Positions 1-57,050 of a stretch of DNA of 57,050 nt are shown piece by piece. A model generated the notes under the pieces. It made no database searches. It saw only the letters and a list, made by a program, of their open reading frames with translations, and was not told the origin of the DNA. The stretch comes from Butyrivibrio sp. (lineage in GTDB: Bacteria; Bacillota; Clostridia; Lachnospirales; Lachnospiraceae), in NCBI RefSeq assembly GCF_017433805.1, contig NZ_JAFRGN010000050.1, forward strand, positions 1 through 57,050, written 5' to 3'. Position numbers and translations under genes: made by a program. Within the stretch, counting starts at the first letter, position 1; every line of letters starts with the position of its first letter.

Positions 1-1
1 A

Positions 2-826
2 GATGCTGGAACTGGTATGGTTGCTACAAACTCAGTTGGTGTTAGAACAAGTAACATCTCAGCTGGTACTTCAGTATTCTCAATGGTAGTTCTGGAGCAC
101 AGTCTTTCAAAGGCATATCCTGAGCTTGACCTTGTAACAACTCCAATTGGTGAGGAAGTTGCTATGGTACACTGCAACAACTGTACTTCAGACCTCAACG
201 CATGGGTAGGACTCTTTAGAGAGTTTGCAGGTGCAATCGGACAGGATATTGACGACGATACACTTTACGGAACACTTTATCGCAAGGCTATGGAAGGTGA
301 CGCAGATTGCGGTGGACTTCTTGCATATAACTACTTCTCAGGTGAGAGCATTACAGGCTTCAACGAGGGAAGACCTCTCTTTGTAAGAAGACCTGATGAC
401 AAGTTCAATCTGGCAAACTTCATGAGAACACACCTTTACACAGCACTTGGAGCACTTAAGGCTGGTAACGACATCCTTATGAAGGAAGAGAATGTTAAGG
501 CTGACTTCTTCTTTGGCCAGGGCGGTTTCTTCAAGATCAGAGGCGTTGGTGACAGAGTAATGGCAGCAGCCCTTAATACACCTATCAAGCTTATGGAGAC
601 AGCAGGAGAAGGCGGCCCTTGGGGACAGGCTATCCTTGCAGGCTTTATGCTTCAGAAGTCAGAAGGCGAGACTCTTGAGAGCTTCCTTAACAACAAGGTA
701 TTCGTATCTGGTAAGGTTGAGACCTTCGAGCCAGTTAAGGCAGATGCAGAGGGCTTTGATGAGTTCATGAAGGATTACAACGCAGGTCTCGCTATCGAGA
801 GAGCAGCTGTAGACGTGCTTAAATAA
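2..826 (+). CDS. FGGY-family carbohydrate kinase, C-terminal part (5' end outside window)
   Basis: The reading frame is open from base 2, and the first residues ([13 protein letters not shown]) already belong to the conserved sugar-kinase core, so the gene begins upstream of the window. The C-terminal part carries the FGGY-type glycine-rich segment [18 protein letters not shown] followed by an alanine/glycine helix, which forms the ATP-binding half of these kinases. FGGY kinases phosphorylate pentoses or pentuloses such as ribulose or xylulose. araD follows after 12 bases, which favours L-ribulose (arabinose pathway) over xylulose as substrate, but that is inference from context. Family assignment is confident; the exact substrate is not. 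Confidence 0.85.
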
Positions 827-838
827 AGGGGAAATGAA

Positions 839-1537
839 ATGTTAGAAGAACTTAAGAAAAAAGTATATGAAGCGAATATTCTTTTACCTAAGTATGGTCT
901 TGTAACCTTCACTTGGGGAAATGTTAGTGCCATCGACAGAGAGAGCGGTCTTTTCGTAATCAAGCCAAGCGGTGTTGACTACGAGACAATGACTCCAGAC
1001 GACATGGTAGTTATGGACCTTAACGGCAACAAGGTTGAAGGTAAGCTCAATCCTTCATCAGATACACCAACACACGTTGAGATCTACAAGGCCTTCAAGG
1101 AGGTTGGCGGTGTTGTTCACACACATTCATCCTATGCTACAAGCTGGGCGCAGGCTGGCAGAAGCATTCCTTGCTATGGAACAACTCACGCAGATTACTT
1201 CTACGGCGAGATTCCATGTGTAAGATGTCTTACCAAGGATGAGATTGAGGACGCATACGAGGAGAACACAGGCCACCTCATCGTTGATGAGTTTGCCCGC
1301 ATGGGAAAAGATCCAGTGGCTGTTCCTGCAGTACTTTGCAAGAACCACGGCGTATTCAGCTGGGGAAAAGATGCTCATGAGGCAGTTCACAACGCAGTTG
1401 TAACTGAGGAAGTTGCAAAGATGGCATACAGATGTGAAGTTATCAACCCAAGAGTAATGCCAGCACCTCAGGAGCTTCAGGATAAGCACTACTACCGTAA
1501 GCATGGTGCTAACGCATACTACGGTCAGGGTAAGTAA
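839..1537 (+). CDS. araD: L-ribulose-5-phosphate 4-epimerase
   Basis: Class II aldolase/epimerase that interconverts L-ribulose 5-phosphate and D-xylulose 5-phosphate, linking arabinose catabolism to the pentose phosphate pathway. At 232 aa it has the usual length. The early TWGNVSAID segment (substrate phosphate site), the HTHS zinc ligands near residues 95-97 and a third histidine in CKNHGVFSWG near residue 171 are all present. GGGGAAATGAA precedes the ATG. It lies 12 bases after the sugar kinase, probably in one transcript. The transketolase pair and rpe that follow would use its product. The 155-base gap after it shows only a weak short hairpin near 1565-1578 and no convincing promoter. 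Confidence 0.93.
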   Translation: MLEELKKKVYEANILLPKYGLVTFTWGNVSAIDRESGLFVIKPSGVDYETMTPDDMVVMDLNGNKVEGKLNPSSDTPTHVEIYKAFKEVGGVVHTHSSYATSWAQAGRSIPCYGTTHADYFYGEIPCVRCLTKDEIEDAYEENTGHLIVDEFARMGKDPVAVPAVLCKNHGVFSWGKDAHEAVHNAVVTEEVAKMAYRCEVINPRVMPAPQELQDKHYYRKHGANAYYGQGK

Positions 1538-1692
1538 AAAACTCTAGCATTATGTAGGTAATTCTCGGCAAAAATTGCCATAGATTATTGATTTTTATTA
1601 TGTTAAATTGTATTTGCGTTAAGAATTGAAACTGAAACGTATATACTGTGCGTTTTGTGAGAACATGATGCAAGGAAAAAAGTGGAGGAATT

Positions 1693-2523
1693 ATGACTAA
1701 CAAAGAATTGCAGAAGATTGCAAACGAAGTCCGTAAGGGCATTGTTACAGCGGTTCACGCAGCAGGTGCTGGTCACCCAGGTGGATCACTGTCAGCAGCA
1801 GATATTTTCACATATCTGTATTTTGAGGAGATGAACGTTAACCCTGAGAAGCCAGCAGATCCTGATCGTGATCGTTTTGTTCTTTCCAAGGGACATACAG
1901 CACCAGGTCTTTATTCAGTAATGGCACAGAAGGGATACTTCCCAGTTGAGGAGCTTACAACACTCCGTAAGCTTGGTTCAAGACTTCAGGGACATCCTAG
2001 TATGCAGTATCTTCCAGGCTTTGACATGAGCAGTGGATCTCTTGGACAGGGAATCTCAGTTGCTTGTGGTATGGCTCTTTCTGCAAAGCTTAACAATAAA
2101 GATTACAGAACATACACACTTTTAGGTGATGGTGAGATCGAGGAGGGCCAGGTTTGGGAGGCAGCTATGTTCGCTGGATTCCGTAAGCTTGATAACCTTG
2201 TTGTTATCGTTGATAACAACGGCCTTCAGATCGACGGACCTGTTGATCAGGTATGTTCACCATATCCTATCGATAAGAAGTTTGAGGCATTTAACTTCCA
2301 TGTTATCAATGTTGATGCTCATGACTTTGATGCTCTCAGAGCAGCTTTTAAGGAAGCAAGAGAGACTAAGGGTCAGCCTACAGCTATTATCGCACACAGC
2401 CTTAAGGGTAAGGGCGTATCCTTCATGGAAGGCCAGGTTTCATGGCATGGCGTAGCACCTAATGACGAAGAGTATGCAAAGGCTATGGACGATCTTAACA
2501 AGATCGGCGAAGCACTGGGCTGA
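1693..2523 (+). CDS. Transketolase, N-terminal subunit
   Basis: Thiamine-diphosphate half of a split transketolase (276 aa), the form common in Clostridia and archaea. The N-terminal GAGHPGGSLSAAD segment and the ThDP/Mg motif GDGEIEEGQ near residue 144, ending in VDNN about 30 residues later, are clear. The enzyme moves two-carbon ketol units between xylulose 5-phosphate and aldoses in the cytoplasm. GTGGAGGAATT sits before the ATG. The C-terminal subunit follows after 13 bases, and the two chains should form one active enzyme. Its place after araD fits feeding of pentose carbon into glycolysis. Confidence 0.95.
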   Translation: MTNKELQKIANEVRKGIVTAVHAAGAGHPGGSLSAADIFTYLYFEEMNVNPEKPADPDRDRFVLSKGHTAPGLYSVMAQKGYFPVEELTTLRKLGSRLQGHPSMQYLPGFDMSSGSLGQGISVACGMALSAKLNNKDYRTYTLLGDGEIEEGQVWEAAMFAGFRKLDNLVVIVDNNGLQIDGPVDQVCSPYPIDKKFEAFNFHVINVDAHDFDALRAAFKEARETKGQPTAIIAHSLKGKGVSFMEGQVSWHGVAPNDEEYAKAMDDLNKIGEALG

Positions 2524-2536
2524 TAGGAGGATAGAG

Positions 2537-3478
2537 ATGAGCGAAGTTAAGAAGATTGCTACCAGAGACAGCTATGGTAAAGAACTTATAGAGCTTGCAA
2601 AGGTTAATGATAAGGTAGTTGTACTTGATGCAGACCTTGCAGCAGCAACAAGAACAGGTTGGTTCAAAAAGGAATTCCCAGATCGTCATATCGACTGTGG
2701 TATCGCTGAGTGTAACATGATGGGCATCGCAGCTGGTCTTGCTACAACAGGAATGATTCCTTTCGTAAGCACATTTGCTATGTTTGCTACAGGACGTGCA
2801 TTTGAGCAGGTTCGTAACTCAATCGGTTACCCACACCTCAACGTTAAGATCGGCGGAACACACGCTGGTATCACAGTAGGTGAGGACGGCGCCAGCCATC
2901 AGTGTAACGAGGATCTTGCACTTATGCGTACAATCCCAGGAATGGTTGTTATGTGTCCTGCAGATGATATCGAAGCTAGAGCCTGCGTAAGAGCAGCAGC
3001 TGAGCACGAGGGACCTGTATACATCCGTTTCGGACGTGCAGCTTGCCCTGTAGTTAACGACAGACCAGATTACAAGTTCGAGCTTGGAAAAGGTACTGTA
3101 CTTAGAGAGGGTACAGATGTTAGTATTATAGCAACTGGTATCGGAGTAGGTTCTGCTCTTGAGGCTGCTGAGAAGCTTGCAGCTGACGGTATCAGCGCAG
3201 AAGTTGTTAACATCTGCACAATCAAGCCTATCGACAGAGAGCTCGTAGTTGCTACAGCCAAGAAGACTGGCAAGGTAGTTACAGTAGAAGAGCATTCAGT
3301 AATCGGCGGTCTTGGAAGCGCTGTATGTGACGTTCTTGCAGAAGAGTGCCCTACAGTAGTTAAGAAGATCGGTATGCAGGACAGATTCGGTGAGTCAGGA
3401 TCTGCAGCTGCTCTGGTTAAGAAGTATGGCCTTGATGGTGACGGAGTTTATGCATCAGTAAAGGAATTTTTGAAATAA
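2537..3478 (+). CDS. Transketolase, C-terminal subunit
   Basis: Pyrimidine-binding and C-terminal domains of the split transketolase (313 aa). The frame is open further upstream, but the ATG at 2537 has a strong TAGGAGG site eight bases before it and gives the normal N-terminus (MSEVKKIATRDSYGKEL), so it is chosen. GIAECNMMGIAAGLA carries the conserved catalytic glutamate of the transketolase/DXS-type Pyr domain, and the C-terminal EEHSVIGGLGSAV segment is also characteristic. It shares one base with the rpe start (TAATG), so translation is probably coupled. Confidence 0.95.
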   Translation: MSEVKKIATRDSYGKELIELAKVNDKVVVLDADLAAATRTGWFKKEFPDRHIDCGIAECNMMGIAAGLATTGMIPFVSTFAMFATGRAFEQVRNSIGYPHLNVKIGGTHAGITVGEDGASHQCNEDLALMRTIPGMVVMCPADDIEARACVRAAAEHEGPVYIRFGRAACPVVNDRPDYKFELGKGTVLREGTDVSIIATGIGVGSALEAAEKLAADGISAEVVNICTIKPIDRELVVATAKKTGKVVTVEEHSVIGGLGSAVCDVLAEECPTVVKKIGMQDRFGESGSAAALVKKYGLDGDGVYASVKEFLK

Positions 3479-4137
3479 TGAAGAATATTCTGAGTCCTTC
3501 AATTTTATCTGCAGATTTTAATATTCTTGGTCAGCAGATAAGAGAAGTAGATGAAGCAGGAGCTGAGTATATTCATATTGATGTAATGGATGGCATTTTT
3601 GTGCCATCCATTTCCTATGGTATGCCAGTTATCAAGAGCATCAGGAAGACAACGCAGAAAGTCTTTGATGTTCATATCATGATTGCTGATCCAATCAGAT
3701 ATATAGAAGATTTTGTATCAGTTGGAGCAGACATAATAACCTTCCATTTGGAAGCAGCCCAGGATCCCCAGGCAGTTATCGACAAGATTCATTCCTGTGG
3801 TATCAAGGCAGGTATCTCCATTAAGCCTGGTACAGCTGTTGAGGAGCTTGTTCCATATCTTGATAAGGTAGACATGATCCTCGTGATGACAGTAGAACCT
3901 GGATTTGGTGGCCAGTCCTTTATTCCTGAGAGCATAGACAGGGTAAAGAGTGTAAGGAAGATGCTTGACGATAGAGGCCTTTCTACAGATGTAGAAGTAG
4001 ACGGCGGTATCTATGTAGAGAACGTTGAAAACGTCTTGAATGCTGGCGCTAACGTCATTGTATCTGGCTCAGGTGTCTTTAATGGCGATGCTTCGGCGAA
4101 CGTTAAAAAGTTTATAAACATATTGCAGAATCGTTGA
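3478..4137 (+). CDS. rpe: Ribulose-phosphate 3-epimerase
   Basis: TIM-barrel enzyme (219 aa) that interconverts ribulose 5-phosphate and xylulose 5-phosphate. The start MKNILSPSILSADF, the metal-binding HIDVMDGIFVPS segment, FDVHIMI and the phosphate-binding VEPGFGGQ loop are all family hallmarks, and the second catalytic aspartate lies in EVDGGI. It overlaps the transketolase stop by one base and completes a three-gene non-oxidative pentose phosphate unit. The stop codon lies inside a predicted promoter for the next gene. Confidence 0.96.
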   Translation: MKNILSPSILSADFNILGQQIREVDEAGAEYIHIDVMDGIFVPSISYGMPVIKSIRKTTQKVFDVHIMIADPIRYIEDFVSVGADIITFHLEAAQDPQAVIDKIHSCGIKAGISIKPGTAVEELVPYLDKVDMILVMTVEPGFGGQSFIPESIDRVKSVRKMLDDRGLSTDVEVDGGIYVENVENVLNAGANVIVSGSGVFNGDASANVKKFINILQNR

Positions 4138-4162
4138 CGATGTTTTTTTAGTATTCTATACT
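4134..4162 (+). promoter_or_regulatory. Predicted sigma-A promoter overlapping the end of rpe
   Basis: TTGACG at 4134-4139 and TATACT at 4157-4162 are separated by exactly 17 bases; each box matches five of six consensus positions. The -35 box overlaps the rpe stop codon. Transcription would begin near 4169, just before the hairpin at 4178-4206, and serve the lipoprotein gene at 4256. Confidence 0.6.
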
Positions 4163-4177
4163 AATGACAAAGAGTTG

Positions 4178-4206
4178 GGGGCTCATGTGGGGTACACATG
4201 AGCTCT
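4178..4206 (+). other. Leader hairpin (nine perfect pairs plus wobble pairs)
   Basis: GCTCATGTG (4181-4189) and CACATGAGC (4195-4203) form a perfect 9-bp stem with loop GGGTA, and G-T/G-C pairs extend the base. It is followed by a mixed A/T stretch, not a clean T tract. It could terminate rpe readthrough, but it lies a few bases after the predicted start of the next transcript, so a 5' stabilising or regulatory hairpin is equally likely. Confidence 0.55.
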
Positions 4207-4255
4207 CATTAATTATTTTGACTTCTATCTATCATAAACTTGTGAGGGAAAGAAT

Positions 4256-5365
4256 ATGAGAAGATTAGCGGTTTCTTTGTTTACAAGTATAGTTATGGCA
4301 GCGTTATTACTTGGATGCGGGAAAGATACAACGGAAATAACGGTGGATAACGGTCCTGATGAACTACTTCAGCAGCAAACAGCTTTAGAAGTACCAGATC
4401 AGACACAGATAGGCCCTGCAGAACCCAAGAAGGTAGAAAAGCTGATTGTTGGTTTTGTTCCATCCCATGAGCCTGACGAGATAATAAAATGTACAGAGCC
4501 TCTCAAAGAGCTTCTGATAAATGAACTGGTAGGTTTTGGCTATGATGTTCAGGAAGTAGAAATAGTTGTCGGTTCATCATATGAATCAGTTGGAGAAGGT
4601 CTTTCTGCAGGAACAATCGATGTAGGCCTTATTCCGGCTGGTACCTATGTTAAGTTCGATGATGGATGTGATGTAATTCTTACAGCGACTCGCGATGGCC
4701 TTTCTATAGATAGTCCAAACGCCAAGGACTGGAACGATAACAAGCCAACATCCAGAACCTCTAATCCTATTACCTATTACAGGGCGCTGGTAATCGCAGG
4801 ACCATCTCCTGCAGGACGTGCTATAGCTGAGAAGGTAAATGCAGGCGAAGAGATAACCTGGGATGAGCTTGATGAACTTAAGTGGAGCATCATGGATACA
4901 ACATCACCTGCAGGCTTTGTTTATCCGTCCCTTTGGATACAATCCACATATGGCAAGCATATTGCAGACCTCACACATGCAGAAGTTTCCGACAACTACG
5001 GAACAGCTTTTTCCAAACTGGCAGAAGAAAAAGTAGATGTGCTTGTAACCTATGCTGATGGCAGAATTGATCAGGCTGAGAAGTGGAACAGCGCTTATGG
5101 CAGGACAGGTAGCATCTGGGATGAAACTGATGTTATCGGTGTAACGGATGGAATCTACAATGACACAGTATGTGTCAGCAAGTATTCACCAACCATGACA
5201 GATGAACTCAAGAAAGCTGTTCAGCAGGCATTTATAAATGTAGGAAATACAGATTCTGGTAAAGCGGCGGTTGAGATATATGCTCATACAGGATATAAAG
5301 AAGCAACCAGTGCTGACTATGATTCTGAGAGAGCTGCTCAAAAGATGATGATGTCACTTGACTAA
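4256..5365 (+). CDS. PhnD-like phosphate/phosphonate-type substrate-binding lipoprotein
   Basis: Lipoprotein of 369 aa. The signal peptide ends in the lipobox LLGC, with Cys about residue 21, and is followed by an acidic, low-complexity linker to about residue 60. From KLIVGFVPSHEPDEI onward it resembles the PhnD/periplasmic-binding type 2 fold, including SAGTIDVGLIPAGTYV and a C-terminal VQQAFINVGNTDSGK segment. Such proteins capture a small ligand (phosphonate, phosphite, phosphate or sulfonate-like) for an ABC importer. No permease or ATPase gene lies next to it, so its partner must be elsewhere and the ligand is unknown. A terminator follows at 5386-5416. Confidence 0.8.
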   Translation: MRRLAVSLFTSIVMAALLLGCGKDTTEITVDNGPDELLQQQTALEVPDQTQIGPAEPKKVEKLIVGFVPSHEPDEIIKCTEPLKELLINELVGFGYDVQEVEIVVGSSYESVGEGLSAGTIDVGLIPAGTYVKFDDGCDVILTATRDGLSIDSPNAKDWNDNKPTSRTSNPITYYRALVIAGPSPAGRAIAEKVNAGEEITWDELDELKWSIMDTTSPAGFVYPSLWIQSTYGKHIADLTHAEVSDNYGTAFSKLAEEKVDVLVTYADGRIDQAEKWNSAYGRTGSIWDETDVIGVTDGIYNDTVCVSKYSPTMTDELKKAVQQAFINVGNTDSGKAAVEIYAHTGYKEATSADYDSERAAQKMMMSLD

Positions 5366-5385
5366 GTATTTTATAATATAGTAAG

Positions 5386-5416
5386 GGGAAGATATCATTG
5401 GTATCTTCCCTTTTTT
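5386..5416 (+). terminator. Intrinsic terminator after the PhnD-like gene
   Basis: GGGAAGATA (5386-5394) pairs perfectly with TATCTTCCC (5402-5410) and is followed at once by six T residues. Confidence 0.9.
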
Positions 5417-5444
5417 AGCTTTAAAAGATAAGGAGAAATATTTA

Positions 5445-6986
5445 ATGCGTATCATTTTTACATCAGATACTCATGGTCATCTGTACCCAGTTAACTATGC
5501 CAAGAATCGTCCTGAGAATTCAGGTCTTTTTCTTTTGGCATCTCAGATAAAAAAGGACGAGAACACACTCGTGATCGATGGTGGAGATACACTTCAGGGA
5601 ACTCCACTTTTATCCTACTATTTGGAACATAAAGACGAGTATAAATTCAACCCTATGGCAGAGGGCTTCAACGCCATGGGGCTTGATTACTATACTCTTG
5701 GTAACCACGACTTTAACTTTGGATATGATGCCATTGCAGATTATACAGCTGCTGTGAAAGCTACTCTTATTTCAGCAAATGTTGAGGATCTTGGCGGTAA
5801 GCTCGGAATTAAGAAAAACGTTATCCACACCATGCCTGATGGAACAAGAGTTGGTATTACTGCAGCAGTTACCGGACACGTTAATGTCTGGGAGGCGCCT
5901 GAGCATCTGGAGCTTTTGAAGGTTACTGATCCTGTGAAGGCTCTTTCTGAGCAGTATGATGAGCTCAAGGATAAGTGTGATCTTACTGTTGCCATTTATC
6001 ATGGCGGCTTTGAAGAGAACCTTGAAACAGGAGAGCTTTTATCCAAATCAACAGAGAATCAGGCTTGCAGAATAATGCGTGAGCTTGGCTATGACATCAT
6101 TCTGACAGGACATCAGCACATTGCAGTTGCTGGAACAGAAATAGCCGGAACTTATGGCGTTCAGCCACCTTCGAATGCAGTTAAATACTGTCTTCTTAAT
6201 ATAGATAAAAAGGACAGCTCTTTTGACATAAGCTCTGAGCTTGTAACTCCTGATGCGCCAGATGCCAGATGTCAGGAAATATTGGATCAGCACAGCTTTA
6301 TGAACGAGCTTACAGATAAGATTCAGGTATGGCTTGATGAGCCTATCGGCTGTCTGGAAAAAGAAATTGAGCCAGAGCCCAAGCTTGATGCAGCTATCCA
6401 TGGAAGTAAGGTGGCAGCTATCTTTAATCAGGTTCAGCTTGATTACACAGGTGCAGATTTCTCCTGCACAAGTCTTGCAAATGACCCACTTGGACTTAAG
6501 AAAGAAATAACTGTAAGAGACGTCCTTGGAATCTATCAGTTTGCCAATACTGTTGAGGTAAAAGAGGTAACTAAGGCAGTTCTCAAGGCAGCTCTTGAAA
6601 GATGCGCAGAATACTTTGACTACAATTCCGAAACTGGCGAGATCAGCGTATCCAGTAAATTCCTGCAGCCCAAGATCGAGCACTATAACTACGATTACTA
6701 TGCAGGCCTTGAGTATGCATATGACCTGACAAGACCAATTGGCGACAGAGTAGTAATGCTCAGAAAGCTTGATGGAACAGAGCTTAAGGACGATGAGAAG
6801 TACACTCTTGTTACCAGCAATTACAGAGCGACAGGAACTGGCGGATATGAATGCATCGGTAACTGCCCATCTGTAGGAAGCTATTCAGATGAGATGCCAG
6901 ATCTTTTGATAAACTTTATCAGGAAAAACAGCCCTGTTCCTGAAATAAAAAATGGCAGATTTACAGTGAATAATTTGACAGTTTAA
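5445..6986 (+). CDS. 5'-nucleotidase/UshA-like metallophosphoesterase, apparently cytoplasmic
   Basis: Two-domain protein of 513 aa. The N-terminal calcineurin-like metallophosphatase has the expected ligand motifs SDTHGH, DGGDTLQG, GNHDFN, YHGGFE and GHQH. The C-terminal half matches the 5'-nucleotidase C domain (TGADFSCTSLANDP, IYQFANTVEV, then YRATGTGGYE near the end). Relatives hydrolyse nucleoside monophosphates, UDP-sugars or cyclic nucleotides. Unlike secreted UshA it starts directly at the first catalytic strand with no signal peptide, like YunD-type proteins, so a cytoplasmic location is inferred. AAGGAGAAA precedes the ATG. The exact substrate is not visible. Confidence 0.85.
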   Translation: MRIIFTSDTHGHLYPVNYAKNRPENSGLFLLASQIKKDENTLVIDGGDTLQGTPLLSYYLEHKDEYKFNPMAEGFNAMGLDYYTLGNHDFNFGYDAIADYTAAVKATLISANVEDLGGKLGIKKNVIHTMPDGTRVGITAAVTGHVNVWEAPEHLELLKVTDPVKALSEQYDELKDKCDLTVAIYHGGFEENLETGELLSKSTENQACRIMRELGYDIILTGHQHIAVAGTEIAGTYGVQPPSNAVKYCLLNIDKKDSSFDISSELVTPDAPDARCQEILDQHSFMNELTDKIQVWLDEPIGCLEKEIEPEPKLDAAIHGSKVAAIFNQVQLDYTGADFSCTSLANDPLGLKKEITVRDVLGIYQFANTVEVKEVTKAVLKAALERCAEYFDYNSETGEISVSSKFLQPKIEHYNYDYYAGLEYAYDLTRPIGDRVVMLRKLDGTELKDDEKYTLVTSNYRATGTGGYECIGNCPSVGSYSDEMPDLLINFIRKNSPVPEIKNGRFTVNNLTV

Positions 6987-7038
6987 TTGCGAAAAGGCAT
7001 ACTATTATAGAGATATTGTCGATAAAAGAAGGATTAAT

Positions 7039-7914
7039 ATGTATAAGAGATTAGGAAGAAACGATATGTGCTGGTGCGGCAGCGGCAAGAAGTACAAAAG
7101 TTGCCATGCAGCCTTTGATGATAAGCTTATTCATTATGAACATGAAGGCTTTATCATACCTAGCAGAAACCTTTTCAAAACAGAGAAGGATATAGAGGGT
7201 ATCAAGAAGAGCGCAGTTATCAATATGGCTGTGCTTGATGAAGTTGGTGACAAGATCCGCGCAGGCATGTCCACACAGGAAATTGACGACATCGTCAATG
7301 CCGTAACTACCAAGATGGGAGGCATCCCAGCGGACTTAGGATATGAAGGTTTCCCCAAGAGTGTGTGCACTTCTATTAATGAAGAAGTTTGCCATGGAAT
7401 ACCTTCCAAGGACATTATTTTAAAAGACGGAGATATTATTAACGTAGATTGCTCTACAATTCTTGATGGTTATTATTCTGATTCATCACGAATGTTCATG
7501 ATAGGCGACGTTTCTCCAGAGAAAAAGAGACTTGTTCAGGTTACCAAGGAATGCATGGAAGCTGGAATTAAGGCTGTTATTCCATGGACACCTATTGGTG
7601 ATATGGGACATGCTGTTCATCAGCATGCTCTTGATAATGGATACACCGTTGTTAAGGAAATTGGCGGACATGGCTGTGGCAATGAATTCCACGAGGAGCC
7701 TTATGTCAGTCATGTTAGTAAGCCTGGCACAGGAATGCTTATGGTTCCTGGTATGGTATTCACTATCGAGCCTATGGTCAATATGGGCAAGGATGAGATA
7801 TTCATCGATGAGGAAAATGACTGGACTGTTTATACAGCAGATATGAAGCCATCAGCTCAGTGGGAGGTTGAACTCCTTGTAACAGAGGATGGATGTGAGC
7901 TTCTGTGCTGGTAA
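7039..7914 (+). CDS. map: Type I methionine aminopeptidase with N-terminal SEC-C zinc motif
   Basis: Removes N-terminal methionine from new proteins. At 291 aa it is about 40 residues longer than the minimal enzyme because it begins with a SEC-C zinc-binding motif (CWCGSGKKYKSCH, residues 12-24), also seen on SecA and thought to aid ribosome contact. The metallopeptidase core shows VDCSTILDGYYSDSS (the two aspartates), GHGCGNEFHEEPY (histidine), FTIEPMV and SAQWEVELLVTEDG (glutamates). The usual histidine after the last glutamate is replaced by valine. RBS GAAGGA precedes the start. metG follows after 38 bases, a sensible pairing for methionine handling in translation. Confidence 0.95.
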   Translation: MYKRLGRNDMCWCGSGKKYKSCHAAFDDKLIHYEHEGFIIPSRNLFKTEKDIEGIKKSAVINMAVLDEVGDKIRAGMSTQEIDDIVNAVTTKMGGIPADLGYEGFPKSVCTSINEEVCHGIPSKDIILKDGDIINVDCSTILDGYYSDSSRMFMIGDVSPEKKRLVQVTKECMEAGIKAVIPWTPIGDMGHAVHQHALDNGYTVVKEIGGHGCGNEFHEEPYVSHVSKPGTGMLMVPGMVFTIEPMVNMGKDEIFIDEENDWTVYTADMKPSAQWEVELLVTEDGCELLCW

Positions 7915-7952
7915 CAGCTTTAGAATAAGATATTTGAAAGGATTTATTTAAG

Positions 7953-9992
7953 ATGCAGAATAAGGGTAAATATTACATTACTACTGCGATTGCTTATACA
8001 TCAGGTAAGCCACATATCGGTAACAGCTATGAGATCGTGCTTGCAGATGCAATCGCAAGATATAAGAGAAGAGATGGATTTGATGTTCATTTCCAGACTG
8101 GTTCAGATGAGCACGGTCAGAAGATTGAGACAAGAGCCATTGAGGCTGGTTGTGCTACTCCTAAGGAATTCGTAGATCAGGTTTCAGATACTATCAAGGG
8201 TCTTTGGAACCTCATGGATACATCTTATGACAGGTTCATCCGTACAACAGATGATGATCATGTTAAGCAGGTTCAGAAGATCTTCAAGAGATTCTATGAC
8301 CAGGGCGACATTTATAAGGGATCATACAAGGGAATGTACTGTACAGAGTGCGAGGCTTTCTACACAGAGTCTCAGCTCAATGACGGTAAGTGTCCTGAGT
8401 GTGGTGGCCCAGTTCACCCAGCTGAGGAAGAGGCATATTTCTTCAAGATGAGCAAATATGCTGACAGACTTATTGATTATATCAACACACATCCAGAGTT
8501 CATTCAGCCTGTATCCAGAAAGAATGAGATGATGAACAACTTCCTTCTTCCAGGACTTCAGGATCTGTGTGTTTCCAGAACTTCCTTCAAGTGGGGAATT
8601 CCTGTAGACTTCGACGACAAGCACGTTGTATATGTATGGCTTGATGCACTTTCAAACTATATCACAGGTATCGGATACGATGCAGAAGGCAACAGCACTG
8701 AGGATTACAAGAAGTGGTGGCCTGCAGACCTTCACCTTATCGGTAAGGATATTATCCGATTCCATACTATTTACTGGCCAATCTTCCTGATGGCACTCGG
8801 TGAGCCACTTCCAAAGCAGATCTTTGGACATCCATGGCTCCTTCAGGGCGGCGAGAAGATGAGTAAATCAAAGGGCAATGTTATCTATGCAGATGACCTT
8901 GTAAGCCTCTTTGGTGTTGATCCAGTTAGATATTTCGTTCTTCATGAGATGCCATTTGAAAACGATGGTGTTATCACATGGGAGCTTTTAGTAGAGCGTT
9001 TCAACTCAGACCTTGCTAATACACTTGGCAACCTTGTTAACAGAACTATCGCTATGAGCAACAAGTATCTTGGCGGAGTTGTAGCAGACAAGGGCGTTAC
9101 AGCGGATGTTGATGCAGATCTCAAGGCTGTTGTAACAGCTTGCTATGACAAGGTTGAGAAGAAGATGGATGAGCTTCGTGTAGCTGATGCTCTTACAGAA
9201 ATCTTCACACTCTTTAAGAGATGTAACAAATACATTGATGAGACTGAGCCATGGGTACTTGGCAAGGATGAGAGCAAGAAGGACAGACTTTCTACAGTTC
9301 TCTATAACCTTGTAGAGTCTATCTCAATCGGCGCAGCACTCCTTGATCCATTTATGCCTGAGACAGCTCAGAAGATCAGAGAGCAGCTCAATGCTCCTGA
9401 GAGAGATTTCGATACACTTGGACAGTTCGGCTTACTTGCATCAGGTACTAAGGTTGTTGAGACTCCAGAGATGCTCTTTGCTCGTAAGGACCTCAAGGAG
9501 GTACTTGAGAAGGCTGCTGAGATCACCAAGAAGCAGAAGGCTGACTTCGAAGAGTCACAGAGAAAGGCAGCTGAGAACCTTGCCAAGGCAGGACTTGCTC
9601 CAGCACCAGCACCTAAGGCTGAAACTGCTGATTCAGAGCAGGCTCCAATCGATATTCCTGCCAAGGAAGAGATTGAGTATGACCAGTTTGGCGCAATGCA
9701 GTTCCAGGTTGGTGAGATCATCAAGTGTGAAGCTGTAGAGAAGTCCAAGAAGCTCCTTTGCTCTCAGGTTAAGATTGGAAGCCAGGTTAAGCAGATTGTT
9801 TCCGGAATCAGAAAGTACTACACACCAGAAGAGATGGTTGGTAAGAAGGTAATGGTTCTCGTTAACCTTAAGCCAGCTAAGCTTGCTGGAGTTCTTTCAG
9901 AGGGAATGCTTCTCTGCGCTGAGGATGCTGAGGGTAACCTTGCACTTATGACTCCTGAGAAGCCAATGCCATCAGGCGCTGAGATTTGTTGA
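7953..9992 (+). CDS. metG: Methionyl-tRNA synthetase
   Basis: Class I synthetase of 679 aa. It has the HIGN signature near residue 21, a zinc knuckle of two CxxC pairs (CTEC about 130 and CPEC about 147), and the KMSKSKGN loop near residue 302. A helical anticodon-binding domain follows, then an alanine/lysine/proline-rich linker around residues 510-575, and finally a C-terminal tRNA-binding domain of the Arc1p/Trbp111 type (KCEAVEKSKKLLC, QIVSGIRKYY), which usually drives dimerisation. It charges both initiator and elongator tRNA-Met. It starts 38 bases after map; no T-box leader is visible in that gap. Confidence 0.97.
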   Translation: MQNKGKYYITTAIAYTSGKPHIGNSYEIVLADAIARYKRRDGFDVHFQTGSDEHGQKIETRAIEAGCATPKEFVDQVSDTIKGLWNLMDTSYDRFIRTTDDDHVKQVQKIFKRFYDQGDIYKGSYKGMYCTECEAFYTESQLNDGKCPECGGPVHPAEEEAYFFKMSKYADRLIDYINTHPEFIQPVSRKNEMMNNFLLPGLQDLCVSRTSFKWGIPVDFDDKHVVYVWLDALSNYITGIGYDAEGNSTEDYKKWWPADLHLIGKDIIRFHTIYWPIFLMALGEPLPKQIFGHPWLLQGGEKMSKSKGNVIYADDLVSLFGVDPVRYFVLHEMPFENDGVITWELLVERFNSDLANTLGNLVNRTIAMSNKYLGGVVADKGVTADVDADLKAVVTACYDKVEKKMDELRVADALTEIFTLFKRCNKYIDETEPWVLGKDESKKDRLSTVLYNLVESISIGAALLDPFMPETAQKIREQLNAPERDFDTLGQFGLLASGTKVVETPEMLFARKDLKEVLEKAAEITKKQKADFEESQRKAAENLAKAGLAPAPAPKAETADSEQAPIDIPAKEEIEYDQFGAMQFQVGEIIKCEAVEKSKKLLCSQVKIGSQVKQIVSGIRKYYTPEEMVGKKVMVLVNLKPAKLAGVLSEGMLLCAEDAEGNLALMTPEKPMPSGAEIC

Positions 9993-10011
9993 TATGATGA
10001 TAATAAGTGGA

Positions 10012-10147
10012 TCAAAGTCACGGAATATATCATGTTTACATGATTGATTCTGTGACCTTGAGACACAAACACGCATGAGGAAAAAGCACGATAGTGCGAT
10101 TTCCGAATGTGTGCATGGATTTCGAGAGCGAAGCGGGGAAATCCATG
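10012..10147. ncRNA. Candidate structured RNA or compound hairpin element after metG
   Basis: Three hairpins fill most of the 224-base gap. H1 (10012-10061): GTCAC...ATCATGT pairs with ACATGAT...GTGAC, 16 of 19 positions, extended by TCAA/TTGA. H2 (10070-10113): CACGCAT/ATGTGTG, a GA/GA internal loop, GGAAA/TTTCC, an AA/GA internal loop, GCAC/GTGC and loop GATA. H3 (10114-10147): perfect 10-bp CATGGATTTC/GAAATCCATG around GAGAGCGAAGCGGG. H2 and H3 abut without a spacer. No T tract follows H3, so this is not a simple terminator. Strand, transcription and family are unknown. Confidence 0.5.
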
Positions 10148-10216
10148 GTATTATATATATATACATATTTTTAACTACATAATTACATAAACCTTATTAT
10201 GGGGAGGGACTCCAAA

Positions 10217-11167
10217 ATGGTGCGCAAAGAGGAACTGACTTACAAATCAAGAGACAGACAATCCATGATTCATGCGATTAAGTGGATTCCTGAGGGACAG
10301 CCTGTAGCTATTTTGCAAATTATCCATGGTATGCAGGAATTTGTTGATCGTTATGATGAGTATGCCCGTTTTCTTGCTGAGAAGGGCATTCTTGTAATGG
10401 GTAATGATCATCTTGGACATGGTGGATCTGTTGGAGAAGGCGGTACCTATGGCTTTTTCTGCAAGGAAGATCCAGCAACTGTACTGGTTCGTGATGCCCA
10501 CAGGCTCAAGAAGATGGTACAGGAGGAATATCCAGGTGTTCCAGTATTTATCTTAGGACACAGCTTTGGATCTTTTGTTGCCAGAGAGTATATTACTCGT
10601 TATGGAACTGGTATTCAGGGGGCAATTATTCAGGGAACAGGCTTTTTGCCAAGTGGCTCTATTAAATCAATGTCTTCACTTGTTAACTTTATGCAGGTTA
10701 TCATGGGAACCAAGTATCGTTCCACAATGATCAATAACATGGCATTTAAGGGTTACCTCAAGAAGATTCCTAACCCTAGAACCAAATTTGACTGGCTTTC
10801 ACACAATGAGGAGAGCGTAGACAAATATATAGCAAATCCTGCTGATAATTTTGTGTTTACACTTAATGGATTTGCAACACTTGCAGAACTTCTTAAGAGA
10901 GTTCAGGATGTAGATAAAATGGATGATATTCCCAAGAATCTTCCAATTCTTATCACAGCCGGCAAAGAGGATCCTGTAGGCGATTACGGCGCAGCTGCTC
11001 AGAAGCTGTACGACATCTATACAGGCCAGCTTCAGATCAAGAATGTTGAGCTCAAGCTCTATGATGGTCTCAGACATGAGCTTCAGCAGGAGATCGGAAG
11101 AGAACAGGTATATGAAGACCAGTATCAGTGGCTCAAGAAAGTGATTGACGGTGTCAATAAAGGTTGA
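10217..11167 (+). CDS. Alpha/beta hydrolase of the lysophospholipase/monoacylglycerol lipase type
   Basis: Serine hydrolase of 316 aa (Hydrolase_4/S33-like). The early IIHGMQEFVDRYDEYA segment, the nucleophile elbow LGHSFGSF near residue 115, an acid in TAGKEDPVG and the final histidine in YDGLRHEL form the expected catalytic set. No signal peptide is seen, so it should be cytoplasmic, cleaving an ester such as a lysophospholipid or monoacylglycerol. An ATG lies 18 bases upstream, but the ATG at 10217 has GGGGAGGGA at normal spacing and is chosen. A GNAT gene follows almost immediately. Confidence 0.85.
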   Translation: MVRKEELTYKSRDRQSMIHAIKWIPEGQPVAILQIIHGMQEFVDRYDEYARFLAEKGILVMGNDHLGHGGSVGEGGTYGFFCKEDPATVLVRDAHRLKKMVQEEYPGVPVFILGHSFGSFVAREYITRYGTGIQGAIIQGTGFLPSGSIKSMSSLVNFMQVIMGTKYRSTMINNMAFKGYLKKIPNPRTKFDWLSHNEESVDKYIANPADNFVFTLNGFATLAELLKRVQDVDKMDDIPKNLPILITAGKEDPVGDYGAAAQKLYDIYTGQLQIKNVELKLYDGLRHELQQEIGREQVYEDQYQWLKKVIDGVNKG

Positions 11168-11180
11168 TACATCAAAAATA

Positions 11181-11639
11181 ATGGTAAGATGTGCTTACCA
11201 TTCTGATTGGGACGGGGCTATGAAGCTCGCATGGGATACCTTTGAGAGATTCGATGCCCCGGATTATTCCCAGGAGGGAATAGAGAACTTCCACAAATTC
11301 GTCACTGACGAGATGTTGCGGAAGATGTTTGTGGCAGGGCATTATCAGCTGTTCGTTGCTGTAGACGGAGATAGATATGTGGGACTTATTTCTCTTAGGG
11401 AAAAGAAACACATATCGTTATTGTTTGTCGATGAAGAGTATCATGGCAACGGCGTTGGCAGTGCCTTAATTAAGTATGTTGCAAGATACGGCAGAGATGA
11501 AGAGGGGATCGACAGACTAACAGTAAACGCAGCACCTTATGCTATAGGCTTTTATCATAAGAGGGGATTTAAGGACTTAGGTTCGGAAACTGTGGCGGAT
11601 GGAATAAGATTCACGCCTATGGAACTGAAATTACGCTAG
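11181..11639 (+). CDS. GNAT-family N-acetyltransferase
   Basis: Acetyltransferase of about 152 aa. The acetyl-CoA-binding motif A appears as LFVDEEYHGNGVGSALIKYV and the C-terminal strand region as AAPYAIGFYHKRGFKDLG, both typical of GNAT enzymes. The substrate cannot be read from sequence. The start is uncertain: the ATG at 11181 gives a normal N-terminus (MVRCAYHSDWDGAMKLAW) but has no good ribosome site, while TTG or GTG codons from 11145 onward would overlap the upstream hydrolase by about 20 bases. It is probably cotranscribed with that hydrolase. Confidence 0.85.
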   Translation: MVRCAYHSDWDGAMKLAWDTFERFDAPDYSQEGIENFHKFVTDEMLRKMFVAGHYQLFVAVDGDRYVGLISLREKKHISLLFVDEEYHGNGVGSALIKYVARYGRDEEGIDRLTVNAAPYAIGFYHKRGFKDLGSETVADGIRFTPMELKLR

Positions 11640-11658
11640 AAGGAACGGGTTTTGTTGT

Positions 11659-12486
11659 ATGGGAAAGATATTTGATATTGATAGTCCACTTATGCATGCG
11701 CTTTCAAAGCTTGCAGACATTATGTGGCTGAACATTCTGACACTGATTTTGGCTACTCCTCTTATTATTGAGCAGGCGGTTACGATCGGCGGTTACTTGG
11801 TACAGATTGCTACTGGCGAGATTACCTCTTTAGATGGAATTGTTTTCTATGTGGTTATCGCATGGGTTGGCGGAATTATTTTTTCAATTCCATTAGGACC
11901 AGCACTTACAGCTATGCATTTTGTTCTTCTCAAGATCGCCAGAGATGAAGACAGCTATGTTACCAAATCATTCTTCAGATCATTTAAAGAGAACTTCAAG
12001 CAGGGCGCTATTTTGCAGGTAATCCAGTTTACTGCAGGCGGAATTCTTCTTCTTGATTTCCTCATTATGAGAGATAACACTGGCATATACAGATATATCG
12101 TTACAGCTATAGCTCTTATTTTGTATATGGTTTCATTATATGTTTATCCTCTTTTATCCAAGTTCGTTAACACAGTACTTGGAACATTGAGAAATGCAGC
12201 ACTTATGTCAATCATGGCACTTCCTAAGACAGTTCTCATGGTGCTCGTTAGTGCTGTACCAGTTGTAATATTCTATTTCTTTTATGTTAAAGCACTCCCT
12301 GTTCTTATCCTTCTGGGTATTTCAGGACCAGGCTTCTTACATGCTCTTTTATACAACAATACCTTTAAGCGCTTTGAGCCCAAGGTAGAAGAGATGTCAG
12401 AAGAAGAGGAAATGGACGCAGCGATCAGGAAAATCGATGAAGGCGCTGAGGAAGTTGGACAGGAGAATACAGATCAGAATCAGTAA
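11659..12486 (+). CDS. YesL-like (DUF624) integral membrane protein
   Basis: Membrane protein of 275 aa. The N-terminus (FDIDSPLMHALSKLADIMWLN) with a following helix, then LGPALTAMHFVLLKIARDED, matches the YesL/DUF624 family, which often sits with carbohydrate transporters and has no proven biochemical role. About five hydrophobic helices are visible between residues 20 and 235, and the last 40 residues are acidic and glutamate-rich (EEMSEEEEMDAAI). It follows the GNAT gene by 19 bases, with a weak AGAAGGAACGG ribosome site. The next gene, a membrane signalling protein, starts 33 bases after its stop. Confidence 0.8.
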   Translation: MGKIFDIDSPLMHALSKLADIMWLNILTLILATPLIIEQAVTIGGYLVQIATGEITSLDGIVFYVVIAWVGGIIFSIPLGPALTAMHFVLLKIARDEDSYVTKSFFRSFKENFKQGAILQVIQFTAGGILLLDFLIMRDNTGIYRYIVTAIALILYMVSLYVYPLLSKFVNTVLGTLRNAALMSIMALPKTVLMVLVSAVPVVIFYFFYVKALPVLILLGISGPGFLHALLYNNTFKRFEPKVEEMSEEEEMDAAIRKIDEGAEEVGQENTDQNQ

Positions 12487-12519
12487 TCGTAGATGTTTCT
12501 TTTGACAGAGAGGTATCCC

Positions 12520-13929
12520 ATGAAAAAGGTGTATCTTAAGTGGTTTCTTCCAACTATTGTAATGTACCTTGTAGTAGGTATTACAGGCTTTGCTTTTCGT
12601 GGAATTGTCAGAAGAGAGATTATTATGAATGAACTAAATAAGATCGCGCATGGGGCAGAGGAGAGTCTGCGCTCTGTGGACGGAATAATTCAAACAGTCG
12701 TAGATTATAATAATTCTACGGCTGTTTCTTTTGCAAATATGGACTTTTATGAGGATCAGGATAAGATTGTGAATGTACTAAAAGTTCTTTCTCAGAATGA
12801 GTCTGTGCTTGGAAGTCTTGTATGTAATCTTGAAGGACAGGGCGTAAATGAAAAGGGCGTACAGATAGATATCAGTAGGGAAGCCTTTTTTGCAGATGTA
12901 GTGAATAATTACAGCAATGGTGGAATTGGTATGGTTGCTGTTACCCAGGATGGATATTTTGAAGTCGGAAGTGTGGTTGCTGTTAATTTTGTTAACTTCA
13001 ACGGAACAACTAAAGGATTCCTGCTGACTGATTCAAAGGTAGCAGAGATAAATGATAGGATTTTTTCCCAGTTACCACCACTTGATCTTGCAGTCCTTGT
13101 AGAAATCAATGGACATGTTTATGCTGGAGATTATGATGGAGAAAACCTCTGGAAGGATGGTATGGATGTTCTGCCGGTAGAGACTATCAAACTCAATCTT
13201 TCACAAAAGAAATATTATACTTCCAGGATAGACGGCTATGGTGATTTGGTTGTTATTCCAGCGCTGCAAACTAGCGGAGGTATTGTACTCCTTGCAAGTG
13301 ATGCAAATATGAAACCTCTGATCAGACCATATATGATGAACTTTTACTGGCTTTTAGTTATTATGCTGGCAATTGTTTCACTATACATTCTGGTAAATCT
13401 GCTTATCTTCATGTTTGGCAATCTGATTAGAAAGGCCAAGGCTGCCAAGGAGAGTGAGAAGATTAAGACCGATCTTATTACCGGACTATATAACGAACTG
13501 GGATTTACTTCGGAATTAAATGGGTATACCAGATACGCAGGAGATAGAAATGGCATTTTGTTTGCAATTAATATCGATAGTGATAATTCTACAGAGAAGA
13601 TGAAGATTATCGAGGATGTTGCGACAGAATTAAAGAATACGTATAGAATTACGGATATTCTCGGACGAGGCGATGATGGAGCGTTTCTTATTTTCCTCAA
13701 GGGCTTTGAAGGGGAAAAAGATATCAGAAAGCAGACAGATGAGCTTCAGCTATTTTTATATGATCTTAAGTCGGGGCTATTAGAAGATGGTCAGAATGTA
13801 AATATCTCTGCTGGCCGTGCTATTTACCCTAAAAATGGTGGAAATGTTGAAGAATTATTGAGTGCTGTAAGGGGAGCACTGGAGAAATCCAAAGCTGAAG
13901 GAAGGGGTAGTATTTCTTTTTGCGAATAA
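12520..13929 (+). CDS. Membrane protein with degenerate GGDEF domain
   Basis: Protein of 469 aa with one N-terminal membrane helix, an extracytoplasmic region of about 240 residues that could be a sensor, a second helix (WLLVIMLAIVSLYILVNLL near 290) and a C-terminal GGDEF-like domain. KTDLITGLYNELGF and the late NISAGRAIYPKNG, ALEKSKAEGRG segments are clear GGDEF marks. The signature itself reads GRGDDGAF instead of GGDEF, and the FKxINDxxGH substrate loop is missing (NIDSDNSTEKMK), so it should not make cyclic di-GMP. A binding or scaffold role is possible. The ATG at 12520 has GAGAGG at good spacing; an in-frame ATG at 12493 lacks a ribosome site. The 199-base gap after it shows only A/T-rich sequence with no convincing promoter. 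Confidence 0.8.
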   Translation: MKKVYLKWFLPTIVMYLVVGITGFAFRGIVRREIIMNELNKIAHGAEESLRSVDGIIQTVVDYNNSTAVSFANMDFYEDQDKIVNVLKVLSQNESVLGSLVCNLEGQGVNEKGVQIDISREAFFADVVNNYSNGGIGMVAVTQDGYFEVGSVVAVNFVNFNGTTKGFLLTDSKVAEINDRIFSQLPPLDLAVLVEINGHVYAGDYDGENLWKDGMDVLPVETIKLNLSQKKYYTSRIDGYGDLVVIPALQTSGGIVLLASDANMKPLIRPYMMNFYWLLVIMLAIVSLYILVNLLIFMFGNLIRKAKAAKESEKIKTDLITGLYNELGFTSELNGYTRYAGDRNGILFAINIDSDNSTEKMKIIEDVATELKNTYRITDILGRGDDGAFLIFLKGFEGEKDIRKQTDELQLFLYDLKSGLLEDGQNVNISAGRAIYPKNGGNVEELLSAVRGALEKSKAEGRGSISFCE

Positions 13930-14128
13930 AGCAATGGACAAATTGCACAGTGAATTTTTTGATTCTTCGTCAACATTTTGGAAATGTGGATAAGTTACTA
14001 TTCTCTTAGTCACATTGGCTAATGAATAGTAAAATATTTGTGAAATTAGTGAATAGATAATAAAATTTCTAAAAGTTATACTCTTTTATAGCATAAACGT
14101 ATTTGCAAATTAGGAGGAAAATTAAGGT

Positions 14129-15238
14129 ATGGCAAGTTTATCACTTCAGCATGTTACTAAGGTTTATCCTAACGGTTTCGAGGCTGTTAAAGATTTCAAC
14201 CTTGATATCGAGGATAAGGAATTTATCATTTTCGTAGGCCCATCAGGATGTGGTAAGTCTACAACACTTCGTATGATCGCAGGTCTTGAGGATATTTCTT
14301 CAGGTACACTTAAGATTGGTGACAGAGTAGTTAACGACGTAGAGCCTAAGGATAGAGATATCGCGATGGTATTCCAGAACTACGCTCTGTATCCTCATAT
14401 GACTGTATATGATAACATGGCTTTCGGACTTAAGCTCAGAAAAGTTCCTAAGCAGGAAATCGACAAGATGGTTAGAGAGGCAGCTAAGATCCTTGATCTT
14501 GAGAAGCTCCTTGATCGTAAGCCTAAGGCTCTTTCAGGTGGACAGAGACAGCGTGTTGCTATGGGACGTGCTATCGTTCGTAACCCTAAGGTATTCCTTA
14601 TGGACGAGCCTCTTTCAAACCTTGATGCTAAGCTTCGTGTTCAGATGAGAACAGAGATCGCTAAGCTTCACCAGAGACTTGGTACAACAATCATCTACGT
14701 TACACATGACCAGACAGAGGCTATGACTCTTGGTACAAGAATCGTAGTTATGAAGGACGGTGTTGTTCAGCAGGTTGACACACCTCAGAACCTCTATGAC
14801 AAGCCAGGCAACCTCTTTGTTGCTGGATTCATGGGATCACCTCAGATGAACTTCCTTGACGCTGATGTTGAGGTTAACGGAGACAAGGCTTGCCTCAAGA
14901 TCGCTGGACAGTCAATCGAGCTTCCACCAGCTAAGGCTAAGAAGCTTATCGAAGGTGGCTACGGCGGAAAGAAGGTTACATTCGGTATCCGTCCTGAGGA
15001 TGTTGACGATTCAGAGATGGTTGTTAGCACATCTAAGGCTGTATTCGAGTCTACAATCAACGTATACGAGCTTCTTGGTGCAGAAGTTTATCTGTACTTC
15101 GATCTCGCTGAGTTCCCTATCACAGCTAGAGTTGATTCTCGTACAACAGCTAGACCTGGCGATAAGGTTAAATTTGCATTCGATGTTGAGAAGATTCACA
15201 TCTTCGACAAAGAGACAGAGAAGACAATCACAAACTAA
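14129..15238 (+). CDS. ugpC: ABC sugar importer ATP-binding protein (UgpC/MsmK/MsmX type)
   Basis: ATPase of 369 aa for carbohydrate uptake. It has Walker A GPSGCGKST near residue 37, Q-loop FQNYALYPHMT, signature LSGGQRQRVAMGRA, Walker B VFLMDEPLSNLD and switch histidine THDQTEAMTLG, followed by a C-terminal OB/TOBE regulatory region (FGIRPEDVDDSE, FDVEKIHIFD). In Firmicutes one such ATPase commonly energises many sugar permeases. That fits here: no permease or binding protein is adjacent. Its very regular codon use suggests high expression. It has an AGGAGG ribosome site and a strong terminator after it; a PucR/CdaR-type regulator lies downstream. Confidence 0.95.
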   Translation: MASLSLQHVTKVYPNGFEAVKDFNLDIEDKEFIIFVGPSGCGKSTTLRMIAGLEDISSGTLKIGDRVVNDVEPKDRDIAMVFQNYALYPHMTVYDNMAFGLKLRKVPKQEIDKMVREAAKILDLEKLLDRKPKALSGGQRQRVAMGRAIVRNPKVFLMDEPLSNLDAKLRVQMRTEIAKLHQRLGTTIIYVTHDQTEAMTLGTRIVVMKDGVVQQVDTPQNLYDKPGNLFVAGFMGSPQMNFLDADVEVNGDKACLKIAGQSIELPPAKAKKLIEGGYGGKKVTFGIRPEDVDDSEMVVSTSKAVFESTINVYELLGAEVYLYFDLAEFPITARVDSRTTARPGDKVKFAFDVEKIHIFDKETEKTITN

Positions 15239-15251
15239 TATTGAGCTTTAC

Positions 15252-15279
15252 AAGGCCACGCATTATTGCGTGGCCTTTT
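15252..15279 (+). terminator. Intrinsic terminator after the sugar ATPase gene
   Basis: AAGGCCACGCA and TGCGTGGCCTT form an 11-bp perfect stem with loop TTAT, running into TTTT. Separates the ATPase gene from the regulator gene. Confidence 0.92.
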
Positions 15280-15377
15280 ACATTTACAAATGTGCATATT
15301 TTCTATAAGATATAATTATGATGTAAGTGTCATATGAGCATTGATGCGGTCATTCTAGTATACGGAAGGTGAAACAA

Positions 15378-16466
15378 ATGATTTCTGCACAGACTATTAA
15401 AACAAGTATAGAAGAATTAGGCGCAATCACTAAGGTTGAGTTATGTGTAATGGATTTAAGCGGAGAGATTGTAGCATCTACAAGTGATAGAGATTTCCTT
15501 GATGTTTCAATCGTCATAAACTTTGCTAATTCACCAGTAGACTCACAGGTAATTGGAGATGTTCATCTTTTCAAGATATTGGATGAAGGTGATCCGGCAT
15601 ATGTTCTTCTTGCCAAGGGTGACAGTGAGCACGCGTATATGGTTGGTAAGATTGGCGTCAGCCAGTTGCAGAATCTTGTAGTTGCATATAAAGAGAGATT
15701 TGACAGAAATAATTTCTTCCAGAATCTCCTTCTTGATAACATGCTTCTGATCGATGTTTATAACAGAGCCAGGAAGCTCAAGATAGAAGTTAGTGTACCT
15801 AGAGTTATCATCCTTGTTGAGACTAGAAATGCACAGGACAATACAGCTCAGGAACTCCTTAGCAGCATGTATGGCCAGCATTCAGGAGACTATGTAACAG
15901 CTGTAGATGAGAATAGTGTTATTCTCATCAAGAATCTCGGAAGAGGTCAGACCTACGATGATGTTCAGAAGATAGCTACTACTATAGTAGACATGATGAA
16001 TACTGAGGCTATGCTCAATGTTCGCGTATCTTATGGAACAATTGTTGAAGAGATCAAGGATCTGAGCAAATCCTTCAAGGAAGCCAAGATGGCACTTGAG
16101 GTAGGCAGAATCTTCTACGCTGAGAAGAGAGTAAATGCTTATAACACACTTGGAATTGGCAGACTTATTTATCAGCTTCCTGAGAGCCTTTGCAAGATCT
16201 TCATCGATGAGATCTTCGGTGGCAAGGAAGTTCCAGATGATCTTGATGAAGAGACTCTTAACACTATCAATAAGTTCTTTGAGAACAACCTGAATGTATC
16301 AGAGACTTCAAGACAGCTCTTTGTACACAGAAATACACTTGTATATAGAATTGAGAAGCTTGAGAAGAGTTCTGGACTTGATGTTAGAAACTTTGATGAT
16401 GCTCTTACCTTTAAGATTGCCCTTATGGTAATAAGCTACATGAAGTACCTCGAGAGCAGACAATAA
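15378..16466 (+). CDS. PucR/CdaR-type transcriptional regulator
   Basis: Regulator of 362 aa. The C-terminal 60 residues form the PucR-type helix-turn-helix (NLNVSETSRQLFVHRNTLVY, then RIEKLEKSSGLD), as in CdaR/sugar-diacid regulators. The middle shows the GGDEF-like CdaR segment (RVSYGTIVEEIKDLSKSFKEA). The N-terminal 120 residues are a possible ligand-sensing domain. The ATG at 15378 has GGAAGG at proper spacing; a GTG nine bases upstream lies inside that ribosome site. It lies after the ugpC-type ATPase, separated by a terminator, which hints at control of sugar uptake, but no target can be named. Confidence 0.82.
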   Translation: MISAQTIKTSIEELGAITKVELCVMDLSGEIVASTSDRDFLDVSIVINFANSPVDSQVIGDVHLFKILDEGDPAYVLLAKGDSEHAYMVGKIGVSQLQNLVVAYKERFDRNNFFQNLLLDNMLLIDVYNRARKLKIEVSVPRVIILVETRNAQDNTAQELLSSMYGQHSGDYVTAVDENSVILIKNLGRGQTYDDVQKIATTIVDMMNTEAMLNVRVSYGTIVEEIKDLSKSFKEAKMALEVGRIFYAEKRVNAYNTLGIGRLIYQLPESLCKIFIDEIFGGKEVPDDLDEETLNTINKFFENNLNVSETSRQLFVHRNTLVYRIEKLEKSSGLDVRNFDDALTFKIALMVISYMKYLESRQ

Positions 16467-16469
16467 ATT

Positions 16470-16652
16470 AAAAGAGGCTCTGTAAAGGATGCATGCACGT
16501 TGACTTCCGGTAGAGACAGGCAACCTTACAACACATGGAAGGTTCCACTTAGTGCTGCTTCGTTCCCGACCTGACACGGTTCGCAGATTTCCATTGCATA
16601 AGACCCGAACCTACACAAAAGGACTGCTACATGCACCCTTTACAGAGCCGCT
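16470..16652 (-). ncRNA. ffs: Signal recognition particle RNA
   Basis: Read on the minus strand, the apical core GTCAGGTCGGGAACGAAGCA matches the SRP RNA domain that binds Ffh. The GGAA tetraloop is kept, and the closing pairs are switched from TCC/GGA to TCG/CGA, a compensatory change. The 5' end (GGCTCTGTAAAGG) pairs with the 3' end (CCTTTACAGAGCC), closing a rod of about 175 bases, and a T run (CTCTTTTAATTT) follows as terminator. It is longer than the 4.5S type and shorter than Bacillus scRNA. The end points are estimated from pairing and the promoter. Confidence 0.9.
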
Positions 16653-16657
16653 CTATA

Positions 16658-16686
16658 AATATACTTGGTTTTGATAATTATTTCAA
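16658..16686 (-). promoter_or_regulatory. Promoter of the SRP RNA gene
   Basis: On the minus strand TTGAAA (16686-16681) and TATATT (16663-16658) are 17 bases apart. The predicted start, about seven bases on, coincides with the 5' end of the paired RNA. Confidence 0.75.
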
Positions 16687-16696
16687 GTAATTATGT

Positions 16697-17107
16697 TTAT
16701 TTATTTGAAATAACCAGCTGATCAAGAGTATAGCTATCTATATATTTATTTACTACGTCATCAAGGCCTTTCCAGAAGGTCAGGCTGGCGCAGGTATCAG
16801 AAATAGGGCACTCTTTCATGCCCTCTGCGGCACATTCTACAGGCGAAAAATTGCCTTCCATGGTGCGCAGAATATCACCTACAACATATTCAGAAGGAGC
16901 CTTGGCGAGACGATGACCGCCGTTTGTGCCACGCATGCTGTCAAGGTAACCAGCTTTGCTAAGAGCTGAAACTATCTGCTCCAGGTATTTGACTGTAATG
17001 CCAAGTCTTGCGGCTATGTCCTTGAGTGATATATATTCATCATTGTAATGAGCTGCTAAATCTGTCATTACTCTCAGTCCATATCGGCCTTTGGTTGAAA
17101 TCTTCAT
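16697..17107 (-). CDS. Rrf2-family transcriptional regulator with three cysteines
   Basis: Winged-helix regulator of 136 aa beginning MKISTKGRYGLRVMTDLA, the classic Rrf2/IscR/NsrR start. The recognition helix region (DIAARLGITVKYLEQIVSAL) and wing (RGTNGGHRLAK) are intact. Three cysteines in CAAEGMKECPISDTC (from about residue 92) match the position of the iron-sulfur ligands of IscR-like members, so it probably senses Fe-S status or redox. No isc/suf or cysteine genes are adjacent. It is divergent from tadA. The 98-base gap between them is A/T-rich and must hold promoters for both, but none stands out. A GAAAGGAT ribosome site is visible. Confidence 0.92.
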   Translation of the reverse strand: MKISTKGRYGLRVMTDLAAHYNDEYISLKDIAARLGITVKYLEQIVSALSKAGYLDSMRGTNGGHRLAKAPSEYVVGDILRTMEGNFSPVECAAEGMKECPISDTCASLTFWKGLDDVVNKYIDSYTLDQLVISNK

Positions 17108-17205
17108 AATTATCCTTTCGATAATATTTAAAAATGTCTTATAATAATGTTATATGATAGCAAAAAATCTATCGAATTACTACTAAAATGGTATGAATTA
17201 AAAAT

Positions 17206-17748
17206 ATGCAGATGAAACCTAAAGCTCTGGGGCGGATCAGTACTAAAGGACTGTCCCAGGAAGAAATACAAGATATTAAATATATGAAAGCCGCCATAGC
17301 TCAGGCCAGAAAGGCATATGCACTCGGAGAAGTGCCGATCGGATGTGTAATTGTCTATCATGACAAGATCATCGGGCGAGGCTATAACAGGCGTAACACT
17401 GATAAAACACCGCTTGCTCACGCCGAGATAACAGCGATCAGAAAAGCTGGCAAAGTGATAGGTGATTGGAGACTTGAGGACTGTAAGCTTTATGTAACGC
17501 TTGAACCCTGTCAGATGTGTGCAGGCGCAATTGTTCAGGCCAGAATACCGGAAGTAATTATGGCAGCAGAGAACCCCAAGGCAGGGTGCGCTGGTTCTGT
17601 AATGGATATACTGAACAATCCGGATTTTAATCATCAGGTTAATGTCAAAAAAGGCGTTCTCAAGGATGAATGTGGCAGAATGCTTAAGGAATTTTTTGTG
17701 GAACTAAGAGCGAGAAATAAGGCTGAAAAGGGGAAGGAATCCATTTGA
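17206..17748 (+). CDS. tadA: tRNA-specific adenosine deaminase
   Basis: Converts the wobble adenosine of tRNA-Arg(ACG) to inosine. The zinc site is present: HAE (in TPLAHAEITAI) with the catalytic glutamate, and PCQMCAGAIVQ with the two cysteines. Length is 180 aa. The N-terminus carries about 25 extra residues before the usual YMKAAIAQARKAYALGEVP start. No clear ribosome site precedes the ATG at 17206; the ATG at 17212 is an alternative. The stop overlaps the next start by one base (TGATG), so the lipoprotein gene is translationally coupled. Confidence 0.93.
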   Translation: MQMKPKALGRISTKGLSQEEIQDIKYMKAAIAQARKAYALGEVPIGCVIVYHDKIIGRGYNRRNTDKTPLAHAEITAIRKAGKVIGDWRLEDCKLYVTLEPCQMCAGAIVQARIPEVIMAAENPKAGCAGSVMDILNNPDFNHQVNVKKGVLKDECGRMLKEFFVELRARNKAEKGKESI

Positions 17749-19298
17749 TGAAAAAAAGGATAATATCCAGTTTGCTTATTGTGGTTCTAATCATAGGAGT
17801 GGTTGCCTGCGGGAAAAGACCTGATTTTTCTCCAGGTAATGATGCTTACAAGAATTGGAATGTAGACTTTAGTGAAGAGCCCACTACTATTACCTATCTT
17901 ACTATAGGTGATAAACCCACAAATGGCATGACAGAAGAAGCTGTGGAGGAGATCAATAAGATTCTTCTCAAAAAAGTTAATGCCAAACTGGATATCTTTT
18001 ACATTGGATTGAGTGATTATCTGAATAAATACAATCATTTAATATCTTCAGGGGAGGTTGATGTCGACCTGGTAGCTACAGGCTCAGATTGGCTTGATGC
18101 CTGGCCTAATGCTCAAAATGGTAATTTCCTCCCTATGTCGAGAGAAATGCTCCAGACCTTTTGTCCTATGACTTACATGAGTGTGAGCAATGATGAGTGG
18201 TCTAAATGTTCTTATAATGGAGAAGTCTATTTTATCCCGGAAAATGAATACACACAGTGGACTAACCACGGCTTTATATATAGAAAAGACATTGCTGAAA
18301 AAGCTGGTATCGGTGAGATCAAGAGCTGGGATGATATTACCAGGTATGTCAAATATATAGCCAGACACAGAAATGATATGATACCCTGGGATTCCGATGG
18401 CACTAATACGATAGCTACCCTTGGATATTTGATGTCTGCAGGAAAATATAATCCTATATATGAACTTAGTACATATGGTATATGGGGAAATTATGCGGAC
18501 AGTGATGGACAGATTGTGTCACCATACTATGAGGGAGATGATTTTGTAGAGTTTGCCAAGCTCATGAAAGAGTGGGACATGCTCGGTGTATGGAGAGATG
18601 GTCAGGTCGGAGCGGGCGATAACACTGAGGAATTCTATCAGGGATATTCAGGTCTTGTTCAGCATCATACAAATTTCTATTTTACAGAAGTTAAGCCACA
18701 AATGGAGATTAAAAACCCTTCCGCAACTTTGGGGTTTTACTGGTACGGAGAAGAAAGTGGCAATTTGATGAAAGCCAGCATATTACACGGCGCCATGGCA
18801 ATATATTCAAGAAGCAAGAATCCGGAAAAAGCGCTTATGGTATATGATGTGCTGAGAAACGACGTTGATTGTTATAGACTCCTTCGCTACGGAGTAGAAG
18901 GTGTTCAATACAAAGTTACCAAGGATAAGAGGCTTGAAAAGCCAAGCGGATACAATTCTGACAGGGATGAAATAGTAACAAATTTCTGGTGGGGCAGGCG
19001 AGACGAATATGAAATTCTTGATGCTTCAATTGACTGGGATGAATACTACGAATTATTAGATACATATAGTCATCTGGCAGTAGATTACCCTTGGGATGGA
19101 TACGATTTTACCTATGGTGTAGATAAGAAAAAGCTTGACTCAGTTATCAAGGTCTGTGATAAATACATACCTGAAATAACCTACGCAAGGTATAACATCA
19201 CTCCTGAAGCGGAAGTAGCTCTTTTTAGAAATGAGCTTAAGGATGCTGGCATAGAGGATGTAACCAGAGAAATTCAAAAAATTGTGGATTCACATTAA
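17748..19298 (+). CDS. Extracellular solute-binding lipoprotein, LipO/DUF3502-like
   Basis: Lipoprotein of 516 aa with signal peptide and lipobox VVAC (Cys near residue 21). The body fits the family 1 solute-binding fold of oligosaccharide importers: EEINKILLKKVNAKLD, RKDIAEKAGIGEIKSWDD, and a C-terminal region like the DUF3502 domain found with LipO proteins. It probably binds a sugar or glycan at the cell surface. No permease genes adjoin it, so it may serve an unlinked permease together with the solo sugar ATPase at 14129; that is inference. The ATG at 17748 has AAGGGGAAGGA at good spacing and overlaps the tadA stop by one base. Confidence 0.85.
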   Translation: MKKRIISSLLIVVLIIGVVACGKRPDFSPGNDAYKNWNVDFSEEPTTITYLTIGDKPTNGMTEEAVEEINKILLKKVNAKLDIFYIGLSDYLNKYNHLISSGEVDVDLVATGSDWLDAWPNAQNGNFLPMSREMLQTFCPMTYMSVSNDEWSKCSYNGEVYFIPENEYTQWTNHGFIYRKDIAEKAGIGEIKSWDDITRYVKYIARHRNDMIPWDSDGTNTIATLGYLMSAGKYNPIYELSTYGIWGNYADSDGQIVSPYYEGDDFVEFAKLMKEWDMLGVWRDGQVGAGDNTEEFYQGYSGLVQHHTNFYFTEVKPQMEIKNPSATLGFYWYGEESGNLMKASILHGAMAIYSRSKNPEKALMVYDVLRNDVDCYRLLRYGVEGVQYKVTKDKRLEKPSGYNSDRDEIVTNFWWGRRDEYEILDASIDWDEYYELLDTYSHLAVDYPWDGYDFTYGVDKKKLDSVIKVCDKYIPEITYARYNITPEAEVALFRNELKDAGIEDVTREIQKIVDSH

Positions 19299-19392
19299 AA
19301 TTGTCACTACAAAACATTACAAAATTATGGTATGATAGCGCCAATATAATTGTATACATGTATAGCGGCTTAATATGGTAGGAGGATTTAGT

Positions 19393-21681
19393 ATGGTAAC
19401 AACGCTTGATAAGGGATGCTATCTCTTAAACGGAACTACTATTGTTCCCGATGATGAGCAGGCCCAGGCTGTTCTTGGAAGCCATGGAGTTAATACTTCC
19501 AAGGAAGATGCCAAGGAGAACACAATTGCTTACGGAATTCTGAAAGCTCACAATACTTCCGGCAATATGGATAAGCTTTGCGTTAAGTTTGATAAGCTTA
19601 CTTCCCATGATATTACTTATGTAGGAATTATTCAGACAGCCAGAGCATCTGGTCTTGAGAAATTCCCTATTCCATATGTACTTACTAACTGCCACAATTC
19701 ACTTTGCGCAGTTGGTGGAACTATCAACGAAGATGATCACATGTTTGGACTTACTGCTGCTCAGAAGTACGGCGGAATCTATGTTCCACCTCATCAGGCA
19801 GTTATCCACCAGTTCGCAAGAGAAATGCTTGCTACATCAGGTGGCATGATCCTTGGTTCAGATTCTCATACAAGATACGGTGCCCTTGGTACTATGGCTG
19901 TTGGAGAAGGTGGACCAGAGCTTGTTAAGCAGCTTCTGGGACAGACCTACGACGTAGATATGCCAGGCGTTGTTGCTATTTACCTTGAAGGAACACCTAA
20001 GAAGGGCGTTGGCCCTCAGGACGTTGCTCTTGCTATCATCGGCAAGGTATTTGGCGATGGCTATGTTAAGAACAAGGTAATGGAGTTCGTTGGACCAGGT
20101 GTCAAGAACTTAAGCGCTGACTTCAGAATTGGCGTGGATGTAATGACAACAGAGACTACATGTCTTTCATCCATCTGGCAGACCGACGATACAATCAAAG
20201 AATACTACGATATCCACGGCAGAAGCGGAGATTACAAAGAACTTAAGCCTGGAGATGTTGCTTACTATGATGGCCTTGTTAAGGTTGACCTTGATACTCT
20301 TAATCCAATGATCGCTATGCCTTTCCACCCAAGCAATGTATACGAGATTGCTGAGGTTAATAGAAATGCTGCTGACATCCTTGCTGATGTTGAGAAGCGC
20401 GCAAAGGTAAGCTTTGGTGATAAGGTAGAGTTCTCTCTTCAGAATAAGCTTAAAGACGGCAAGTTCCATGTAGATCAGGGAATCATCGCAGGCTGTGCAG
20501 GTGGCGGATTCGAGAATATCTGCGCTGCAGCTGATATCCTCAAGGGTCACTTTATTGGTAATGACAGATTTACTCTCAGCGTATATCCAGCTTCTACACC
20601 AATCTTCATGGAAGTTGTTAAGAACGGCGTTGCAGCTACAATCCTTGAGACAGGTGCAATCCTTAAGACTGCATTCTGCGGACCATGCTTTGGCGCTGGA
20701 GATACTCCTGCCAACAACGCATTCAGTATCAGACATTCAACCAGAAACTTCCCTAACAGAGAAGGTTCCAAGGTTCAGAGTGGTCAGGTTGCTTCTGTTG
20801 CTCTTATGGATGCCAGATCTATCGCTGCAACAGCTGCTAATCAGGGCGTACTTACACCAGCAACTGAGTTTGATGGTGAACTTAATAAATACAAATATCA
20901 CTTTGACAGTGAGATTTATAAGAACCGTGTATTTGATTCACACGGCGAGGCAGATCCATCAGTTGAGCTTCAGCTTGGACCAAACATCAAGGATTGGCCT
21001 AAGATGGTGGCACTTACTGATAACCTTCTCCTCAAGGTTGTTTCTGAGATCCACGATCCAGTTACAACAACTGATGAGCTTATTCCTTCAGGTGAGACTT
21101 CATCCTACAGATCCAATCCTCTTGGTCTTGCAGAGTTCACTCTTTCAAGAAAAGACCCAGAGTATGGAGGAAGAGCTAAGGCTGTATATGCCGAGGAAAT
21201 CAAGAGACGTGAGAATGTTTCTTTTGATCAGATGGATGCTGAGCTTGCAGAGGCTGTTAAGGCTATCAAGAAGGATTATCCAGATGTTACAGTCCAGAAT
21301 ACTGGTATCGGTTCTACAATCTTTGCAGTTAAGCCAGGTGATGGCTCTGCGAGAGAGCAGGCTGCTTCCTGCCAGAAGGTTCTCGGCGGATGGGCTAACA
21401 TTGCCAACGAATATGCTACCAAGAGATATCGTTCAAACCTTATCAACTGGGGTATGCTTCCATTCATCATTGATGGCGAGGAACTTCCATTCAAGAATGG
21501 AGAGTACATCTTTGTTCCAGGTATCGCAGCTGCAGTAAAAGACAAGGCTGAGAACATCAAGGCATTTGCAGTAGCAGATGGCAAGCTCAATGAGTTTAAC
21601 TTAAAGCTTGGAAGTCTCACTGATGACGAGAGACAAATAATCCTGGATGGTTGTCTTATTAACTTTAACCGCGTAAAATAA
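19393..21681 (+). CDS. Aconitase-family hydratase
   Basis: Aconitate hydratase family protein of 762 aa. Fe-S ligand motifs of this subfamily are visible as [13 protein letters not shown] and [17 protein letters not shown], together with [29 protein letters not shown] and a swivelling C-terminal domain ([15 protein letters not shown]). It most likely isomerises citrate and isocitrate for the partial citric acid pathway that makes glutamate, though homologous dehydratases exist. The ATG at 19393 has TAGGAGGATT before it; an ATG 18 bases upstream lacks a ribosome site. The G/C-poor gap before it contains TATGAT but no good -35 box. No citrate synthase or isocitrate dehydrogenase is adjacent. 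Confidence 0.88.
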
Positions 21682-21696
21682 ACTATGTAGCGATTA

Positions 21697-23325
21697 ATGA
21701 ATTTAATGGACAATGCCATGTTTTCTTATATGAGAGGGAAAAAGAGAATAATAGCAGCACTTAGTGTGCTTATAATGGGAAGCGTCGCAGGTTGCGGCGC
21801 TTCTTCTGCTGAAAGAAGCGAAGAAGTGCAGGAGGCTACGGAGACTGTAGAGGAGCAGGTTCAGCCTCAGGCTTCTGCCCAGACGCAGGCTTCTTTTGAC
21901 GTAGAGAATATAGATGCTCCGGTACAGGTGCCTAACATTCTGATAGATCAGATAGGTTTTAATGCTGAATCCGAGAAGGTTGCTGTATTCAGGGGCAAAA
22001 AACTTCCTGATTCTTTTCAGATAATTGAGCTCGAAACGGGAAAAGAGGTCTTCAGAGGAGAAATAGTTAAGGCAACTCTTGATGAAGAAGTCGGCAAGTA
22101 CTACGGAATCGGAAGATTCAATGACTTCAAAGAGCCAGGAGCCTACTATATTTATGCAGACTATATTGGTGAATCCTACTCTTTTACCATAGGAGAGGAT
22201 GTATATAGAGATGTGCTGGATGAAGCATGTCGTAAGTACTATACGAACAGATGCGGAATAGCAATCTCTCAGGTGGATTCAGGGGACAACGGACATAGCG
22301 CCTGCCACACTACAGAAGCTAAACTTCAGGAGAATGCAGATACTACTCTGGATGTAACAGGCGGCTGGCATATGGACGAGCATGCTGACAGAGACGTTCT
22401 CATTGGCTCAAGGATTGTAGAAAATCTGCTTCTTGCCTACGAGATGAATCCCGGAGCATTTACGGATGAAACAGGGATACCAGAGAGCGGAAATGGAATT
22501 CCGGATATAATTGACGAGATCAGATACGAAGCTGACTGGCTTCTCAAAATGCAGGATAGTAAGACCGGCGGTGTTTATGGAGCGGCCATCACCAGCGGTA
22601 ATGGGAATTCGGATATATTTTCCGCGCCTGTAGAAGTGACACCAGTTTCAATGGATGCTACAATTGGCTTTGCTGCCACAATGGCAAGATTCAGCTATGT
22701 TTATCAGCAGTTTGATCAGGGGTATGCGACTACAGCCCTTAAGGCAGCAGACAGAGCATGGGAGAGCTTTTCCATAAATCAGAGCGTCTATGAGAGCACA
22801 GCAGCTTTCAAGGCAGCAGCTCAGTTATACAGGGCAACAGGCAATGATAAGTATGAGCATGTTCTTGACAGCTTTTTTGTAAAAGATGATCTTCTGGAGC
22901 TGTTTAACAGCGATGAGAATATTTTTATGGGAGCTGTGACTTATCTTTCTACTAATCAGGATGTGGATAAAAAGCAGTGCGAGAAGCTGATCAAGGCACT
23001 TATGAAGAGGTCTGAAGAAATTGCCTCCAAATCTACAGAGAGTAGATATCTTGTTGTAGATGCAGCAGAAGGAGAGGATTTCTCCAAGCTGTTGGATGAG
23101 GCCAGATGCCTTACAGTTACTAATCATATTATCTACAACCACGAATATACGACTATACTTGAGAATCATGCGCACTACATGATGGGAATGAATCCTTCCT
23201 GTATGAATTTTGTAACTTCAGGAACAGACAGAGATCATGAGGATGTTGATAACTATAACGGAGTTATGAATGACCCTCAAAAGGATGCTCTGCTTGTATT
23301 TATGCTGAGTGTCTTAGAGAATTAA
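21697..23325 (+). CDS. GH9-like lipoprotein, catalytic residues apparently lost
   Basis: Lipoprotein of up to 542 aa. The signal segment ends in a VAGC lipobox, followed by a Glu/Gln-rich linker, a CelD_N-like beta domain (NILIDQIGFNAESEKVAVF, EPGAYYIYAD) and an alpha/alpha-barrel domain with GH9 marks (DVTGGWH, NGIPDIIDEIRYEADWLLKMQ, HYMMGMNPSCMNFVTSG). In active GH9 enzymes GGW is followed by YDAGD with the catalytic base; here it reads GGWHMDEH. The terminal NExxxDYNAG acid motif reads NGVMNDPQ, and HHR is missing. It may therefore bind rather than cut glucans. The start is uncertain: ATGs at 21697, 21706, 21718 and 21730 all lack a clear ribosome site. Confidence 0.75.
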   Translation: MNLMDNAMFSYMRGKKRIIAALSVLIMGSVAGCGASSAERSEEVQEATETVEEQVQPQASAQTQASFDVENIDAPVQVPNILIDQIGFNAESEKVAVFRGKKLPDSFQIIELETGKEVFRGEIVKATLDEEVGKYYGIGRFNDFKEPGAYYIYADYIGESYSFTIGEDVYRDVLDEACRKYYTNRCGIAISQVDSGDNGHSACHTTEAKLQENADTTLDVTGGWHMDEHADRDVLIGSRIVENLLLAYEMNPGAFTDETGIPESGNGIPDIIDEIRYEADWLLKMQDSKTGGVYGAAITSGNGNSDIFSAPVEVTPVSMDATIGFAATMARFSYVYQQFDQGYATTALKAADRAWESFSINQSVYESTAAFKAAAQLYRATGNDKYEHVLDSFFVKDDLLELFNSDENIFMGAVTYLSTNQDVDKKQCEKLIKALMKRSEEIASKSTESRYLVVDAAEGEDFSKLLDEARCLTVTNHIIYNHEYTTILENHAHYMMGMNPSCMNFVTSGTDRDHEDVDNYNGVMNDPQKDALLVFMLSVLEN

Positions 23326-23400
23326 CAGCATTTTTTCCATATTATTTGTCATAATATCGAATTTGCAAGTAAATAGAGCTAGTGATAATATAGGTGAGTC

Positions 23401-24189
23401 ATGAATGCAAATATTAATGGACTTAATATAAATTACATAGATGAAGGCGCTGGACCACTGCTTATTATGCTTCACGGATGGGGCTCCAACATCGATCTTT
23501 TCGCCGGAGTTATTTCTTTTGCCAAGACCAAATATCACGTGGTGGCAATGGATATGCCTGGCTTTGGTAAGAGCGATGAACCGGCTGAGCCAATGGGCGT
23601 AGATGATTATGTGAACTTCGTGCTTGCCTTTGTTAAAGAGCTTTATCCGGAGGAAAAAGAGATCATTTTCCTAGGACATTCCATGGGCGGCAGAATCATC
23701 ATCAAGCTTGCTGCAGGAATCCACGATGACAGGATCAAGGCGGATTTCTCTATTCCTAAGATAATCCTCACAGATTCAGCAGGAGTACTTCCTGTCAGAA
23801 CAGGTGCTCAGAATAAGCGCACCAAGAGATATAAGTTCTACAAGAACCTTATTACCAAGACCGGAATAGTTAAGCTGTTCCCAGGAACGCTTGATTATCT
23901 TCAGAAGAAATTTGGAAGTGCGGACTATGCGGCTGCTTCACCAGTAATGCGTAAGTCACTGGTCATGAATGTTAACGAGGACTGCACACCGTACATGCCT
24001 TCAGTTACACAGCCAACACTCCTTATATGGGGAGATCAGGACACAGCAACACCTCTTTCTGACGGACAGAAGATGGAAGAGCTTATGCCTGAGGCAGGAC
24101 TTGCCGTTATTCAGGGAGCAGGACATTATACATTCCTTGATAATCCTTACCTTTATAACAAGATTCTTGGAAGTTTCCTTGGAATCTGA
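23401..24189 (+). CDS. Alpha/beta-fold hydrolase
   Basis: Serine hydrolase of 262 aa in the abhydrolase 1 family. It shows LHGWGSN (oxyanion loop), DMPGFGKSDEP, the nucleophile elbow FLGHSMGGR near residue 98, the acid in WGDQDTATPL and the catalytic histidine in GAGHYTFLDNP. There is no signal peptide. The substrate is not evident. A membrane-type murF starts 26 bases after its stop and ddl follows, so the three genes look like one transcript and a role near envelope precursors is possible. The 75-base gap before it holds an A/T-rich stretch with no clear promoter. Confidence 0.85.
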   Translation: MNANINGLNINYIDEGAGPLLIMLHGWGSNIDLFAGVISFAKTKYHVVAMDMPGFGKSDEPAEPMGVDDYVNFVLAFVKELYPEEKEIIFLGHSMGGRIIIKLAAGIHDDRIKADFSIPKIILTDSAGVLPVRTGAQNKRTKRYKFYKNLITKTGIVKLFPGTLDYLQKKFGSADYAAASPVMRKSLVMNVNEDCTPYMPSVTQPTLLIWGDQDTATPLSDGQKMEELMPEAGLAVIQGAGHYTFLDNPYLYNKILGSFLGI

Positions 24190-24215
24190 GATTAGACAAC
24201 TAATTGGAGAAATAA

Positions 24216-25835
24216 ATGTACATATTTACAATTTTGATCAAGGTAATTGGAATAATAGCAATAACTGTGCTGGGACTTCGCTATTACACTCATATGCTGC
24301 AGCTGTCCAGTTATCAGTTCCAGGGATATTTCAGATTCCTTAAATCAGTTCGTACAAGCTTTGGACTTCACATTGGAGCAGCTTGTTCACTGATCCTGGC
24401 GCCTCTTTTCATGGCGTGGGAGCAGTTCGGACTCTATATGTTATTTGATATTCTCGCAATCGTATTTATTGTTATGACTGCGTTTATGTATCTTCCCAAG
24501 CCTGCCAAGAAGAAATTTGTGGTAACAGACAGGGTTAAGAGACTGTTCATTACCTATGCGGTTTTGATAATCATTTTACTGGTTGTTTCTGTGGTTCTTT
24601 ATAATTCAAGTTCAATTGGATTCGTTGCAGGCCTTATCGTTTGGGCAGTTTATCTTGGACTGTTCCCATTACTTACAGCCCTTGCTAACCTTATCAACAA
24701 GCCAATCGAGAACAGGATCAATCAGTACTACATAGATGATGCCAAGAGGATCCTCAGAGAGCATCCGGGACTTCGCATCATTGGTATCACAGGAAGCTTT
24801 GGTAAGACCAGCGTTAAATACTACCTGACAACTCTTTTATCTGAAGGGTACAGAGTTCTCATGACTCCTGAGAGTTACAACACCCCAATGGGAATTGTCA
24901 GAACTATAAGAGAGCACCTTATGCCAACTCACGAGATCTTCGTGTGCGAAATGGGTGCAAGACATCTCCACGATATCAAGGAGATCACAGATATCGTACA
25001 TCCTGATGACGGTATCCTTACTTCTATCGGATATCAGCATCTTGAGACCTTCCACAGCCTTGAGAACATCGTCAGCACCAAGTATGAGCTTCTTGATGCA
25101 GTTGACGAGAAGATGAAGGCTGACGGACAGAAGGATAAGCATCTTAAGTTTGTAAACGGCGACAATCATATAATCCGCGCTAACATGAAGTACGAGGATG
25201 CCATTACCTATGGTATGTCTGAGGACTGCGACTACAGGGCAACAGACATCAAGGTTTCAGGAAGCGGTACTTCTTTTACCGTAACAGCACCAAATGGCGA
25301 GGCTTGCGAATTCGCAACCAAGTTAGTTGGCAGACATAATGTTGAGAACATCGTGGGAGCTATTGCTGCAGCTAACAGTCTGGGCGTTCCTATGACCAAG
25401 CTTAGAATTGCTGTCAGGAGACTGGCTTCAGTTCCTCACAGACTTGAGCTTGTTAAGCACGGCAATGTATCAATCCTCGATGACGCATACAACTCTAATC
25501 CTAACGGAGCCAAGGTTGCCCTTGAGACACTGGATCTTTTCGAGAATCAGGTCAAGATTCTGGTTACACCAGGTATGGTCGAGCTTGGAGAAAAAGAGGA
25601 TGAGTACAACAAGGAGTTTGGTAAGCAGGCAGCAGCTGTCTGTGATTACATCATTCTTGTTGGTGAAAAGAACAGCGCATCTATCAAGGCAGGAGCTATT
25701 GAGGCGGGCTTTGATCCAGAGAGACTATTTGTTAAGAATACTCTTAATGAGGCAACAGCCCTTATGTATGAGCTTGATGCAGGAAGAGAAAAGGTAATTC
25801 TTCTTGAGAACGATCTTCCTGATAACTATAAGTAA
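24216..25835 (+). CDS. murF: MurF-like Mur ligase with N-terminal membrane domain
   Basis: UDP-MurNAc-tripeptide:D-Ala-D-Ala ligase family protein of 539 aa. The first 180 residues hold about five hydrophobic helices, not found in the classical 450-residue MurF. The ligase part then follows with P-loop GITGSFGKTSVKYYL, TPESYNTPMGIV, the metal-site glutamate in VCEMGARH, HLETFHSLENI and KYELL, and a C-terminal domain with DDAYNSNPNGAK. It adds D-Ala-D-Ala to the wall precursor. ddl, which makes that dipeptide, follows after 36 bases. Membrane tethering is inferred from the helices. GGAGAAATAA precedes the ATG. Confidence 0.88.
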   Translation: MYIFTILIKVIGIIAITVLGLRYYTHMLQLSSYQFQGYFRFLKSVRTSFGLHIGAACSLILAPLFMAWEQFGLYMLFDILAIVFIVMTAFMYLPKPAKKKFVVTDRVKRLFITYAVLIIILLVVSVVLYNSSSIGFVAGLIVWAVYLGLFPLLTALANLINKPIENRINQYYIDDAKRILREHPGLRIIGITGSFGKTSVKYYLTTLLSEGYRVLMTPESYNTPMGIVRTIREHLMPTHEIFVCEMGARHLHDIKEITDIVHPDDGILTSIGYQHLETFHSLENIVSTKYELLDAVDEKMKADGQKDKHLKFVNGDNHIIRANMKYEDAITYGMSEDCDYRATDIKVSGSGTSFTVTAPNGEACEFATKLVGRHNVENIVGAIAAANSLGVPMTKLRIAVRRLASVPHRLELVKHGNVSILDDAYNSNPNGAKVALETLDLFENQVKILVTPGMVELGEKEDEYNKEFGKQAAAVCDYIILVGEKNSASIKAGAIEAGFDPERLFVKNTLNEATALMYELDAGREKVILLENDLPDNYK

Positions 25836-25871
25836 TGAATTGAAGTAAGGAATTTAGAAAGAAGGCAGATT

Positions 25872-27077
25872 ATGAAGCTTAAACTTGCAGTTTTATTTGG
25901 TGGAAAGAGTACAGAGCATGAGATTTCTATTATCTCTGCTATTCAGGCAATTGGTCATATCAACAGAGACAAGTATGACATCATTCCTGTTTACATTACC
26001 AAGAATAACGATTTTTACGTTGGTGAGGATGTTGATAAGATCGAGGAGTACACACATATTCCAGAGCTTATCAAGAAGAGCACACAGGTTATCTGGGTAA
26101 AAGAGGGTGACAAGGTATCTCTTATGAGATATCCAATGAAGAAGTTCGGCAATAACGTTATTTCTCAGGTTGATATCGCATTCCCTATCGTTCATGGAAC
26201 AAACGTTGAGGATGGAACACTTCAGGGATATCTTGCTACACTTGGACTTCCTGTTGTTGGATGTGACGTTCTCTCATCAGCAGTTGGTATGAACAAGTAC
26301 GTTATGAAGACAGTACTCAAGGACAACGGTATTCCAGTTCTTGACTGCAAGTGCTATACATGGAAGGACTACGAGGATGTCAACCTTCTTGTTGAGAAGA
26401 TCGAGAAGTCTTTTGAATATCCAGTAATCATCAAGCCTCTTAACCTTGGTTCCAGTATCGGTATCAAGAAGGCAGGCGACAGAGAGGCTCTTATTGAGGC
26501 TCTTGATCTTGGCTTTGAGTTCTCCAAGAAGATCCTTGTTGAGCCAGCTATTTCTGACCTCAAGGAGATTAACTGTTCAGTTATTGGTGACTACGAGGAA
26601 GCTAAGGCTTCTGAGTGTGAGGAGCCAGTTAACTCTGACGATATCCTCAGCTTTGAAGATAAGTACATTGGCGGCGCTAAGGGTGGTGCCAAGGGAGCTA
26701 AGACTGGTGGTAGCAAGGGAATGGCATCTCTAAAGAGAAAGATCCCAGCTGAGATCACTTCTGAGCGCAGAGAAGAGATCAGAACAATGGCAGTTGAGGC
26801 ATTTAAGTGTCTTGGATGTTCTGGTGTTTCCAGAATTGACTTCATGATCGACAAGAAGACAGATAAGGTTTACCTCAACGAGATCAACACTATTCCAGGT
26901 TCACTTTCCTTCTATCTTTGGGAACCACTTGGAGTAAAATATACACAGTTACTTGATGAAATGATCGAACTTGCTCTTAAAGCTGACAGAGAGAGCCACA
27001 AGGTTGTTTATTCCTTCGAGACAAACGTTTTAGAGGGTGTTCACCTTGGTGGTGGCAGCAAGGGCGCTAAAGGCTGA
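25872..27077 (+). CDS. ddl: D-alanine--D-alanine ligase
   Basis: ATP-grasp ligase of 401 aa that makes the D-Ala-D-Ala dipeptide. FGGKSTEHEISIISA, FPIVHGTNVEDGTLQGYL, KPLNLGSSIGI, SRIDFMIDKKTDKVYLNEINTIPGS and the final Y-S-F-E-T segment are all conserved. An unusual Gly/Lys/Ala-rich run (YIGGAKGGAKGAKTGGSKG, near residue 270) lies in the omega-loop region normally reading EDKYLxxxSKGMxS, and the C-terminus ends in a similar GGGSKGAKG tail. It follows murF closely and ends at a strong terminator. A GAAAGAAGG ribosome site is visible. Confidence 0.95.
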   Translation: MKLKLAVLFGGKSTEHEISIISAIQAIGHINRDKYDIIPVYITKNNDFYVGEDVDKIEEYTHIPELIKKSTQVIWVKEGDKVSLMRYPMKKFGNNVISQVDIAFPIVHGTNVEDGTLQGYLATLGLPVVGCDVLSSAVGMNKYVMKTVLKDNGIPVLDCKCYTWKDYEDVNLLVEKIEKSFEYPVIIKPLNLGSSIGIKKAGDREALIEALDLGFEFSKKILVEPAISDLKEINCSVIGDYEEAKASECEEPVNSDDILSFEDKYIGGAKGGAKGAKTGGSKGMASLKRKIPAEITSERREEIRTMAVEAFKCLGCSGVSRIDFMIDKKTDKVYLNEINTIPGSLSFYLWEPLGVKYTQLLDEMIELALKADRESHKVVYSFETNVLEGVHLGGGSKGAKG

Positions 27078-27085
27078 TAATAAAT

Positions 27086-27122
27086 AAGCGGTATGCATAG
27101 GTGATATGCATACCGCTTTTTG
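27086..27122 (+). terminator. Terminator between ddl and plsC
   Basis: AAGCGGTATGCATA (27086-27099) pairs perfectly with TATGCATACCGCTT (27105-27118), loop GGTGA, followed by a T run. It stands between convergent genes and could also stop transcripts from the plsC side. Confidence 0.92.
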
Positions 27123-27132
27123 TTGTGTTTAA

Positions 27133-27861
27133 TTACTTGGCGTTTTTGATATATGTCTCTTCTACGATCTTCTTAACGTACTGATCGATGTTCTTCTGAT
27201 CTTCCTTAGGAAGCTCAGACATGATAATTGGTTTGCAGTACTCGATAGTAACGTGAGTAGACTTGATAAATGGAAGATGCTTTTCAAAAATCTCATCTGA
27301 GCGATTGATTACAACAGGAACGATTGGACAGTCAGTTTTCTGAGCAATCTTGAAGCTTCCTTTTTTGAATTCACCAAGTGGAAGCTCAGTTTTGTTCCTG
27401 GTTCCTTCTGGATAGATGAAGATTGAGATACCATTTTTAACCTTATCGATAGCTGTGAGGATCATCTCCATACCCTTGCGGATGTCGCTTCTATCAAGGA
27501 AAAGACAATCCATATAGATCATCCAGATGTTGAGAAGCGGAACGCGGAGAATTTCTTTTTTAGCAATAAAACCTGTAGGCCTTGGAACTCTGGGGTAAGC
27601 AATAACTATATCAAAGATACTGCGGTGGTTACCAACGTAGAGAACAGCTTTGTCTTTTGGGACATTCTCTTCGCCGATGACAGTTCTTTTAACACCGCTG
27701 AGGAATAAAACTACGTTAAAGGCCCAGCTGACAATTGCCAGTGAAACGGTCTTCTTGGCCCAGGGATTAAACTTGCCTACGATCAGCAGAACACCCTGGA
27801 TAGGGAGACTTAGTATCAAAAAAATCGCTACAAATAAAACTGCGAAAATGGAACGAATCAT
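27133..27861 (-). CDS. plsC: 1-acyl-sn-glycerol-3-phosphate acyltransferase
   Basis: Phospholipid synthesis enzyme of 242 aa that acylates lysophosphatidic acid at the membrane. Motif I is NHRSIFD (HX4D) near residue 79, motif II region FIAKKEIL, motif III FIYPEGTRNK and motif IV IVPVVINRS. Two hydrophobic segments at the N-terminus (SIFAVLFVAIFLILSLPIQG and the following helix) anchor it. It is divergent from pyrC, and a GAGG ribosome site is visible upstream. The 124-base gap to pyrC carries A/T-rich sequence with a TATGAT box but no good partner box. Confidence 0.93.
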   Translation of the reverse strand: MIRSIFAVLFVAIFLILSLPIQGVLLIVGKFNPWAKKTVSLAIVSWAFNVVLFLSGVKRTVIGEENVPKDKAVLYVGNHRSIFDIVIAYPRVPRPTGFIAKKEILRVPLLNIWMIYMDCLFLDRSDIRKGMEMILTAIDKVKNGISIFIYPEGTRNKTELPLGEFKKGSFKIAQKTDCPIVPVVINRSDEIFEKHLPFIKSTHVTIEYCKPIIMSELPKEDQKNIDQYVKKIVEETYIKNAK

Positions 27862-27985
27862 AAATAAATGCCTCTTTTCTAAAATCTAAAAAAATACCTC
27901 ATATATTTTCTCATGGTTAGCCCAAAAATGGAATAGATATGATAAAGTAAATGAGAATCAAGAAAAAGTGGCAGTGGAGGAGACT

Positions 27986-29308
27986 ATGATCTTAATTAAG
28001 AACGGAACATTGCTAGATCCTGCAAGCGGAAGAAGCGGCTTGTTTGATATTCTGATAGACGAGGAGCAGATTGCCAGAATCGGAGCCTGTGGAAGTCTGG
28101 ATGATATGGCCAAAGAGTACCTTTCAATGAAGCTTATGGAGGATCCGACTCTCACTGGAGGGGAGCTCACTGAGATCGATGCTTCAGGATGCATCGTAGC
28201 TCCAGGTCTTGTGGATTGCCACGTTCATTTCAGAGATCCCGGATTTACTTATAAAGAAGATATTACAACCGGCGCCAAGGCAGCAGCCAAGGGCGGTTTT
28301 ACTACAGTTGTCATGATGGGCAATACAGAGCCTCACATGGATAATGTAGATACAATTAAGGATGTGCTGGCAAGGGGTGCAGAGACAGGAATCAAGGTCC
28401 TGACCTGCGGAAATGTCACCAGGGATATGGTTGGAAAAGAGCTTGTGGATATGGATGCGCTTATGGCAGCTGGAGCAGTTCTTTTTACTGACGATGGAAA
28501 ACCTATAACAGATGCAGGTCTCATGGAGAAGGCGTGTGTCGAGGCTGCAAAGCGAGGCATGATCATAAGCCTTCACGAGGAAGATCCTTCCTTTATCAAG
28601 GAAAATGGAATAAATGCAGGTGAAGTTGCAGAAAAGCTCGGACTTTCCGGTTCACCAAGAGATGCTGAGATAGCAATGGTGAAGAGAGACATAGAGATTG
28701 CAGAGAAGACCGGCGCTGAGATAGTTGTGCAGCACATCAGCGCAGCTGAGTCTGTAGACATGATCAGAGAGGCCAGAGCCCGCGGAGTCAAGGTTCATGC
28801 GGAAGCTACTCCTCATCACTTTACCCTCACTGAGGACGCAGTGCTTAAGTATGGCTCACTTGCCAAGATGAATCCACCTCTCAGACTTGAGAGTGACAGA
28901 CAGGCCATTATCGCAGGCCTTAAGGATGGCACGATCGACATGATCGCTACTGATCACGCGCCTCACTCAAGAGAAGAGAAGCAAAAAGAATTAAGTCAGG
29001 CTCCAAGCGGCATTACAGGACTTGAGACATCACTTTCACTTGGAATAAGGGAACTTGTAAACACTGGAATGCTCACCATGGGAGAGCTTATATACAGAAT
29101 GAGCACAGGGCCGGCGAGAGTGTATGGCCTTGATGCAGGAGAGATCAGGGAAGGCGGAGCAGCTGATCTTGTGATATTCAGTCCATCAGAGGAATGGAGC
29201 TTTGTTCAGAGCGTGTCCAAGTCATCCAACACACCGTTCCTTGGTCAGAGGATGCCTGGCAAGATCTACGCAACGATCTGTAACGGAAAAGTGGTATATA
29301 GCGCCTGA
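27986..29308 (+). CDS. pyrC: Dihydroorotase
   Basis: Third step of pyrimidine synthesis: cyclises carbamoyl aspartate to dihydroorotate. This is the class I form (about 440 aa). Zinc ligands appear in DCHVHFRDPGF, later QHISAAESV and EATPHHFTL, and the catalytic aspartate in IATDHAPHSREEK. The ATG at 27986 has GGAGG five bases upstream; a GTG at 27968 is less likely. An unusual acidic insertion (SLDDMAKEYLSMKLMEDPTL) lengthens the N-terminal beta domain. pyrK and pyrD follow, so this is the pathway cluster. Confidence 0.95.
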   Translation: MILIKNGTLLDPASGRSGLFDILIDEEQIARIGACGSLDDMAKEYLSMKLMEDPTLTGGELTEIDASGCIVAPGLVDCHVHFRDPGFTYKEDITTGAKAAAKGGFTTVVMMGNTEPHMDNVDTIKDVLARGAETGIKVLTCGNVTRDMVGKELVDMDALMAAGAVLFTDDGKPITDAGLMEKACVEAAKRGMIISLHEEDPSFIKENGINAGEVAEKLGLSGSPRDAEIAMVKRDIEIAEKTGAEIVVQHISAAESVDMIREARARGVKVHAEATPHHFTLTEDAVLKYGSLAKMNPPLRLESDRQAIIAGLKDGTIDMIATDHAPHSREEKQKELSQAPSGITGLETSLSLGIRELVNTGMLTMGELIYRMSTGPARVYGLDAGEIREGGAADLVIFSPSEEWSFVQSVSKSSNTPFLGQRMPGKIYATICNGKVVYSA

Positions 29309-29371
29309 GAAATTTAGATATCGTTATGTTTAATATGGCAGTAGATAATAGATAAATTGAGGAGCATAGGA

Positions 29372-30169
29372 ATGGGAAAAAAGAAAAAGACAGAGGCTAA
29401 AGTACTAAGCCAGGCAATTCTTGCAGAGGGAATCTATGATCTGTGGCTTGAGACAGACCTTGCCATGGATGCACATCCTGGCCAGTTTGTGGGAGTTTAT
29501 CCGACTAACAAATCAACTCTTTTGCCAAGACCGATCAGTATCTGCGAGGTTGACAGAGACAGATCCGCCATCAGGCTGGTGTACAGAGTTGTTGGATCCG
29601 GAACAGCAGAATTTGCGCTGTATCAGCCTGGGGATTATATGATGATCCTGGGAGTTTTGGGAAATGGCTTCCCACTTACAGAGGCAGCAGGTAAAAAAGT
29701 TGTAGTAATGGGCGGTGGAATCGGCGGTCCTCCACTTCTTCAGACAGCCAAAGAGCTCTCTGGTAAAGGTGATGTGACAGCAGCGTCAGTTACTGCAGTT
29801 ATGGGCTACAGAAATCAGGAGACCTTCCTTGCAGATGACTTTAGAAAGTATTCAGAGCTTGTCATTGCTACAGAAGATGGCAGCGTTGGAACTAAGGGTA
29901 ATGTCATCGATGCAATGAGGCAGCAGAACGTAGAGTGCGACGTTATCATGGCCTGCGGACCAATGCCTATGCTCAGAGCAATTAAGGCCTATGCACAGGA
30001 GAAGGGAATTAAGGCATATATCTCACTTGAAGAGAGAATGGCCTGCGGAGTTGGCGCTTGTCTTGGCTGTGTCTGCAAGACCAAAGAGGTAGATCACCAC
30101 TCATACGTGCATAATACTCGAATCTGTACAGATGGACCAGTTTTTGATGCAGAGGAGGTAGAGATCTGA
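29372..30169 (+). CDS. pyrK: Dihydroorotate dehydrogenase B, electron transfer subunit
   Basis: FAD/[2Fe-2S] subunit (265 aa) that passes electrons from dihydroorotate to NAD. The FAD-binding RPISICEVD segment, the NAD-domain glycine loop VMGGGIGGPPLL and the C-terminal iron-sulfur cysteines (CGVGACLGCVCK, then ICTDGPVF) are all present. The ATG at 29372 has GAGGAG upstream at normal spacing; a TTG at 29357 is rejected. It overlaps the pyrD start by one base (TGATG), so the two subunits are translationally coupled. Confidence 0.95.
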   Translation: MGKKKKTEAKVLSQAILAEGIYDLWLETDLAMDAHPGQFVGVYPTNKSTLLPRPISICEVDRDRSAIRLVYRVVGSGTAEFALYQPGDYMMILGVLGNGFPLTEAAGKKVVVMGGGIGGPPLLQTAKELSGKGDVTAASVTAVMGYRNQETFLADDFRKYSELVIATEDGSVGTKGNVIDAMRQQNVECDVIMACGPMPMLRAIKAYAQEKGIKAYISLEERMACGVGACLGCVCKTKEVDHHSYVHNTRICTDGPVFDAEEVEI

Positions 30170-31074
30170 TGAATACACAAGTTGAGATAGCAGGCGTTAA
30201 ATTTAAAAATCCCGTAATGACAGGTTCTGGAACCTTTGGCTCCGGAATGGAATATTCTGATTTTGTTGACCTTAATAAGCTTGGAGCAGTAGTGACCAAG
30301 GGTGTTGCCAATGTGCCATGGCCTGGAAACCCGGTTCCAAGAGTTACAGAAGTATATGGTGGTATGCTCAATGCCATCGGTCTTCAGAATCCTGGAATCG
30401 ATGTTTTTGTAGAAAGAGATCTGGAGTTCCTTAAGAAATATGACACTAAAGTCATTGTTAATGTATGTGGAAAAAGTGTTGAGGACTATCTCGAGGTTGT
30501 AGAAAGACTTGGAAATGAGTCTAGAGTAGATATGCTGGAGATAAATGTCTCCTGTCCTAATGTAAAAGAGGGTGCTATTGCCTTTGGCCAGAACAAGGAT
30601 GCGCTTTTTGACATTACCACAAGGATAAAAAAGGTAGCTAAGCAGCCAGTTATCATGAAGCTTAGTCCAAATGTAACAAGTATTGCCGAGATGGCAAAGG
30701 CTGCAGAGGCAGCAGGTGCTGATGCAATCTCACTTATCAACACCATTACAGGAATGAAGATAGATATCCACAAGAGAAAATTTGCTCTTGCAAATAAGAC
30801 CGGCGGAATGTCAGGCCCTGCGATCAAGCCTGTAGCTGTACGCATGGTATACGAAGCATCTCACGCTGTTAAGATCCCTGTTATTGGAATGGGTGGAATC
30901 GCAAATGGAGATGATGCAATTGAGTTCATTATGGCCGGAGCTACAGCTGTTGCAGTTGGAGCAATGAACTTCCATGACCCATATACTACAGAGAAGGTAG
31001 TAGAGGGAATCGAGAGCTACATGAAGAGATACAATGTAGAAGACATCAATGAACTTAGAGGAATCGTTGAGTAA
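30169..31074 (+). CDS. pyrD: Dihydroorotate dehydrogenase B, catalytic subunit
   Basis: FMN enzyme of 301 aa that oxidises dihydroorotate to orotate. NPVMTGSGTFGSG, LQNPGIDVF, the catalytic-cysteine segment EINVSCPNVKEG, MKLSPNVT, NTITGMKIDI and the phosphate-binding IPVIGMGGIANGDDA are all as in the type 1B family. The cysteine base marks it as class 1. It directly follows pyrK, its partner subunit. A terminator lies about 50 bases downstream. Confidence 0.97.
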   Translation: MNTQVEIAGVKFKNPVMTGSGTFGSGMEYSDFVDLNKLGAVVTKGVANVPWPGNPVPRVTEVYGGMLNAIGLQNPGIDVFVERDLEFLKKYDTKVIVNVCGKSVEDYLEVVERLGNESRVDMLEINVSCPNVKEGAIAFGQNKDALFDITTRIKKVAKQPVIMKLSPNVTSIAEMAKAAEAAGADAISLINTITGMKIDIHKRKFALANKTGGMSGPAIKPVAVRMVYEASHAVKIPVIGMGGIANGDDAIEFIMAGATAVAVGAMNFHDPYTTEKVVEGIESYMKRYNVEDINELRGIVE

Positions 31075-31121
31075 AACTAGACATTAGAATGATGTAGCAT
31101 ATTGAGATGTTCATGAACGAG

Positions 31122-31153
31122 AAAAAGGAAGGGTGGTTAAACCCTTCCTTTTT
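31122..31153. terminator. Bidirectional terminator between pyrD and the convergent gene
   Basis: AAAAAGGAAGGGT pairs with ACCCTTCCTTTTT around a short loop. A on the left and T on the right give a T tract on either strand, which suits the converging genes. Confidence 0.92.
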
Positions 31154-31167
31154 GATTACTAGCAACC

Positions 31168-31791
31168 TTATTCAGTTACTGTCTTCCCTGTCAGCTCATC
31201 GAATCCCTTCATAACTGCTGCATAGGTCTGCTGAGATATTTCTGGGAGATTTCCTCCCCAGGTCTTTTCTGCCTGAGCAAACCCCTTTTCGAAGGCGCCT
31301 CTCATTTTTTCGAGCTTGTCAGGATCGTCTCCGGCGAGGGCTTTAGCAAAGTCGAGGATACGTTCCGAGGTCTGTTTAACGCCCCAGTATCCGTCCTCTG
31401 CTATATCTTCCTGAGCCTGAGCCTTTGTGGCTGCATCAACAGTAAAATCACCCTTTGCAAGGAAACTCCAAATGGAGTCTTCTGAATTGTCAGAGTTTGC
31501 AATTCCGTAGCTCTTAGCCTGCTTGCCCATCATCTTCTGAACGATGTCAAGGAGCTGTTGCTGGCGGATTTCATCATCTGCCTTCAGCTGCTGGATGATT
31601 TTGGTTCTGTCCGCTTCTTTTGAGGAAACAGATGAGGTCTTTTCGTCTGATTTCTCATAAACGGCGGCAGCCTCCTGCCTTACCTTTACCTCATCGTCTT
31701 TCTTTTTTTCTTCAACAGAATTTGGATTGACGGTTGAAGCATAGGTGGTAGCGATGTTGTTAGTAACCTCGGTAACTCCGTTTACGCCCAT
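31168..31791 (-). CDS. Uncharacterised protein, predicted flagellar (sigma-28) regulon member
   Basis: Protein of 207 aa with no recognised domain. It has a Thr/Ser/Asn-rich start (MGVNGVTEVTNNIATTY), a charged Lys/Glu-rich region to about residue 70 with coiled-coil character, and a conserved-looking C-terminal half (SIWSFLAKGDFTVD, AQEDIAEDGYWGVKQTSERI, GNLPEISQQTYAAVMKGFD). There is no signal peptide or membrane helix. The ATG at 31791 has AAGGAG six bases before it; the longer open frame is rejected. A perfect sigma-28 promoter lies about 60 bases upstream, which implies expression with late flagellar or chemotaxis genes. I half-recognise similar proteins in motile Lachnospiraceae but cannot name a function. 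Confidence 0.8.
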   Translation of the reverse strand: MGVNGVTEVTNNIATTYASTVNPNSVEEKKKDDEVKVRQEAAAVYEKSDEKTSSVSSKEADRTKIIQQLKADDEIRQQQLLDIVQKMMGKQAKSYGIANSDNSEDSIWSFLAKGDFTVDAATKAQAQEDIAEDGYWGVKQTSERILDFAKALAGDDPDKLEKMRGAFEKGFAQAEKTWGGNLPEISQQTYAAVMKGFDELTGKTVTE

Positions 31792-31859
31792 ATAGAACTC
31801 CTTTTCCGCGACGGTTAATAAAACTCGCTTGAAACGAAACAATAGTTTACCTAATCCCC

Positions 31860-31886
31860 TTATCGGCATTTTTTCAAAAAACTTTA
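31860..31886 (-). promoter_or_regulatory. Sigma-28 (SigD/FliA) promoter, full consensus
   Basis: On the minus strand TAAAGTTT (31886-31879), 11 bases, GCCGATAA (31867-31860). This equals the enterobacterial FliA consensus in both boxes and spacing. Start would be near 31852, giving a leader of about 60 bases before the ATG at 31791. Confidence 0.88.
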
Positions 31887-32028
31887 GAGGTAAATCAAAA
31901 ATTTTTTAATTTTTTTGGATTTTTTTTCTTGAGTTTGATGTTTGCTGGTGAGAAGATGTAAGGGAATTGATATGGTAGCGTGGTTGCGCGCTTTGCCATA
32001 CACAATATTACTGGAGACGTGATTAAAT

Positions 32029-32895
32029 ATGAAGATAGAGAGACTAGCATACGGCAAAATCAATCTGGGACTGGATGTAACAGGTAGAAGAGACGATGGA
32101 TACCACATTGTACGCATGATCATGCAGAATGTGGATATATATGACACACTTACTTTTGAGGATAACGAGACTGGAGAAATAGTTCTTACAGCATCTTCCG
32201 ACAAGATTCCTACAGACGGATCCAACCTTATCTGTAAGGTTGCCAGACAGCTTCAGGAGGAATACGGCGTAACTAAGGGCGCTAATATCCATCTGGTTAA
32301 AAGAATCCCTGTAGCAGCTGGAATGGCTGGCGGAAGCACAGACGGAGCTGCAGCCTACGTGGCTCTCAATGAGCTGTGGGGTCTTGGACTTGATAAAAAG
32401 AGACTTTGCGAACTGGCAGTTAAGCTGGGAGCAGATATTCCCTACTGTATCATGGGTGGAACAGCTCTTGCAGAGGGAATTGGAGAAGAACTTACAACAA
32501 TTTCTGATATGCCAGCATGTAATATAGTTGTGGCTAAGCCTAATATCGATGTTTCAACAGGCTGGGTTTACAAGGAACTTGATAGCAAAGAGATAGAAAG
32601 TCACCCAGATATCGATGGAATCAGAAAAGCTATAGAAGCTGGCGACCTTAAGGGAATGTGTGACCTTATTGGCAACGTTCTTGAGCCGGTTACTGCTTCT
32701 AAATATGAAGAGATTGGCAAGCTGGAAGCTCTTTTAACAGAGGCTGGTGCAATTGGGGCATTCATGACAGGTAGTGGCCCTACTGTATTTGGAATATTTG
32801 ATGATGCTGGTCTTGCTAAAAAAGGCTATGACAGCCTTTGCAAGAGCGGAATGGAGTTGCAGGTCTTCCTGTCAGGACCTATCAATCCAAACTAG
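32029..32895 (+). CDS. ispE: 4-diphosphocytidyl-2-C-methyl-D-erythritol kinase
   Basis: GHMP kinase of 288 aa in the MEP isoprenoid pathway. The start AYGKINLGLDVTGRRDDGYH contains the substrate-site lysine, the ATP loop is PVAAGMAGGSTDGAA near residue 95, and GAFMTGSGPTVFG is the third GHMP motif. All are as expected. It is followed after nine bases by a DUF1934 gene. The upstream 159 bases also contain the minus-strand sigma-28 promoter; no clear plus-strand promoter was found there. Confidence 0.95.
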   Translation: MKIERLAYGKINLGLDVTGRRDDGYHIVRMIMQNVDIYDTLTFEDNETGEIVLTASSDKIPTDGSNLICKVARQLQEEYGVTKGANIHLVKRIPVAAGMAGGSTDGAAAYVALNELWGLGLDKKRLCELAVKLGADIPYCIMGGTALAEGIGEELTTISDMPACNIVVAKPNIDVSTGWVYKELDSKEIESHPDIDGIRKAIEAGDLKGMCDLIGNVLEPVTASKYEEIGKLEALLTEAGAIGAFMTGSGPTVFGIFDDAGLAKKGYDSLCKSGMELQVFLSGPINPN

Positions 32896-32904
32896 GAGAA
32901 TATT

Positions 32905-33357
32905 ATGAGAAAAACTGTAGACGTGAATGTAACAGGAATACATTCAAGACCTGGTGAACCTACAGAGAAGATAACCACCAGTTCAAATGGAATATATCAG
33001 GATATGGAAGATGGCAGACGCCTTGTGGAGTACGATGAGGAACAGGACGCCGGAAACGGAGTAGTCAGGGTTCATAACAAGGTGTACATTTCTTCTGATG
33101 GCAAGAGCATGGAGATTTTCAGGGGCGGAGAGACTGAGAACAGACTCGCTTTTGGAGAAGAGATGGAGTATGACACGCAGTACAATACTCCTTATGGCTC
33201 CATGACCATGAAGGTTGTGACAAAAAGCTTTGATTTTAATACCAGTCATCAGGAAGATGACATGAAGGTAATTGCTGAATATGCCCTGGAAATGGAGGGG
33301 CAGGTACTGTCAGATTCGATGATTATCATAGAAGTAAAAAAAGCTGAGGCAAGATAA
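32905..33357 (+). CDS. DUF1934 (YwiB-like) small beta-barrel protein
   Basis: Protein of 150 aa matching the DUF1934 pattern: alternating beta strands with GIYQDMEDGRRLVEYDEEQD, an MEIFRGGETENRLAF turn, YNTPYGSMTMKVVTKSFDF and a final IAEYALEMEGQVLSD hairpin, giving a calycin-like barrel. No enzymatic function is known for the family. It is transcribed with ispE (nine-base gap). The terminator stem begins inside its last codons. Confidence 0.82.
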   Translation: MRKTVDVNVTGIHSRPGEPTEKITTSSNGIYQDMEDGRRLVEYDEEQDAGNGVVRVHNKVYISSDGKSMEIFRGGETENRLAFGEEMEYDTQYNTPYGSMTMKVVTKSFDFNTSHQEDDMKVIAEYALEMEGQVLSDSMIIIEVKKAEAR

Positions 33358-33368
33358 CCTGCCTCAGC
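33343..33368. terminator. Hairpin overlapping the DUF1934 stop codon
   Basis: GCTGAGGCA (33343-33351) and TGCCTCAGC (33360-33368) form nine perfect pairs, followed by ATTTCTATTAT. It stands between convergent genes; the T tract is interrupted, so termination may be partial. Confidence 0.7.
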
Positions 33369-33387
33369 ATTTCTATTATACTCTGAA

Positions 33388-33864
33388 TTATTTAACCATC
33401 TTAGCGCCGGCTTTTTCCTGAGCCTTAGCAACGAGATCCTTGAAGAAGCCTTTCTTTTTCTGCTCTGGTGCAGCAGTCTTGCCGTGAAGACCCTTAACCT
33501 CTGTTACATAAATACCACTTACAGATGCCTTAACCTCTTTCTTGGTAGGTACGTTGTCGAAAATCTTCTCATCACAGATGAGGCTCATTACTCTGTTACC
33601 AACTCTAACCTTAAGAATTGGAAGCTTGGATCTGCGAAGAAGCTTGGGTGTCTGATCGATAACTGCCTGTGGAAGGCCTGCTTCATTAAGCTTCATTCTC
33701 TTTTTATCGATGATAAGCATTGTAACAGTCTGCTTCATTGCATCAAGCTGAACCTGCTGTTCTTCCTGCTTCTTCTGTGCTCTTTTACCAAAGAAATAAA
33801 GTGCAACAATTGCAGCTACAAGGATAACTGCAATGACAATAGCTACGATAGCTCCAGTACTCAA
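33388..33864 (-). CDS. Membrane-anchored protein of unknown function
   Basis: Protein of 158 aa with a single N-terminal membrane helix (AIVAIVIAVILVAAIVALYF), then a basic and glutamine-rich helix (KKQEEQQVQLDAMKQ) and a cytoplasmic domain with LLRRSKLPILKVRVGNRVMSLICDE. The C-terminus is lysine-rich. I do not recognise the family; the layout recalls YajC-like anchored proteins, but the sequence does not match. The start is taken as TTG at 33864 because GGAGG lies eight bases before it; the TTG at 33879 overlaps that site. The 207-base gap to the next gene contains an A/T-rich stretch and no confident promoter. Confidence 0.65.
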   Translation of the reverse strand: MSTGAIVAIVIAVILVAAIVALYFFGKRAQKKQEEQQVQLDAMKQTVTMLIIDKKRMKLNEAGLPQAVIDQTPKLLRRSKLPILKVRVGNRVMSLICDEKIFDNVPTKKEVKASVSGIYVTEVKGLHGKTAAPEQKKKGFFKDLVAKAQEKAGAKMVK

Positions 33865-34071
33865 AACTAAATCCTCCAATATCTAACAAACTAATCTGAT
33901 GGCCATAATCTACTGAAATTCATCTTGGCCTACGTAGAGAATATTGTAGCATTGTTTACCTCGTAAGGCAAATAAAATACTTTAATATAAAGAAAATGTG
34001 TGGTAGTATAAGGAATATTGTTTTTACTATGGAAACAGTATACATTTTTTTAGTTTTTAAGGAGAGGTATT

Positions 34072-35298
34072 ATGAAGAAGAAACTTTCAGTGCTACTGGC
34101 GGGAGTAATGGTGTGCACTATGTTTACAGCTTGTGGTAAGGAAGCTGCTAATGAGGGTAACGATAGCGCAGTAACAGAGAGCAGCGCTACTGCTACAGAG
34201 GCTTCAGAGACAGGAGCAGCTCTTACAATTGATTTTGATAACCTTGAGACTAAGGCAATCAGTGATGTAACAGCTTCAGACTTTGTTACACTTGGACAGT
34301 ACCAGGAGATTACAGTTAATGCTGAGCAGAAACAGGTTACTGACGCAGATGTTGAGGACTACGTTAACAACCTTTGGGCATCTAACCCGCGTATGACAGA
34401 GGTTACAGGCAGAGCTGTTCAGGATGGCGATACAGTTAACATCGATTATGTAGGTAAATTTGCTGATACTAAGGAAGCTTTTGATGGTGGTACAGCAAGT
34501 GGTGCAAGCCTCACAATTGGTTCTAACACATATATTGATGGTTTTGAGAGCGGACTTGTTGGCGCAGAGGTTGGCGAGACAAGAGACCTTGATCTTACAT
34601 TCCCAGAGAACTATGGCGCAGAGAACCTTGCTGGCAAGGCTGTAGTATTCACAGTTACAGTTAACAGCATCAGCGCTGCAGACGCAGAGAAGTCTGATGA
34701 GTGGGCAGCAGAGCTTGGTTATGAAGGCGTAACAGATCTTGCTTCACTTAATGATTATGCTAAGAAGTACCTTGAGGAGCAGGCTCAGAAAGAGTTTGAC
34801 TCTACTGTAGAGAATACAGCAATTCAGATGGTTTACGATGCAACAGCTTTTGGCGATGTTCCACAGGAACTCGTTAACAGATACGTGCTTCAGCAGAAGC
34901 AGATGCTTGATTATCAGGCAGCTATGTATTCATATTACTATGGACAGGAGTTCACAATTGATACTCTTCTCAACAACTATATGAATGCTGAGGGCTTTGT
35001 AGGAAGCGCTGATGATTATCTCAATGACCTTTCTAAGGATATGGCTCAGCAGTACCTTATGTTCCAGGCAATTGCTGATGAGCAGGGCATCACTGTTTCT
35101 GAAGATGAGATCAATGAATACCTTCAGAATGCATACAACAATGCATCAACTACATCTTTCAGCTCTTTTGAAGAGTACAAGGCTTCTCTCGATCTTGAGA
35201 TCTACAGAGAAGGTCTTATGGCTGACAAGGTTGTAGCATTTATCGTTGATAATGCTAATGTAGTTCCTGTTGAGGCAGGTTCAACACAGGCAGAATAA
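34072..35298 (+). CDS. Trigger-factor-like FKBP-type prolyl isomerase lipoprotein
   Basis: Lipoprotein of 408 aa with lipobox FTAC (Cys near residue 22) and a Ser/Thr/Ala/Glu-rich linker. An FKBP domain lies near residues 115-205 (GDTVNIDYVGKFADTKEAFDG, IDGFESGLVGAEVGE), followed by a helical domain resembling the trigger factor C-terminal chaperone arm. It should therefore act as an extracytoplasmic foldase on secreted proteins. Glutamine, tyrosine and aspartate are abundant in the C-terminal arm. It precedes asnS by 23 bases; shared transcription is likely. An AAGGAGAGG ribosome site is strong. Confidence 0.88.
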   Translation: MKKKLSVLLAGVMVCTMFTACGKEAANEGNDSAVTESSATATEASETGAALTIDFDNLETKAISDVTASDFVTLGQYQEITVNAEQKQVTDADVEDYVNNLWASNPRMTEVTGRAVQDGDTVNIDYVGKFADTKEAFDGGTASGASLTIGSNTYIDGFESGLVGAEVGETRDLDLTFPENYGAENLAGKAVVFTVTVNSISAADAEKSDEWAAELGYEGVTDLASLNDYAKKYLEEQAQKEFDSTVENTAIQMVYDATAFGDVPQELVNRYVLQQKQMLDYQAAMYSYYYGQEFTIDTLLNNYMNAEGFVGSADDYLNDLSKDMAQQYLMFQAIADEQGITVSEDEINEYLQNAYNNASTTSFSSFEEYKASLDLEIYREGLMADKVVAFIVDNANVVPVEAGSTQAE

Positions 35299-35321
35299 TA
35301 TAAAAACTAAGGAGAAAAAAG

Positions 35322-36707
35322 ATGAGAACAAAAATTAAAGAGCTGTTCAGAAACACATCTGAATATGCTTCCAAAGAAGTGACCATCTGCGCTTGGGTAC
35401 GTACTAACCGCGCACAGGCACAGTTTGGATTCCTTAACGTGAATGACGGATCATTTTTTGAGAATTTACAGGTTGTTTACGATCAGGAACTTAATAATTT
35501 TGACGACATCTCTAAGATAAGAGTTGGCGCCAGCGTTAAAGTAATTGGTAACGTGGTTCTTACTCCTAATAATAAGCAGCCTTTCGAAGTTAAGGCTACA
35601 GCTGTTGAACTTCTCGGCGATTGCCCAGAGGACTATCCTATCCAGCCTAAGCGTCACACAAGAGAGTACCTTCGCAGCGTGGCACACCTTCGTCCACGTA
35701 CAAACCTCTTCAGCGCTGTAGTTCGTATCAGAAGTGTAGCTGCTATGGCAGTTCACACATACTTCCAGGATAGAGGTTACCTTTACGTTCACACACCACT
35801 TATCACAGGTGCTGACTGTGAAGGTTCTGATCAGATGTTCAAGATCACAACTCTTAACATGAATGATCTTCCAATGACAGAAGAGGGTAAGGTAGATTTC
35901 AGCAAGGATCTTTTCGGCAAGCAGTCCTTCATCACAGGTTCAGGACAGCTTCAGGGCGAGACATTCGCTATGGCCTTTGGTGATATTTATACTTTTGGAC
36001 CTACATTTAGAACAGAGAACTCTAACACTCAGACTCACGCTAACGAGTTCTGGATGATCGAGCCTGAGATGGCTTTCTGCGACCTCGAGGGTCTTATGGA
36101 CATCGAAGAGGATATGCTCAAGTTCGTTGTTAAGTATGTATGCGAGAAGTGTCCAGAAGAGATCGAGTTCTGCGACAAGTTCGTATCAAATGGTCTTAAG
36201 GACAAGCTTGATGCAATTGTTAGCGCTCACTTTACACGTATCAGCCACCATGACGTAGTTGATATCCTCAAGAAGGCAGATGTTAAGTGGGAGTTCCAGC
36301 CTGATTATGGCGAAGATATCGCCAAGGAGCACGAGAAGTATATCGTTGATTACTTCAATGGCCCTGTATTCATCACAGACTGGCCAAAGGAGATCAAGGC
36401 TTACTACATGAAAGTTAACCCAGACAACAAGACAGTTGCTGCTGTAGACCTTCTTGTTCCTCAGGCAGGTGAGCTTATGGGCGGTAGCCAGAGAGAAGAG
36501 AATCTCGACAAGCTTATCGAGAGAATGAACGAGATGGGCGTAGATAAGGAAGGTATCGACTGGTATCTCGACACAAGAAGATACGGTGGATGCATCCACA
36601 GTGGATTCGGAATGGGCTTTGAGCGTCTTATCATGTACTTAACAGGTGTTGAGAACATCCGTGACGTAATCCCTTATCCAAGAACACCTAGAAATTGTGA
36701 ATTCTAA
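35322..36707 (+). CDS. asnS: Asparaginyl-tRNA synthetase
   Basis: Class II synthetase of 461 aa. It has an N-terminal OB-fold anticodon domain (VTICAWVRTNRAQAQFGFLN), motif 2 (TFGPTFRTENSNTQTHANEF, then WMIEPEM) and motif 3 (GFGMGFERLIMYLTG near the C-terminus). Motif 2's THANEFW points to asparagine rather than aspartate specificity. It starts 23 bases after the foldase gene. A long hairpin terminator follows its stop. Confidence 0.97.
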   Translation: MRTKIKELFRNTSEYASKEVTICAWVRTNRAQAQFGFLNVNDGSFFENLQVVYDQELNNFDDISKIRVGASVKVIGNVVLTPNNKQPFEVKATAVELLGDCPEDYPIQPKRHTREYLRSVAHLRPRTNLFSAVVRIRSVAAMAVHTYFQDRGYLYVHTPLITGADCEGSDQMFKITTLNMNDLPMTEEGKVDFSKDLFGKQSFITGSGQLQGETFAMAFGDIYTFGPTFRTENSNTQTHANEFWMIEPEMAFCDLEGLMDIEEDMLKFVVKYVCEKCPEEIEFCDKFVSNGLKDKLDAIVSAHFTRISHHDVVDILKKADVKWEFQPDYGEDIAKEHEKYIVDYFNGPVFITDWPKEIKAYYMKVNPDNKTVAAVDLLVPQAGELMGGSQREENLDKLIERMNEMGVDKEGIDWYLDTRRYGGCIHSGFGMGFERLIMYLTGVENIRDVIPYPRTPRNCEF

Positions 36708-36713
36708 ATAATA

Positions 36714-36752
36714 GGGGGCACCTTCGCTTGAAAAAGCGATGGTGTCCTTTTT
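36714..36752 (+). terminator. Intrinsic terminator after asnS
   Basis: GGGGCACC-T-TCGCTT and AAGCGA-T-GGTGTCC form a stem with one internal mismatch and loop GAAA, followed by TTTTT. Confidence 0.92.
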
Positions 36753-36778
36753 ATGTGCAGAGCCGAAAGCCTTTCTTG

Positions 36779-36807
36779 TTGAAACATATATTTTGATGGC
36801 ATAATAT
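36779..36807 (+). promoter_or_regulatory. Predicted promoter of the NlpC/P60 gene
   Basis: TTGAAA (36779-36784) and TAATAT (36802-36807), spacing 17. It is placed right after the asnS terminator, about 30 bases before the ATG region. Confidence 0.5.
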
Positions 36808-36842
36808 ATGGTAAGGATATTATTGGGACAAGGGGGATAGGT

Positions 36843-38183
36843 ATGAAGAAAAGAAAAAACATTCTTTTTAGAATAATAGCTATAGCTCTTGCCATGTCCT
36901 TTTTTGCTGCGGAGCCTCTTACTGTTTATGCCACAACGAGTGAGGAACTTGAGCAGAATCAGAAGAAGCTCGAAGAGGAAGAAAAGAACCTCGAGAAACA
37001 AAAAAAGGACCTTGAGAAGCAGACCAAGGACAGTCAGAACAAGCTTAATAACGCCAACGACAAGATTGACGATTATTCAGAAGCCAAGGATGGCACACAG
37101 GAAGCAATCGATGAGACCAGTACTGAGATTGTGGGCCTGATGACAGATATAGAGATGATCAAAGAGGACATCGCCCACAAGGAAGAGCTGATTGATACTA
37201 CTCAGAAAGAGTACGATGCAGCCAAGGAGCATGAGGAAACTCTTTATGCAGCCATGGTTCAGCGTGTTAAGTACATGTATGAAAAGGGCAATATGTCCTA
37301 TGTTCAGATACTGCTGACAGCTACAAGCTATTCAGATGCGCTCAACAAGGTTAATTATGTTGAGAACCTGTATGAATATGACAGGATCAAGCTTGCAGAG
37401 TATGTGGCTGCCAAAGAGGCAGCTGAAGCCTATGGTGAACAGCTCGAAGCTGAGAAGGCAGAGCTTGAGACATCACAGTATGAGCTTGAGCAGGAGCAGG
37501 CATATATGGAAGAGCTCCTTGAGCAGTACAAGGCTACTTACGCAGACTACGAGGTTAAGCTTGCCAAGGCTAAGCAGGATGCGGCTGTTTATACAGCACA
37601 GATCAAGAGCCAGCAGTCTGGAATTGCAAGTCTGCAGAAGCAGATAGAAGCCAAGCAGAAGGAAGTTGATGCAGCCAAGAAGGCAACTCAGGAAGCTAAG
37701 GCAGCCGAGGAAGCAGCCAAGGCTGAGGCAGAGAGAGCAGCTAGCGAGTCAGAAGGCAATTCCGGTGGTTCCAGCTCAGGAAGTGGTTCGGGTAGCTCAG
37801 GCAATTCAGGTGGGTCCAAGAACATATCTCCGCCAGGAAGTTTATCTGGATCAAATATTGCAAGCTATGCATGTCAGTTTGTTGGTTATCCTTATGTGGC
37901 GGGGGGCACAAGCCTTACAGGTGGAGCAGATTGCTCTGGCTTTGTTCAGTCAGTATACAAAGCATTTGGTGTCTCTGTTCCCAGAACTTCATGGGCACAG
38001 GGCAACTATGGTAGAGAAGTTTCCTATTCAGAGGCTCAGCCAGGTGATGTAATTTACTACGGCGGCCATGTTGGAATATATATCGGCGGCGGACAGATAG
38101 TTCACGCCAGCACTCAGAAGACCGGAATCAAGTACAGTCCGGCAACATACAGATCGATTATTTCTGTGAGAAGATTTATCTGA
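36843..38183 (+). CDS. Secreted NlpC/P60 peptidoglycan endopeptidase with coiled-coil region
   Basis: Protein of 446 aa. A signal peptide (ILFRIIAIALAMSFFAAEPL) ends near VYATTS. A long Glu/Lys/Gln coiled coil runs to about residue 300, as in CwlO/PcsB-type hydrolases, then a Ser/Gly linker to about 340. The C-terminal NlpC/P60 domain has catalytic cysteine in GGADCSGFV (near residue 364), histidine in GGHVGIYIG and third residue histidine in IVHAST. It cleaves peptide bonds in the wall, probably gamma-D-Glu-meso-DAP. The coiled coil suggests FtsEX-like control, which is inference from the family layout. Confidence 0.93.
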   Translation: MKKRKNILFRIIAIALAMSFFAAEPLTVYATTSEELEQNQKKLEEEEKNLEKQKKDLEKQTKDSQNKLNNANDKIDDYSEAKDGTQEAIDETSTEIVGLMTDIEMIKEDIAHKEELIDTTQKEYDAAKEHEETLYAAMVQRVKYMYEKGNMSYVQILLTATSYSDALNKVNYVENLYEYDRIKLAEYVAAKEAAEAYGEQLEAEKAELETSQYELEQEQAYMEELLEQYKATYADYEVKLAKAKQDAAVYTAQIKSQQSGIASLQKQIEAKQKEVDAAKKATQEAKAAEEAAKAEAERAASESEGNSGGSSSGSGSGSSGNSGGSKNISPPGSLSGSNIASYACQFVGYPYVAGGTSLTGGADCSGFVQSVYKAFGVSVPRTSWAQGNYGREVSYSEAQPGDVIYYGGHVGIYIGGGQIVHASTQKTGIKYSPATYRSIISVRRFI

Positions 38184-38202
38184 TTGACATTAAGGATAAG
38201 TT

Positions 38203-38280
38203 ATGGGAATATTCGTAAAGACTATTAAATGTCCAAAATGTAAAAGCAATCATTATATCAAGGAGGATCCATGGCAGTAG
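38203..38280 (+). CDS. 25-codon ORF with CxxC motif overlapping the guaA start
   Basis: [20 protein letters not shown] continues for five more residues to a TAG at 38278. AAGGATAAG lies just upstream of the ATG. The stop falls 10 bases into guaA, in a different frame, and the guaA ribosome site AAGGAGGA sits inside this ORF, so its translation could couple to guaA. The KCPKCKS knuckle resembles half of a zinc ribbon. It may be a leader peptide, a truncated zinc-ribbon protein or chance; no homology could be tested. Confidence 0.45.
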
Positions 38281-39821
38281 AAGAAAAAGTCATAGTTATT
38301 GACTTTGGTGGCCAGTACAATCAGCTCGTTGCCAGAAGAGTCAGAGAATGTAATGTGTACTGTGAAATATATTCATATCGTACACCCATTGAACAGATCA
38401 AAGAGATGAATCCTAAGGGTATCATCCTTACAGGTGGACCTAACTCTTGTTATGAAGAGGGAGCACCTACTTACACCAAGGAACTTTTTGAACTTGGGAT
38501 CCCAGTACTTGGACTTTGCTATGGAGCACAGCTTATGATGCATGTTCTCGGCGGTAAGGTTGAGAAGGCTCCAGTTCGTGAGTACGGTAAGACTAATACC
38601 TGTATTGATGGCTCCAAGGAAGCTCTTTTTGCTGGAATAGAAGATGAGACCGTTGTATGGATGAGCCACTTCGACTACATCAGCAAGGTAGCACCTGGAT
38701 TTGAGATAATTGCTCACACAGCAGATTGTCCTGTTGCTGCTGCAGCTTGTGAGGACAGGAAGCTCTATGCTATTCAGTTCCACCCAGAGGTACTCCACAC
38801 TGTAAGAGGTAAGGAGATTCTTCACAACTTCGTTAGAGGAATCTGTCAGACTGCAGGTACTTGGAGAATGGATTCATTTGTTGAGAATACTATCGCTGAT
38901 ATCCGTGAGAAGGTTGGAGATGGCAAGGTTCTGCTGGCTCTTTCCGGCGGCGTTGATTCTTCTGTACTTGCAGCCCTTCTTGCTAAGGCTATTGGTAAGC
39001 AGCTCACCTGCGTATTCGTAGACCACGGCCTTCTTCGTAAGAACGAGGGTGACGAGGTCGAGGGAGTATTTGGACCAAACGGAAACTTCGATATCAATTT
39101 TATCCGTGTCAATGCGGCTGAGAGATATTATGCTAAGCTCAAGGGCGTTGAAGAGCCAGAGAGAAAGCGTAAGATCATCGGAGAAGAGTTCATTCGTGTG
39201 TTTGAGGAAGAAGCCAAGAAGATTGGTACTGTGGACTTCCTTGCACAGGGAACTATTTACCCAGACGTTGTTGAGTCAGGTCTTGGCGGCGAATCTGTTG
39301 TTATCAAGTCACACCACAACGTTGGCGGACTTCCTGACTATGTAGATTTCAAGGAGATCATTGAGCCACTTCGCCTCCTCTTTAAAGATGAGGTTAGAAA
39401 GGCTGGTCTTGAGCTCGGTCTTCCTGAGTACCTCGTTTATCGTCAGCCATTCCCAGGTCCAGGCCTTGGAATCCGTATCATTGGCGAAGTTACAGCTGAG
39501 AAGGTTCGCATCGTTCAGGATGCAGACTTCATTTATAGAGAGGAACTTGCTAACGCTGGTCTTGCTAAGCTCCCTGATCAGTACTTTGCAGCTCTTTCAA
39601 ACATGCGCTCCGTTGGCGTTATGGGCGATGAGCGTACCTACGACTACGCTGTAGTCCTCCGCGCAGTTGAGACAATCGACTTCATGACAGCCGAGGCTTC
39701 CGAGATTCCTTTCGAGGTTCTCCAGCGCGTTATGAGCCGTATCATCAACGAGGTCAAGGGCGTCAACCGCGTAATGTACGACCTCACAAGTAAGCCACCA
39801 GGAACTGTGGAGCTGGAATGA
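38271..39821 (+). CDS. guaA: GMP synthase (glutamine-hydrolysing)
   Basis: Makes GMP from XMP. Protein of 516 aa with an N-terminal class I glutamine amidotransferase domain (nucleophile in LGLCYGAQ near residue 83, FHPEV histidine and glutamate) followed by the ATP pyrophosphatase domain with SGGVDSS near residue 226 and the C-terminal dimerisation domain ([14 protein letters not shown] end). A strong AAGGAGGAT ribosome site lies within the upstream 25-codon ORF. No purine riboswitch fold is visible between 38184 and 38270. Confidence 0.97.
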
Positions 39822-39860
39822 TATTGAAGTGATATTAGAGACAGTAGAATAGAACTTTAT

Positions 39861-39902
39861 GGCCCTAGGAACCGTAGATTTGGCGGCTTCTAGGGCCTTT
39901 TT
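39861..39902 (+). terminator. Intrinsic terminator after guaA
   Basis: GGCCCTAG (39861-39868) and CTAGGGCC (39890-39897) pair perfectly around a 21-base loop that can itself partly pair; TTTTT follows. Confidence 0.85.
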
Positions 39903-39953
39903 CTTGAACGGCTGGATGATTCCGATTCTAAAGTAGTAGATATAGCAGACAGA

Positions 39954-40182
39954 TTACGAGAGTTGTGCTTTTTTCTAGCGCTGGTTCACGTAGTGACAGG
40001 CTTGATATTGGTAGTGGCTACGTGAGAGGATGCTGTTAAAACATTGCAGTTCACGTAGAAATGGCCAGAAATGGAGAGAAACTACGTGAATTGAGAATCG
40101 TAAAAGGGTGGCTTCACGTAGAATACAATAAAATCACCTTATTACGTGAAGGTTACTTAAATCAAAAGGTTGCGTCACGTAG
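39954..40182. repeat. Array of alternating inverted 9-mers TTCACGTAG/CTACGTGAA, pitch about 32 bases
   Basis: Seven units: TTCACGTAG at 39985, CTACGTGAG at 40018, TTCACGTAG at 40050, CTACGTGAA at 40082, TTCACGTAG at 40113, TTACGTGAA at 40142, GTCACGTAG at 40174. A weaker inverted unit TTACGAGAG lies at 39954, also in phase. Orientation alternates strictly. Start-to-start steps are 31, 33, 32, 32, 31, 29 and 32, close to three turns of B-DNA. Spacers of about 20-24 bases are all different. The array fills most of a 545-base gene-free gap after guaA. Adjacent units could form 8-9-bp stems in RNA or bind a protein on one face of the helix. Confidence 0.8.
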
Positions 40183-40306
40183 TACTGAGAGAAATTAAGC
40201 GAAGTAAAATTATAAAGACAAACTGTAGGAACAATTACAGGAGATAGAGTACAGTTAATCTTTCTGACATCTCAGCTTCGATTTTGTATATTTCAGAGGA
40301 TACGCA

Positions 40307-40334
40307 TTGTCCGCAATATTCGTTCTGCTATCAT
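40307..40334 (+). promoter_or_regulatory. Possible promoter of the metallopeptidase lipoprotein gene
   Basis: TTGTCC (40307-40312), 16 bases, TATCAT (40329-40334). It is moderate in both boxes, and the ATG follows 32 bases later. Confidence 0.35.
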
Positions 40335-40366
40335 GAGAAACAACAAGAAACGAGTTGGGAGTGTGT

Positions 40367-41947
40367 ATGAAAGTTATGTTTAGGAACGTTTTTTACAGAA
40401 GTATCGGAGTTTTGCTTTCCGTGGCAATGCTTTGTGGATGTGCAGCACAGGGGAACAGCGGAGATATAGCTGGTGATGCAGGCTCCTTAGCAAGTAGCAC
40501 CTTAGCAAATAACATTTCAGCAAGTGACACAGAGGTGAGTGTTGCGCTTCTATCAGAGGATGTGAGCGAAGAATCCGTTAATAAAGTCAAGGATGCATGG
40601 CAGAGATTATCAGAAGTTGTGCCACTTTCAGATATTGAGTTTGCGATTGGCCCTGCTACTAGTCAGGTAAAAAGAGACGGCCTTGTAAACTTTACCGAAA
40701 AGGAAATCGGTGATGACAACTTCACTGAGATATTCACTGATAGGTGCACCGATTTACCATACTGGAAAACAGTTGGCTTGTCAGAATATGTATTTGACTA
40801 TACGCCTGTTAATACAGAGGATGAGGCAAAAGAATATCTTGAAAAAAGAGAAGAGAAAACACTTCCTCTATTCGCCTTATTCTTTTTTGAGAAATTCTCT
40901 GAAGAAAGCGACTTGCAAATGTCCAGAGACTTGGCATATTACCTGACAAAATATGCTCTGGAGAAGTACTCTTACAATGACTTTTCTGCAAATGAGTACA
41001 GAAGCGAATGGCTTGCCGGGTTAGGAGCCACTGGCGATTTTAGATTTGATGAGATAGATGAAGCCATTGAAGCTTCCACAGTCGTGAAAAATGGAACAGC
41101 CGTCTATGTTAAATGTGCTGGAAATACATGGGAAATACGTGATGTTGAATGGCTTAAAACTGCTGATGAAGTCTATACTGTTTTGTACGAAACGGAGGAG
41201 GGAATACAGAAGCTCTGCAAAAGAATAGCTGCAGAATCAGATATTGTTGACGAAGAGGGCTTCAGGAAAGATGTTACAGTTATCCCCACAGACAAGACCA
41301 AAATGTCTAAGGCTGAAAATGGAGTAATAGAACTGGCCAATCCAATTCATTTTATTCATGAGTATGTCCATTGTACCTTGAGTTATTCTTATGAAGAAAT
41401 GTGGCTTGTTGACGGGCTGGCAGAATACTATAGCGTAGAATACAAAGATGACTATACGTACAATCATGACAGGTGGGATGGCATCAGAGCCAAATGGTTT
41501 GATGAAGGCATTATGGATGATGAATCCAGGGCGGAAATTGAACAGGCCGGAGGCTTGGAATATGAAGAGGCTGTAAGAGATAACTATCTGATATTAAGAG
41601 AAAAAGATAAGGAAAAGAATAATCAGAAGTCCTGCTCTGCCTTTGCGGAGGGCATTGCTTACCTGACATACTTTGGATCAGAAAATCGAGATAAGCTTGT
41701 CGCGTATACAGGAACTATAAGAGACGTATACTATAACGAACAAGGGATGGATCTGGCAGATAGACTCGGAAATGAATTTGACTACAATGCAGCCATGGTT
41801 GTCACAGCCGATCTTATTGCAGAATATGGAGTTGACAGCATTATTTCATCCTCCGGATCCTTTGAAGAAGATTTTGGTCAGACGTCCGATGAATACATCC
41901 AGAACTACTTAGATAATAAATTGTATATGCACTTTTTAGAGGGCTAA
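40367..41947 (+). CDS. Lipoprotein with HExxH metallopeptidase motif
   Basis: Lipoprotein of 526 aa with lipobox LCGC (Cys near residue 24). Most of the chain is unfamiliar, but IHFIHEYVHCTL has an HExxH zinc motif (histidines near 331 and 335), and the helix DGLAEYYSVEY provides a glutamate near 353, the gluzincin pattern. It is thus probably a surface-anchored metallopeptidase, although the whole-family relation is not recognised. The ATG at 40367 has GGGAG at normal spacing; a TTG start at 40355 is rejected. It is acidic, with many Asp/Glu. It stands alone between the alternating repeat array and a strong promoter for the next operon. Confidence 0.65.
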   Translation: MKVMFRNVFYRSIGVLLSVAMLCGCAAQGNSGDIAGDAGSLASSTLANNISASDTEVSVALLSEDVSEESVNKVKDAWQRLSEVVPLSDIEFAIGPATSQVKRDGLVNFTEKEIGDDNFTEIFTDRCTDLPYWKTVGLSEYVFDYTPVNTEDEAKEYLEKREEKTLPLFALFFFEKFSEESDLQMSRDLAYYLTKYALEKYSYNDFSANEYRSEWLAGLGATGDFRFDEIDEAIEASTVVKNGTAVYVKCAGNTWEIRDVEWLKTADEVYTVLYETEEGIQKLCKRIAAESDIVDEEGFRKDVTVIPTDKTKMSKAENGVIELANPIHFIHEYVHCTLSYSYEEMWLVDGLAEYYSVEYKDDYTYNHDRWDGIRAKWFDEGIMDDESRAEIEQAGGLEYEEAVRDNYLILREKDKEKNNQKSCSAFAEGIAYLTYFGSENRDKLVAYTGTIRDVYYNEQGMDLADRLGNEFDYNAAMVVTADLIAEYGVDSIISSSGSFEEDFGQTSDEYIQNYLDNKLYMHFLEG

Positions 41948-41952
41948 TAAAA

Positions 41953-41981
41953 CTGACATTTCAGACCTGTTTTTGTATAAT
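41953..41981 (+). promoter_or_regulatory. Strong sigma-A promoter of the kinase-NfeD-FloA-regulator operon
   Basis: CTGACA (41953-41958) and TATAAT (41976-41981) with a 17-base spacer: five of six and six of six. Transcription would start near 41988, about 64 bases before the first gene. Confidence 0.8.
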
Positions 41982-42051
41982 TGGGAGAGTATGTGTTGTT
42001 TACATATGTGGGAATGATAGTATTTGATTATAAATAAACACGGAGGCGGTT

Positions 42052-42789
42052 TTGGGAGACAGTTCACTATATCTTATCTTTTGTGTAGCGCTGGTGGTGA
42101 TACTAACTGGCTGCATAATCATTTTAATAAGGAATTATCAGAAGCTGCTGAACAGGAACAATGCGCTTATTGAGACCATAGACAATCTGTCCAGACTCAA
42201 TGACAAACTCAGAATGGACAGACATGACTATCTGAACCAGCTGCAGATCGTATACGGTCTCATGGAGCTTGAGGAATATGATGAAATGAATTCATACCTC
42301 AGGAAAGTGTACAAAGAGCTGCTGAAAACGGGAAAAGCTGTTAAGACGTCTAAGCCCGCCATTAATGCACTCCTTGCTGCCAAGTCCGCTGAAGCAGAAG
42401 CAAAAGAAATCGAGTTTCTGATCGAGGTTAAATCAGACCTTAAAAACCTGAATGTTGAGGACTGGGAGCTTTGCAAGGTGTTATCAAACCTCATAGATAA
42501 TGCGGTAAAAGCCCTTGAGGACAGCGATGTTCAGGAAAAGAAAATCAGGATAAACATCACGGAATCGGAGCAGCAGTACATTTTCAGCGTTGAGAACAAC
42601 GGTCCGGAAATCCCTTTGGAGATCAGAGACAGTATTTTCAAAAAAGGCTTTACCACCAAAAAGGAAGATGGACATGGAATGGGGCTTGCAATTGTTTCTG
42701 AGATAGTTAGTAAAGCAAAAGGAAAAATAGAACTTAAATCTGACGAGGACGAAACAAGTTTTACAGTCAGCTTTGGAAAGGAAGAGTAA
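42052..42789 (+). CDS. Sensor histidine kinase of the SPOB/CitA type
   Basis: Kinase of 245 aa. A single N-terminal membrane helix (LIFCVALVVILTGCIIILI) is followed by the SPOB_a-type phosphoacceptor region MDRHDYLNQLQIVYGL (His near residue 58), then a GHKL ATPase domain with N-box LSNLIDNAVKAL, a G1 box ENNGPEIP and G2 box GHGMGLAIV. There is no large extracytoplasmic sensor, so it may sense within the membrane or via partners. The start is TTG at 42052 with GGAGGCGG just before it. The operon continues with NfeD, FloA and a LytTR response regulator, its likely partner. Confidence 0.88.
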   Translation: MGDSSLYLIFCVALVVILTGCIIILIRNYQKLLNRNNALIETIDNLSRLNDKLRMDRHDYLNQLQIVYGLMELEEYDEMNSYLRKVYKELLKTGKAVKTSKPAINALLAAKSAEAEAKEIEFLIEVKSDLKNLNVEDWELCKVLSNLIDNAVKALEDSDVQEKKIRINITESEQQYIFSVENNGPEIPLEIRDSIFKKGFTTKKEDGHGMGLAIVSEIVSKAKGKIELKSDEDETSFTVSFGKEE

Positions 42790-42790
42790 A

Positions 42791-43273
42791 ATGGGAACAG
42801 TTCAGATATTGGGTATTGTAGTTCTGATTATAGGAATCCTTCTCATTGGCGTAGAATTCTTCATGCCAGGGTTTGGATTACCTGGAATATCAGGAATAAT
42901 ATGTACCGCGGCAGGAATTTTTTTAACCGGAAGAAATGCTTCGGAGAGAATTCTGGTAGGTGTCATCGCAATTGTGGTGATCGCAGTGGTGCTAGTTTTT
43001 AGCATCGTGGTATTCAGTTCCAAGAAGATCAAATCTCCGATTAAGTTGGATACGGATCTTCAGGGCAAGAACCTGTTTATTGATGAAACCGATATGGAAT
43101 ACCTTATCGGGAAAAAAGGTGTTGCACTTACAGACCTTCGTCCTGCGGGAAAGGGCGAGTTTGACGGAGTTAAGCTGGATATCCTGTCATCGAATTATTA
43201 CATAAAAAAGGATTCGGCTCTTGTGATAACAGAAGTTAAAAACAATAAGATAATTGTTCAGGAGGGGAAATAA
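42791..43273 (+). CDS. NfeD-family membrane protein
   Basis: Protein of 160 aa with three or so membrane helices (ILGIVVLIIGILLIGVEFF, GLPGISGIICTAAGIF, VGVIAIVVIAVVLVFSIVVF) and a C-terminal OB-fold domain (LIGKKGVALTDLRPAGKGEFDG, then KLDILSSNYYIKKDS), the NfeD layout. NfeD proteins are encoded next to flotillins and are thought to act with them in membrane microdomains. The ATG at 42791 follows GGAAGAG and starts one base after the kinase stop; a TTG at 42773 is rejected. floA starts immediately after its stop. Confidence 0.9.
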   Translation: MGTVQILGIVVLIIGILLIGVEFFMPGFGLPGISGIICTAAGIFLTGRNASERILVGVIAIVVIAVVLVFSIVVFSSKKIKSPIKLDTDLQGKNLFIDETDMEYLIGKKGVALTDLRPAGKGEFDGVKLDILSSNYYIKKDSALVITEVKNNKIIVQEGK

Positions 43274-44239
43274 ATGAAATCAACTTTAATAATCGCAGCT
43301 CTTATAATAGTTCTGGTAGTAGTATTTTTTACAGTAATTCCTGTTGGAATGTGGATTTCAGCAGTGGCCAGCGGCGTTAAGATAAGCATCTTTACGCTGG
43401 TAGGAATGAAGCTTCGCCGTGTAAAACCAGCCAAGATCGTTGATCCTATGATAAAGGCAACCAAGGCAGGAATCGATGTTACGACCAATCAGCTTGAGGC
43501 TCATTATCTGGCAGGTGGTAATGTAGACAGCGTAGTTAATGCATTGATAGCCGCTGAAAGAGCTAGCATGAATCTTACCTTTGAGCAGGCTTCTGCAATT
43601 GATCTTGCAGGTCGTGACGTATTCGAAGCCGTTACCATGAGCGTAACACCTAAGGTTATCGAGACACCACAGATTTCAGCAGTAGCTAAAGATGGCATTG
43701 AGCTTCTGGTAAAGGCTCGTGTAACAGTAAGAACTAACATTGATCATCTCATTGGTGGTGCTGGTGAAGCTACAGTTCTTGCAAGAGTAGGTGAAGGAAT
43801 TGTAACAACAGTAGGTTCTGCCCAGACTCACAGCAGCGTTCTTGAGAACCCTGATGACATTTCAAAGGTTGTTTTGGAAAAGGGACTTGATTCAAGCACA
43901 GCATACGAGATCATGTCAATTGATATAGCCGATATCGACATCGGACGAAACATTGGCGCTAACCTTCAGAGCCTTCAGGCGGAAGCTAACACCAAGATTG
44001 CTCAGGCAAAAGCAGAAGAAAGAAGAGCTATGGCTGTAGCCCTTGAGCAGGAGATGAAGGCTGAGGTAGTTAAGGCAGAGGCTGATATTCCAAGAGCAAT
44101 GGCAGAGGCACTTAGATCAGGCAAGCTTGGCGTTCTTGATTATTACAATCTTAAGAATGTTCAGGCTGATACCAAGATGAAAAATGACATCGGCACCGGT
44201 GTTATGCAGTATGTAGAGAATAAGAAAGACAAACAGTAA
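43274..44239 (+). CDS. floA: Flotillin-like protein FloA
   Basis: Bacterial flotillin of 321 aa that forms membrane microdomains. It has an N-terminal membrane segment ([19 protein letters not shown]), then the FloA-specific [19 protein letters not shown] segment, a PHB-like domain ([39 protein letters not shown]) and a C-terminal Glu/Ala helical region ([19 protein letters not shown]). Length and order match Bacillus FloA (YqfA). The gene starts directly after nfeD with AGGAGGGGAAAT as ribosome site. Its placement between a kinase and its regulator is not the usual Bacillus context. Confidence 0.95.
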
Positions 44240-44255
44240 TTAAGGAGTTTCATTT

Positions 44256-44990
44256 ATGCTGAAGGTAATGGTTGTCGAGGATGAAGAGCAGATTCGTATG
44301 ATCCTTGGCAAGATGATAGAAAAAAGCGAGGGATGTCAGGTGGTTGCAAGCTGCGGAAATTTCGCAGCTGCAATCAGCGAGTTTATAAAGCTCCGCCCCG
44401 ACGTGGTTTTCATGGATATAGATCTGGGCGGCGAGAGCGGTCTTGATTGCGCCAAGGCAATCACTGAGGTTGACCCAAAGGTGAAAATTGTCTTTGCCAC
44501 TGCTCACAGCGAGTACATGGCAAACGCCTTTGAAATCTACGCTTTTGACTATCTGGTTAAGCCCTTTGACCTTGAGAGGATTACCAAGACCTTGACCAGA
44601 ATCAAGAGCATGACTGAAACAGTACCTACAGAAGTGTCTACCGGAAAAAGTGATTCCTCTTTTGACAAGCTTGTGATCCGCGGTAAAGAGGAAATCAACC
44701 TCATCGACACCGAAGACATCATCATGGTTGAGCGAACCGACGGGATGACCAGGATAGTGACAAAGGATGAAGTTTTTTTAACAACAACATCTCTGTCTTC
44801 CGTTCAGGAGAAACTGGATCCAGCCAGATTCATGAGGTGTCATAAGTCCTACATCATCAGAACAGATGCTGTTAAAAAGCTTGAAATATATGGCAGATGG
44901 ACCTACACTGTAACCCTTAAGGATACTGAAGAAACTGCTCTTATGACAGCTGATAAATATAACGAAATGAAACAGAATTTTGCATTTTGA
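44256..44990 (+). CDS. LytTR-family response regulator
   Basis: Regulator of 244 aa: receiver domain (VVEDEEQIRMILGKM, phosphoacceptor Asp near residue 54 in VVFMDIDLGGESG, KPFDLERI) followed by a LytTR DNA-binding domain (DTEDIIMVERTDGMTRI, CHKSYIIRTDAV). LytTR domains bind imperfect direct repeats and control envelope or competence functions. It starts 16 bases after floA in the same transcript as the SPOB-type kinase, which is its probable partner. TAAGGAG provides the ribosome site. Its targets cannot be named. Confidence 0.93.
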   Translation: MLKVMVVEDEEQIRMILGKMIEKSEGCQVVASCGNFAAAISEFIKLRPDVVFMDIDLGGESGLDCAKAITEVDPKVKIVFATAHSEYMANAFEIYAFDYLVKPFDLERITKTLTRIKSMTETVPTEVSTGKSDSSFDKLVIRGKEEINLIDTEDIIMVERTDGMTRIVTKDEVFLTTTSLSSVQEKLDPARFMRCHKSYIIRTDAVKKLEIYGRWTYTVTLKDTEETALMTADKYNEMKQNFAF

Positions 44991-45115
44991 TGTTCTGGGA
45001 TAATGACAGGAATATCCAATCTTTTCGTACAGAAGATGTTATGATAGAATGATATGCTTGTTATCAAGAAATAAAAAAGATTCTTTTTTAGAGTCAGAGA
45101 AATGGGGTATAAAAA

Positions 45116-45619
45116 ATGGGCAGATATCGGGAGGTACATTCAGAGAAGGAAGCAAAGCGAAATGCCAGGAGATATGCAGCCACAATCTGGTGGGTACTGT
45201 GGGCTTTTTGCTTTATCATCTTAGCTTATACAGCTAGACTGCAGTATGTTGAGTACAAGAGTATTCAAGGCGCTAATAGTGTAGTTGCCAAATACACTTC
45301 TGACAAAAACGTTGAGCTTGCTACTTATACGGACGATGATGGTCGCTATCATTCCTACCACATAACAGGAATGGGTGCTGAGCACGATGGCGATTCAATA
45401 GTACTATACTATAAAGACGATATAAATCTTGCACAGCCACGCATAGGCGCAGCAACCTGGATCAGATCTTATGCTATATTTGGTATTGCCATTATACTTC
45501 TATCTATAAGATTGATAGTTGTATATAGGTCAGATCACAGCGTTTATGGCGATGGAAGTCTTTCAACAGACGAAATAAAAGTGCCAGTCGACGACTCGAT
45601 AGGCATTATGTCAAAGTGA
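45116..45619 (+). CDS. Small membrane protein with two helices and an external domain (DUF3592-like)
   Basis: Protein of 167 aa: a basic N-terminus, a helix near 25-43 (WWVLWAFCFIILAYTARL), an extracytoplasmic stretch of about 75 residues rich in Asp and Tyr (YTDDDGRYHSYHITG, HDGDSIVLYYKDD), a second helix (IFGIAIILLSIRLIVVY) and a short tail. This layout recalls DUF3592 proteins, but the match is by eye only. No function is known. The 125 bases before it contain TATGAT without a good partner box. A 28-bp hairpin follows 59 bases after its stop. Confidence 0.65.
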   Translation: MGRYREVHSEKEAKRNARRYAATIWWVLWAFCFIILAYTARLQYVEYKSIQGANSVVAKYTSDKNVELATYTDDDGRYHSYHITGMGAEHDGDSIVLYYKDDINLAQPRIGAATWIRSYAIFGIAIILLSIRLIVVYRSDHSVYGDGSLSTDEIKVPVDDSIGIMSK

Positions 45620-45678
45620 AAACTGTATTGAATTTGTTCAAACCGTTCAGTAATGAACTGAAAAGAAATGTATTTACC

Positions 45679-45745
45679 ATGTCTCACTCCTCTTATAGAA
45701 ATCGCTGCTTTATAGCGATTTCTATAAGAGGAGTGAGACATTTTG
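45679..45745. terminator. Perfect 28-bp hairpin with 7-base loop, probable terminator
   Basis: Left arm 45679-45706 and right arm 45714-45741 are exact reverse complements (outer ends ATGTCTCACTCC and GGAGTGAGACAT), loop GCTTTAT. A TTTT run begins at 45741. The stem is far longer than other terminators in this window (9-14 bp), so an inserted or duplicated inverted element is possible. Confidence 0.6.
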
Positions 45746-45764
45746 ATTAAAGGTAATAGCACCG

Positions 45765-45813
45765 TATACGTTGACAACGTATATGATTCGATCTATACTT
45801 TAATAAAGTATAG
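45765..45813 (+). promoter_or_regulatory. Promoter with two palindromic operators for the XRE-BRO pair
   Basis: TTGACA (45771-45776), 17 bases, TATACT (45794-45799) is a near-consensus promoter. One palindrome, TATACGTT-GAC-AACGTATA (45765-45783), covers the -35 box. A second, CTATACTTTA-A-TAAAGTATAG (45793-45813), covers the -10 box and start site. Binding at either would block RNA polymerase, so repression, probably by the XRE protein itself, is predicted. Confidence 0.8.
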
Positions 45814-45831
45814 ACACTCAGGAGACAATGC

Positions 45832-46062
45832 ATGGATATTTCAGAAAGAATAAAGGAATTACGAAAAAAGACCGGATTATCGCAAAGTAAATTTTCTGCC
45901 AAATTTGGGATTCCTGTAAGAACTCTTCAGCAGTGGGAACAGGGAATAAGCTCTCCTCCGGATTATTTGGTCAGAATGATGGCGTATATTATGCTGCTTG
46001 AGGAAAATGGACAAATAAAAAATGAAGGACTGATGGAGGAAAAATATGGGGATGGCGAATGA
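45832..46062 (+). CDS. XRE-family helix-turn-helix regulator
   Basis: Small regulator of 76 aa. The HTH occupies residues 5-45: IKELRKKTGLSQSKFSAKFG, then IPVRTLQQWEQGISSPPDYL. The rest is a short acidic tail. It is the first gene after a promoter carrying two palindromes, so it is a good candidate for autorepression. CAGGAG precedes the ATG. Its last 17 bases overlap the start of the BRO-type gene, in a different frame, so the pair is coupled. Similar HTHs occur on prophages and toxin-antitoxin modules. Confidence 0.88.
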   Translation: MDISERIKELRKKTGLSQSKFSAKFGIPVRTLQQWEQGISSPPDYLVRMMAYIMLLEENGQIKNEGLMEEKYGDGE

Positions 46063-46933
46063 TAAAGTTCAATTATTTGAAGATCAGCCAATCAGAACAG
46101 CGTGGGTCGAGGATGAGGAAGAATGGTATTTTTCAATTGTGGATGTGGTTGGCGCGCTTACGGAGCAAATTGATTATGAAAAAGCCAGAAAGTATTGGAA
46201 CAAGCTTAAACAGAGGCTCAAAGAAGAAGGTAGTCAATTGGTGACAAATTGTCACCAGTTGAAAATGACCGCACAGGACGGAAAGAAAAGACTGACAGAT
46301 GTGGCGAATACCGAACAGTTACTTCGTTTGATTCAGTCAATTCCCTCAAAAAAGGCAGAACCATTTAAAATGTGGCTGGCACAGGTTGGCAGGGAGCGAA
46401 TTGAGGAGGTAATCGATCCTGAACTTACAATAGAGCGTGCATTGGAGACTTATGCTAAGAAGGGATATTCCAAAGAGTGGATTAATCAGCGGCTTCAGGC
46501 AATTCAGGTAAGAAAAGAACTTACAAATGAATGGGAAAATCGCGGAGTTAAGAAAGGTGCAGAATTTGCAATTCTTACAGACGAGATTACAAAGGCATGG
46601 TCCGGAATGACAACGCGTCAGTACAAAAACCTCAAGGGACTGAAGAAAGAAAATCTAAGAGATAATATGTCAACACTTGAGTTGGTGCTTAATATGCTGG
46701 CGGAGGCTACTACAACAGAGATTTCCAAGGAGAGGAAGCCGGAAACATTTGAAGAAAACTTGAATGTAGCAAATGAAGGTGGAGCAGCAGCCGGAGAAGC
46801 AAGAATTGCGGTAGAAAAGAGAACAGGTAAACCAGTAATAACAAGTAAAAATGCTGCACAGTTGCAGGATTTGGTTACTGGTCTTATAGGAGCAGAAGTT
46901 ATTAAAAGCGAGGAAAATGATAACAAAAATTAA
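46046..46933 (+). CDS. BRO-N domain (DinD/antirepressor-like) protein
   Basis: Protein of 295 aa. The N-terminal 110 residues match the BRO-N/phage antirepressor domain (RTAWVEDEEEWYFSIVDVV, TEQIDYEKARKYWNKLKQRL, KRLTDVANTEQLLRLIQSIP, then KAEPFKMWLAQVG). The remainder is helical (ERALETYAKKGYSKEWINQR, LTDEITKAWSGMTTRQYKNL) and resembles the DinD/BRO-type family, ending in a Gly/Ala-rich segment. Such proteins act as antirepressors or in the DNA damage response. It overlaps the XRE gene; GGAGG precedes the ATG at 46046. No other phage genes are near, so this is a lone, possibly domesticated, pair. Confidence 0.85.
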   Translation: MGMANDKVQLFEDQPIRTAWVEDEEEWYFSIVDVVGALTEQIDYEKARKYWNKLKQRLKEEGSQLVTNCHQLKMTAQDGKKRLTDVANTEQLLRLIQSIPSKKAEPFKMWLAQVGRERIEEVIDPELTIERALETYAKKGYSKEWINQRLQAIQVRKELTNEWENRGVKKGAEFAILTDEITKAWSGMTTRQYKNLKGLKKENLRDNMSTLELVLNMLAEATTTEISKERKPETFEENLNVANEGGAAAGEARIAVEKRTGKPVITSKNAAQLQDLVTGLIGAEVIKSEENDNKN

Positions 46934-46952
46934 GTGATGAAGTATCGCCGGG

Positions 46953-46980
46953 CTAAATGTGGCGAATTCGCCATATTTAG
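46953..46980. repeat. 28-base palindrome centred on GAATTC
   Basis: CTAAATGTGGCGAA/TTCGCCATATTTAG pairs along its whole length with one G-T wobble. It lies 20 bases after the BRO gene stop and has no T tract. Confidence 0.7.
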
Positions 46981-46991
46981 AAGGCTGTTTT

Positions 46992-47015
46992 AACCGTATG
47001 GAATTCCATGCGGTT
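46992..47015. repeat. 24-base palindrome centred on GAATTC
   Basis: AACCGTATGGAA/TTCCATGCGGTT pairs along its whole length with one wobble. It is the second of two neighbouring palindromes with the same centre. Confidence 0.7.
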
Positions 47016-47030
47016 GAGTTGGTTTCATAG

Positions 47031-47055
47031 AACTGTCAAGATTCTTTTGACAGTT
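47031..47055. repeat. 9-bp inverted repeat AACTGTCAA/TTGACAGTT
   Basis: Perfect arms at 47031-47039 and 47047-47055 with loop GATTCTT. The third structure in the row after the BRO gene; no T tract directly follows. Confidence 0.65.
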
Positions 47056-47087
47056 GCTGGGTAAAATTGAATCGGAAATATTACAGT

Positions 47088-47122
47088 AAAACTGCCACAG
47101 CTTGTGGCAGTTTTCTGTTTTT
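47088..47122 (+). terminator. Intrinsic terminator ending the XRE-BRO unit
   Basis: AAAACTGCCACA and TGTGGCAGTTTT form 12 perfect pairs with loop GCT, followed by CTGTTTTT. Confidence 0.9.
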
Positions 47123-47141
47123 AGAAGCAAGATGTTGACAT

Positions 47142-47178
47142 TTGAGACTTCTCAACATGCCATCAGTTCTAATATAAT
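47142..47178 (+). promoter_or_regulatory. Possible promoter with upstream dyad for the GNAT gene at 47211
   Basis: A perfect TATAAT at 47173-47178 lies 32 bases before the ATG. The expected -35 position has no good match. A dyad TTGAGA-CT-TCTCAA (47142-47155) sits there instead and could be an operator or activator site. Confidence 0.4.
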
Positions 47179-47210
47179 AAAGTCTATGAACGAAAGGGGC
47201 TTAATAAGCT

Positions 47211-47762
47211 ATGAATTATACTGGTACACAAACACTAGAAACAGACAGATTGCTTCTGAGAAGATATACTAAAGACGATGCCCTGGCAGTGTACAAGAAC
47301 TGGGCATCTGATGATGACGTTGCTAAGTTCCTGACATGGCCTACTCACGCGAACCAGGACGTAACACAGGAAGTGATCGACGACTGGGTTAATTGCTATT
47401 CAGATGATAAGTATTATCATTGGGCTATAGTATTAAAGGAAAACGGCAGCGAGCCTATTGGGGATATCGCTGTGGTTCACATGGATGAGAAAACTTCGAT
47501 GGCTCATATCGGATATTGCATCGGAAGAGCGTGGTGGAACAAAGGCGTTACATCCGAGGCACTGCAAGCAGTTATGAATTATCTATTCGATGTTGCGGGC
47601 TTCAATCGTATCGAAGCAAGACATGATGCTAATAATCCTAATTCCGGAAAAGTGATGCTGAAATGCGGAATGAGGTATGAAGGCACAATGCGAAGCTCAG
47701 GATGGAACAATCAGGGTATTCACGATGAATGCTTCTACGCTCTTTTGAAAAGCGACAGGTGA
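47211..47762 (+). CDS. RimJ/RimL-type GNAT acetyltransferase
   Basis: Acetyltransferase of 183 aa. The start LETDRLLLRRYTKDDALAVY, the acetyl-CoA loop region HIGYCIGRAWWNKGVTSEAL and the C-terminal FNRIEARHDANNPNSGKVML are standard for the RimJ/RimL branch, which modifies ribosomal N-termini or, in relatives, antibiotics and small amines. The substrate cannot be predicted. AAAGGGG lies somewhat far (about 14 bases) before the ATG. It is the first gene of an accessory run of small enzymes. Confidence 0.9.
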   Translation: MNYTGTQTLETDRLLLRRYTKDDALAVYKNWASDDDVAKFLTWPTHANQDVTQEVIDDWVNCYSDDKYYHWAIVLKENGSEPIGDIAVVHMDEKTSMAHIGYCIGRAWWNKGVTSEALQAVMNYLFDVAGFNRIEARHDANNPNSGKVMLKCGMRYEGTMRSSGWNNQGIHDECFYALLKSDR

Positions 47763-47820
47763 GCTCTGGCAGAATAGCATATGAGATTGCTCTTGTAATA
47801 AATTATGGGGAAAAGAAAAA

Positions 47821-48315
47821 ATGGGGAAAGTTATATTCTTAGACATTGACGGGGTTCTTAATTCCAATTTCTGGAATGCAGATCATCAGAGGGAAATCAG
47901 CGACGGCAAATACATAGACACAGAGAAAGTTAAGCTTCTGTCAGATTTGGTAAAAAAATCAGAGGCTTCGCTTATCTTGCATTCAGGCTGGAGATTCTGG
48001 TTTGATGGAGACGCGCAGCCAACGCGCCCTGAGGCAGAATATCTTGCAGCTCTTTTAAACAATGAAGGAATGACCGTTGCAGGAATGACACCGGATCTTA
48101 CAACTGAAGAAATCAGAAGGACCAAGAAATTCAGCAAAGTAAAGGCTGACGAAATACTAAAGTGGCTTGAGAATCACTCTGAGACCGAGAGCTGGGTGGT
48201 GATCGACGATCTTGAGCTTCACAATGAAACAATAGCCAAATATCAGGTCATGACAGATCCTGAGCAGGGACTGACCGAGGCGGATGTTGAGAAAGCGCTG
48301 GGGATACTATGTTGA
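47821..48315 (+). CDS. HAD-like domain protein
   Basis: Protein of 164 aa beginning KVIFLDIDGVLNS, the DxDG motif of HAD phosphatases, followed by LILHSGWRF (motif II-like), a lysine in SKVKADEILKWL and the acidic motif VVIDDLELH. It matches the small HAD domain found alone or in RNA-repair ('Swiss Army Knife') proteins. Phosphatase or polynucleotide phosphatase activity is possible. It overlaps the next gene by seven bases, suggesting coupling. GGGGAAAAG precedes the ATG. Confidence 0.82.
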   Translation: MGKVIFLDIDGVLNSNFWNADHQREISDGKYIDTEKVKLLSDLVKKSEASLILHSGWRFWFDGDAQPTRPEAEYLAALLNNEGMTVAGMTPDLTTEEIRRTKKFSKVKADEILKWLENHSETESWVVIDDLELHNETIAKYQVMTDPEQGLTEADVEKALGILC

Positions 48316-48842
48316 AAACATACTTTGACGATGGAACAATCAAGATTCGTAGCATGCTAGAGTCAGATGCGAAGATTATCTATGACACATACGATTCATA
48401 CGGATGGCATCCACAGATGTCAACATATGAGGACTACTATAAGGAGCAGGAATCTGGTAAAAGAGCTGTCTTCATAGCTGAGTACGAAGGCAGCGTTGCA
48501 GGACTATGCACTCTTTTACTAAATCCGACTGAAGGTCCATGGCTTGATACGAACTGGCCAGAGATAGTCGATTTATGTGTGTTCTTCAACACTCATAACA
48601 AAGGAATTGGAACTAAGCTCCTGGATGCCGCAGAGGCAGAGGCTGCAAAAATTGCAGACCACGTTTTTCTAGCGGTTGGAGTTCATTCCGGATATGGCCC
48701 GGCACAGAGAATGTACGTAAAAAGAGGCTACAACTTTGATGGCAGCGGAGTCTGGTATAAAGGAAAGCAATTAGGTCAGTACGAACCTTGCTGTAACGAT
48801 GACGATCTTCTTTTGTTTATGGCCAAAGAACTGCAGAAATAA
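48309..48842 (+). CDS. GNAT-family N-acetyltransferase
   Basis: Acetyltransferase of 177 aa. TIKIRSMLESDAKIIYDTYD forms the first strand and helix, IAEYEGSVAGLCTLL the central strand pair, IVDLCVFFNTHNKGIGTKLL the CoA-binding motif A, and GYGPAQRMYVKRGYNFDGSG the C-terminal motif. The end (YEPCCNDDDLLLFMAKEL) is typical of a group seen in Firmicutes. Substrate unknown. Its start overlaps the HAD gene by seven bases. Confidence 0.88.
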   Translation: MLKTYFDDGTIKIRSMLESDAKIIYDTYDSYGWHPQMSTYEDYYKEQESGKRAVFIAEYEGSVAGLCTLLLNPTEGPWLDTNWPEIVDLCVFFNTHNKGIGTKLLDAAEAEAAKIADHVFLAVGVHSGYGPAQRMYVKRGYNFDGSGVWYKGKQLGQYEPCCNDDDLLLFMAKELQK

Positions 48843-48893
48843 GCAAAAGAGTTACTGGGGATTGGCAATAGTCCTTGCAAAGGAGTAAATACT

Positions 48894-49403
48894 GTGAGAA
48901 CAAAACACGTAGTAGTGCTTCCCTATGATGCACAGTGGAAGCAAGACTTCACCAATATAAAAAGAGAAATTGAAGATGCACTAGGAGAGACTGCGGTCTC
49001 GATAGAGCATGTTGGAAGCACTTCAGTTGAGGGACTCGCAGCCAAACCGATAATCGATATTGACGTAGTTGTAGCAAATTCTGATGTTCAAAAGGCAATA
49101 GACAAGCTGTCAACAATAGGCTATATCCACGAAGGAAATCTTGGAATTGAGGGACGCGAGGCTTTCGCATACGAGGGAAAAGAGCATTTGAGGACGCATC
49201 ATTTATACGTCTGCCCGGAAGATTCTCCAGAGCTTAAGAAACACTTGATGTTCAGGGATTATCTAAGAAGTCATAAAGAGGCTACTCTCCAGTATGGAAA
49301 TATCAAGCTGGAAGCAGCCAAGCTATATCCTGACAATATTGAGAAGTATATCGAATACAAGTCACCTTTTATCGAAAGTATATATGCTGAAATAGAAAAA
49401 TGA
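48894..49403 (+). CDS. GrpB family (UPF0157) protein
   Basis: Protein of 169 aa in the GrpB/UPF0157 family, a nucleotidyltransferase-fold group. VVLPYDAQWKQDFTNIKREI, IEHVGSTSVEGLAAKPIIDI and DVVV carry the nucleotidyltransferase-like GS and DxD core; HLRTHHLYVCPEDSPEL and LMFRDYLRSH are further family marks. The biochemical role is unknown. Starts at GTG 48894 with AAGGAG eight bases before it. Overlaps the next gene by four bases. Confidence 0.92.
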   Translation: MRTKHVVVLPYDAQWKQDFTNIKREIEDALGETAVSIEHVGSTSVEGLAAKPIIDIDVVVANSDVQKAIDKLSTIGYIHEGNLGIEGREAFAYEGKEHLRTHHLYVCPEDSPELKKHLMFRDYLRSHKEATLQYGNIKLEAAKLYPDNIEKYIEYKSPFIESIYAEIEK

Positions 49404-49933
49404 CCATAACAATTATCCGACATGGCAAAGTGAATCATACATGGAAAAAGAGTTGTACCTCTGCAGAGTTTGATGAGGAGTGCAGGCTTTATGACATTGC
49501 GTCAATCGAAAATATGTCATGCTCGAAGACTTACAATGTATCAAAAGTTTACATCAGCACCCTTGATAGAAGCTATCAGACTGCAAGACAATTGTTCGGG
49601 GAAAGAGAATTTGCGAAGACAGACCTTATAAATGAAGTGCCACTAAGGTCAGCTTTTGACACGAAAAAGAAATTACCTCTTTGGTTCTGGAATGTGACAG
49701 GGCGGTTGCAGTGGCTATGTAATTCCAATAGACAACCGGAGACCAAACGTCAAACGAATGAGAGGGCGAAACGTTTTGTGCAAGAGCTGATAAATAATGC
49801 TGAGGATTGCACAATAGTCACTCATGGATTCTTCATGCATACCCTTATTTCAGAGATGAAGCGAAGCGGTTTTAGACCAGATAAGACAAGCCTTAGTTAT
49901 CAAAATGGAGAAGCAATAAAACTATATTATTAA
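49400..49933 (+). CDS. Histidine phosphatase superfamily protein
   Basis: Protein of 177 aa with the phosphohistidine motif IIRHGKVNH at the start and a second histidine in IVTHGFFMHTL, as in phosphoglycerate-mutase-like phosphatases. VYISTLDRSYQTARQLFG is the usual second block. The substrate is unknown. It overlaps the GrpB gene by four bases. The next 44 bases contain only a ribosome site for a short ORF. Confidence 0.85.
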   Translation: MTITIIRHGKVNHTWKKSCTSAEFDEECRLYDIASIENMSCSKTYNVSKVYISTLDRSYQTARQLFGEREFAKTDLINEVPLRSAFDTKKKLPLWFWNVTGRLQWLCNSNRQPETKRQTNERAKRFVQELINNAEDCTIVTHGFFMHTLISEMKRSGFRPDKTSLSYQNGEAIKLYY

Positions 49934-49977
49934 GCCGTAGAAAAAAATATTTTCCGGATGTATAGAGGAACTTAAGG

Positions 49978-50133
49978 ATGAAATGCTGGATGGAATGGGT
50001 TCCTAGAAATGATCTGAAAAATGTTGATACTGTTGCTGATCTGGAAGAACTTCTTCAGGTGATGGAATGCGATGAGCTGACTGAGTTTCAGTATTTAGTA
50101 AACGGAGACGAATGGACTGTGTCTATTAAATAA
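49978..50133 (+). CDS. Small uncharacterised protein (51 aa)
   Basis: ATG at 49978 with AGAGGAACTTAAGG upstream and an open frame of 51 codons to TAA. The sequence starts MKCWMEWVPRNDLKNVDTVA, continues with DLEELLQVMECDELTEFQYL and ends NGDEWTVSIK. It is acidic and tryptophan-rich, with the look of a compact folded mini-protein. It fills an otherwise empty gap between two genes on the same strand. No family is recognised. Confidence 0.6.
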   Translation: MKCWMEWVPRNDLKNVDTVADLEELLQVMECDELTEFQYLVNGDEWTVSIK

Positions 50134-50178
50134 ACATTCGGAGAGTTGATGCAGGTATGAATAATGGGGGAAAAGAAG

Positions 50179-50592
50179 ATGAGTAATGTTGAATACTCAT
50201 TGTGTGAGAATCAGCTTAAGGCAGAAGATTTCATTAGACTAAAAGGGGCAGCAGGTTTTAGAGAAAGACCAATAGAACTTGTAGAGAAGGCTCTGTCAAA
50301 TAATCTTTTTGATCTGACCGCCGTGGTGAATGGCGAAGTCATTGGAATGGGACGACTTGTGGGCGATGGCGTAATGTACTGGTACCTGCAGGAAATCGTT
50401 GTCCTTCCGGAATATCAGAATCAAGGCATTGGCACAGCCATTGTGAACAGGCTTCTTGAGTACATTACAGAACATACAGAGCCTGGAAACTTCACCAGCG
50501 TAGGTCTTACAGCTGCTGAGGGAAAAGAGGGATTCTATGAGAGATTCGGATTCTCAAAGAGCCGTGGTATGACAAAATACATTGAACGATAA
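50179..50592 (+). CDS. GNAT-family N-acetyltransferase
   Basis: Acetyltransferase of 137 aa. LTAVVNGEVIGMGRLVGDG and YLQEIVVLPEYQNQGIGTAI carry strands 3-4 and the CoA motif, and GKEGFYERFGFSKSRGMTKY the end. This looks like the small GNAT group that acetylates amines or polyamines. The ATG at 50179 has GGGGGAAAAG upstream; the ATG at 50164 is less well placed. The next gene may begin inside its last codons. Confidence 0.88.
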   Translation: MSNVEYSLCENQLKAEDFIRLKGAAGFRERPIELVEKALSNNLFDLTAVVNGEVIGMGRLVGDGVMYWYLQEIVVLPEYQNQGIGTAIVNRLLEYITEHTEPGNFTSVGLTAAEGKEGFYERFGFSKSRGMTKYIER

Positions 50593-50602
50593 CAAGATAG
50601 AA

Positions 50603-51139
50603 ATGATCAATAAAGAATGTTATCCGAGGACAGAAGATATGAAGGAAAGAGACATTTTAGGTGAAAACCGGTTTGAAACATATACTAAAACTCGCGAGGG
50701 ATGCCGCGCAGTGATCGTTCAGGATGGGAAGATTCTTTTGTCACATGAGCATGTCGTAGGATGGTGGCTGATTCCCGGAGGAGGGCTGGAAGAAGGCGAA
50801 ACTCTTGAGGAATGCGTCGTTCGAGAGGTAGAGGAGGAAACTGGTAAAATTGTGCGCCCGCTTTATCAGTACCTTAAGATAAACGAGTATTACGAAGAAT
50901 GGCGATATATAGACGACTATTTTGTCTGTGAGCTTGTTGGAGATGGGCAGATGAAGCTAACCGAAGCTGAAATACGAAGGGGCGTCAAACCTGAGTGGAT
51001 TCCACTTGAAGATGCTATAGAAATGTTCTCTAAACATCAGGACTATGCAGAGACAGAAGAGGAAAAAAGAGGTGCATTCCTGAGGGAATACATTGCTCTA
51101 CAGGAATATGTGAAAACAATAGGGTGGCACTATAAGTAA
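50603..51139 (+). CDS. NUDIX hydrolase
   Basis: Protein of about 178 aa with the Nudix box GGGLEEGETLEECVVREVEEETG, read here as three parts: GGGLEEGETLEE, CVVREVEEE and TG; all the box glutamates are present. It hydrolyses nucleoside diphosphates linked to another group. The start is uncertain: ATG 50603 keeps a conserved-looking YPRTEDM segment, ATG 50639 has a better ribosome site (GAGGA), and a TTG at 50582 would overlap the GNAT gene by 11 bases. An HD gene follows after 13 bases. Confidence 0.85.
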   Translation: MINKECYPRTEDMKERDILGENRFETYTKTREGCRAVIVQDGKILLSHEHVVGWWLIPGGGLEEGETLEECVVREVEEETGKIVRPLYQYLKINEYYEEWRYIDDYFVCELVGDGQMKLTEAEIRRGVKPEWIPLEDAIEMFSKHQDYAETEEEKRGAFLREYIALQEYVKTIGWHYK

Positions 51140-51152
51140 TCGGGGAGGCAAC

Positions 51153-51800
51153 ATGTTACCAACACCAGAAGAGGCATTTGAGGAATTAAAGATAGCGGAG
51201 GAGCGTAATCCAGGGCCATGGGTCAAGCATTCTATAAATGTTGGAATAGCAGCACGTAATATTGCAGAGAAGATTCCTGGCATGGATGCAGAAAAGGCCT
51301 ATGTTGTGGGACTATTGCATGACATTGGCAGAAGAGCTAAGTTTGGTTTTGTAGATATTCCAACTCATGTGTACGAAGGTTACATGTACTGCATGGAGAA
51401 GGGTTGGGACGAGGCTGCGAGGATTTGCATGACTCACTCATATCTTCACATGAAGGATGAGTTTGAAGGCTACGAGCCAGAGGCTGAGCACGAGAAGGCA
51501 ATCAAAGAGTATATCATGAATTGTGAGCCTGACTGTTACGACAGACTCATACAGCTTTGCGATTCACTTGCCACAGATTATGGCTTTGTAATTTTGGAAA
51601 AGAGATTCGTAGATGTTACAAGGCGCTATGGAATAATGGAAGATTACATCAAGGGTTGGGAAGTTGCCTTTGACATAAAGGAGAAATTCGAAGAGCAGAT
51701 GGGCTGCTCAATTTATGACGTGCTTCCTGATATCGGCAAGACAACTCTTTTAACACCCAAGCCATGGAAGCCGCCAGTAGCCGTTGCAGAGAGTAATTGA
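51153..51800 (+). CDS. HD domain phosphohydrolase
   Basis: Protein of 215 aa with an HD metal site: WVKHSINVG supplies the first histidine, YVVGLLHDIGRRAK the HD pair, and later CMTHSYLHM and LCDSLATDYG the remaining ligands. Such proteins hydrolyse nucleotides or phosphoesters. A family member close to tRNA- or dNTP-acting enzymes cannot be singled out. A GGGGAGGCAAC ribosome site is strong. The 78-base gap after it shows no promoter. Confidence 0.85.
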   Translation: MLPTPEEAFEELKIAEERNPGPWVKHSINVGIAARNIAEKIPGMDAEKAYVVGLLHDIGRRAKFGFVDIPTHVYEGYMYCMEKGWDEAARICMTHSYLHMKDEFEGYEPEAEHEKAIKEYIMNCEPDCYDRLIQLCDSLATDYGFVILEKRFVDVTRRYGIMEDYIKGWEVAFDIKEKFEEQMGCSIYDVLPDIGKTTLLTPKPWKPPVAVAESN

Positions 51801-51878
51801 TAATAGTTTCTAATCAGCAGATACTGCTAGCATAACGAAGTAATCCATGACGAGTAAAACAGCTCAGGAGAGACCCAA

Positions 51879-52427
51879 ATGGAAAACGAGAACATACAGC
51901 TCCCAGAGAGGCTGGAGCGAACAACCATATATGAGAGTGACTACGTGTGCCTGTACGCCGACAAGGTCAGGCTCCCAAGCGGCGCCATCATCGACAAGTA
52001 TCACCAGATCCACTATCCACATGACGCTGTCGTAGTAGTCATTTACAACGACAAGGACGAAATCCTGATGATCAGGGAAAAGAGATACACCGTCGGAAGG
52101 CTCGAATGGGAAGTGCCTGCAGGCAGAGTCGAGGACGGCGAGGAGCCGGAGGAAGCGGCAAGGCGTGAAGCTATGGAAGAGACGGGATGCACCATCAAGG
52201 ACCTGAAGTTCCTCTGCTCATACAATTCTGCCAACGGAATGTCGGATCACTTGCTGCACCTGTACGCAGCCAAGGTGGACTCAGAGTCTACAATCCAGGA
52301 TGTGGACGAGGTTGCCTACAAGGTGTGGATGCCTATTCCCGAGGTAAAAGAGCTGCTTCGAACCAACGGAACCAAGGACGGCGTTTCCATGATGGCGATT
52401 CTGTACGCGCTCGAATTTTATCACTGA
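51879..52427 (+). CDS. NUDIX hydrolase, ADP-ribose pyrophosphatase type
   Basis: Protein of 182 aa. The N-terminus (YESDYVCLYADKVRLPSGA, then YHQIHYPHDAVVVVI) and EVPAGRVEDGEEPEEAARRE followed by AMEETG form the ADP-ribose/NUDIX5-like pattern, so ADP-ribose or related sugars are likely substrates. G+C is about 60% by hand count over 52081-52200, clearly above its neighbours, with many GCC, GGC and GAC-type third positions, which suggests later arrival. AGGAGAG precedes the ATG. Confidence 0.9.
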   Translation: MENENIQLPERLERTTIYESDYVCLYADKVRLPSGAIIDKYHQIHYPHDAVVVVIYNDKDEILMIREKRYTVGRLEWEVPAGRVEDGEEPEEAARREAMEETGCTIKDLKFLCSYNSANGMSDHLLHLYAAKVDSESTIQDVDEVAYKVWMPIPEVKELLRTNGTKDGVSMMAILYALEFYH

Positions 52428-52442
52428 TCAACCGGAGGAGTT

Positions 52443-52937
52443 ATGGCAAAAGACACAGCGGCAAGGACATTTAAAGACATCTTGGGAAAAGAGCATTGCT
52501 ACAGCTGCCTTGGATGCGCGATTGGAAGCGGAGAAATGGAACTTCCGGGCGGAGTTATATATGATGGAGAAGGCATCATTTTGGCTGCAGATCCGGAGAT
52601 TCCGATACCGGGATTTCTCGTAATAACCAGCAAAAGACACATACAGTCTTTTTCAGAACTGACAGCAGAAGAAATTACAGAAGTTGGCACCACTATAGCC
52701 AGAGCAGAGAAAGCGTTAAAAGAGCTGGGTATAGCAAAGGAAATCACACTTGTTCAGGAAGAGAGATCCAAGCATTTTCATATCTGGATTTTTGCCCATC
52801 ATGAGTGGATGAAGGAAAAATTCGGAACAGGAATTAGCTATCTGAGAGATATCTCAGCCTACGCAAGGCAGAACGCCAGCGAAAAAGATATCGAGGCAGT
52901 GCTGGATGCTGTTCAAAAGATAAAGGTAAATTTTTAA
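52443..52937 (+). CDS. HIT-family (histidine triad) protein
   Basis: Protein of 164 aa with the triad-type motif HFHIWIFAHH near residue 110 and an earlier conserved IPGFLVITSKRHIQSFSEL. The N-terminal CYSCLGCAIGSGEM adds three cysteines that may bind zinc. HIT proteins cleave nucleotide phosphoramidates, AppppA or adenylated molecules. It starts 15 bases after the Nudix gene with GGAGG in place, and may be cotranscribed with it. Confidence 0.85.
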   Translation: MAKDTAARTFKDILGKEHCYSCLGCAIGSGEMELPGGVIYDGEGIILAADPEIPIPGFLVITSKRHIQSFSELTAEEITEVGTTIARAEKALKELGIAKEITLVQEERSKHFHIWIFAHHEWMKEKFGTGISYLRDISAYARQNASEKDIEAVLDAVQKIKVNF

Positions 52938-52958
52938 GAGAAGAAACAGGGGGAGATT

Positions 52959-53837
52959 ATGCACTTTGTTGATGCCAAAGGGATACTGAGTACCAGCGGC
53001 GGCCGGTGCGGAATGAATATTTACAGAGGGTGTACACATGGGTGCATCTATTGTGATAGCAGGAGTAAGTGCTACCAGTTCACCCACGAGTTTGAGGACA
53101 TAGAAGTTAAGCAGAATGCGCCTGAACTCTTGGAGAAGGCCCTTAAATCCAAGCGTAAAAAAGTGATGATCGGCACCGGGGCGATGTCGGATCCTTACAT
53201 GCACTGTGAAGAACAGCTTCGCATGACGAGAAAGTGTCTGGAGATCATAAAGCGATACGGCTTTGGACTTGCGATACAGACTAAGTCTGACAGGATACTT
53301 CAGGACATAGATCTTCTCGAAGAAATTAACCACGAGGCTAAGTGCGTTGTGCAGATGACGCTTACCACCTACGATGATGACCTGTGCAAGATACTCGAAC
53401 CTAACGTCTGCAATACCAAAAGACGTATCGAAGTATTAGAAGAAATGCAGAAGCGCGGAATTCCAACCATTGTGTGGGTTACACCGATGCTTCCTTTTAT
53501 AAATGATACAGAGGAGAACTTAACTGCAATCCTTGATGAATGTGGAAGAGTAGGTGTTCGCGGAATCATAGATTTTGGAATGGGCTTAACTCTTCGCGAG
53601 GGCGACAGGGAGTATTACTACGAAGCTTTGGACAAGCACTTCCCAGGGTTAAAAGAACGCTACATTGAGACTTATGGAAATGCATATGAGCTTCCTAGTC
53701 CAAACCAAAAGGAACTGTTGGAAGTCCTTAAGCAGAAATGTGGTGAATACAATATGTTCAGCACACCTGATGAATGCTTCAGGTTTATGAGCGAGTTTCC
53801 TGAGAGGTACAAGCAAATGAGCCTATTCGATCTGTGA
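52959..53837 (+). CDS. SplB-like radical SAM protein
   Basis: Radical SAM protein of 292 aa. The cluster cysteines CxxxCxxC are C25, C29 and C32 in GCTHGCIYCDSRS. The motif IGTGAMSDPYMHCEEQL and later LTTYDDDLCKILEPN match the spore photoproduct lyase/Rv2578c-like branch. Actual substrate is unknown; no sporulation genes are near. It follows the HIT gene by 21 bases with GGGGGAG upstream. Confidence 0.92.
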   Translation: MHFVDAKGILSTSGGRCGMNIYRGCTHGCIYCDSRSKCYQFTHEFEDIEVKQNAPELLEKALKSKRKKVMIGTGAMSDPYMHCEEQLRMTRKCLEIIKRYGFGLAIQTKSDRILQDIDLLEEINHEAKCVVQMTLTTYDDDLCKILEPNVCNTKRRIEVLEEMQKRGIPTIVWVTPMLPFINDTEENLTAILDECGRVGVRGIIDFGMGLTLREGDREYYYEALDKHFPGLKERYIETYGNAYELPSPNQKELLEVLKQKCGEYNMFSTPDECFRFMSEFPERYKQMSLFDL

Positions 53838-53917
53838 GATGCTTAAAAGACAGAATATAGATATATAGAACATAGTAGATATTCAGATATATAATTCATT
53901 AGAAGTGAGAAATAGTT

Positions 53918-54706
53918 ATGAGATTAATTTTTTATCGCCACGGCGATCCAGATTATGCGATCGACAACCTGACAGAGCAGGGCAAAATAGAGGCTGAGCT
54001 GCTTGCAAGTCAGATCAAGAGCTTTGGTCTTGATGACATTTACGTGTCACCACTTGGTAGAGCCCAGGCTACAGCCGAGTATTCCCTGAAGGTTCTCGGA
54101 AGAGATGATGCAGTTGTCTGCGACTGGTTAAAAGAATTCCCGGCTCTTTTTGATCCAAATGTAGCAGATGAGGCGACTAAGAAAGCCTACGCAACAGAAC
54201 TCAAATATAATGAAGAAACAAATCAGTACGACAAGCGAATTGTCTGGGATATGCTTCCTTCATATTATGGTAGTCATCCAGAGCTTTTTGACGTGAATGG
54301 ATGGAGAGATTCAGAGCTGGTCAAAGCTTCCAACATGTGCGAGGTCTATGATTACGTCGTAAGTTCTTTTGACAAGCTGTTGGCTGATTATGGCTACGAG
54401 AGAAATGGGAATATATATAAGGTAAAAGAGAATAATGACAAGGTTCTGGGATTCTTTTGCCACTTCGGTATTACGTCTGTCCTGTTGTCACATCTGTGGA
54501 ATGTTTCGCCGTTTGTTCCAATGCAGTTTCTTGCTATGGCGCCAACATCAGTAACCGAAGTGGTTACAGAGGAAAGAGAAAAAGGAATCGCCATATTCAG
54601 GACTCTTAGAATAGGAGATACCACGCACCTTACAATTGGAGGAGAGAAGCCATCTTTTTCTGCTAGGTTCTGTGAAAAATTTGAGAATATGGACGAGAGA
54701 CACTAA
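53918..54706 (+). CDS. Histidine phosphatase family protein
   Basis: Protein of 262 aa starting RLIFYRHGDPDYAIDNLTEQ, with the catalytic RHG, the YVSPLGRAQATAEYSL block and a second histidine in GFFCHFGITSVLLSHL. It is longer than usual because of an insertion near residues 75-140 (FPALFDPNVADEATKKAYAT, GSHPELFDVNGWRDSE). The substrate is unknown. It is the second histidine phosphatase in this run. An 80-base gap precedes it, with no clear promoter. Confidence 0.88.
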   Translation: MRLIFYRHGDPDYAIDNLTEQGKIEAELLASQIKSFGLDDIYVSPLGRAQATAEYSLKVLGRDDAVVCDWLKEFPALFDPNVADEATKKAYATELKYNEETNQYDKRIVWDMLPSYYGSHPELFDVNGWRDSELVKASNMCEVYDYVVSSFDKLLADYGYERNGNIYKVKENNDKVLGFFCHFGITSVLLSHLWNVSPFVPMQFLAMAPTSVTEVVTEEREKGIAIFRTLRIGDTTHLTIGGEKPSFSARFCEKFENMDERH

Positions 54707-54751
54707 CCATTAGAGGATACCTAAGGGTATGTGGATACATCTCGCCCACAT

Positions 54752-54780
54752 TTGAAAATATCAGAATAATAGTGTATAAA
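54752..54780 (+). promoter_or_regulatory. Predicted promoter of the sodium-dependent transporter
   Basis: TTGAAA (54752-54757), 17 bases, TATAAA (54775-54780). The start codon is 38 bases downstream. Confidence 0.6.
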
Positions 54781-54817
54781 AATAAAGATAAATTTAATTA
54801 ATTAAGGATGGTAATTT

Positions 54818-56182
54818 GTGAAACACGATAGAGGTTCTTTTTCAGGAAAAATAGGATTTGTACTTTCGGCAGCCGGAGCTTCGGTAGGCCTTGGTAATAT
54901 TTGGAGATTCCCATATCTATGCGCAAAGTATGGTGGAGGAATCTTTCTTCTTGTGTATATTCTTTTGGCAGTTACTTTTGGTTACACAATGATTGTTGCT
55001 GAGACAGCCATTGGACGTAATACCAAGAAGAGCCCGGTTGGTGCATTCCATGCCCTTAGCGGAAGCAAGGCAATGGGAATTGGCGGTTGGATAAATGCCA
55101 TTATTCCAATACTTATTGTGCCTTATTATTCAGTAATCGGTGGTTGGGTTTGTAAGTATCTTTTTGAGTACATCGTTAAGGATGCGGAAACAATAGCAGC
55201 GGATGATTTCTTTGTGAACTTCATTACAAACGGAGCTGCTTCAGAGTTTTGGTTTATTTTCTTTTCAGTGCTGGTTCTGGCTGTAATTTTCATGGGAGTC
55301 AGAAATGGAATTGAGCGTGTGTCCAGAATGATGATGCCTGTGCTTGTTGTACTTGCTGTAATTATCTGCGTTTACTCAGTTACAAGACCAGGAGCACTGG
55401 TGGGAGTTAAGTATCTCTTTGTACCTAATTTCGAGAACTTCTCAATCATGACTGTTGTTACAGCAATGGGCCAGATGTTCTACTCTCTTTCAATAGCTAT
55501 GGGTATTCTGATCACTTTTGGATCTTATGTAAAAAAAGAAGTCAGCATTGAAGAATCAACCAAGCAGGTTGAGATATTTGATACAGCGATAGCGATTCTT
55601 GCCAGCCTTATGATCATTCCTGCAGTGTTTGCTTTTTCAGGCGGAGATCAGTCTGCGCTGAAGGCAGGTCCATCACTGATGTTTATCACCATGCCCAAAA
55701 TATTTGCCAACATGGGAGTAGGAAGACTAATCGGAATTCTGTTTTTTGCTCTTGTTCTTCTTGCTGCAGTGACCAGCGCTATTGCGCTTACAGAGAGCGC
55801 TGTATCAACTTTTGCAGACGAGTTTAAATGGAGCAGGAAAAAAGGAACAGTGATCATGGCAGTGATCATGGTTATTCTCGGAAGTCTTTCTTCACTTGGC
55901 AACGGCCCACTTTCTAATATAACAATCATCGGAATGCCATTTCTGGATTTCTTTGACTTTTTGACAAATTCAGTAATGATGCCGATAGCTGCCCTTGCAA
56001 CATGTATCCTTATCACTAAATATATGGGCATTGACGGACTTCAGGCAGAGGTTGAACAGGATGGACATCCTTTCCGCAGAAAGGGTATCTTCTCATTCAT
56101 GATCAAGTTCCTTTGTCCTCTGTTTGTAATTATCATTCTGGTAAGTGCCATCGCTAACGTTTTTGGTCTTATCAGCATGTAA
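54818..56182 (+). CDS. Sodium-dependent transporter of the NSS family
   Basis: Membrane transporter of 454 aa. The start FSGKIGFVLSAAGASVGLGN, IWRFPYLCAKYGGGIFLLVY is the TM1 sodium/substrate site of neurotransmitter:sodium symporters (LeuT/TnaT-like). Eleven or so helices follow, and the VPYYSVIGGW and SIAMGILITFGSYV segments are typical. It should import an amino acid with sodium. Starts at GTG 54818 with AAGGATGG upstream. Amino acid specificity is not readable. Confidence 0.93.
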   Translation: MKHDRGSFSGKIGFVLSAAGASVGLGNIWRFPYLCAKYGGGIFLLVYILLAVTFGYTMIVAETAIGRNTKKSPVGAFHALSGSKAMGIGGWINAIIPILIVPYYSVIGGWVCKYLFEYIVKDAETIAADDFFVNFITNGAASEFWFIFFSVLVLAVIFMGVRNGIERVSRMMMPVLVVLAVIICVYSVTRPGALVGVKYLFVPNFENFSIMTVVTAMGQMFYSLSIAMGILITFGSYVKKEVSIEESTKQVEIFDTAIAILASLMIIPAVFAFSGGDQSALKAGPSLMFITMPKIFANMGVGRLIGILFFALVLLAAVTSAIALTESAVSTFADEFKWSRKKGTVIMAVIMVILGSLSSLGNGPLSNITIIGMPFLDFFDFLTNSVMMPIAALATCILITKYMGIDGLQAEVEQDGHPFRRKGIFSFMIKFLCPLFVIIILVSAIANVFGLISM

Positions 56183-56215
56183 GAACTATACAGGTCAGAA
56201 GTTTATAAATATCGT

Positions 56216-56259
56216 GCGAGAAAACCCCTTCCGATGAAGTCGGTTGTGGGATGAATCGC
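56216..56259. repeat. Subterminal hairpin at the tnpA-side end of the element
   Basis: GCGAG ... CCCC-TT-CCGA-TGAAG-TCGG-TTGT-GGG ... TCGC: nested short arms around CCGA/TCGG, next to the tnpA stop. IS200/IS605 ends carry such imperfect hairpins for transposase recognition. Confidence 0.6.
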
Positions 56260-56260
56260 A

Positions 56261-56573
56261 CTAGCTTTTCTTTTTGTATTTCCCCGTCTTAATGTATTTG
56301 CGTTTGTGTTCCTCTGTTCGTTGATCTTCAATGTATTTCTTGACAGTATCAAGAGAAACACTTCCGGTAGTGGCACAGAAGTAACTTGCACCCCAGAAGG
56401 GTGAATCTCCCCATAGGTATTTCTCAACGTGTGTTCTATATGTATTTCTCACTTCTTTGGACAGCTGTGATTACTTTCTTTCTGTATTTAGTCACGAAAA
56501 TTACATGGTATGTGAGTTTGTATACGGAATGTGAGCCTCTTCTGTACTCGTTCAGGATATCTGATTCCAGCAT
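56261..56573 (-). pseudogene. tnpA: IS200/IS605 TnpA transposase relic, frameshifted with internal deletion
   Basis: Two frames on the minus strand give the two ends of a Y1 transposase. Frame one (ATG at 56573) reads DILNEYRRGSHSVYKLTYHV, then IFVTKYRKKVITAV, the family's N-terminus, and stops soon after. Frame two then reads KEVRNTYRTHVEKYLWGDS, SYFCATTGSVSLD and TVKKYIEDQ, the C-terminus with the presumed catalytic tyrosine. The middle 40-60 residues, including the HUH metal motif, are missing. It cannot make an active transposase. Confidence 0.85.
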
Positions 56574-56681
56574 CGATTTCTGCATAAATTTACTTCTTAT
56601 ACAAAGAGAACATATGTTTGTGTTTTTCTGAAAAGTGTGCTATAAAACTAACTATAGAATACTGCTAAGGAATTTAAAACC

Positions 56682-57050
56682 GTGTACAGAACAAGGCAAT
56701 ACAGAATAAACCCAAACCACATACTCTATGACTATTGCAGGGATATCTGCAGATCATCAGCCGTTCTGTACAACAGGGCAAATTTCATCTTAAGGCAGTA
56801 TTCGTCTGCAGTAGATTCAATGGTCTTGTTCAAGCCTCTTTTCTTCAATCAGATGATGATTTACAGGCTCGTAAGGGATAATCTTTCAGGGACTAAATAT
56901 CTTGGTGACAGCAAATGGCTCACATATAATGCTCTTGACCATCTGCTTAAGATAACAAGGGATAAGGCATACTATGCCCTTCCGTCACAGGCTAATCAGC
57001 AGATATTGAAACTCCTTCTTAGGGACTATAAGTCTTTCTTTGAAGCTGTA
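56682..57050 (+). CDS. tnpB: TnpB (IS605 OrfB) RNA-guided nuclease family, N-terminal part
   Basis: Open frame of 123 codons to the window end, starting at GTG 56682 (upstream stop at 56655; AAGGA about 10 bases before). YRTRQYRINPNHILYDYCRD, ICRSSAVLYNRANFILRQYS and YYALPSQANQQILKLLLRDY, KSFFEAV match the N-terminal wedge/helical region of TnpB proteins of clostridia. The RuvC residues and the omega-RNA at the 3' end would lie beyond the window, so activity cannot be judged. Confidence 0.88.
   Translation, partial: MYRTRQYRINPNHILYDYCRDICRSSAVLYNRANFILRQYSSAVDSMVLFKPLFFNQMMIYRLVRDNLSGTKYLGDSKWLTYNALDHLLKITRDKAYYALPSQANQQILKLLLRDYKSFFEAV

Follow-up and report, generated by a model that had tools for sequence, protein, structure and literature searches.

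The array of alternating 9-mers that follows guaA in the window, the whole 57,050-nucleotide stretch of Butyrivibrio DNA analysed here (contig C48 of genome G000, below the own genome), is best explained as four phased, operator-like dyads that together form a platform for one member of a family of sequence-specific DNA-binding proteins with a PD-(D/E)XK nuclease domain. This reading, whose binding step we infer, has a probability of about four in five. The N-terminal half of the protein would recognise a private half-site of 7-10 bases through its beta tip, and a dimer would cover one dyad, that is, two inverted half-sites, here about 31 bp apart. Because the dyads lie whole helical turns apart, all bound dimers would line up along one side of the DNA. 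In the own genome the cognate gene is gone, which leaves the array an orphan.

The array comprises eight 9-base units in strict alternation at 39954-40182, which form four inverted pairs (Table 1); the steps between successive units are 31, 33, 32, 32, 31, 29 and 32 bases. An earlier note on the letters of the window had described seven clear copies and one weak copy at this spacing, which we confirm. The weak copy at 39954 belongs to the array as a genuine unit, the decayed left half-site of the first dyad: eight of nine orthologous arrays read TTACGTGAG at this position and one reads TTACGTGGG. The 29-base step is a shortening specific to the window, where dyad 4 lies 3-4 bp nearer to dyad 3 than in the nine orthologues, in which the same step is 32 or 33. 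The shortened step and the decayed half-site may be the first signs of array decay. A chance run of the 9-mer, which the earlier note had considered as an objection, does not explain the array: with one mismatch allowed there are 16 matches in the whole window where 8.1 would be expected, none of 100 shuffles has as many, and seven of the 16 fall in 39985-40182. In a genome-wide search, TTCACGTAG followed by CTACGTGAA at the array spacing occurs at a single place in the own genome, the window array. Its position between guaA and the gene for a metallopeptidase lipoprotein is as first described, and a terminator-like inverted repeat sets guaA apart from it. The GuaA protein of the window is 95% identical to that of Butyrivibrio sp. 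INlla18.

Table 1. Array, neighbouring features and remains of the nuclease gene in the window.
Feature	Positions	Strand	Details
guaA	38271..39821	+	Lies upstream of the array locus, both in the window and in L002, L006, L007, L008 and L011
Terminator-like inverted repeat	39861..39897	+	After guaA
Dyad 1	39954..39993		TTACGAGAG 39954-39962 (-), TTCACGTAG 39985-39993 (+); start-to-start 31
Dyad 2	40018..40058		CTACGTGAG 40018 (-), TTCACGTAG 40050 (+); start-to-start 32
Dyad 3	40082..40121		CTACGTGAA 40082 (-), TTCACGTAG 40113 (+); start-to-start 31
Dyad 4	40142..40182		TTACGTGAA 40142 (-), GTCACGTAG 40174 (+); start-to-start 32
Remnant of nuclease-family gene start	40199..40249	+	About 50 bp; from alignments with L002 and L093-L101, by eye
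3' coding-end fragment of nuclease gene	47136..47189	+	54 bp, 98% identical to orthologue, 7 kb away

A search of relatives, which the earlier note had suggested, shows the orthologous array in nine other genomes of the genus, with eight units each (L093-L101; L093 lies wholly inside L002, and the two count as one genome). The orthologous steps are 31, 33, 31, 32, 31-32, 32-33 and 31, with a first step of 32 in L100. In all nine, an open gene for a protein of about 265 amino acids starts directly after the array and has no internal stop; leader hairpins precede the gene, as does a promoter-like sequence where the available stretch reaches far enough (by eye). The window array has no cognate gene and is thus an orphan. 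What remains of the gene start has lost its start codon and carries stops in the aligned frame, and the leader is cut short: the stretch where the orthologues have the promoter-like sequence and the bulk of the leader is absent. A piece of the coding end persists farther downstream. Given that the guaA DNA is just 82-86% identical between the window and four orthologue loci, the much higher identity of this fragment implies that the loss of the gene involved rearrangement, import or gene conversion, and hints at gene conversion or a recent import. The fragment adjoins an acetyltransferase-like gene, and near it lies an open frame (46046-46933) that we take to encode a BRO-N/antirepressor-type phage protein.

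The half-sites have been better preserved than the DNA between them. Among the nine orthologues unit identity is 0.948 and spacer identity 0.851 (36 pairs); between the window and the nine orthologues the values are 0.883 and 0.573 (nine pairs). Units that are 88% identical between spacers that are 57% identical suggest that the half-sites were probably under selection for much of the divergence. In other relatives the arrays after guaA share this design but are spelled differently (GGATGCA in L006, TACGGAA in L007, where four units were found, CCCGTAA in L008 and TGCACGC in L011), and a family gene follows each of them. Leader hairpins of the form GTGGCAG..CGCCAC stand after promoter-like sequence in L007 (6623-6710), L008 (6896-6995) and L085 (1248-1360), as judged by eye. 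Rfam gave no match for the leader hairpins before family genes, which could be a separate regulatory RNA element.

The proteins encoded beside the arrays are about 265 amino acids long and combine an N-terminal half, predicted to be an antiparallel coiled coil with a three-stranded beta tip, with a C-terminal PD-(D/E)XK nuclease domain. The family is present in 44 of 48 genomes of the genus, with up to 10 matches each. Seven aligned members have invariant S-E, P-D-F and E-H columns in the C-terminal domain, and among the array-bearing proteins PDF is found in 92 of 93 and E-H in all 93. These residues include the E...PD...E-x pattern of catalytic residues of the superfamily, and the proteins are predicted to cut DNA. 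The family protein has no Pfam match near the cut-off, and five members gave no match to IS200/IS605 (Y1/HUH) transposases in Pfam or NCBIfam at an E value of 1. Among known systems, the family resembles the PADLOC candidate PDC-S68, whose last ~130 of ~1,200 profile positions match the C-terminal nuclease domain (E values down to 1.3e-28); the family differs from it in the short length of its members and in the absence of the large N-terminal part. Four large proteins (L274, L276, L278 and L279) have no alternating chain longer than three on their downstream sides. Several family genes carry in-frame stops (two TAA each in G016:C1:75630, G035:C34:262269 and G033:C20:59375, and others besides), which indicates that gene decay is frequent in the family.

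Most copies of the family adjoin an alternating array with a half-site of their own. We scored a gene as array-bearing under a strict test if an exact 6-mer formed an alternating chain of at least five on either side, within up to 1.3 kb. The loci were not a random sample: they were the best-scoring matches, at most the best 30 per search, together with 100 loci picked by hand in score order; from 200 loci we dropped 27 that had no frame usable for the motif search and three that were repeat genes. Of the 170 distinct genes that remained, 106 passed the strict test, and 133 passed at a chain of at least four. Among shuffled sides, none of 339 reached five and four of 339 reached four, and among 1.5-kb control tiles from the window and the guaA loci L012-L081 four of 408 reached at least five and nine of 408 at least four, one of the former four being the window array itself; a gene was counted if either of its sides passed, whereas shuffles and tiles were counted singly. 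In two further families of the class (f5 and f39) arrays show the same periods, and for f15 the three loci scored contain no chain of five.

Nearly every paralogue has its own motif, and the motif tracks the N-terminal half of the protein. Comparing all pairs among 93 arrays, motif similarity exceeds 0.6 in all 64 pairs with N-terminal identity of at least 0.7; like motifs make up 26% of the 179 pairs with N-terminal identity of 0.4-0.5 and 2% of the 1128 pairs below 0.25. For C-terminal identity, like motifs are found in 46% of 89 pairs at 0.7-0.8 and in 81% of 89 pairs at 0.8 or above. Where the C-termini are alike (>0.75) and N-terminal identity is below 0.45, like motifs still occur in 20 of 31 pairs; all 20 compare one clade (L002, L093-L101) with L114 and L115, at N-terminal identities of 0.42-0.44, and their words share TACG. 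Ten of the 11 pairs with unlike motifs compare the same clade with L181 (N-terminal identity 0.26-0.34), and the eleventh is L006 and L123. By eye, L006 and L007 have nearly identical C-terminal halves, and different N-terminal halves and motifs. The most informative segment of the protein spans the beta hairpin (r of 0.27, compared to 0.11-0.24 elsewhere). The closer relation of the motif to N-terminal than to C-terminal identity favours, and falls short of proving, the N-terminal half as the part that sets the half-site.

The spacing of the units is quantised in helical turns. Of 157 loci that were scored, 93 entered the statistics on periods, motifs and residues, and the other 64 were excluded. 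The median same-strand period of the 66 non-redundant motifs is 51-54, 62-64 or 73-75, with none in between, and the Rayleigh vector is 0.87-0.88 at 10.5-10.7 bp compared to 0.60-0.62 at both 9 and 13 bp; since the motifs share ancestry, the nominal p value of 1e-22 overstates the significance. Of 770 single same-strand steps in the 93 arrays, 759 fall in 50-54, 61-65 or 71-76, and 11 fall outside. These steps, near 53, 63.5 or 74 bp, correspond to five, six or seven helical turns, and the same three bands contain 90 of the 107 steps found in the 64 excluded loci. The suggestion of the earlier note that all units lie on one face of the helix fits this pattern. Its proposal of a binding array for an oligomerising DNA-binding protein gains from the phasing and from a family of predicted DNA-cutting proteins that own such arrays, while the binding itself is a step that we infer.

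Arrays with mixed periods give stronger evidence, from within single arrays, and indicate which two half-sites belong together. In 19 of 23 such arrays (among them three pairs with the same word and the same steps, L103/L106, L111/L156 and L161/L164) one gap is steady within 2 bp, the steady gap being named post hoc as the less variable of the two, and the other changes in jumps, usually of about 10 or 21 bp. In L102, for example, one gap is 28 seven times and the other goes from 24-25 straight to 46; the jumping gap takes values of 18, 28-29 and 39 in L120, and goes from 34 to 45 in L169. L006, L111, L156 and L159 are exceptions to the steady gap, and L006, L154 and L240 have jumps of 13-16 bp. 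A steady gap combined with jumps by turns means that the element is best understood as a dyad whose geometry is fixed, successive dyads being placed whole turns apart. For the window motif the more constant gap is that from CTACGTGA to TCACGTAG (31-32), which we assign as the dyad less confidently than for the mixed arrays. DNA-binding proteins with several sites on the chromosome, and a dependence on the helical face, are familiar from parS/ParB and the phased sites of SeqA; the arrays described here differ in that the sites vary from paralogue to paralogue and the protein includes a nuclease domain.

Arrays also occur far from any family gene. A strict census of 1,566,830 of the 3,447,359 bases of the own genome (45%, window included) counted seven arrays, of which two lie near family genes (C67, and C57:178.9k with a broken gene) and five are orphans, each at least 27 kb from the nearest family gene or on a contig that has none. 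Since the weaker gene-linked arrays C17 and C29:94.9k and the doubtful C36 failed the thresholds, the census is conservative. Two orphans, C57:137k (18 units) and C29:8.3k (11 units), carry the word of C57:178.9k, as does the four-unit C54:24.3k; C57:205.7k carries the word of C67; C2:5.6k has the word CAACAG, which in this analysis goes with genes of other species (L205, L209 and L212); and the fifth orphan is the window array. Exact dyads of three motifs were found genome-wide at 1, 3 and 5 places. In tblastn searches, no family gene or remnant was found within 5-7.5 kb around five orphan places outside the window, nor in 30 flgN loci. The 18-unit orphan (C57:137242-137800, L309) lies inside an exopolysaccharide-type gene cluster, and many of its dyads have near-identical spacers, i.e., dyads of about 64 bp were duplicated in tandem.

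For an orphan located before flgN (L383, 480-930), we inspected 29 further loci of the genus and saw a clear counterpart in one of them, L385 (220-680, FlgN 95% identical), with the same word and the same 29/35-36 geometry; the flanking DNA there is 90-93% identical on the flgN side and 78% identical over 79 bp on the other side, and the spacers of the two arrays are no more alike than shuffles (0.66 compared to 0.63). The array is absent in L384 (FlgN also 95% identical, flanking DNA 81-86%), three half-sites are left before flgN in each of L389 and L390, and nothing is found in the remaining flgN loci. We favour the explanation that the sites were maintained while the spacers turned over very fast; the alternative is that two arrays arrived at the same place.

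The dispersed arrays could instead be selfish repeats akin to REP/BIME-RAYT, or transposon remains with arrayed ends as in Tn7; the nuclease would then spread the arrays or keep them up, and the orphans would be non-autonomous copies. The REP/BIME-RAYT system (PMC2817692) is the closest likeness: its units alternate at regular spacing, the enzyme gene is linked to cognate repeats with which the enzyme co-evolves, and cognate repeats are also found away from the gene. The arrays described here do alternate at regular spacing and go with a cognate, predicted DNA-cutting enzyme; one motif (that of C57:178.9k) recurs at several places in the own genome, presence is patchy between relatives, and L255 has an array on each side of its gene. 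However, the enzyme here has PD-(D/E)XK residues and is not of the IS200/IS605 type, the units are half-sites of 7-10 bases and not palindromes, the dyads are phased by helical turns, and nearly every paralogue differs in motif. REPs usually number more than 100 per genome, compared to the few arrays found here. Tn7-like ends (PMC8649781) are intergenic arrays of inverted transposase binding sites that go with the transposase phylogeny; here no transposase is seen in the family gene, and the arrays are long, strictly alternating and often one-sided or without a gene. Furthermore, arrays of the same motif in the own genome share no spacers (in seven comparisons the means differ from those of shuffles by at most 0.06, up or down), the flgN arrays have unrelated spacers in two species, and the helical phasing points to a bound protein. 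We consider a selfish origin possible, and on balance unlikely.

A somewhat less likely alternative still is that the protein binds the array solely to repress its own promoter. This would explain why most arrays lie 5' of the gene: a chain of at least five is found upstream of 101 of 170 genes and downstream of 10 of 169, the 3' side having been read less far (about 400 bases in the 100 hand-picked loci). Several arrays also sit between a promoter-like sequence and the start codon, as judged by eye. Repression alone does not, however, account for arrays of up to 24 units, for the downstream arrays plain by eye in L147, L197, L211 and L250, for the two-sided arrangement in L255, or for orphans, one of which is located in a convergent intergenic region.

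In type III toxin-antitoxin systems the repeats of the antitoxin RNA are direct. A comparable system at the RNA level, in which hairpins of the transcribed array inhibit the nuclease, is highly improbable here, even though several loci run from promoter-like sequence through leader hairpin and array to the gene (by eye). The spacing is quantised at 10.5 bp, arrays lie outside the likely transcript of the gene, including downstream of genes and in convergent intergenic DNA, and Rfam gave no match. The successive transcript hairpins considered in the earlier note find no support in covariation of paired units either: adjacent units share deviations in 24 of 546 (4.4%) and 44 of 535 (8.2%) cases, no oftener than distant units (170 of 2603, 6.5%), which argues against RNA pairing. 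In ToxIN (PMC8860590) a nuclease has a repeated inhibitory nucleic acid beside it, the antitoxin being a repeated RNA, and the idea of a reservoir or antidote is modelled on this pattern; unlike type III systems, the evidence here points to sites in double-stranded DNA that alternate and are also found downstream of and far from genes. A CRISPR-like memory with the 20-24-base spacers as guides, which the earlier note had doubted, matches the short repeats and near-constant spacer length, but is practically excluded because the repeats alternate instead of being direct and the spacers diverge freely between orthologues or are unrelated.

For a phased platform that binds a nuclease-family protein, the most likely purpose, held tentatively, is a chromosomal reservoir or antidote: many sites would keep a potentially harmful nuclease bound and inactive. 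Next we rank a selfish pair of repeat and enzyme, then regulation, and tethering of the chromosome may also be considered. If many sites keep the nuclease bound, an array could remain of use even without the gene, and the antidote idea would explain why there are many sites, why they are found far from the gene and why they outlive it. Against it stand open family genes without a visible array, such as L085, which may have arrays elsewhere. A specific DNA-based toxin-antidote version, in which each nuclease is kept harmless on its own private, helically phased arrays, next to the gene and elsewhere on the chromosome, and is freed when these are lost or destroyed, while orphans such as the window array protect a cell from a nuclease whose gene it has lost, is conceivable and rather unlikely.

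The pairing of a predicted DNA-cutting protein with private phased arrays apparently represents a large, undescribed class of elements. A topical search of the open-access literature found no description of such arrays, an absence that is as good as that search. The class spans a common rumen genus and its relatives, with up to ten matches per genome, and makes it testable why a bacterium should retain many sites for binding a nuclease, even once it no longer has the gene. Should the N-terminal half prove to determine the half-site, the family would offer a natural collection of many protein-DNA specificities whose targets can be read off, from which the recognition code of a compact DNA-binding module could be learned.
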